Program-made: the position numbers and the translations under genes
In this document: positions 1 to 23,849 of the stretch, piece after piece
How positions within the stretch are numbered: the stretch's first letter is position 1
Layout: each line of letters starts with the position of its first letter
Notes under the pieces: model-generated
What the model saw: the letters and a program-made list of their open reading frames with translations, nothing else
Told to the model about the DNA's origin: nothing
The model's database searches: none
IMG/VR virus record: IMGVR_UViG_3300006875_000168
Coordinates: 1 to 23,849 of that record
Direction: 5' to 3' (one strand)
Source: a virus
Length of the DNA: 23,849 nucleotides

Positions 1-639
1 AGTTTTATCCCCAGCCAGGCTTAGCTGTTGGCGGACGTAGCGTTCCCATTGCTCGTCTGCCGCCAATTCGCCAACGTCCGATTGCTCCATGTCCGTTTTT
101 TGGGCTGCCGGTCCCGGAGCGGCGTTTAGCCGCGCAGGGGATCCGGCAGGAGGTTGGAGCTTTCTTTCTTTTGAAGAGGGGCGGGTCGGCCCTGTGGGGG
201 GCCGCCCCTCTTCTTTCTTTTTCTTTATATTAGGGTGGCAACCATTGCCATCAGCAGGGTGGCAACCATTGCCATGCGCATGGCAACCATTGCCACGCGG
301 TTGGCAACCATTGCCATCAGCAATTTCGCTCGAAATTGAGAGCAAACTGTAGCGATTTCGGATGGAGATTCCGCGGTTGGTGCAACCGCTTGAAATTCTC
401 AAAAGTCCGATTTTCACCAAAACTGCCAACGCCGTCTGCACCGTCCGCTTACTCAACCCGCAGGCGTTGGCGATCTCCTCTAGGGATGCTGGAAATGCCC
501 CTTTGCTGCCCCGTGGTGCCCTCGACTCGAGGTCAGCAAGTGCCAACAGCACCAACGCCACAGAGGGCCCTTGGCGGACTGCCATTTCCAGCGCCCGCCG
601 GTTAATCCATAGCCAAGGGCCGTCGGTTGTCGCCCTCAT
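1..639 (-). CDS. Winged-helix replication-initiator-like protein (lambda O type), 3' end off window
   Basis: The minus frame is open from the ATG at 639-637 to base 1 (213 codons, no stop), so the C-terminus lies outside the window. Residues about 50-85 form a clear helix-turn-helix/winged helix (SLEEIANACGLSKRTVQTAL, then LVKIGLLRISSG). A low-complexity linker (about 108-180) carries four GNGC(H/Q) peptides, a Lys/Glu-rich patch and Pro/Ala-rich sequence. A further charged segment begins at about 184. The start overlaps the stop of the primase-helicase gene as ATGA, implying coupled translation. The linker DNA holds four palindromic iterons. Known: lambda O has an N-terminal winged helix, and its iterons lie inside its own gene. 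Inferred: this is the origin-binding initiator. It could instead be a transcription factor. The domain call is firm; the role is an inference. Confidence 0.82.
   Translation of the reverse strand, partial: MRATTDGPWLWINRRALEMAVRQGPSVALVLLALADLESRAPRGSKGAFPASLEEIANACGLSKRTVQTALAVLVKIGLLRISSGCTNRGISIRNRYSLLSISSEIADGNGCQPRGNGCHAHGNGCHPADGNGCHPNIKKKKEEGRPPTGPTRPSSKERKLQPPAGSPARLNAAPGPAAQKTDMEQSDVGELAADEQWERYVRQQLSLAGDKT
173..213. repeat. 12-bp perfect inverted repeat (GC-rich hairpin)
   Basis: The arms GAAGAGGGGCGG (173-184) and CCGCCCCTCTTC (202-213) are perfectly complementary around a 17-base G-rich loop. On the plus strand the hairpin is followed by a pyrimidine-rich tract, so it could stop plus-strand transcripts. 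It lies within the linker of the winged-helix gene, next to the iterons, so it might also be part of the origin. Confidence 0.5.
213..316. other. Putative replication origin: four iterons plus A/T-rich tract
   Basis: Four identical 15-bp copies of TGGCAACCATTGCCA lie at 236-250, 260-274, 281-295 and 302-316, with start-to-start steps of 24, 21 and 21 bp (about two helical turns). Each is a perfect 6-bp inverted repeat (TGGCAA/TTGCCA) around a 3-bp centre, so it is suited to a dimeric DNA-binding protein. On the coding-strand 3' side of the iterons lies an A/T-rich, strand-asymmetric purine tract (about 213-233). Four in-phase palindromic iterons beside such a tract, inside the gene of a winged-helix protein, match the design of the lambda origin. 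Origin function is inferred. Confidence 0.7.
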
Positions 640-2522
640 CGCCGTCTCCCCAATTTTAGGCTGGGGTCCTCATCCTCGTCCATTACAGGCTCGGAAACTT
701 GAAACCATAGCGTGCCCATCCGCACCGGATCCGGCGAGTGTTGGATAAAGATGGACGGAGTTGGTAGCCCGTAGTCCTCGCCCTCCAGGCTCAACATCCC
801 GGCCTTTTTTCGTCGCTTGGTGGCTGTAAGGCGAAAAGTTGGCGGGTCCTTTGGTTTTTCCTTTACCCGATTAAGCGACAGCACCTCCCTCGCCCAATTA
901 GTCAGGATCGATGATCCAAGGCCCTGATAAGCAAGGTCGGTTTCTGTCAGGACGTTATTCTGGCTTGCGCTTTTGGGCTTTCCGAAATGGTGCACCAAAG
1001 CGGTTATCACGCCGGTCTCCTGCTGTATTTGGTTGAGTTTATGAGTAAACGCAGAGCAGATTTCTTGATCGTTTATGTCCGCGCCTATGTAACTAAGCAA
1101 AGGGTCGATAATGCAAATGTCCGGTTTATAGTCGTTTGCTAGTTCACGGTACATTCTGACAAATGCATCTCCGGTCGCCTCGGTATTGCGGAGGATTATG
1201 AGGTTCTCTTCCAGTTGCTGGCGTTTGTCCTCACTCATCACGCCCCCCATCTTTTTAAAGACCCCCTGCCAGATTTCCGCCATGTCTCCGAGATCATTCT
1301 CCGCCTGAACAAGCACGATTTTCAGCGGTCGGGCAGGTTGAATACCGAAGCTCAAGATCGAGCAGAGTTTGGGGTCCCCCAACGCCCATGCGCCCGCCAG
1401 CTGCAGGTTAAGGCATGATTTCCCAACGCCACTTTGGCCGAGGAGTAGCAAAGAGCCGCCGCGGCATAGCCAGCGATTCCCGAGCACACTCTCTGGATCA
1501 GCCTTGGCGTCGAAACTCAACAACTGCTCGTGTCTAAGCCTCTGCCCGTATTTGCGAGCTTGTTCCTCCGCCTCCCAATCCTCCCAGCTTAGAGCCCCGA
1601 TCAAAACGTCGATCAGCCGTTGGCGTTTGTCGCCACGCTGGCAGCCCGCCATCCTCGAGAGCCTGGAGGGATTGAGGCAAGCGCGGTCAACTTCCATTCC
1701 ATCAAACCGCTCAATGGCGTCGGCGGCGGCTTTCGCTCTGGCTTTGTATTGCTCCAAGTCCTTGGCCTCTACGCGCACAAATGCGTGAAGACTTTTGCCT
1801 CCGCTATGCACCACGCAAGACACCGGGAGCCCCGAAGCCAGAATGGCGGCCCACTGGGTCTCAATACTCGCCGAATCCGACTCAATCAGGCAATGGCGGT
1901 AGGCGGTCACATCGCCATCCGCCGAGCCTCCCGCGGTCAGCGGATTGACGCGCACCCAAGTGCCGATCGGATTGTCCGGCAACGCTGGGTATTCCTCCCC
2001 CAACTGGGGGAGTTGGTACGTTCGTCCCTTGCTTCGGATGGAGCCGTCGGACTCCGCAGTGACGACGCCGAAATGCTCGCCTCCGAAAAACAGCGCCTCC
2101 AACATCTGTTCACGTTCGTTAACCCAAGTCAGCTCAGGCAATGCTGTCGGGAGCACCGCGGGCTTCGGTGGTGGAGCCTCCACGGTTTGCAGTGTCTGCC
2201 GGAACGGCTTGTCTGGACGCATCCCGAGCGCCATCCTCGCCTCGGCGCTCCGGAGAGTGTGATTGGCTGCGTCGACCTGATGGCGGCAGGAGTTGTGCAA
2301 GCAGTGGATTGTCGGCGGTCGATCATCGACATTGACTCGGCAATCCCGCTTCCCGTTTTTCGTGGTGTGGCTTGCCTCCCCAGGGCAACGGATGAATGCG
2401 CAGGCCTCGGCATCGTCGAGTTTGCTCCAACTCAAGACTGAAAACTGCGTGGAGATGAGTTGTCGCTTTTGGTCAGCAGTCAGCGGTTGGCGCTCAGGCA
2501 GTTGTTTGTTTAGAATGGCCAT
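636..2522 (-). CDS. Primase-helicase (zinc finger + AEP-like primase + RecA-like ATPase)
   Basis: 628 aa. Residues about 41-80 form a Cys/His cluster (RCPGEASHTTKNGKRDC, then HCLHNSC) like a primase zinc finger. Residues about 205-300 carry AEP-type primase motifs: LIESD (212-216), SGGKSLHAFV (240-249) and DRACLNPSRLSR (279-290). A RecA/RepA-like ATPase follows, with Walker A GQSGVGKS (362-369, Lys368), Walker B ICIID (Asp473) and an HH pair at 511-512. It presumably unwinds DNA and makes primers at the phage origin. It starts 15 nt after the U-tract of a terminator and ends in an ATGA overlap with the winged-helix gene. Fusion of primase and helicase in one chain is known from phages and satellites. 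The architecture is well supported; polymerase activity is untested. Confidence 0.88.
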   Translation of the reverse strand: MAILNKQLPERQPLTADQKRQLISTQFSVLSWSKLDDAEACAFIRCPGEASHTTKNGKRDCRVNVDDRPPTIHCLHNSCRHQVDAANHTLRSAEARMALGMRPDKPFRQTLQTVEAPPPKPAVLPTALPELTWVNEREQMLEALFFGGEHFGVVTAESDGSIRSKGRTYQLPQLGEEYPALPDNPIGTWVRVNPLTAGGSADGDVTAYRHCLIESDSASIETQWAAILASGLPVSCVVHSGGKSLHAFVRVEAKDLEQYKARAKAAADAIERFDGMEVDRACLNPSRLSRMAGCQRGDKRQRLIDVLIGALSWEDWEAEEQARKYGQRLRHEQLLSFDAKADPESVLGNRWLCRGGSLLLLGQSGVGKSCLNLQLAGAWALGDPKLCSILSFGIQPARPLKIVLVQAENDLGDMAEIWQGVFKKMGGVMSEDKRQQLEENLIILRNTEATGDAFVRMYRELANDYKPDICIIDPLLSYIGADINDQEICSAFTHKLNQIQQETGVITALVHHFGKPKSASQNNVLTETDLAYQGLGSSILTNWAREVLSLNRVKEKPKDPPTFRLTATKRRKKAGMLSLEGEDYGLPTPSIFIQHSPDPVRMGTLWFQVSEPVMDEDEDPSLKLGRRR

Positions 2523-2537
2523 TGGTTTTTTTTTCCG

Positions 2538-2578
2538 AAAAAAAAGCCTCCCCCGTAATTTTAAACGAGGGAGGCTTT
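2538..2578 (-). terminator. Intrinsic terminator/attenuator after SSB gene
   Basis: On the minus strand a 13-position stem (arms 2566-2578 and 2543-2555, one G-U wobble) with a 10-base loop is followed by eight U (2545-2538). It begins 15 nt after the SSB stop and ends 15 nt before the primase-helicase ATG. There is no room for a promoter in between, so the downstream genes must be reached by read-through. Confidence 0.85.
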
Positions 2579-2593
2579 ATTGAGGGTCACTTG

Positions 2594-3121
2594 CTAGAAC
2601 GGAACTTGATCATCGCTCGCATCGCTGCCTTTTGTGCCAGCCTCAAGAGGAGCTAAAAGGCCCTTAAACGAGGACACGCCAACTAGGTTTTTTTCCAACC
2701 CCTCCATTACTGGAGCGATTGCGGAAATGTTCGCATAGGTTTTGCCATTGGCCGCAATAGTGTGCGTCACGGTTAACTGCGCCCCTTTGCCAAACAAAGA
2801 AGTTGTGTCGAACCCAGTTTTAGGCGCTTCTCCAAGCCAAGTCGTGACAAATTTGACTAACGCTGATTTTTCATGCCCAGAGATTTTCATGGGCTTTGAA
2901 CGCACAATCCTCAAACCACCTTCTTTCGCTCGAAACCCAAAATAGAAAGTTGTTAAATCGACAACTTCGGTTTCTTCGGATTCAAACTTCCTTCGTTCAA
3001 CGCCATAGCGTTCCTCGACTTCAATGCATGTAGCTAGGAATGTCCCTTTCGGGGCCATCTCCTCAACTAATATTCTGCGGCCTCCGCCGCCCGTTCCGGT
3101 TTCTTGTGTCAGTATTGCCAT
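2594..3121 (-). CDS. SSB-like (OB-fold type) phage DNA-binding protein
   Basis: 175 aa. The C-terminus is acidic and ends SDASDDQVPF, closely resembling the DDDIPF-type tip by which bacterial SSB recruits partner proteins. The body has a pattern known to me from small phage replication proteins: a central YFGFRA segment, a charged SGHEKSALVKFVTTWLG stretch (about 84-100), and a core with LFGKGAQLTVTH then GKTYANISAIAP. It probably coats single-stranded DNA during replication or recombination. It precedes the primase-helicase and is followed by a strong terminator. The stop is TAG; read-through would bury the functional tail, so TAG is a genuine stop here. The family assignment is from pattern memory, not a search; a gp2.5-like relationship is possible. 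Confidence 0.72.
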   Translation of the reverse strand: MAILTQETGTGGGGRRILVEEMAPKGTFLATCIEVEERYGVERRKFESEETEVVDLTTFYFGFRAKEGGLRIVRSKPMKISGHEKSALVKFVTTWLGEAPKTGFDTTSLFGKGAQLTVTHTIAANGKTYANISAIAPVMEGLEKNLVGVSSFKGLLAPLEAGTKGSDASDDQVPF

Positions 3122-3130
3122 GATTTTATT

Positions 3131-3159
3131 CTTTCTTTTTCTTTCTTTTTCTTTCTTTC
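3131..3159. repeat. Polypyrimidine/polypurine 10-bp tandem repeat in SSB leader
   Basis: Almost three copies of a 10-bp unit (CTTTCTTTTT on plus, purine-only on the coding strand) lie directly upstream of the SSB start. The mRNA leader is therefore a G/A-rich, unstructured tract that could act as an extended ribosome or S1 landing site. A similar tract occurs at 211-226. Confidence 0.6.
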
Positions 3160-3177
3160 GGCGCAGGTCGCCACCCT

Positions 3178-3191
3178 CAGCCGTTCGGCTG
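3178..3191. other. Short perfect hairpin between ABA-sandwich gene and SSB gene
   Basis: CAGCCG and CGGCTG form a 6-bp perfect inverted repeat around TT, in the 81-bp gap. No U-tract follows on either strand, so it is not a standard terminator. It could be an RNA-processing or protein-binding site, or nothing. Confidence 0.35.
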
Positions 3192-3202
3192 GTCGCAAAA
3201 AT

Positions 3203-3502
3203 TCATTCCATCCACTTGCCCAGCGTTCGCAGAAACGCCTTAGCGCGTTGAAGGGCGGTGGCGTGAAATAAAAAATTATCTCTACCGCACACCTGAGCTA
3301 GTTGAACTGCATATAAGTCAGGCTCTTTCAAAACCCTCTCCGCCTCGTGCATGGCGTTTAAATCGTCGCTGTAATGCATTACAGGCCAACTCTTGCTAGG
3401 TTGACCTGGCGGCTTCCCAAGCCAGCCCCAATCTTGATCCTGTCTAATTTCTGTCCACCCACACTCCGCCGCAATGGCGGTGTTGATTTCGTCGTCAGTC
3501 AT
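3203..3502 (-). CDS. Phage ABA-sandwich domain protein (copy 1)
   Basis: 99 aa from the ATG at 3502-3500, which overlaps the previous gene's stop as ATGA; an earlier in-frame start would lie inside the upstream gene. The sequence has the layout of small phage 'ABA sandwich' proteins: [16 protein letters not shown] at the start, a central HYSDDLNAMHEAE (about 46-58), and a C-terminal TALQRAKAFLRTLGKW. These proteins are widespread in phage early regions and their function is unknown. A second copy with the same landmarks lies at 4946-5305. The family call rests on conserved spacing and motif memory. Confidence 0.72.
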   Translation of the reverse strand: MTDDEINTAIAAECGWTEIRQDQDWGWLGKPPGQPSKSWPVMHYSDDLNAMHEAERVLKEPDLYAVQLAQVCGRDNFLFHATALQRAKAFLRTLGKWME

Positions 3503-3852
3503 TCCATGACCTCCATCAGTTCCGAAACAAGCGCATCTGCGTAATCCACCGCTGACTCTGCAATGCATGTTCTCCTTTCAGATCCTTCCAAAAATGCTGA
3601 ATAACCTTTCTGCGACAATATCGCGTGCATCGCTGAAATGGCCGCGTCTACTCGCGCTCGGTTCCAGTCTGTCCGAGGGCTCTCCTTGGCTCTACGCTCC
3701 CAGTAATCGCAGAGCTTCTCTGCGCTTTCAGCTCTGTTCAAAAGCTCGTTAAGCTCCTTGTGCAAGTCCTGGATCGTAACCAGTTCCAATCCTGCTGGAT
3801 CGAGGATAGTTTTCGTGTCACTCCTTGTGTGGGCCTTGATTGTGTAGCTCAT
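3499..3852 (-). CDS. Hypothetical phage protein with coiled-coil centre
   Basis: 117 aa, not recognised. It is soluble and charged, with an N-terminal basic part and a predicted helical stretch ([18 protein letters not shown], about 30-47) that looks like a short coiled coil, then a second helical half. The 3' end overlaps the ABA-sandwich gene by ATGA, so the two are probably co-translated. The start follows the tandem-repeat region by about 30 bp with no good ribosome site at normal spacing. There is no catalytic motif that would allow a function call. Confidence 0.65.
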
Positions 3853-3882
3853 TTTGTAGTTTGTTTAGCTCCTTCTCTCGCT

Positions 3883-4128
3883 TCAGCTCCCGCTCCTGCT
3901 TCTGCTCCAGCCCCCGCTCCAGCTCTTGCTCCAGCTCAAGCTCCAGCTCCTGATTTTGTTCACGCTACAGCTTCTGCTCCAGCCCCCGATCCAGCTCCAG
4001 CTCCTGCTCCAGCTCCTGATTTTGTTCACGCTACAGCTTCTGTTCCAGCCCCCGCTCCAGCTATTGCTCCAACTCCTGCTCCCGCTCAAGCTCTTGCTCG
4101 TGCTGTAATAAGTAGCCGAGCCTTTCAT
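3883..4128 (-). CDS. Ser/Trp-rich repeat ORF (81 aa), possibly a decayed coiled-coil gene
   Basis: The ORF starts at an ATG (4128-4126) that overlaps the stop of the preceding gene as ATGA, which favours translation. The product is almost entirely Ser, Trp, Gly and Arg repeats (units such as RSWSRSWSW and [12 protein letters not shown]), unlike any family I know. The same DNA in another minus frame encodes a Glu/Leu/Gln repeat typical of a coiled coil, interrupted by three in-frame TAG codons (4063, 4033, 3967 downward). Either this frame is a real odd small protein, or the locus is a damaged or hypervariable coiled-coil gene. Coding status is uncertain. Confidence 0.35.
3899..4102. repeat. 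Tandem repeat, 66-72 bp unit built from GCTCCA/GCTCCT hexamers
   Basis: The landmark CTTCTGCTCCAGCCCCCG (or one-base variants) recurs at 3899, 3971 and 4037, giving periods of 72 and 66 bp, both multiples of three. Each long unit is itself made of 6-bp GCTCCW-type repeats. The last two units share a segment beginning CCTGATTTTGTTCACGCTAC. Because the unit length is a multiple of three, copy changes keep all reading frames. Repeat slippage is the likely origin. Confidence 0.85.
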
Positions 4129-4457
4129 TTTTGCAGCGGCTCAAAAGGTTTAATCTCAACCACGTCGATTATGTTCTGCCGCGACACGATCACTTGGTTA
4201 GGCCCAAACGGCTCCACTTCGCTTGCAGTCGTGGGGTCAATGCAAAATTGCATCCAGCGGCCCGTGTCAGCGATCCACGCGGCGGATGAGAGCACCAATT
4301 CTTCGTGGTATACGGCCTTGAGTTGGCCGGTCTGGATCATAGTTAGCGTCCGGATGGCGTACCATTTACCGACTACATAAGGGTGACCATCAACCGGGGT
4401 TTGAGGGACTGATTTGGCAATAATTTCTGCGATTTGTTGTATAGTTTCTGGTGTCAT
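4125..4457 (-). CDS. Hypothetical phage protein (DUF6948-like)
   Basis: 110 aa. It has a beta-rich central part: [19 protein letters not shown] (about 28-46), then [15 protein letters not shown] (about 55-69), then an [20 protein letters not shown] segment (about 80-99). This is the pattern of a small phage family annotated as DUF6948, recalled from memory. The function is unknown. It is coupled by ATGA to the repeat ORF downstream. The ATG at 4457 follows an A-rich leader without a clear Shine-Dalgarno site. Confidence 0.65.
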
Positions 4458-4474
4458 ATTTCAGTTGGTTTTTT

Positions 4475-4564
4475 TTAATTTGCCCGTCTCTCCGAGCTGT
4501 CACGCCGTTTAGCGCCCGGGATTTCCCAGACCGTCGGCAGGCGTTCGCCGTTGCTGTGTTTCAT
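4475..4564 (-). CDS. 29-aa coupled small ORF
   Basis: Reads MKHSNGERLPTVWEIPGAKR and ends RRAN. The ATG overlaps the stop of a 19-codon ORF as ATGA, and the stop lies 17 bp before the next gene, so it fills the gap in an otherwise gapless operon. The product is basic and unrecognised. Position, not similarity, is the only support. Confidence 0.4.
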   Translation of the reverse strand: MKHSNGERLPTVWEIPGAKRRDSSERRAN

Positions 4565-4620
4565 ATAGGGTGCACAAAACCCCGTTTCCGGATCTCCCGG
4601 AACACCATGCAGCAAATCAT
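4561..4620 (-). CDS. 19-aa coupled leader-like ORF
   Basis: Starts at an ATG overlapping the resolvase stop (ATGA) and ends overlapping the start of the 29-aa ORF (ATGA). Reads MICCMVFREIRKRGFVHPI. It may serve only to hand ribosomes on to the next ORF, or may be chance. Confidence 0.25.
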   Translation of the reverse strand: MICCMVFREIRKRGFVHPI

Positions 4621-4958
4621 TTGCGTTCAATGGCCTCCATCCCGTCGCGCAGGATGGCGAAAAACAACTCAGCGCTCATCGTGACGCGCCAATCTGTCCG
4701 GCTGCGTTTGTGGGCAACGATCCACGGCTTCCCCGCGCCGTCCTTGGCCGCCTGCTCGCAGGCCTTTTCGAGATTAAGAGACTCGACGAATTTGACTTCC
4801 TGATGGAGACCCGCCAGCTCCTCGCAAACTACATCCGGCGAGTCAGCGCCACCGGCAAACTGTTGTCCTCGTCGGGCGGTGAAACCGGCCTCTCGGAGCT
4901 GGTCACGCCATAAGCGCTCACCGCGAGCTCCTTTGGATCGGCTGTTTATTTTTCCCAT
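4617..4958 (-). CDS. Holliday-junction-resolvase-like PD-(D/E)XK nuclease
   Basis: 113 aa. The N-terminus is SRSKGARGERLWRDQL (Glu14), followed by GADSPDVVCEEL (Asp42) and HQEVKFVES (Glu54, Lys56). This is the E...PD...ExK arrangement of small archaeal-type (Hjc-like) resolvases and related phage nucleases. The length fits that family. It would resolve branched replication or recombination intermediates before packaging. It overlaps the upstream ABA-sandwich gene by 13 bp. All catalytic residues appear present. A general PD-(D/E)XK endonuclease is the alternative. Confidence 0.78.
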   Translation of the reverse strand: MGKINSRSKGARGERLWRDQLREAGFTARRGQQFAGGADSPDVVCEELAGLHQEVKFVESLNLEKACEQAAKDGAGKPWIVAHKRSRTDWRVTMSAELFFAILRDGMEAIERK

Positions 4959-5305
4959 AAAGCGCAGTAATTGTTTGGGTCGATTGGTCGTTCACGCCGG
5001 ATGCAAAGTTCGCCATAAGAGTGTTTGCAGTTTCCGCAATTATCGAGCAGGTCGAGCACGTCGCAAATAGCAACAGCTCGTTGTCTAGCGGTTGCCCTCA
5101 ACAACCAAACGCGATCGGAGACCTTGACACCGCAAGCTTCTTCTAACGCCGCGAGGTAAGTTGCCTTCCATTTGTGCCAGACCAACTCTTCTGCCTCATT
5201 TACAGCGTTAAGGTCTTCGCAGTAGTTTGGACAGTTTGCGACAATTTGCCATTTGGCAAGGCCCATCGCTTTGGCAATGGCGACGTTGATTTTTGCGTTT
5301 GTCAA
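4946..5305 (-). CDS. Phage ABA-sandwich domain protein (copy 2, with Cys-rich tail)
   Basis: 119 aa from a TTG start (5305-5303). A strong GGAGGAGG site sits 5 nt upstream, and the TTG overlaps the previous stop (TTGA). The longer in-frame ORF lacks such support. From this start the protein opens MTNAKINVAIAKAMG and has PNYCEDLNAVNEAEE and ATARQRAVA, the same landmarks as the gene at 3203-3502. Unlike that copy it ends with a Cys-containing extension (NCGNCKHSYGELCIRRERPI) that looks like a small metal-binding knuckle. The function of the family is unknown. Confidence 0.72.
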   Translation of the reverse strand: MTNAKINVAIAKAMGLAKWQIVANCPNYCEDLNAVNEAEELVWHKWKATYLAALEEACGVKVSDRVWLLRATARQRAVAICDVLDLLDNCGNCKHSYGELCIRRERPIDPNNYCALWEK

Positions 5306-5535
5306 AACAACCTCCTCCAGCTTGTTTGCAAATTGCGATTTGAAAGCCACAAATCGCACGCTTTTTCGATTTTGCACAAATCCGTCAGTTTTATGCAGTC
5401 AGGCTCAACCAAAATTTTTGGTCGATGATGGTTTGACCATGGCCACCGTTCGTCGAATAACGGGGTAGCCTTTGCAACCTCACGTTTTTTGCGGTGAAGG
5501 CTTAATACCTTAAAATCTTTCCAGATCGATCTCAT
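5302..5535 (-). CDS. Hypothetical 77-aa basic protein
   Basis: Not recognised. A small, basic, Trp-containing protein (RSIWKDFKVL at the start; DERWPWSNHHRPKILVEPD in the middle). The C-terminus runs into the ribosome-binding site and TTG start of the next gene, so the two appear coupled. A GGAG sequence lies about 10 nt before the ATG. The central Pro-rich part and the two Cys residues give no family. Confidence 0.5.
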   Translation of the reverse strand: MRSIWKDFKVLSLHRKKREVAKATPLFDERWPWSNHHRPKILVEPDCIKLTDLCKIEKACDLWLSNRNLQTSWRRLF

Positions 5536-5543
5536 TTGCGCTT

Positions 5544-5735
5544 CTACTCCGCGATTTTTATGTCTCTAGCAATCATTGCGTCGCAAAGGTCCATCGGAAT
5601 CTGTACCTGCTGCGCTCCAATAGCCGCGCGGAACCGGTTGAACAACTCGCGTTCTTCGTGGAGCTTCCAAACGATTTCGGCGTAACACTCAATCAACCGA
5701 CTGAGCGAGTTTTGAAGGTCTTGTTTTTCACTCAT
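5544..5735 (-). CDS. Hypothetical 63-aa helical protein
   Basis: Not recognised. Mostly helical (QNSLSRLIECYAEIVWKLHE in the first half) and ends with an acidic/basic tail. The ATG overlaps the stop of the membrane-protein gene as ATGA. Its short length and place in the string of early genes are typical of phage accessory proteins, for example host-takeover factors, but nothing in the sequence specifies a role. Confidence 0.6.
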   Translation of the reverse strand: MSEKQDLQNSLSRLIECYAEIVWKLHEERELFNRFRAAIGAQQVQIPMDLCDAMIARDIKIAE

Positions 5736-5905
5736 GGCGCAAACCTCCGGATTCCAACGCCAGCAAACGCTAGCGCCAATGCCATGAGCAACGCGACAAT
5801 CAAACGCTCAAATCCGACTGCGTAAAATCGCAAAACTGCGGCGTCGATGTAAAACAACGCGGCAAAAGCCAGCGTCCAACGGAGTGTGTGGCGTTTGGTG
5901 TTCAT
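5732..5905 (-). CDS. Small membrane protein (two TM segments)
   Basis: 57 aa from the ATG at 5905-5903. Two hydrophobic segments are visible, LAFAALFYIDAAVLRFYAV and ERLIVALLMALALAFAGVG, separated by a short loop, and the end is basic (RRFAP). An alternative TTG start at 5938 would add NTELNTELNT, encoded by a 12-bp direct repeat (TTGAACACGGAA, twice plus a partial third); I prefer the ATG. Its early location suggests a membrane-acting accessory protein such as a superinfection-exclusion factor, but this is speculation. Confidence 0.6.
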   Translation of the reverse strand: MNTKRHTLRWTLAFAALFYIDAAVLRFYAVGFERLIVALLMALALAFAGVGIRRFAP

Positions 5906-5942
5906 AGTGTTCAATTCCGTGTTCAATTCCGTGTTCAACCTA

Positions 5943-6041
5943 TTAACGCTGCCCTTTGCGCGTGAGCTTCCGGTCTTCTGGTCGGAGGTGGAGGTCGACT
6001 CGAAAGTCGACTTTATATTTTTTCAGAGCGTAAGTGTTCAT
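5943..6041 (-). CDS. 32-aa ORF downstream of the control region
   Basis: Reads MNTYALKKYKVDFRVDLHLR then PEDRKLTRKGQR. It is the first ORF of the early minus-strand unit, 46 bp beyond the first 28-bp control element. It is basic and unrecognised. It contains a 7-bp hairpin with a UUCG loop, so the segment may matter as RNA rather than, or as well as, coding. No clear Shine-Dalgarno site. Confidence 0.4.
   Translation of the reverse strand: MNTYALKKYKVDFRVDLHLRPEDRKLTRKGQR
5994..6011 (-). other. UUCG-loop hairpin
   Basis: On the minus strand GTCGACT, loop TTCG, AGTCGAC: a perfect 7-bp stem closed by a UUCG tetraloop, a fold known to be unusually stable (although the canonical closing pair is C-G, and here it is U-A). 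It lies in the 32-aa ORF at the 5' end of the early transcript. Confidence 0.5.
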
Positions 6042-6086
6042 TGGTTTAATTCGTTTGGTTTTTAACTGACGGCGCTCACTCTACCC

Positions 6087-6114
6087 AACGCTCCCGAGTT
6101 TGCAAGCCCTCATC
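6087..6114. promoter_or_regulatory. 28-bp control element, copy 1
   Basis: Begins AACGCTCCC and continues, after six bases, with GCAAGCCCTC. It matches copy 2 (6409-6436) at 22 of 28 positions. It overlaps the 3' end of the HTH gene and precedes the early minus-strand unit. On the minus strand a weak promoter-like pair lies across it: TTGCAA at 6100-6105 and TAGAGT at 6078-6083, 16 bp apart. Candidate operator/promoter. Confidence 0.5.
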
Positions 6115-6391
6115 GCGTTTTTTTTGAAACTTTTTTTTCCGATTTTTCTTGCGCTGCCCGCAAACCTCCTTTTTTAGCGCGTTTGTAGACATTTGGCGGA
6201 TTCCATTTTGGAACAATTTCGCAGTCAATTTGAGCCGTCAGTCGCTCCAAAACCGACAGCGTTGGGGAGTTTTCGCCAGACTGCCAGCGATACCAGGAGG
6301 ACTCGGCGACGCCAGCCGCGTAGAGCCAGCCTGCACGGCTGAGTTGAGTGTGAGCAATGCGGAGGCGGTCGAGATTTTTTAACAAATTCAT
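6110..6391 (-). CDS. HTH (Xre/Cro-like) regulator
   Basis: 93 aa from the ATG at 6391-6389; a TTG extension to 6427 would absorb the second 28-bp element and is less likely. Residues about 16-52 look like an Xre-type helix-turn-helix (LSRAGWLYAAGVAESSWYRW, then SGENSPTLSVLERL). The C-terminus is strongly basic (RAKKGG, KKVSKKTR). It sits between the divergent minus and plus early units and is flanked by two near-identical 28-bp elements, so it probably represses one or both units. It is far too short to be a CI-type repressor with a cleavable domain, so a Cro-like or excision-control role is likelier. Confidence 0.7.
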   Translation of the reverse strand: MNLLKNLDRLRIAHTQLSRAGWLYAAGVAESSWYRWQSGENSPTLSVLERLTAQIDCEIVPKWNPPNVYKRAKKGGLRAAQEKSEKKVSKKTR

Positions 6392-6408
6392 GTTTTTCAG
6401 CTTGCACA

Positions 6409-6436
6409 AACGCTCCCAGTGATGCAAGCCCTCGTC
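6409..6436. promoter_or_regulatory. 28-bp control element, copy 2
   Basis: Same orientation as copy 1 and matching it at 22 of 28 positions (AACGCTCCC and GCAAGCCCTC shared exactly). It fills most of the 49-bp gap between the HTH start and the plus-strand exonuclease start, so a bound protein could control both divergent genes. Confidence 0.5.
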
Positions 6437-6440
6437 TGTT

Positions 6441-7220
6441 ATGAAAAACCAAATCCTCCGCTTGTCGGCAGCGGATTATCACGCCGACAAAACCCGCATA
6501 TCCAAACACGGCCTTGACCTCATCCATCGAGCGCCAGCGCTCTATGACCACGAGCGCCTCAGTCCACCACGGGAGCAGACTCCAGCCATGAGAATGGGGG
6601 AGCTGGTGCATCTGGCGGTTTTAGAGCCTGATTTATACAAAACAGGGGTTGGAGCACTACCAGAAGGGCTCGACCGTCGTACCAAAGAGGGGAAAACCGT
6701 ATACGCCGAGCTGTCTAGTCAATACCGCTACCTCGTCACGCCAGCCGAGGCTGCCGACATCCTCGGTATGGCCGAGGCTGCGAGGGCCGTTGCTGGGTCG
6801 CTATTGGCCGGTGCGACCGTTGAGGAGTCTATCCGCTGGGAGCGGGCTGGGGTGGCCTGCAAGAGCCGTATAGACGGGCGCAATGGCGGAGTGGTGTTCG
6901 ATTTGAAAACCACCACCGACGCCACCGCTTTTGAGCGCGAGGCCTTCCGGTATCGTTACCACGTCCAGGCTGCCTTCTATCTTGACGCGCTGCGGGCCTG
7001 CGAACAGCCTGCCGAGCGGTTTGCGTTTGTGGTGGTGGAGAAGACAGCGCCGTACCTGTCTACCGTTTTTTGGGCGGATGACGACGTCATCGACGCCGGG
7101 AGGATTGAGTACCTGCGCGACCTCGAAATCTATAAACGCTGCCTAGCAGATGACTATTGGCCGGGGTTGCCAGAGGAACAAACACTTTCACTCCCACAAT
7201 GGATGGAGGTGTCGAAATGA
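6441..7220 (+). CDS. RecE-like exonuclease (PD-(D/E)XK, DUF3799 type)
   Basis: 259 aa. It opens with the substrate-loop pattern of exonuclease VIII-like proteins (LSAADYHAD, then MRMGELVHLAVLEPDLY at 50-66). The catalytic core is KSRIDGR (Asp145), VVFDLKTTTDA (Asp154, Lys156) and RYHVQAAFYLDAL (Gln176, Tyr180). The length matches the family. Known role: 5'-3' resection of double-stranded DNA for single-strand annealing. No RecT- or Erf-type annealing partner is visible in the window. It is the first gene of a plus-strand unit transcribed away from the HTH gene, with coupling to the next gene by ATGA. Confidence 0.85.
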   Translation: MKNQILRLSAADYHADKTRISKHGLDLIHRAPALYDHERLSPPREQTPAMRMGELVHLAVLEPDLYKTGVGALPEGLDRRTKEGKTVYAELSSQYRYLVTPAEAADILGMAEAARAVAGSLLAGATVEESIRWERAGVACKSRIDGRNGGVVFDLKTTTDATAFEREAFRYRYHVQAAFYLDALRACEQPAERFAFVVVEKTAPYLSTVFWADDDVIDAGRIEYLRDLEIYKRCLADDYWPGLPEEQTLSLPQWMEVSK

Positions 7221-7435
7221 GAACGTGTGACAGTACAATCATTAACGCGCTGCGCATTTTGGCTCGTGAAATCGATTCTGAGGACGGCGTTGCCAACGCG
7301 GCGCTGGAACAGGCTGCGGAGCGGTTTGCGGAGCTTGTCGAGGAAACCAAGCTCCTGCAGGTTCGAATTGCCGAGTTGGACGCCGAGAAAGACGATTTTC
7401 CGGATGAGCAGGATGGGAAGGAGGTGGCGAAATGA
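7217..7435 (+). CDS. Hypothetical 72-aa acidic helical protein
   Basis: Start at the ATG 7217-7219, overlapping the exonuclease stop (ATGA) and preceded at 7 nt by GGAGG; an earlier ATG lies inside the exonuclease. The sequence has STIINALRILAREIDSEDGV followed by NAALEQAAERFAELVEE, a long amphipathic helix, and an acidic tail. I recall similar short phage hypotheticals but know no function. Likely co-translated with the exonuclease. Confidence 0.65.
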   Translation: MRTCDSTIINALRILAREIDSEDGVANAALEQAAERFAELVEETKLLQVRIAELDAEKDDFPDEQDGKEVAK

Positions 7436-7740
7436 GTGACGTGCAAAATGCAATTCAAGCCCTTCAGCAAATGGCGAAGAGGCAAACTTACTTCAAGCGT
7501 CACTTTGACGTAATCATTAACGCGCTTAACACTGCGCCCGCCGCGGATGCAACGGCCATTGAACACCGAGATTTGGCCATGGCATTGAGCGCTGCGCTGG
7601 TCGAACACGTTGGAAATGCGATTGAGGGAGAGTGCGATTTTGCTCGCCTTCGCGAGTTTCAAGAAGCGGCCAGACAAGAAATCAATCGCCTTTACACTGA
7701 GGTTTTCAACCGACTCCCATTTCCAAATGCAACCGCTTAA
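7432..7740 (+). CDS. Hypothetical 102-aa helical protein
   Basis: Start overlaps the previous stop (ATGA) with GGAGG 7 nt upstream. Mostly helical (MSDVQNAIQALQQMAKRQTY at the N-terminus; LARLREF-like helices later); contains HFDVIINALN, echoing the STIINALRIL of the preceding gene, so the two may be distantly related. No catalytic motif and no membrane segment. Unrecognised. Confidence 0.65.
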   Translation: MSDVQNAIQALQQMAKRQTYFKRHFDVIINALNTAPAADATAIEHRDLAMALSAALVEHVGNAIEGECDFARLREFQEAARQEINRLYTEVFNRLPFPNATA

Positions 7741-7954
7741 AAACCTAATCACCATCGACCACCGCACCCCGATTATCGACCGCCTAGCGCTTGAGGAAGC
7801 CCGAGAGCACCTCGAAGACTATGAGCTGATCCGGGAGATCCTTCGGTCGTATCTTAACGCTCAACAGCCCGTCCTGCGCTCGCTGTTGCTGCGAGCGCTT
7901 AACAACGACCCAACCTGGAGAGAGGAGGCGAGGGAATGGACAGGTCCTTTCTAA
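7727..7954 (+). CDS. Hypothetical 75-aa protein
   Basis: The ATG at 7727 overlaps the previous gene by 14 bp in another frame. Reads MQPLKNLITIDHRTPIIDRL, then a helical LEEAREHLEDYELIREILRS, then ALNNDPTWREEAREWTG. No ribosome site stands out, unlike its neighbours, so translation may depend on coupling. Charged and soluble. Unrecognised. Confidence 0.5.
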   Translation: MQPLKNLITIDHRTPIIDRLALEEAREHLEDYELIREILRSYLNAQQPVLRSLLLRALNNDPTWREEAREWTGPF

Positions 7955-8016
7955 TCCACAAGCTAAGGTTTTCAACCGGACTCCTTTTGAAAAATGAAAC
8001 TAGACACAATCCTTGA
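7936..8016 (+). CDS. 26-aa ORF with strong ribosome site
   Basis: ATG preceded at about 8 nt by AGGAGG. Reads MDRSFLIHKLRFSTGLLLKN and ends RHNP. It overlaps both neighbours in other frames. The ribosome site is the main support; the product could be a leader peptide handing ribosomes to the gene at 7994. Confidence 0.3.
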   Translation: MDRSFLIHKLRFSTGLLLKNETRHNP

Positions 8017-8167
8017 AGGCCTCGAGGCCATGCGCAAAAACTGGCAAATCGCTTATTCGGATCGCCTGCTAATCGAGGCCACGATTGAGCGTCTCAAACG
8101 CCAGCAGGAGCTGCTTTTCAAAGCGATGGCGGATGCGCCAGGATGGCAGGCGGAGGTTCCAAAATGA
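7994..8167 (+). CDS. Hypothetical 57-aa coiled-coil protein
   Basis: Reads MKLDTILEGLEAMRKNWQIA, then LIEATIERLKRQQELLFKAM, ending GWQAEVPK. The stop overlaps the next start as ATGA, and its last codons supply the GGAGG site of the next gene, so it is built into the operon. Two amphipathic helices suggest a small oligomer. Unrecognised. Confidence 0.55.
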   Translation: MKLDTILEGLEAMRKNWQIAYSDRLLIEATIERLKRQQELLFKAMADAPGWQAEVPK

Positions 8168-8688
8168 GCGCCTATCACAACGGGCAGCCAATTTACTGCC
8201 CTAGGTCTTCGGTCCCATTGATTCGATCGAAATTGCCAAGGTATGGCGACATAAAACGCGTCGTTGCCGAAGGAATCGCCGCTGGCGTCATTAAGCCAGC
8301 GAAGAGAAAAGAGGAATGCTGTCGAGTCGACTGCGACAAACCAATCGTCACCGGCTCGATATTTTGCGCAAAGCATCGAGGGACAATTCCGAAGCCACCA
8401 CGAAAATTGATTCAAAAGGTTTGCATCACCTGCGGGAAACAATTCGGGACCCACACAGCTCGCGCTCGGAACTGCTCAACGCCATGCAAGCGCCTGCAAC
8501 AACAGGCAGAGGCTCGCGCAATGCGAGCGAGGAAAGAAGCTCAACGCCGACCTTGCCTAAAATGCGGAGAGGTTTTTTTGCCCGGAAGAGTGTGGGCGAA
8601 ATTTTGCAACCCCTGCCGAACTAGCCCTGGGTGGGGCTATTGGTACGAGCGTTGGCTAGATGAGCAACGCCAAGCACCCGGAAACTAA
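8164..8688 (+). CDS. Multi-zinc-ribbon protein
   Basis: 174 aa from the ATG at 8164 (GGAGG 7 nt upstream, ATGA overlap). Three Cys clusters are visible: CCRVDC...FCAKH (about 51-71); CITCGKQF...NCSTPC, spaced CxxC-13-CxxxC (about 86-107); and CLKCGEVF...FCNPC, spaced CxxC-13-CxxC (about 130-150). The last two look like tandem copies of one zinc ribbon separated by a basic Arg/Gln-rich helix. This suggests nucleic-acid binding. No HNH or nuclease motif is seen. The 3' end runs 68 bp into the convergent lysis gene. Confidence 0.65.
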   Translation: MSAYHNGQPIYCPRSSVPLIRSKLPRYGDIKRVVAEGIAAGVIKPAKRKEECCRVDCDKPIVTGSIFCAKHRGTIPKPPRKLIQKVCITCGKQFGTHTARARNCSTPCKRLQQQAEARAMRARKEAQRRPCLKCGEVFLPGRVWAKFCNPCRTSPGWGYWYERWLDEQRQAPGN

Positions 8689-9079
8689 CGCCTCGCAAAA
8701 CCCCAACCTTGAGCGGTGCAAACTGCTTGAACGCTGCAATGGTCAAATCAATCGCGTCTCCTGCGCTTTTGGCGGGGCCGTTGTCGATTAGGGGAAGCGT
8801 CAGTTTCTTTCCTTTGTAAGCGACCTCCACCAACGTCTTCCACGGGATCCTCGGGCGAAACGCTAGCGGGGATCCTGCGGTGGACGTATGATTAGGAACA
8901 ACAGGCAGAGCACACCCGAGAACGCTATCAACAAGAGTCGAAATACCAGAAGCTGTTTGCCCATTATCTAATTCATCGTTGGCTCCCCCAAACCAAGTGG
9001 CCGTGCAATGGTCGCAAACCAAATCATCACCATCTACACGAACGGAAAAACACCATCCGTTACTCTCCTGTTTTTTCAT
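8621..9079 (-). CDS. RlpA/expansin-like (double-psi beta-barrel) putative endolysin
   Basis: 152 aa from the ATG at 9079; a second possible ATG lies at 9088. After a short N-terminal part it has TATWFGGANDELDNGQTASG (27-46), IPWKTLVEV (78-86), LPLIDNGPAKSAGDAIDLTI (95-114) and FRVLG near the end. LIDNGP with AIDLT is the DPBB pattern of RlpA-type lytic transglycosylases and expansins; Asp99 is the candidate catalytic residue. No signal peptide is visible, so export would rely on the holin-like genes immediately upstream. Probable role: peptidoglycan opening at lysis. The longer upstream in-frame stretch would overlap the holin-like gene almost fully and is rejected. The stop is TAG. Confidence 0.68.
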   Translation of the reverse strand: MKKQESNGWCFSVRVDGDDLVCDHCTATWFGGANDELDNGQTASGISTLVDSVLGCALPVVPNHTSTAGSPLAFRPRIPWKTLVEVAYKGKKLTLPLIDNGPAKSAGDAIDLTIAAFKQFAPLKVGVLRGVSFRVLGVAHLANARTNSPTQG

Positions 9080-9227
9080 TCCGGATGACATCGACAAGGC
9101 CAAAGATGGCCACAATCGCTTGAGCAACCGCGCCGCCAATCCCGGTTGAATAAAGTCCAATAGCCGCGCCGAGTTTCGCAAGGCCCAGCCACGTTGAAGG
9201 TTGCCTGACATAATCTTTAATTTTCAT
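9060..9227 (-). CDS. Holin-like small membrane protein
   Basis: 55 aa from the ATG at 9227-9225, which itself overlaps the 3' end of the preceding small gene. It has a long hydrophobic span (WLGLAKLGAAIGLYSTGIGG, then AVAQAIVAIFGLVDV) and a charged tail (RNEKTGE). Size, topology and position next to a cell-wall enzyme fit a holin or antiholin. No family motif separates these options. Confidence 0.6.
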   Translation of the reverse strand: MKIKDYVRQPSTWLGLAKLGAAIGLYSTGIGGAVAQAIVAIFGLVDVIRNEKTGE

Positions 9228-9393
9228 GGTTACGTTGTTGTTGAATGCTGAAAATCCGCTCCCATAAAGCTTTGCGATCAGATTCGCACTCTTTGATTTT
9301 GCTGTATAAAAACCAAACAGCCACGCCAAGCATGGCAAGGGAAAGGCCTTGGTTGGCGATGTCGGCGGCTATGCGATCTAGGAGTGCGTTCAT
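9217..9393 (-). CDS. 58-aa single-TM protein of the lysis cassette
   Basis: Reads MNALLDRIAADIANQGLSLA, then a hydrophobic MLGVAVWFLYSKI segment, then a charged helical tail (KECESDRKALWERIFSIQQQ). One TM plus a coiled-coil-like tail is typical of small holins, pinholins or i-spanin-like proteins. The ATG overlaps the stop of the lectin-like fibre gene (ATGA), and its own stop lies beyond the holin-like start, so three lysis genes are interlocked. Confidence 0.6.
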   Translation of the reverse strand: MNALLDRIAADIANQGLSLAMLGVAVWFLYSKIKECESDRKALWERIFSIQQQRNHEN

Positions 9394-10055
9394 TGGGTTA
9401 AAAATGGATGGGAAGGAGTGTAATTCGTTGAATACCTAGCCGCTTTTGTAAGCCTAACTTCATCAGTGTAAAAAACATTTTGCGGAATTGGATCTGAAGC
9501 AACAGACTGGCGAGGAAGTGTAAAGCTGGACACTAATGGAGGAGTTGTATTTTTTGATGCGGCCAAAACTCCGTTAATAAAAACCTTTGTTGTTGAAACG
9601 GTTGAAACGATAGCAAAATCAAACCAAGTGCCTACTATAAATTGCCCGTATGTGTAAGACGTGCCTGTTATTACTATCTGAAAAACGCCACCTGAATAAG
9701 TTATTGATGCCCCAGCGCCCAAAAAGACAAATCCGTTTTCTGGATAATAAACAGAATAAAAACTAGCCTCAAAAGTAAGCGTTTGAATTGTGTTTGCACC
9801 TAATGAAAAAACAGGGTTTCCTGACGCTGTTTGCTGAATTGAATTTCCAGAAAGTGCCGGACTTGATGCAACTTGATAAAAATTACCAGCCCCACTGATT
9901 GGAAAGGCAGGGTTTGACTTTTGATTTACCCAATTTGCACCAAGAAGAGACCCAACAGTTAAATTGTCGAAAGTCTGCAAAAAAAGTACATCGTTCCAAA
10001 ATGGATCTGTTGCAGGGACCAACGGTTTCGAAGCTGCAAATGCGCTTAGGAACAT
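9390..10055 (-). CDS. Concanavalin/LamG-like lectin domain tail protein
   Basis: 221 aa from an ATG overlapping the fibre stop as TAATG. It is beta-rich: FWNDVLFLQTFDN near the start, TIQTLTFEASFYSV in the middle, and a C-terminal NVFYTDEVRLTKAARYSTNY signature that ends many phage laminin-G/concanavalin-like domains. Such domains bind glycans. Adjacent to two fibre genes, it probably decorates the tail tip and takes part in receptor recognition. A+T content appears higher than in neighbouring genes, possibly a separately acquired module. Confidence 0.68.
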   Translation of the reverse strand: MFLSAFAASKPLVPATDPFWNDVLFLQTFDNLTVGSLLGANWVNQKSNPAFPISGAGNFYQVASSPALSGNSIQQTASGNPVFSLGANTIQTLTFEASFYSVYYPENGFVFLGAGASITYSGGVFQIVITGTSYTYGQFIVGTWFDFAIVSTVSTTKVFINGVLAASKNTTPPLVSSFTLPRQSVASDPIPQNVFYTDEVRLTKAARYSTNYTPSHPFLTQ

Positions 10056-12223
10056 TAGGTTGAGATGTCCCCTCCCAAGACCCATTCATCAGTCGCCAAT
10101 TTCAGCAGCGTCGCAAGAGCGTATTGTGCCGACGTTTTCGTTTTGCCTCCGCTCGATCGCAATGTCACACCACCAGCGCCCGCAACAGTGATTTGACCGG
10201 CTCCTGCTTGGTAGAGGAGCACTTGCGACCCAACCGGGAAAGGCACGCTAGCATTGGTCGGAATCGTAATCGCGACAGCCGATCCGCTAGACGTTGAGAC
10301 GGTGGCGTTATTGTCCGACAGTGCGAGCGTGTACGAGGTTAACGCTGTCGAATTGATCGCCGGTAGCGGCAGCGGGTGTATGTGGTCAGCGCGAGCTGCC
10401 TGCGTGGAGATACCCGCCGAGGCTGCTGTCGCCAGAGCTGCTCCAACCGTCGCGCCTAACGGCAACGGGTGTACGTGGTCAGCGCGAGCCGCCTGCGTGG
10501 AGATGCCAGCGCTCGCCGCCGTCGCTAGCGCTGAAGCAGCCGCAGTGGTGAGTGCCGGAATGTCGGACGTATACGCCACAGCCAGCGTTTGCGAGCTGAT
10601 GTTCGTCAGGTACATCCGATTGTTGTCCCATTGCAGGCTGTGCGGAACCTGCGATGTCATCAACGCCGAAACCGCTTGGAATCGCGCTGCGGACTGGGAG
10701 CTGGTGTTTTGCCGAAAAACGACAGTGCCACTAAAAGTTGCACCGGATTGGTTAATGAGTGTTCCAAGGTTCCCTAATGGAGTCGCTCCAACGACGATTG
10801 AAGAAGAACCTCCAAGGGTGCCGACGCGGATGATTTGCACCGTACCCTGAATAGTTGTCCCGTTTAGGATCTGAAAAAAGAAAACACAAGATGGAATCGT
10901 GCCGCGAAACCAAGTTGGCCGCGTCATGATGATCGGTGATGTAGCAGACCCAACAGAGTTAATGATCCAAGGCCCAAGATTCAAAGTGGCACTTCCAGCC
11001 AAAGAGCCGATGTTCAACATCGTGTCTCCATCCTTGAAAGTATACCCATCCCCAGCAGTCAAAGCCCCATTGGAAGAAGCTGTGAATACATTGTTTGTGA
11101 TTGTTCCAGCGATTGTGGCAGAAGACCGACCTGAAACTAAAATAAAGCCGTAAGGAGCAAATGGGCTCTGGGCGGCAAACTGATCTAACGAAGAAACCCC
11201 AGTGCCGCCTTTTTCGATTGGCAGAACCGGCAAATCCGACGTTGCCAGCGCTCGCAGTGTGACGTTGGTGCCGTCTCCGGCGAGCACCTGTCCGCTGCTC
11301 ACAGCACCTGCCAGTGCGTTAATCGCCGCCTGTTGAGACGTCGCCCCGGTGCCTCCGCTCTCGAAACCTAGAATCTGCGACGTAGCGAATCCGCCAAGTT
11401 GCGACAGCGAAGGAACGTCTGCCGTCGTCAGCGTTCGAAGCGTGACATTGGTGCCATCACCGGCAAGCACCTGCGATGCTGTGACGCCTCCAGCGAGCGC
11501 GTTCAGAGCCGATTGCTGATTAGTCGCTCCAGTTCCACCATGGAGGATATCGAGTGTCGCGGTATTCGAGAAACCACCGATGTTTGCCAACGCCGTTGCT
11601 GGATCAGTAACATCATTCAGGTTATTGGCCTGCAACAAGGCTCCTTCCTGCGCCGATAACCCGCCGACGTTAATCGTCCACGCGGAGTAGGTGCCGGCGC
11701 CCGTATGCTGGGCAACGTCGATGACTAGCGTGGTTCCCGAGTAACTAACAACCGTCCCGTGCGCATGGTTGTTGATGTCGTAGACAACCGTCACGTCCTG
11801 CGTTGGCGTGTAGCTTAACCCAGAATCAACCGTGAACGTCGCGGTCGGATCGTTGCCGAGCGTCCAACTGCTCGAAGACGTAGTGAGATATTTGTCCCCA
11901 CGATTTGCTTGAACAAACGCCGTGGAAGCCGCCTGCGTGGTGCTCGTGCCAACGCTGGCGGTCGGCACTGTAGGGATTCCGCTAAAGGCCGGCGAGATAA
12001 GCGGCGCGGCCCCCAGCGCTGTGAGAGCCGCTGCCGCTGAAGTCGATCCCGTGCCACCCCGGACGATACTCGTAACACGCTCACCGACAAGTTCAACCCC
12101 GGCATCGGTGCCGAGGAAAATCTGGCCAGCGCTGCGATTCGTCGCCACCTCGCCGAGGAGGAGGCTGCCGGGAGTCCCTGCCCCCGGCGTCGAGTTCGTT
12201 TTCGGGATGATCGGATTGCTCAT
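10055..12223 (-). CDS. Tail fibre / host-recognition protein (722 aa)
   Basis: The N-terminus (MSNPIIPKTNSTPGAGTPGS, then EVATNRSAGQIFLGTD) resembles that of the upstream gene at 12227 and of many phage fibres. Two ~60-residue repeats (HGGTGATNQQSALNALAG and GGTGATSQQAAINALAG, each followed by VLAGDGTNVTLR) lie at about 230-345. Near residue 590-645 are two SAGISTQAARADHxHPLPL units (31-aa period, 93 bp), the ADHVHP pattern often seen in fibres. The C-terminus ends in DEWVLGGDIST. Presumably a trimeric beta fibre at the tail tip. The repeat blocks are likely sites of recombination. Confidence 0.78.
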   Translation of the reverse strand: MSNPIIPKTNSTPGAGTPGSLLLGEVATNRSAGQIFLGTDAGVELVGERVTSIVRGGTGSTSAAAALTALGAAPLISPAFSGIPTVPTASVGTSTTQAASTAFVQANRGDKYLTTSSSSWTLGNDPTATFTVDSGLSYTPTQDVTVVYDINNHAHGTVVSYSGTTLVIDVAQHTGAGTYSAWTINVGGLSAQEGALLQANNLNDVTDPATALANIGGFSNTATLDILHGGTGATNQQSALNALAGGVTASQVLAGDGTNVTLRTLTTADVPSLSQLGGFATSQILGFESGGTGATSQQAAINALAGAVSSGQVLAGDGTNVTLRALATSDLPVLPIEKGGTGVSSLDQFAAQSPFAPYGFILVSGRSSATIAGTITNNVFTASSNGALTAGDGYTFKDGDTMLNIGSLAGSATLNLGPWIINSVGSATSPIIMTRPTWFRGTIPSCVFFFQILNGTTIQGTVQIIRVGTLGGSSSIVVGATPLGNLGTLINQSGATFSGTVVFRQNTSSQSAARFQAVSALMTSQVPHSLQWDNNRMYLTNISSQTLAVAYTSDIPALTTAAASALATAASAGISTQAARADHVHPLPLGATVGAALATAASAGISTQAARADHIHPLPLPAINSTALTSYTLALSDNNATVSTSSGSAVAITIPTNASVPFPVGSQVLLYQAGAGQITVAGAGGVTLRSSGGKTKTSAQYALATLLKLATDEWVLGGDIST

Positions 12224-12226
12224 GCT

Positions 12227-13312
12227 TTAGTAAGTGCCGCCGTTGAACACCGTCGAAGGACTGGAGGTCGTGATCACCACGTTGCTGTCGGGGGTTAGAA
12301 CTCCGTTTCCGTCAACAAGCAGGCCCGTCCCAGGCTGAATGATACCAGCGCTTGATGCCGTGGCGACCGGAGCCGACAACGTGCCATTGAGCTGAATTGC
12401 AAGCCCGCTGCCTGCAATGATTCCGCCGAGACTTGCCGTGGTGGCTGCGGGCAGCGTGTAGGTGCCCTGGACAGCACTGACGCGCCCGCTGCCGTCGACA
12501 GTTAGGTTATCCCCAACGATGATGGCGCCCAGCGAGGCCGTGGTGGCCGCGGGCAATTGAGCCGTTCCGACCTGAGCCGAACCGTTGAGCCCCGCAACGC
12601 CGTTGATGGCGTTGATTGCCGCCGTTGAAATCGCGCCGATGTTGGCCGGGGTCAATGTGACGTTGCCGTTGATCGGCGTCTGACCGTTCACGGAAATCAC
12701 TTCCGAGTCATTTCCGGAAACCTTATCCCACGTCGACCCGTCAAAAATCACGAGATCGCCAACCAGCCAATCTGTGTGTCCGTCAAGGTTGGTGGAGCCT
12801 GCAACGCTGACAACGTAGTAATGGCCTTTGGTGCCTGTGCTAGATGCCAGCGCGGGATCGTTTGTGGACGCATTCCAAACCCCTTGATAGTTGAGAGCCC
12901 CCTGCAAACTCGAAGGGATCTGCGCCATCGAGATTTTGCCAGTGCTATCAAGTTGCGGAACCAACCCAGCGATAGCGGAGGTCGTTAAACACCCGAGGTC
13001 TGAAGTCTGAATCGTCGGGAGCTGCGAAGATACCAGCTTACCATCAGCACCAAGCCCAGCGACTCCATTAATTGCGCCAAGTTGCTGAGTTCCGAGTGCG
13101 CCGATTGATGCCGTCGTGATAACAACATCACCGGTTGCGCCGTTCACGGTTTTGACAGGAACAACATCCGCAACGCTGCCGTCATGGAGTTTTAGGTAGA
13201 GCCTGCCGGTTGTGAGGTTGCTGGCCAGCTCGCCAGTGGTTAGTGCCAGCGCTCCGGGAGCAGCCGTTGAAAGCGCAATGGCGTTGTATTTTGGGACGAT
13301 GGGATTAGCCAT
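12227..13312 (-). CDS. Tail fibre-like protein (361 aa)
   Basis: The N-terminus MANPIVPKYNAIALSTAAPG followed by GELASNLTTGRLYLKLHDGS parallels that of the 722-aa fibre. Repeated VNGxTGDVxITxAxIGAL motifs and ATTASLGxII units (about 265-300) give a glycine/alanine/threonine-rich beta fibre. The C-terminus TVFNGGTY matches the VIDGGTY end of the preceding small collagen-like protein, and the 3' DNA is near-identical there. It sits 3 bp from each neighbour. Likely part of a multi-protein fibre. Confidence 0.72.
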   Translation of the reverse strand: MANPIVPKYNAIALSTAAPGALALTTGELASNLTTGRLYLKLHDGSVADVVPVKTVNGATGDVVITTASIGALGTQQLGAINGVAGLGADGKLVSSQLPTIQTSDLGCLTTSAIAGLVPQLDSTGKISMAQIPSSLQGALNYQGVWNASTNDPALASSTGTKGHYYVVSVAGSTNLDGHTDWLVGDLVIFDGSTWDKVSGNDSEVISVNGQTPINGNVTLTPANIGAISTAAINAINGVAGLNGSAQVGTAQLPAATTASLGAIIVGDNLTVDGSGRVSAVQGTYTLPAATTASLGGIIAGSGLAIQLNGTLSAPVATASSAGIIQPGTGLLVDGNGVLTPDSNVVITTSSPSTVFNGGTY

Positions 13313-13315
13313 AAA

Positions 13316-13522
13316 TTAGTAAGTGCCGCCGTCAATCACAGCGGAGATTGATATTGCGCCGACATCGGCTGCGGTTAACACGACGATTGGACCAGTGTTG
13401 CCGTTGACACTGACAATGGTGCCATCTCCGGGAGGGCCTGGAGGCCCAACAGGCCCAACAGGCCCAACAGGCCCTGGCGGCCCATCAAAGATTTCGACTA
13501 TTTCGAGACAACACTCAGACAT
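13316..13522 (-). CDS. Small collagen-like fibre protein
   Basis: 68 aa. Residues 14-33 hold Gly-X-Y triplets (GPPGPVGPVGPVGPPGPPGD), the collagen-like pattern used by phage fibres to trimerise. It then has VSVNGNTGPIVVLTAADVGA, a motif common in fibre proteins, and ends VIDGGTY. The triplets are encoded by three 9-bp repeats (GGCCCAACA), prone to slippage. It overlaps the previous gene by 8 bp. It may be a linker or a fragment of a larger fibre. Confidence 0.68.
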   Translation of the reverse strand: MSECCLEIVEIFDGPPGPVGPVGPVGPPGPPGDGTIVSVNGNTGPIVVLTAADVGAISISAVIDGGTY

Positions 13523-13850
13523 AGACGGTGATTCGGTTTTGAATTGTCACGGTACCTTCAAATATCCGCGAACGATTGCCATTTTGGTCGATGCCAAACA
13601 AATCCCAGAGGTATCGTCCAGCCGCCAATGCCGCTGTCGTGGCGTTGTCAAGGCTCATCACCGCAATGGTTCCGTTCTCTCGCAATTCAAAATCGAAATC
13701 CGCAATCACTGTTGATCCTGGGAGGGCGCGAACCTGCGCCGCAAACACCCAGTCGGTCAAATCAACAATCCCAGCGCGCGCCACCAGTCGGAATGACTTT
13801 GAGAAGTCAGTTCCCGCCTCGATCAAGAGATTAAGGTTTGCGCTGGTCAC
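13515..13850 (-). CDS. Hypothetical beta-rich tail-tip protein (111 aa)
   Basis: Starts at a GTG (13850-13848). The layout LIEAGTDFSKSFRLVARAGI, then VDLTDWVFAAQVR, then GRYLWDLFGIDQNGNRSRI resembles a family of small phage structural proteins whose beta-sandwich begins 'I..G.TF...' and contains 'vDLTgy'. It probably links the tail tip to the fibres. The start codon is uncertain because no ribosome site is visible; the 15-bp gap to the upstream gene is consistent with the GTG. Confidence 0.55.
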   Translation of the reverse strand: MTSANLNLLIEAGTDFSKSFRLVARAGIVDLTDWVFAAQVRALPGSTVIADFDFELRENGTIAVMSLDNATTAALAAGRYLWDLFGIDQNGNRSRIFEGTVTIQNRITVYV

Positions 13851-13865
13851 ACTGAAGTCACGTCG

Positions 13866-15701
13866 TCAACCGGTCCACGGGTTAAATTGAACCGTAACGG
13901 TGAAATCACTCACCAGATCCGTGTGCCCGTAAATCGGCTGCTCGTGAATGAAGTTCCCGTCGCCATCGCGCCAATAATAGGTTCCGACGCGAAGGTATTT
14001 GTTCGGATTGTTATAAAATGCGTTAGCCCAATCGCAAATCGTGTTTGCCTGTAACTCCGCCAAAACTTCGTCATCAAGGCCGCGAAATGAAGTGCCTGCA
14101 AACGCTTTCACAGGCGTATAGACGCCACTTTCTTTGACTTTTGCGCATTGGTACTGCCAGTCACAAGTGACAACTTCATCAGGCTCGGCAAACTCTTTTG
14201 CTAGCCCTCCAGAAAACCAAATCACGGGAGGAGTGTTGCGCATGGCCTCTTCGGCGGAAAACCCGATGCACGCAAAATCACCAAGCGCCGACACTCCAAA
14301 GGCCAGAAACTGATCGGATGCAATCGCAGCATCCACCGCCGTTTGCTGGACGAGTTGCCCCACTGGGATGGAGTTTGTTTGCAGGCCACCAACGCTTCGA
14401 AAGTTTACCTGCCGATCGCGGTGGACCTCAGCGACATTGGATTCGCGGTTGTAAACCGATTGATAACTTAGAAACACAGACCACGGATCCCAACCGTTGA
14501 ATTGTTCAGTTGTTGGTGATGCGACGCTGAATGTTCCGGTCCCAATTAGTTTGTCAGCAGTCAACGCCACCGTTGGCGATGTGGATGCACTCGTTGGCCA
14601 AACAACATCTCCTTGGAACCAGTCCGGTAGCCCAACATCTTGAGGCCGTAAATCTGGCAACATTACCGGCCTCGGCCACCGCATTCGATTCAGAACCCAA
14701 ACGCTCGATTCATCGTCCTCGCAAGGTTTCCACGCCATGCAAACAAAATCGCCATGCGTCTCAAACGCTTGCCGATAGTTGGTCACAAGCCCGTCAGCAT
14801 TTACGCGAAATGATGGCAAAGGAACGCAATTCAATGCCGGGATTTCGCCCTGGCGCTCGGTTGCTGTTGTAAAATCTCGCTTCTGCGCTTCCCAGTTTTG
14901 AGGCTCAGCAAATCGCCGCGCATAAGTGCGCTGCAACGCGGAAACCTGATCTGTCCCCGGAAAAAGCGTTTGGATTTGTTGTGTGACGTTGACTGAGTTT
15001 CCGTTGACCGGATCTTCAACCTGCTCAAGCCTGAGCCATTGTTGCTGGCTTGGTCCAAGCGTTGCAAACACCGCACTTCCAAGCACTGACGGGCCTTCGG
15101 TTGTAAAAACAGGGTGCCATGTAAATGTCTCAGAAATACCAACATCTTCCATTCCGCATGGTGTCTGCGTCAAAACCGGGAACATTGCCGACCCCGCAAC
15201 AAAGAACCCTCCAGCATCATTCCACGCATTCTGAACTGTCTGATTGAACAAATTTGGCGACCAAACATTTCGCGGGTTGGCGTGAGAGAACACGCGCTGC
15301 ACCGAATACGATTGGTGTCTGAAGTAAGCATTCGCCACCGCGTTCCGTTTGATTTTGGAAACAAAATACCAGTATTCACCTCCCTGAAGAGCGCTTAGTT
15401 GGCCGCTATTGAGCCACAGGGCTCCAAGCGGTTCTCCAGTTGCAGCAAACCACGATTGAACGCCTGCGGTATACCCTGCCGTCGTCAGCGTTGGGTATTC
15501 ATTGGCCGCCACCGGTCGCGCAGTTTGGCTCAAGATCGGCTGAAATAAAACTTTGCTGCCGATGGGCAATGGGAACCCTGGGTAAGATTCAGTCCCCAAC
15601 CGCCACGTTGGCGGAAAAGCTGGAAGCTCTGCGGTTCCCAATCCCATCACCTCGCCGGTTTTGATCGGAACAGGCAACGATTCAATCGGCAGTAAACTCA
15701 T
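13866..15701 (-). CDS. Large tail-tip/baseplate protein, unrecognised
   Basis: 611 aa from the ATG at 15701, overlapping the preceding stop (ATGA); a longer start at 15743 lies inside that gene. Aromatic-rich and beta-rich throughout, with FETHGDFVCMAWKPCEDDES at mid-length and FYNNPNKYLRVGTYYWRDGD near the C-terminus. Length and position (after the tape measure and two smaller proteins, before the fibres) suit a distal tail or central tip protein that carries the fibres. I recognise no enzyme motif. The assignment comes from gene order. Confidence 0.55.
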   Translation of the reverse strand: MSLLPIESLPVPIKTGEVMGLGTAELPAFPPTWRLGTESYPGFPLPIGSKVLFQPILSQTARPVAANEYPTLTTAGYTAGVQSWFAATGEPLGALWLNSGQLSALQGGEYWYFVSKIKRNAVANAYFRHQSYSVQRVFSHANPRNVWSPNLFNQTVQNAWNDAGGFFVAGSAMFPVLTQTPCGMEDVGISETFTWHPVFTTEGPSVLGSAVFATLGPSQQQWLRLEQVEDPVNGNSVNVTQQIQTLFPGTDQVSALQRTYARRFAEPQNWEAQKRDFTTATERQGEIPALNCVPLPSFRVNADGLVTNYRQAFETHGDFVCMAWKPCEDDESSVWVLNRMRWPRPVMLPDLRPQDVGLPDWFQGDVVWPTSASTSPTVALTADKLIGTGTFSVASPTTEQFNGWDPWSVFLSYQSVYNRESNVAEVHRDRQVNFRSVGGLQTNSIPVGQLVQQTAVDAAIASDQFLAFGVSALGDFACIGFSAEEAMRNTPPVIWFSGGLAKEFAEPDEVVTCDWQYQCAKVKESGVYTPVKAFAGTSFRGLDDEVLAELQANTICDWANAFYNNPNKYLRVGTYYWRDGDGNFIHEQPIYGHTDLVSDFTVTVQFNPWTG

Positions 15702-16438
15702 GGAATCGGTGGCGGAATAGTCAATCGAGTTGCGTACTTCCAAGGCACCGCTAATTTCGCCGCCAACCCGTCAAGGATTTGCCATTCGAGAAGTAAATCA
15801 GTCGACACAAGTTGAATGACTTTGACCTGCAAAGGGTCTTCGCCTTCACCTTGAGGAATAGAGTGAATCGGGCCCTCTCTCGGGTCCGTTGTCGATGCAA
15901 CCTCGTGCAACGCAATTCGCAAAAACTTTTGCCGAAGGTAGTTTGCTCCAGTCGCTTCTAGGTCGCGCTCAACAGGGTCCGGGTATGATGGCCAAAAGGA
16001 TTCGGTCAATTCGGCGTACTCCAACCAAGCACCGAGGATGTTCATGTATTCATCAAACTCGATTTTGAGGATGATGAGCCCAGGAATCGGCGGAAGCTCG
16101 AACTCAGTGCTGTTTCCCTCTGTTACGCCGTAGATATACTGAGCACCCTCGTTTGCGTCTGTTAGTAAAAACGATTGGTCGAAAACTTTGAATTTGGGGA
16201 TTGTTTCGCCTTGGGCAAGCGGCACACCGATCAACTCCCAGGGCTTTGTGTAAGAGGCTTCAACGCCACCGCCACCTGTTCCTGCCTGAGGCGCAATCGT
16301 GATGGATGTTCCACCGGGACTGACATCGAGCTTCCCTCCAATGACAGACGTGACTCGAGAAGCCCGAACCTGAGCAGCGAGACGATTGAGGTCACTGGCA
16401 AGCAACGCCATGCCTTTTTTGAACGCTGGGAGGTCCAT
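15698..16438 (-). CDS. Tail-tip associated structural protein, unrecognised
   Basis: 246 aa. The N-terminus MDLPAFKKGMALLASDLNRL is helical; then a GGTSITIAPQAGTGGGG glycine linker (about 42-58); then a beta-rich domain (EFELPPIPGLIILKIEFDEY, about 111-130). A helix followed by this type of strand-rich domain is common in phage tail-tip components of unknown detail. Its start overlaps the previous TAA by one base. Role inferred only from location between the tape-measure-side protein and the large tip protein. Confidence 0.5.
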   Translation of the reverse strand: MDLPAFKKGMALLASDLNRLAAQVRASRVTSVIGGKLDVSPGGTSITIAPQAGTGGGGVEASYTKPWELIGVPLAQGETIPKFKVFDQSFLLTDANEGAQYIYGVTEGNSTEFELPPIPGLIILKIEFDEYMNILGAWLEYAELTESFWPSYPDPVERDLEATGANYLRQKFLRIALHEVASTTDPREGPIHSIPQGEGEDPLQVKVIQLVSTDLLLEWQILDGLAAKLAVPWKYATRLTIPPPIP

Positions 16439-17058
16439 TAAGAGTAAATCTCAGTATCCCACTCACGGCCTTGAGCAGATGCCATATACTCAACCGTTAC
16501 TCGATATTTGCCGCCCTCCTGCTGGCAATTCACAGCAGTGCAAATGAAATTTCCATCCCAGCCTCCTTTTTCCCCAGGGTCGGCAATTTTTCCAACAATC
16601 GTAATGTCTGGAAAATCATCTTGAATCGTTGAGTGTTTGATGACGCAACGTGGCGCCAGATAACTGGTGATTCCGCTGAGGTACCACCAATAAAGTTTGT
16701 GAACGAGAGCCTCGGTTGATTCGTTGGGTAGCCAACCATTCAAGCTAGGGTCTGTGTGGTTTGCTTTCCAGACTGTCCACTTTTGAAACTCTTCATCATA
16801 CCTAATGTCATCAAACATCGGATTAGACTCAATCGGCTCAGTGCTGGTCGACGCATCCACCGAATAAACCGGAGCCCCATTGGTCATGTAATCTTCACGC
16901 ACCAACGTCCATTTACCGTCGGTCTGCGTGACGCGAGCGCCACGAAGGTTTCCTCCAAACTCTGGAAGTTGAATCGCCTCGAAAGACTCTTCCGTAGTGG
17001 TTTCGGTGATCAGTCCGGCGGAGTCCACCGCCATTTCGTAGGTTGTTGTTGTTGCCAT
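16438..17058 (-). CDS. Distal-tail-like structural protein, unrecognised
   Basis: 206 aa. It starts MATTTTYEMAVDSAGLITET, is beta-rich and acidic, and has a Trp/Tyr patch (HKLYWWYLSGITSYLAPRC). It begins 2 bp after the tape-measure stop, the usual place for a distal tail protein. A putative role is capping the tail tube. No family motif is evident, so confidence is in coding and structural context only. Confidence 0.5.
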   Translation of the reverse strand: MATTTTYEMAVDSAGLITETTTEESFEAIQLPEFGGNLRGARVTQTDGKWTLVREDYMTNGAPVYSVDASTSTEPIESNPMFDDIRYDEEFQKWTVWKANHTDPSLNGWLPNESTEALVHKLYWWYLSGITSYLAPRCVIKHSTIQDDFPDITIVGKIADPGEKGGWDGNFICTAVNCQQEGGKYRVTVEYMASAQGREWDTEIYS

Positions 17059-17060
17059 AG

Positions 17061-18578
17061 TTAAGCGAGGACGTAGGCTCCAGAAGCTCCATTCAAGGAG
17101 CCGTCTGAAGCGGTGTTGGCGATGAGTTGATCGAGCTTACCAAGCATCCCTTGAAGGGCGTTTGTTTGGATGCGCATTTGGTCAAGCTGCGGATTTGCTC
17201 CACCGCCTCCACCGGTTGCGCCTCCAATCTTGGCAAGGCTCGATGCAAGGCCCTCTCCGGCGGTTCTCATAGTCGGCACCACGTTTAGCCCGCCAGTGCC
17301 TGGTGTTGGTGTTGGGTTTTCCTCTCGCGCAGTCTGCGCAAGCTGCTCGGCATCGGTTGCGTATTTTCCAAACGCAGTGCCTAGCTTTTTGCGCAGATCA
17401 GCAACATCCGTTCCAATGTCAAAATTGGCAGCAGCGGCTTCTCCGGTGCGCTGTAACGCCCCTTTGACGTCTAGCGCTCCAGCCAGTGCTGGAGTGCCTG
17501 CTTTAAGGTTCTCCTGAGACCGCTGTTCCATCTCTTTTGCGGTTGATTTCATCCCCGGGATGAAACTCAAAAGTGTTGATCCAAACTTCTGAGCAATGCC
17601 CACAAGCACGGTCAGCAATCCGCCCCAGAAGTCGGCTGTCGTCAGCGCTCTGAAAGTTTCAACCAGAATTTGGCCCGAAGCAGCGAGCAGCGATCGCATC
17701 ACTTCAAACGACGTGTTGATCGCAAAGATGAGCGCAGCTTGCAATGCCTCACCAATCGACGCCCAAGCATCGCCGGACTGGATGGCTTGCAAAAACACTG
17801 CCACAACGGTTCCCAACTGTTGACCAATTCCGCTTAAGTCAATTCCTTCAAATGCATCCACAGCCGCCAGCAGTTGCGGCGCAATGGCCGATGCCATTCC
17901 GACAAAAAATCCTTGAACCTTTGTTCCAGCAGTTCCAAGCGTGTCGGTGATTTTGTCGAAGAGCCCTGCATTTTGCGCCATTAGTTGTGCCTGGTTGCCC
18001 AGTGCACGAGTGGCGGTGTCAAGGCCGCCAGCAGCAAACAGAGCCAACATTTTTCCACCCGATTTCCCGAAGATCTCCATCGCAGCCTGAGCTTTTCGCG
18101 TTGGGTTTTCTATTTTTGAAATCGCCTCGCCAACCGCCGCCAGCTGCTCTTCCGGCGACATCGCCGCCAATTCGGAAATCGACAAGCCAAGGCCTTGAAA
18201 ACTCGCCGCCGCCTGAGCATTGCCGCTTGCAGCCTCGGCTAGCGACTTCTGCATTTTGTTGATGACAGGCTGAACGTCAGACGCTGCAAGCCCGGCCTGC
18301 TCAAACCCGACTTGCAACAGCATTAGCTTATCAACCGCAATGCCTGTCTGCTCTTGGAGGTCGATGAGTTCACCTCCAGCCTCCATCGCTTTGTACATCC
18401 CCACAGCGGCGGTGCCAACAGCGGCGGCGGCGGCGGCGATAGCAGCGGCAGCAGCACCAAAGCCCGCGCTAAGCGCCCCCATCGCGCCGCCTTTGCCGAT
18501 CTTGGAGACCTCAGCGCCAGCTTTTGAGAGCTTGTTTTGAAAGTCGGAAATATCGAGGCCGAGTGCTGCCGTGATCAT
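17061..18578 (-). CDS. Tail tape measure protein
   Basis: 505 aa. Begins MITAALGLDISDFQNKLSKA, followed by an Ala/Gly-rich hydrophobic run (about 38-60), typical of tape measures. The ASDVQPVINKMQKSLAEAA region and the NPTRKAQAAMEIFGKSGGKM segment (about 158-177) match conserved tape-measure N-domain sequence. Hydrophobic segments recur mid-protein (WGGLLTVLVGIAQKFGSTLL), suited to membrane passage of DNA. At about 1.5 angstrom per residue the tail would be roughly 75 nm, on the short side for siphoviruses. Its start overlaps the chaperone frame (ATGA). Confidence 0.88.
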   Translation of the reverse strand: MITAALGLDISDFQNKLSKAGAEVSKIGKGGAMGALSAGFGAAAAAIAAAAAAVGTAAVGMYKAMEAGGELIDLQEQTGIAVDKLMLLQVGFEQAGLAASDVQPVINKMQKSLAEAASGNAQAAASFQGLGLSISELAAMSPEEQLAAVGEAISKIENPTRKAQAAMEIFGKSGGKMLALFAAGGLDTATRALGNQAQLMAQNAGLFDKITDTLGTAGTKVQGFFVGMASAIAPQLLAAVDAFEGIDLSGIGQQLGTVVAVFLQAIQSGDAWASIGEALQAALIFAINTSFEVMRSLLAASGQILVETFRALTTADFWGGLLTVLVGIAQKFGSTLLSFIPGMKSTAKEMEQRSQENLKAGTPALAGALDVKGALQRTGEAAAANFDIGTDVADLRKKLGTAFGKYATDAEQLAQTAREENPTPTPGTGGLNVVPTMRTAGEGLASSLAKIGGATGGGGGANPQLDQMRIQTNALQGMLGKLDQLIANTASDGSLNGASGAYVLA

Positions 18579-18772
18579 ATATCGTCGTCGTCGTCAACGC
18601 ACGCAGCCGCTAGGATTGCCAATTCCTCGGCGGGCGTGCGCTCGTTGCGCACTGTCCATGCTCCGGCAGCCCACAGCGCCGCGTGATAGTATTCTAGCGC
18701 CCGCGCAAGCGGCAGCTCCCAAATGATAAAGCGCTCGGGCCATCCGGTTTTGTCGGCCAAGGTCAGCACCAT
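18575..18772 (-). CDS. Tail assembly chaperone, C-terminal (-1 frame) part
   Basis: 65 aa if started at the ATG, but this frame is entered by a -1 slip from the upstream chaperone. The sequence (LADKTGWPERFIIWELPLAR, EYYHAALWAAGAWTV) resembles the 'T' extension of phage tail chaperones that contacts the tape measure, and ends in an acidic VDDDDDI. With the slip, 74 residues would be appended to the 127-residue upstream protein (about 201 aa). The stop overlaps the tape-measure start. Confidence 0.75.
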   Translation of the reverse strand: MVLTLADKTGWPERFIIWELPLARALEYYHAALWAAGAWTVRNERTPAEELAILAAACVDDDDDI

Positions 18773-18777
18773 TGAGG

Positions 18778-18805
18778 GCGCCCACCTCGGCGCAATTAGT
18801 TTGGG
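18778..18805 (-). promoter_or_regulatory. Programmed -1 ribosomal frameshift signal
   Basis: Canonical slippery heptamer C CCA AAC (CCCAAAC, 18805-18799) in the correct frame, immediately before the UAA of the upstream gene. Five bases later comes a GC-only hairpin: GCGCC, a 6-base loop, GGCGC (18793-18778). A -1 shift enters the downstream chaperone frame without a stop. This is the arrangement of lambda G/GT and of many siphoviruses between the major tail genes and the tape measure. Confidence 0.82.
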
Positions 18806-19179
18806 GGTGGGGTCTCCTCATTGCTGCGCCCAGGCTTAGGCATAACTTCAACGCCAACAGATTTGACTGCCGATGCAATGCGCGTGACCTCGGCGATGAG
18901 CTCATCCACGCAATCGACGCCAAGGGAGAATTGGAATCGGTTGATGAGTCGCTCGGCGTTCCCGTCAGTCATCGCATCGCAAACCGTTTCCGGGTCAGCC
19001 GATTGCACCCAGGCAAACGCAACGATCTGCCGCCGGATCTCGGAGGGAGACAGTTCCGCAGCTCCGGCGGGCGCAGTGAATAGCGTGAGTTTCAACCGTT
19101 CGCAGGCCTCCAAAGTCCCAAACGAAAACGGTCGCAGTTTGATGCCCGCAATGGTGCGGGAGCCTTCGAGCAATGTCAT
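18796..19179 (-). CDS. Tail assembly chaperone (gpG-like), zero-frame product
   Basis: 127 aa. Begins TLLEGSRTIAGIKLRPFSFG; acidic helical body (DNP-like CDAMTDGNAERLINRFQF at about 64-81; CVDELIAEVTRIASAVKSV at about 89-107); ends NEETPPPN where the slippery site lies. Such helical proteins just upstream of the tape measure coat it during tail assembly and are absent from the virion. The protein is joined to the previous gene by ATGA. Identity follows from order, size and the frameshift signal. Confidence 0.78.
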   Translation of the reverse strand: MTLLEGSRTIAGIKLRPFSFGTLEACERLKLTLFTAPAGAAELSPSEIRRQIVAFAWVQSADPETVCDAMTDGNAERLINRFQFSLGVDCVDELIAEVTRIASAVKSVGVEVMPKPGRSNEETPPPN

Positions 19180-19631
19180 AATTCAGAAAGGATCCTTTGC
19201 TTACGGCGTTCGTCGCAGTCGGCCGGGATGAACGCCACTTTGTTTCCACGCTTAATCAGCGCCGCGGGCTTTTGTTCACGCAACCATTGGCGGACAATTC
19301 GGTTGTTTTTCAAACCGACCTTGAGAAACGAGATTGGATGATCCGCGTTTGCCTCCACCCAAGCATCGTCCAACCAGCGTTTGCGGAATGTCTCAAAATT
19401 GACGCCACTCTCAATGCCTGCAAAGTCCACGGTTTTAGAGCCGTCGAACAAATAGGTGACAGTGCGCTTTGGTCCGCTGAGCGTGTCCTCAATGGCATCA
19501 ACGTATGAAGTGCCGTCCGCTAGTTTGCCTCCGCACGTCAGCCAAGCCACCATGAGATCGGTGTTTGGTGATTTGAGTGGAGGAAGTTCGTCTTTGATCC
19601 AGTGTATTTGATCCCCGGTTTTTAGTGGCAT
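19176..19631 (-). CDS. Hypothetical phage protein in tail region
   Basis: 151 aa, basic C-terminus (RGNKVAFIPADCDERRKQRI). The first half has TGDQIHWIKDELPPLKSPNT and the middle RTVTYLFDGSKTVDFAGIES. I cannot name a family. It lies between tail-tube-like genes and the chaperones. Candidates are a tail accessory protein or a tube-tip protein. The stop overlaps the chaperone start (ATGA). Confidence 0.5.
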   Translation of the reverse strand: MPLKTGDQIHWIKDELPPLKSPNTDLMVAWLTCGGKLADGTSYVDAIEDTLSGPKRTVTYLFDGSKTVDFAGIESGVNFETFRKRWLDDAWVEANADHPISFLKVGLKNNRIVRQWLREQKPAALIKRGNKVAFIPADCDERRKQRILSEL

Positions 19632-19645
19632 GATAAGAAAGAAAC

Positions 19646-19957
19646 TCAGGCGTTCGGGTACGCCGAACCGCTGTATTCAAAAGCCTCCCAGTCTTCGTTA
19701 TTTTGGGTCTGCTTAACGGAAGTAATGATAACTTTTCCAGAAACTCCGGTTGGAGCGCCGCTTGATCCGCCAACAGAAACAGGAGCAGCGCCTTTGCCGC
19801 GCACCGAAAACGAAAACTCTGGGGAAATAGCCTGCGCAGCGGAATACGCGCCGGTTGCGTCCTTGAGGATCTTAACATCAACTTTTGATTCAAGATCGAC
19901 GGACTCAACGATTGAGGACCCGGCAGAAACAAGCGTGATTCCGAACGTGGAGGGCAT
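19646..19957 (-). CDS. Small tail protein, tandem copy B
   Basis: 103 aa. Paralog of the next gene upstream: STFGI then VESVDLESKVDVKILKDATG, FSFSVRGKGAAPVSVGGSSG, KVIITSVKQTQNNEDWEAFE. The other copy has FGLTPPSGYVQESSSEESVE, VTVRTKGEADLV, LVVTSAKVSQTNDDF. Both are beta-rich, like tail-tube or tube-decorating proteins. Gene order (after connector genes, before chaperones) fits a tail-tube role. Confidence 0.6.
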   Translation of the reverse strand: MPSTFGITLVSAGSSIVESVDLESKVDVKILKDATGAYSAAQAISPEFSFSVRGKGAAPVSVGGSSGAPTGVSGKVIITSVKQTQNNEDWEAFEYSGSAYPNA

Positions 19958-19960
19958 AAA

Positions 19961-20263
19961 TTAAGAGAATTGTTGGCCGGTGATTTCGGACGTTGAGAAA
20001 TCGTCGTTGGTTTGCGAAACCTTGGCGGACGTCACAACCAAACTGCCCGCAATCGCGCCGGTGTGGACCGCTACAAGGTCAGCTTCGCCTTTTGTGCGCA
20101 CCGTCACAGTCTTGGTTGTCATCGGCTTTGCAATGGCCTCCACGGTCGCTCCAGTAGCGTTTTTGATAGTCGCCACCTCAACTGATTCTTCGGAGGAAGA
20201 TTCTTGAACATAACCGCTCGGGGGCGTGAGGCCGAAAGTTGATGCGACTCCGAAGGTGGGCAT
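19961..20263 (-). CDS. Small tail protein, tandem copy A
   Basis: 100 aa. Same layout as the neighbouring 103-aa protein (see shared elements there: IKNATGATVEAIAKPMTT, VTVRTKGEAD, SAKVSQTNDDF). It is separated from its paralog by 3 bp. The pair could give a two-subunit tube, or one could be the tube and the other an internal or terminal ring. Sequence divergence is clear, so the duplication is old. Confidence 0.6.
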   Translation of the reverse strand: MPTFGVASTFGLTPPSGYVQESSSEESVEVATIKNATGATVEAIAKPMTTKTVTVRTKGEADLVAVHTGAIAGSLVVTSAKVSQTNDDFSTSEITGQQFS

Positions 20264-20279
20264 GACAAAAGGTGCGTTG

Positions 20280-20996
20280 TCAACTAGAGCGCAATTTGCG
20301 TTGCGCTTTTTTCTCGTTCCAATTTTTCAGCCAACGCTCCATCGACCGCGCTTGTGCGACAATACCGTAAGCTATGCGACGGTTAATGGTTGCGGATGCC
20401 GGATGATTTGTGCCGTTAACGGCCTCCATCGCCAAATCATTTCCAGAAGTATCAATCCACGCACTGCCCGGTTGCCCGGTGTGTTTTGTGATCCACGCCG
20501 GAACGCCCTTAACGCCAAAAGCGCTGATTGCTTTGTTCCAGCCTGACGCAGTCCAGCCTTGATTGTTGAGCTGGTGCTTTTTGAGCTGTTTGCGAATTTT
20601 CCCCGGCATCGGCCAAGCTCGAACTTTTGGCCGTTTGCGGGCATTTTGCGTGCCTCGGTACCATTCAACCGCCGATGCTAGCGTTGGGAATTGGTCTTCA
20701 GCTTTTTTGCTCGAAGTCGTTGCCTTTGTGACATCTGCTTCGATTCGAACTTTGCTGGCCCGTTTTGCTCCACCATAATCAACATAACGCCGTTTCTGTT
20801 GAAGAGAAGGGTCGGTTTTTTTGAATGACGGCCTTGAGCCTCCCATTGGAGGAGTCACCGCAATGCAATTCTGAATCACGCCTCGGACCTGTTGCATAAA
20901 TAGCGTTTTCGCATCGCGCTTAGAGTCTGCCATGATTGCTGCAAATGCCGCAGCGAAGCGCTTTTGCGCCTGATACAGGCTCAGCGTGGCTCTCAT
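20280..20996 (-). CDS. Tail/neck assembly protein (gp10-like), 238 aa
   Basis: Basic protein, helical at the start (LSLYQAQKRFAAAFAAIMAD), containing NCIAVTPPMGGSRPSFKK (about 43-60), KVRAWPMPGKIRKQLKKHQL (about 123-142) and GVPAWITKHTGQPGSAWIDT. The 'VTPPMGG' phrase after an N-terminal helix is seen in phage neck or minor tail proteins of the HK97 gp10 type. Its length is above the gp10 norm. It overlaps the tail-terminator-like gene (ATGA). Assignment rests on position and this motif. Confidence 0.5.
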   Translation of the reverse strand: MRATLSLYQAQKRFAAAFAAIMADSKRDAKTLFMQQVRGVIQNCIAVTPPMGGSRPSFKKTDPSLQQKRRYVDYGGAKRASKVRIEADVTKATTSSKKAEDQFPTLASAVEWYRGTQNARKRPKVRAWPMPGKIRKQLKKHQLNNQGWTASGWNKAISAFGVKGVPAWITKHTGQPGSAWIDTSGNDLAMEAVNGTNHPASATINRRIAYGIVAQARSMERWLKNWNEKKAQRKLRSS

Positions 20997-21370
20997 ACCG
21001 TCTCAAAACCCACCGTGTAAGTTATGGCGGTTTGCCAGTGCCTATCTTGCGGCGTGTTGCTGAGGTCAGCACGAACAATTCCAGCCAGACGCACGGAGCC
21101 TTCAGTGAACGACAGCGACGCCACGAATTGATCCACCGCCAGCACGAAAGCGGCATGAGCCGAAGCGGTCGAATCATCAGCGCTCGACTCCACATTTACG
21201 GTTAGCGTCCCCCGCTGCAATGGCGATGCCGGGACGGCATTGCTGGTGATGCTCAACAGGATTGCAGGCAGCGAGATTTCGCCACTGCTCAACGGTTCGC
21301 CGACGTAGGCTGTCGGAAACTCTGTTGCCAGCCTGCTGGCGATTGCTTGGGTGAGTTGAAGGTCAATCAT
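20993..21370 (-). CDS. Tail terminator-like protein
   Basis: 125 aa: an N-terminal helix (LQLTQAIASRLATEFPTAYV), then alternating strands (PAILLSITSNAVPASPLQRG; TLTVNVESSADDS), and a C-terminal HWQTAITYTVGFETV. This alpha/beta layout, length and location between head-tail connector and tube genes match lambda gpU-like tail terminators. The call is by layout and order; no strict motif exists for the family. Both ends overlap neighbours by ATGA. Confidence 0.58.
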   Translation of the reverse strand: MIDLQLTQAIASRLATEFPTAYVGEPLSSGEISLPAILLSITSNAVPASPLQRGTLTVNVESSADDSTASAHAAFVLAVDQFVASLSFTEGSVRLAGIVRADLSNTPQDRHWQTAITYTVGFETV

Positions 21371-21666
21371 CGCGCGATGTCGTCAACGGTCATTTTGTAG
21401 CTGATGGCGTCTGTGGAAATGACTTTGATCCGCACTTCCTTCCCGCGAACGATCATTTTCTGCCCGAGCGCTGGAACTGGGAACCCCGTCTTTTGAGCGT
21501 AAACGGTCGCTGCATAGCCCGGACGAAACCCGCCAGCCTCTGCGTCCTCTGTCGCCTCCAAATCGGTCACCACGGCCTTGTAAGGGCTTCCGTTGAAGGT
21601 CACCGTCTCACCCATAATCGCCACCGATTCGGCGAGCCTGGCGTTGGAAAAGTCGTGAAAGGTCAT
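21367..21666 (-). CDS. Head-tail joining protein (FII-like)
   Basis: 99 aa from the ATG at 21666; an in-frame TTG two codons earlier abuts the terminator and is less likely. A short helix (TFHDFSNARLAESVAI) precedes a small beta barrel (MGETVTFNGSPYKAVVTDLE, then MIVRGKEVRIKVISTDA). It resembles lambda gpFII-type connectors both in size and in lying after the coat gene. It starts only a few bases after a terminator hairpin, so its level may be reduced relative to the coat protein. Confidence 0.58.
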   Translation of the reverse strand: MTFHDFSNARLAESVAIMGETVTFNGSPYKAVVTDLEATEDAEAGGFRPGYAATVYAQKTGFPVPALGQKMIVRGKEVRIKVISTDAISYKMTVDDIAR

Positions 21667-21670
21667 CGTC

Positions 21671-21710
21671 AAAAGAAAAGCCCGCCGCCGGGTTTTCGCG
21701 GCGACGGGCT
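21671..21710 (-). terminator. Intrinsic terminator after coat gene
   Basis: On the minus strand a 12-position GC-rich stem (arms 21699-21710 and 21679-21690, one G-U wobble) is followed by UUUCUUUU. It lies 26 nt after the coat stop and 4 nt before the ATG of the joining protein. Its stem core (CCCGTCGCCG) recurs in the terminator at 23049-23089. Confidence 0.8.
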
Positions 21711-21736
21711 GGGGTTTCTATGGGTGCAGCAGGAAA

Positions 21737-22618
21737 CTAGCTTTCGATGATGCGGACTCCGAATTCGGTACGACCTTTCTGAACTCCCCAGAGGAGTCCC
21801 ATCGTGTAGACGAGCTGGCCGTTGGGTGCGTCATAATAGCGACGGAGTTGGACGGGCAGGTTGAGCCCAGGGATGATGAAATCTTCCACTTCACCAACCT
21901 GTTCAAACCCGGTGGAGTCCACGCGGCGAGCAGCCATGAGCAGCGCCGAGCGTTGATAGGCAAAGCCCTTCAAGTCTTCGCCGTTGTCGTCAGCCTGATC
22001 GGATTGGTAAATGTCGAACTTCGAAACGCGAGGAACGAGTCCTTCGGTTTTCTGGATCGGGAACCCGGGAATTTCCGCCGAGATAAACGACTTCTCGATC
22101 GCGGCGTAGTAGTAGGGATTCAGGATCACCGAACGACCTTCGGAGGGCGCCCCAGCAGCGGTCAGCGTAGCGCCAGCATCGATGATGTCGCCACGGCCGA
22201 ACGAGGCAGCTGCTTTATCAATGGGCGTTGCAGCGAAGTTCGCAGCCGTCACCAAATTCCAAATCGACCCGAACACTTTGCGCCCCAACGCCGTTGCGGC
22301 CGGAAGGATGAAAAGGTCGTTGAGCATGATCGCGCTCTTCGTCCGCTCAAGGTCCGTGAAGCCGTAGGACACTCCCTCGAACTGGTCGAGTGTGATCGTG
22401 CGAGCGACCATCGACACCGCATCGGGAGAATATCCAGATGAGAAGTCCTTGGTTGAAGGATTCACCGGATAGCGCGTGGTGATGGATGCGCCGCCAGACG
22501 AAAGTTCGTCGGAGAAGTCGGTGCAGATGGACCCCAGAGGAGCAAAGACGCTTTGCAGCGCCGGAAGGCTCATCTGGCTGATTTCGGCTAGGCTGACGCC
22601 TGCAATGGTGTTACTCAT
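21737..22618 (-). CDS. Major capsid protein
   Basis: 293 aa. Landmarks: SDELSSGGASITTRYPVNPS (about 35-54), GVSYGFTDLERTK (about 82-94), LNPYYYAAIEKSFISAEIPG (about 165-184) and LPVQLRRYYDAPNGQLVYTM near the C-terminus. This is the size and profile of compact HK97-fold coat proteins, with the usual E-loop and A-domain-like parts but no long N-terminal delta domain; the separate helical gene upstream could supply scaffolding. The stop is TAG, followed by a strong terminator. The identity is well supported by order (protease, scaffold-like, coat, connector). Confidence 0.8.
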   Translation of the reverse strand: MSNTIAGVSLAEISQMSLPALQSVFAPLGSICTDFSDELSSGGASITTRYPVNPSTKDFSSGYSPDAVSMVARTITLDQFEGVSYGFTDLERTKSAIMLNDLFILPAATALGRKVFGSIWNLVTAANFAATPIDKAAASFGRGDIIDAGATLTAAGAPSEGRSVILNPYYYAAIEKSFISAEIPGFPIQKTEGLVPRVSKFDIYQSDQADDNGEDLKGFAYQRSALLMAARRVDSTGFEQVGEVEDFIIPGLNLPVQLRRYYDAPNGQLVYTMGLLWGVQKGRTEFGVRIIES

Positions 22619-22631
22619 TTAGTGGTGTGGG

Positions 22632-23018
22632 TTAGATTGTGGACATCGAGGACCGGTGCTTCGCGAAGAATGCGGGCCGGTCGTAAAGTGAGAGGGAGCG
22701 ATACTCTGCCCAAAGGTCATCACGGCTGCGTTGCTGAGCCTCGGCGCCTTGCATGGGAATCTCCACAGGAGCAACGCCAACGGCGGCTAGGGCCTCGTTA
22801 ACTTTGATTTCAGAAACCGCAGCGGCGGCGACCTGCGCTTGAAGCTCTGCGACTTGCGCTTGTAGCGTTTGGATCAGATGAGCTGAGGCCTTGATCCCTG
22901 CCGCTTGTTCGTCAAGTAAAGCGTTAGCGGCAACCAGGTCACGTTCAAGGCCGCCGACTTTTGAAGACTCACTCTTCAGCGCTTCGAGCGCCTGCGTGAG
23001 AGTTTGGATTTCGTCCAT
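22632..23018 (-). CDS. Scaffold-like coiled-coil protein
   Basis: 128 aa from the ATG at 23018, preceded closely by AAGGAG. A start ten codons earlier (23048) would sit on the U-tract of the terminator and is rejected. Residues about 1-70 are a long coiled coil (IQTLTQALEALKSESSKVGG; LIQTLQAQVAELQAQVAAAA). After a Pro/Gln linker the end is LYDRPAFFAKHRSS, a 'YRSL..DR.AFF.KH' tail known from phage proteins next to coat genes. Placed between protease and coat, it probably scaffolds the shell. The basic C-terminus fits coat binding. Confidence 0.68.
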   Translation of the reverse strand: MDEIQTLTQALEALKSESSKVGGLERDLVAANALLDEQAAGIKASAHLIQTLQAQVAELQAQVAAAAVSEIKVNEALAAVGVAPVEIPMQGAEAQQRSRDDLWAEYRSLSLYDRPAFFAKHRSSMSTI

Positions 23019-23048
23019 GCTCCTTTTTGCGCTGTCAACCGGGAGCAT

Positions 23049-23089
23049 AAAAAAACCCCGCCGCCGGAACCAAAAAACCGGCGACGGGG
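23049..23089 (-). terminator. Intrinsic terminator after protease gene
   Basis: A 12-position stem (arms 23078-23089 and 23056-23067, one G-U wobble) with a 10-base loop is followed by seven U. It lies 13 nt after the protease stop and about 30 nt before the scaffold-like start. It shares its stem core with the terminator after the coat gene. Confidence 0.82.
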
Positions 23090-23102
23090 CGAATGCGCCA
23101 AA

Positions 23103-23792
23103 CTAAACCAAGGCCAACAATTTATTGTAAGCCGATTCCTCAGTCAAGATGCCATCGATGAGATTTGCCTCCAATGCGCGAGGGGCCAAGAACGCTTGGC
23201 CGCGCATAAACTCATCTGCCACGCGGCGATTGCGAAGCACGTTCCCGCGGAACTGGGCAAAGGCATCTTCAACATACTGTTGCAAGTAAGCCCGCTGCGC
23301 GTCAGTGCCGATGCTCGGTCCCATCATCGTGCTTTTGAGGTCTCCAGAGGCGTTTGTCACCGGGTCGAATTTCAGTCCCTCCATCTCCCACATCCCGGAC
23401 TCGTCGACAAACGGAACGATTGTCCCAATGCTTCCAACGGTTGCGCTTTGCGATGCAAAAACGTAATCGCAGCTCACGCCAATGTTGTAGGCGGCCGAAC
23501 ACATCATGTCGTCTGTGTAGGCAATCATCGGGATCTTCCCGCGTAGGCTTTGGATCATTTCCGCCACTTCGCAGTTGCCGGTGCATTGCCCGCCAGGAGA
23601 ATCAATCTCGAAAAAGATTCCGCGCACGTTCGATTCAATGGCGGATTCAATGTCGTCTTCAATGTCCTCGTAATCAGTCGCCCCGCAGCATTTCTCAATG
23701 CCGCTCAATCCCTTGCCGAGTGTCCCGCAGATGTCAATTGTTGCAATTCCGTTTCCGTCAATCTCCATTTCCTTCCGGCTGTTGACGAACAT
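23103..23792 (-). CDS. S49 (SppA/lambda C-like) head maturation protease
   Basis: 229 aa from the ATG at 23792, with GAGGA 7 nt upstream. The frame stays open to the window edge (19 more codons), so a longer N-terminus is possible. Features of S49 peptidases: IDSPGGQCTG (64-73), the nucleophile in MCSAAYNIG (Ser99), SATVGSIGTIVPFVDESG (116-133), and the general-base Lys in ASGDLKS (Lys153). It would process capsid proteins, or cut the scaffold, during maturation. The stop is TAG, 13 nt before a terminator. Ser/Lys dyad and spacing all appear intact. Confidence 0.88.
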   Translation of the reverse strand: MFVNSRKEMEIDGNGIATIDICGTLGKGLSGIEKCCGATDYEDIEDDIESAIESNVRGIFFEIDSPGGQCTGNCEVAEMIQSLRGKIPMIAYTDDMMCSAAYNIGVSCDYVFASQSATVGSIGTIVPFVDESGMWEMEGLKFDPVTNASGDLKSTMMGPSIGTDAQRAYLQQYVEDAFAQFRGNVLRNRRVADEFMRGQAFLAPRALEANLIDGILTEESAYNKLLALV

Positions 23793-23849
23793 GGAGTAAT
23801 CCTCTTCGCCATCGCCCTCCTTGCATTTTGATCGAAGGAGCTTGGATTC

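Follow-up and report, generated by a model that had tools for sequence, protein, structure and literature searches.

A candidate lambda-like replication origin inside the O-like initiator gene of an uncultured phage encoding a primase-helicase fusion

Results

Gene layout and features of the locus

The window analyzed here is the whole length of a viral record of 23,849 bp. At its left end lie an initiator gene, a primase-helicase gene and a possible gene for a single-strand DNA-binding protein (ssb), with the following features.

1..639, minus strand: O-like replication initiator gene (213 of its 228 codons lie in the window; the 3' end is at L005:121-168)
636..2522, minus strand: PrimPol primase-AAA_25 (RecA-fold) helicase fusion gene, 628 aa, recognized by profile and structure matches
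2594..3121, minus strand: possible ssb gene upstream of the primase-helicase gene, from a weak profile match
334..609, minus strand: codons of the winged-helix domain (residues about 11-102, recognition helix SKRTVQTAL), from AlphaFold and Foldseek
55..333, minus strand: codons of the disordered linker (residues 103-195) that carry the iterons, pLDDT below 50 throughout
302..316, strand not given: iteron 1 in gene order, TGGCAA-N3-TTGCCA
281..295, strand not given: iteron 2, TGGCAA-N3-TTGCCA
260..274, strand not given: iteron 3, TGGCAA-N3-TTGCCA
236..250, strand not given: iteron 4, TGGCAA-N3-TTGCCA, adjoining the A/T tract
208..237, strand not given: probable DNA unwinding element, A/T-rich, a purine tract on the coding strand (TAATATAAAGAAAAAGAAAGAAGA), from a stability scan

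The initiator gene leaves the window at its left end. A second contig, L005, overlaps the window by 120 identical bases and supplied the missing last 15 codons, giving a complete product of 228 aa. The primase-helicase gene lies 5' of the initiator gene, and the two overlap by four bases, ATGA, at the initiator start codon. This order (2522 to 636, then 639 to 1) agrees with the initial annotation, which had placed the primase-helicase first and the initiator second. The product of the possible ssb gene matched the PHROG 378 SSB profile weakly (E 0.069), and an acidic tail, ...DDQVPF, could be read from its sequence; related phages keep this gene ahead of their PrimPol or DnaB modules.

Beyond the initiator gene, L005 carries small genes and a terminase. 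It extends the left end of the window (position 1) into terminase and portal-like genes, and the right end of the window (23849) begins with an S49 protease gene, which suggests that the two contigs together make up an almost closed genome of ~28 kb. Low-complexity tandem repeats of the CAGCTCCTGCTC type at 3883-4128 encode a SWSRSWS-rich ORF of doubtful reality.

The initiator is an O-like protein with an N-terminal winged helix

The initiator product matched Pfam PF13730 (HTH_36) at 1e-8, above the cutoff, and the PHROG profiles 391 (replication initiation O-like, 1.5e-11), 1032 (2.1e-11) and 678 (6.1e-10), which places it among the O-like phage initiators of the PHROG 391 class with an HTH_36 domain. 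The AlphaFold model of residues about 11-102, mostly at pLDDT 63-89, has the order helix-helix-strand-helix-helix-strand-strand, and with the PF13730 and PHROG 391 matches it confirms the N-terminal winged helix claimed initially. After the linker, the C-terminal part was modeled as a low-confidence helix. Foldseek searches with the winged helix gave only weak matches (best E 2.3e-3), the top one being a MarR-type regulator; the plasmid initiators 4pt7, 4pql and 5kbj and the DnaD N-terminal domain 2v79 were also among them.

Lambda O is recognized by PF04492 (5.7e-36) and TIGR01610 (5.4e-39), whereas the window initiator matched neither (Pfam to E 1, NCBIfam to 0.01), nor did it match the RepA_N family PF06970 (Pfam to E 1). 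As it stands outside both the lambda O and the RepA_N families, we classify the protein as an O-like HTH_36 initiator that would work like lambda O. Used as a protein query against annotated phages, it gave no matches. Among viral contigs, the match L006 was spurious, being LexA-like, and the other was the initiator's own continuation. Seven divergent winged helices were also aligned, but the alignment varied too much to serve as a scan profile.

Four identical iterons lie in the linker codons

Directly after the DNA-binding domain, the gene contains four tandem identical copies of TGGCAACCATTGCCA, with start-to-start distances of 24, 21 and 21 bp. They had been described as four perfect 15-bp palindromes at 21-24-bp steps; the number, identity and steps are right, but "perfect palindrome" is slightly wrong, since each iteron, TGGCAA-CCA-TTGCCA, has perfect 6-bp arms around an asymmetric 3-nt center. 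The exact pattern TGGCAAN3TTGCCA occurs only at these four sites in the whole 23,849-bp record, in which the reversed-pattern control gave zero sites. When up to two mismatches were allowed, 7 sites were found against 1.86 expected, a number that no shuffle attained.

The iterons encode residues about 108-135, which belong to the predicted disordered linker (pLDDT about 30), as the initial annotation had it. All four share one reading frame in the window (DGNGCQP/RGNGCHA/HGNGCHP/DGNGCHP). The flanking residues vary (D, R, H and D before; Q, H, H and H after) while the 15 bases stay identical, and the four sites are therefore not forced by the peptide; the spacers between the copies have likewise diverged. 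When the protein was held fixed and codons were drawn from the contig's own usage, four sites appeared in 0 of 200,000 draws, the maximum being 3 sites, in 3 draws. The four iterons therefore cannot be put down to chance or to constraint on the protein.

An A/T-rich purine tract adjoins the iterons

As expected of an embedded lambda-like origin, a probable A/T-rich unwinding region lies on the 3' side of the iterons. No 30-mer in the gene is less stable than the segment 208-237, which has a rank fraction of 0.001 (top 0.1%) in the contig, in accord with the purine tract that had been noted after the iterons. Lambda O has a similar A-rich purine tract, ATTACAAAAGAAAAAAGAAAAGATTAT, at the same relative place. 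Counting against this assignment, the possible ssb leader at 3123-3152 is even less stable and is the least stable 30-mer of the contig. Of the relatives described below, only some have a clear gene-wide A/T peak 3' of the iterons. The 16-mer TTCTTTCTTTTTCTTT occurs at 211, in the proposed unwinding element, and also at 3129 and 3139, as overlapping copies in the ssb leader.

Intragenic iterons are common in related initiators

A DNA-only bait, consisting of two TGGCAA-N3-TTGCCA sites 2-30 bases apart, was searched against 2.9 million viral contigs and retrieved nine stretches, of which three (L007, L012 and L014) turned out to encode O-like HTH_36 initiators, with the iteron array directly after the winged helix, the same place as in the window gene. 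Their proteins are ~30% identical overall to the window protein, and their recognition helix reads SKRSVQ as against SKRTVQ. Their iterons, spread over two reading frames, translate into WQNLP and MAKNA-type residues; the half-sites thus occupy other frames and specify other residues, which indicates that the DNA is what is kept. The matches L008-L010 and L015, together with the genome-contig pattern matches L016-L022, were not O-like initiators.

Two samples were then compared. The first comprised lambda and 17 other annotated phages whose winged helices are related, scored for at least three tandem 12-mers: tandem iterons were found inside 15 of the 18 initiators, three falling below the threshold of the array detector, versus 0 of 51 neighboring genes (Fisher p 1.4e-12). 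The independent second sample, 80 metagenomic loci reduced to 51 non-duplicate initiators and 172 control ORFs, had arrays with spacings of 21-24 bp in 41 of the initiators versus 5 of the controls, and 38 of the 41 arrays cover more than one reading frame; no array was detected in the other 10 initiators. The comparison of relatives that the initial annotation had proposed finds intragenic iterons in most initiators of both samples. On the sequences compared, intragenic iterons appear to be common, either not universal or overlooked by the detector when degenerate.

Iteron words vary from phage to phage. The similarity of recognition helices tracks that of iterons beyond what would follow from the remainder of the domain (partial rank correlation 0.32, 0 of 2000 permutations), in a test that corrects only partially for shared ancestry. 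L007, L012 and L014, moreover, were retrieved through the iteron itself.

Several further arrangements were observed. Initiators of marine and other metagenomic loci (L204-L283) mostly have exactly three iterons at nt about 265-355, spaced 22 and then 23 bp, so that the three copies cannot share one reading frame; this spacing is kept although the iteron words vary. In many O-like genes (L037:2055-2240, L031, L027, L024, L028, L036 and L039) the iterons are immediately followed on their 3' side by a second element, made of GAACCAGTNA-type words with a ~12-bp period and read as EPVxEPV in the protein. The window gene and lambda lack this element and carry the A-rich purine tract at that place. 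Outside such genes, the streptococcal records L011 (4363-4827), L013 and L016 carry copies of TGGCAA-ATA-TTGCCA at 30-bp steps, in an array that starts ~25 bp past the end of a 121-aa winged-helix gene. Two Obscuribacterales genomes (L017:1971-2135 and L020:7621-7785) share a TGGCAAGCATTGCCA array, which in L017 is located where a hydrolase-like gene ends, ahead of a convergent gene for a sigma factor.

Other explanations of the repeats

The repeats could be operators through which the winged-helix protein regulates its own or a neighboring gene's transcription, with the origin elsewhere. The winged-helix fold seen here is widespread among regulators, as the MarR-type top match illustrates, tandem inverted repeats suit an operator, and plasmid iterons often also autoregulate. 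The sites, however, lie ~320 bp inside the gene, in linker codons and not at a promoter, and the PHROG profiles fit initiators, not repressors. Moreover, the layout is kept across many O-like initiators, and in lambda it is the origin (PMC7466680). We consider an operator role instead of an origin unlikely. Selection on a GNGC(H/Q) peptide, for instance for metal binding, with the DNA repeat as a by-product, would fit the single frame of all four copies here and their Cys and His residues, but it was rejected by the codon and frame tests: identical codons in all copies were never obtained with the protein fixed, the half-sites of L007, L012 and L014 and nearly all arrays in other relatives (38/41) use other or several frames, and the linker is predicted to be disordered. 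Such an origin of the repeats is very improbable.

Less credible still is a young, functionless tandem duplication of the minisatellite type. Copies 1 and 4 have the common flanking letters TCAGCA, and duplication probably helped to create the copies, yet all four 15-bp cores are identical and symmetric between diverged spacers, control genes mostly lack arrays (0/51 and 5/172) and the iteron sequence tracks the recognition helix. We give equally little credence to binding by a host protein or to sigma-54-like promoter elements (TGGC...TTGC). The words TGGCA and TTGC do resemble the -24/-12 elements of sigma-54 promoters, but the promoter explanation was rejected on spacing, the GG-GC distance being two bases below that of strict sigma-54 elements, and the sites are symmetric and tandem. 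As for a host protein, O-like genes of unrelated hosts have different iterons that fit their own recognition helix.

The neighboring gene encodes a PrimPol-AAA_25 fusion

The 628-aa primase-helicase matched PHROG 2597 (DNA primase) at 2.4e-54 and AAA_25 at 2.7e-21 over residues 337-516, and residues 197-296 matched the domain of 6zp9, a solved PrimPol of the archaeo-eukaryotic primase (AEP) type (E 0.0026). With PrimPol and a RecA-fold helicase in one chain, it belongs with the AEP primase-helicase fusions of PHROG 2597, and the helicase gene is indeed a primase fusion, as had been proposed. The locus does not have the lambda O-P arrangement with loader P next to O; the neighbor is the fusion, and no gene for a P-like helicase loader was recognized by eye in the window or L005.

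As a single query against viral contigs, the primase-helicase found no contig; its helicase half was closest to L112 (8.5e-41). No PrimPol or AAA_25 neighbor was present at ~100 O-like loci, nor any credible O-like neighbor at 83 PrimPol loci (the best 80 and three annotated phages), within flanks of 2-5 kb in both surveys, beyond which partners would be missed.

Related phages were also compared for their partners, having been picked by terminase or by the PrimPol half. In L061/L128, L124, L078/L127, L125 and L126 the same PrimPol half is joined to helicases of other types (L078 matched DUF5906, and L061 gave weak AAA models only), and neither an O-like initiator nor a clear iteron array was found near these fusions. 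L098/L072 and L058 have a DnaB-type helicase preceded by an unrelated initiator-like gene with its own tandem repeats; the AlphaFold model of the L098 protein has a low-confidence, possibly winged-helix N-terminus. These initiator-like genes gave no convincing Pfam match, and their repeats (L098:4903-5080 and L058:5513-5568) comprise CCAAT-N-ATTGG sites and AGACATCTCCT at 11-bp steps. In L061, GTATAGTAGTATAGAGGTATAGTAGTAGTAGTATATATATATATATATT at 3899-3960, right after the PrimPol-helicase gene that lacks an initiator, has TAG triplets beside an AT run and resembles a DnaA-trio-like unwinding element.

Discussion

The segment 208-316 is very probably the replication origin of this phage, lying inside its own initiator gene as in lambda gene O. 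From sequence comparison, a lambda-like origin embedded in a winged-helix initiator gene appears well supported. The initial annotation had suggested such an origin and thought the module new. The embedded origin gains support from the relatives (15/18, 41/51) and from covariation, but the novelty was only partly right. Helicase before initiator is already the order in Caulobacter phage Sansa, and the Salmonella phages S107 and SI5 already combine an O-like gene with a following TOPRIM primase/helicase; the pairing with a PrimPol-AAA_25 fusion alone seems unusual. A second origin elsewhere is possible, the contig being a fragment.

We infer that two winged-helix domains would dimerize on each TGGCAA-N3-TTGCCA iteron, with a subunit at either half-site. 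The 21-24-bp steps, near two helical turns, would set four dimers on one face of the DNA, where they might form an O-some-like complex, and strain on the adjoining A/T tract may melt it. The initiator's flexible linker and C-terminal segment, or the bare single strand alone, could then recruit the primase-helicase encoded upstream. Selection would keep the DNA sites and not the linker residues, as the codon test and the arrays over several frames in relatives suggest. It is possible, if somewhat short of probable, that by joining an O-type initiator to a PrimPol-AAA_25 fusion one operon would provide iteron recognition, melting, helicase and primase, and that it would do without a dedicated loader and without the DnaB and DnaG of the host. 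The type of helicase may dictate the need for an embedded origin, given that O-like initiators and iterons were not seen with sister PrimPol fusions (e.g., the DUF5906-type fusion of L078).

The origin of an uncultured phage would thus become predictable to within 110 bp. Over about 70 initiators, embedded tandem iterons appear to be the rule in the HTH_36 class and not a peculiarity of lambda, and since each gene holds a recognition helix together with the target of that helix, the class is a ready-made data set on winged-helix DNA specificity. With its reshuffled modules, this phage group lends itself to testing why embedded-origin initiators accompany some helicases and not others.

Comparison with known systems

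The AEP primase-RepA-type helicase phages FP_Lugh, Javan311 and Hayley also join a PrimPol to a RecA-fold helicase, and the PrimPol parts of FP_Lugh and Hayley are 37-38% identical to that of the window fusion; these three differ in having no O-like initiator annotated within 3 kb and in a distantly related helicase half. RepA_N initiators (pSK41, pTZ2162 and PLE) place a winged-helix N-terminus on semi-palindromic iterons (PMC7145576), and 4pt7 and 2v79 are weak structural matches, but PF06970 is unmatched here and those replicons are plasmids or satellites, not a phage module of this kind.

The embedded-origin layout itself is already known. In SPP1, oriL lies inside gene 38, with direct repeats and an A/T unwinding element (PMC6316719); the initiator protein is a different one, however, and SPP1 has the loader gp39, the DnaB-type gp40 and a second origin, oriR. 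Closer are the O-like HTH_36 initiators of PHROGs 391, 678, 270 and 1032 (SfV, Rhodobacter RcKvothe, Aggregatibacter S1249, Salmonella S107 and marine L207-L283), which share the fold family and the gene position of the tandem iterons, mostly at 21-24-bp steps. Their iterons vary by phage, and the partners seen were lambda-P-like loaders, DnaB or a TOPRIM primase/helicase, never PrimPol-AAA_25.

An origin inside the initiator gene is established for lambda and the Stx phages (PMC7466680). In the lambda record, four iterons are annotated at the corresponding place of gene O, and our detector found them too, which bears out the likeness in number and position drawn at the outset. Common to lambda O, its Stx counterparts and the window gene are a winged-helix initiator, intragenic iterons just after the DNA-binding domain (four; six in Stx phages), an imperfect inverted repeat as the iteron, 20-24-bp steps and an A/T purine tract on the 3' side. 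The window iteron differs from the lambda sequence, as had been stated, and the protein is an HTH_36 member, not Phage_rep_O (PF04492/TIGR01610), with a short C-terminal part that lacks the lambda O C-terminal domain. Lambda depends on P and the host's DnaB, whereas the window phage, in which no P-like gene was seen, encodes its own primase-helicase next to the initiator, in place of P and with the helicase gene first. The pairing of an O-like initiator with a PrimPol-AAA_25 fusion, and the fusion's upstream position, would be the sole unusual element of the locus.
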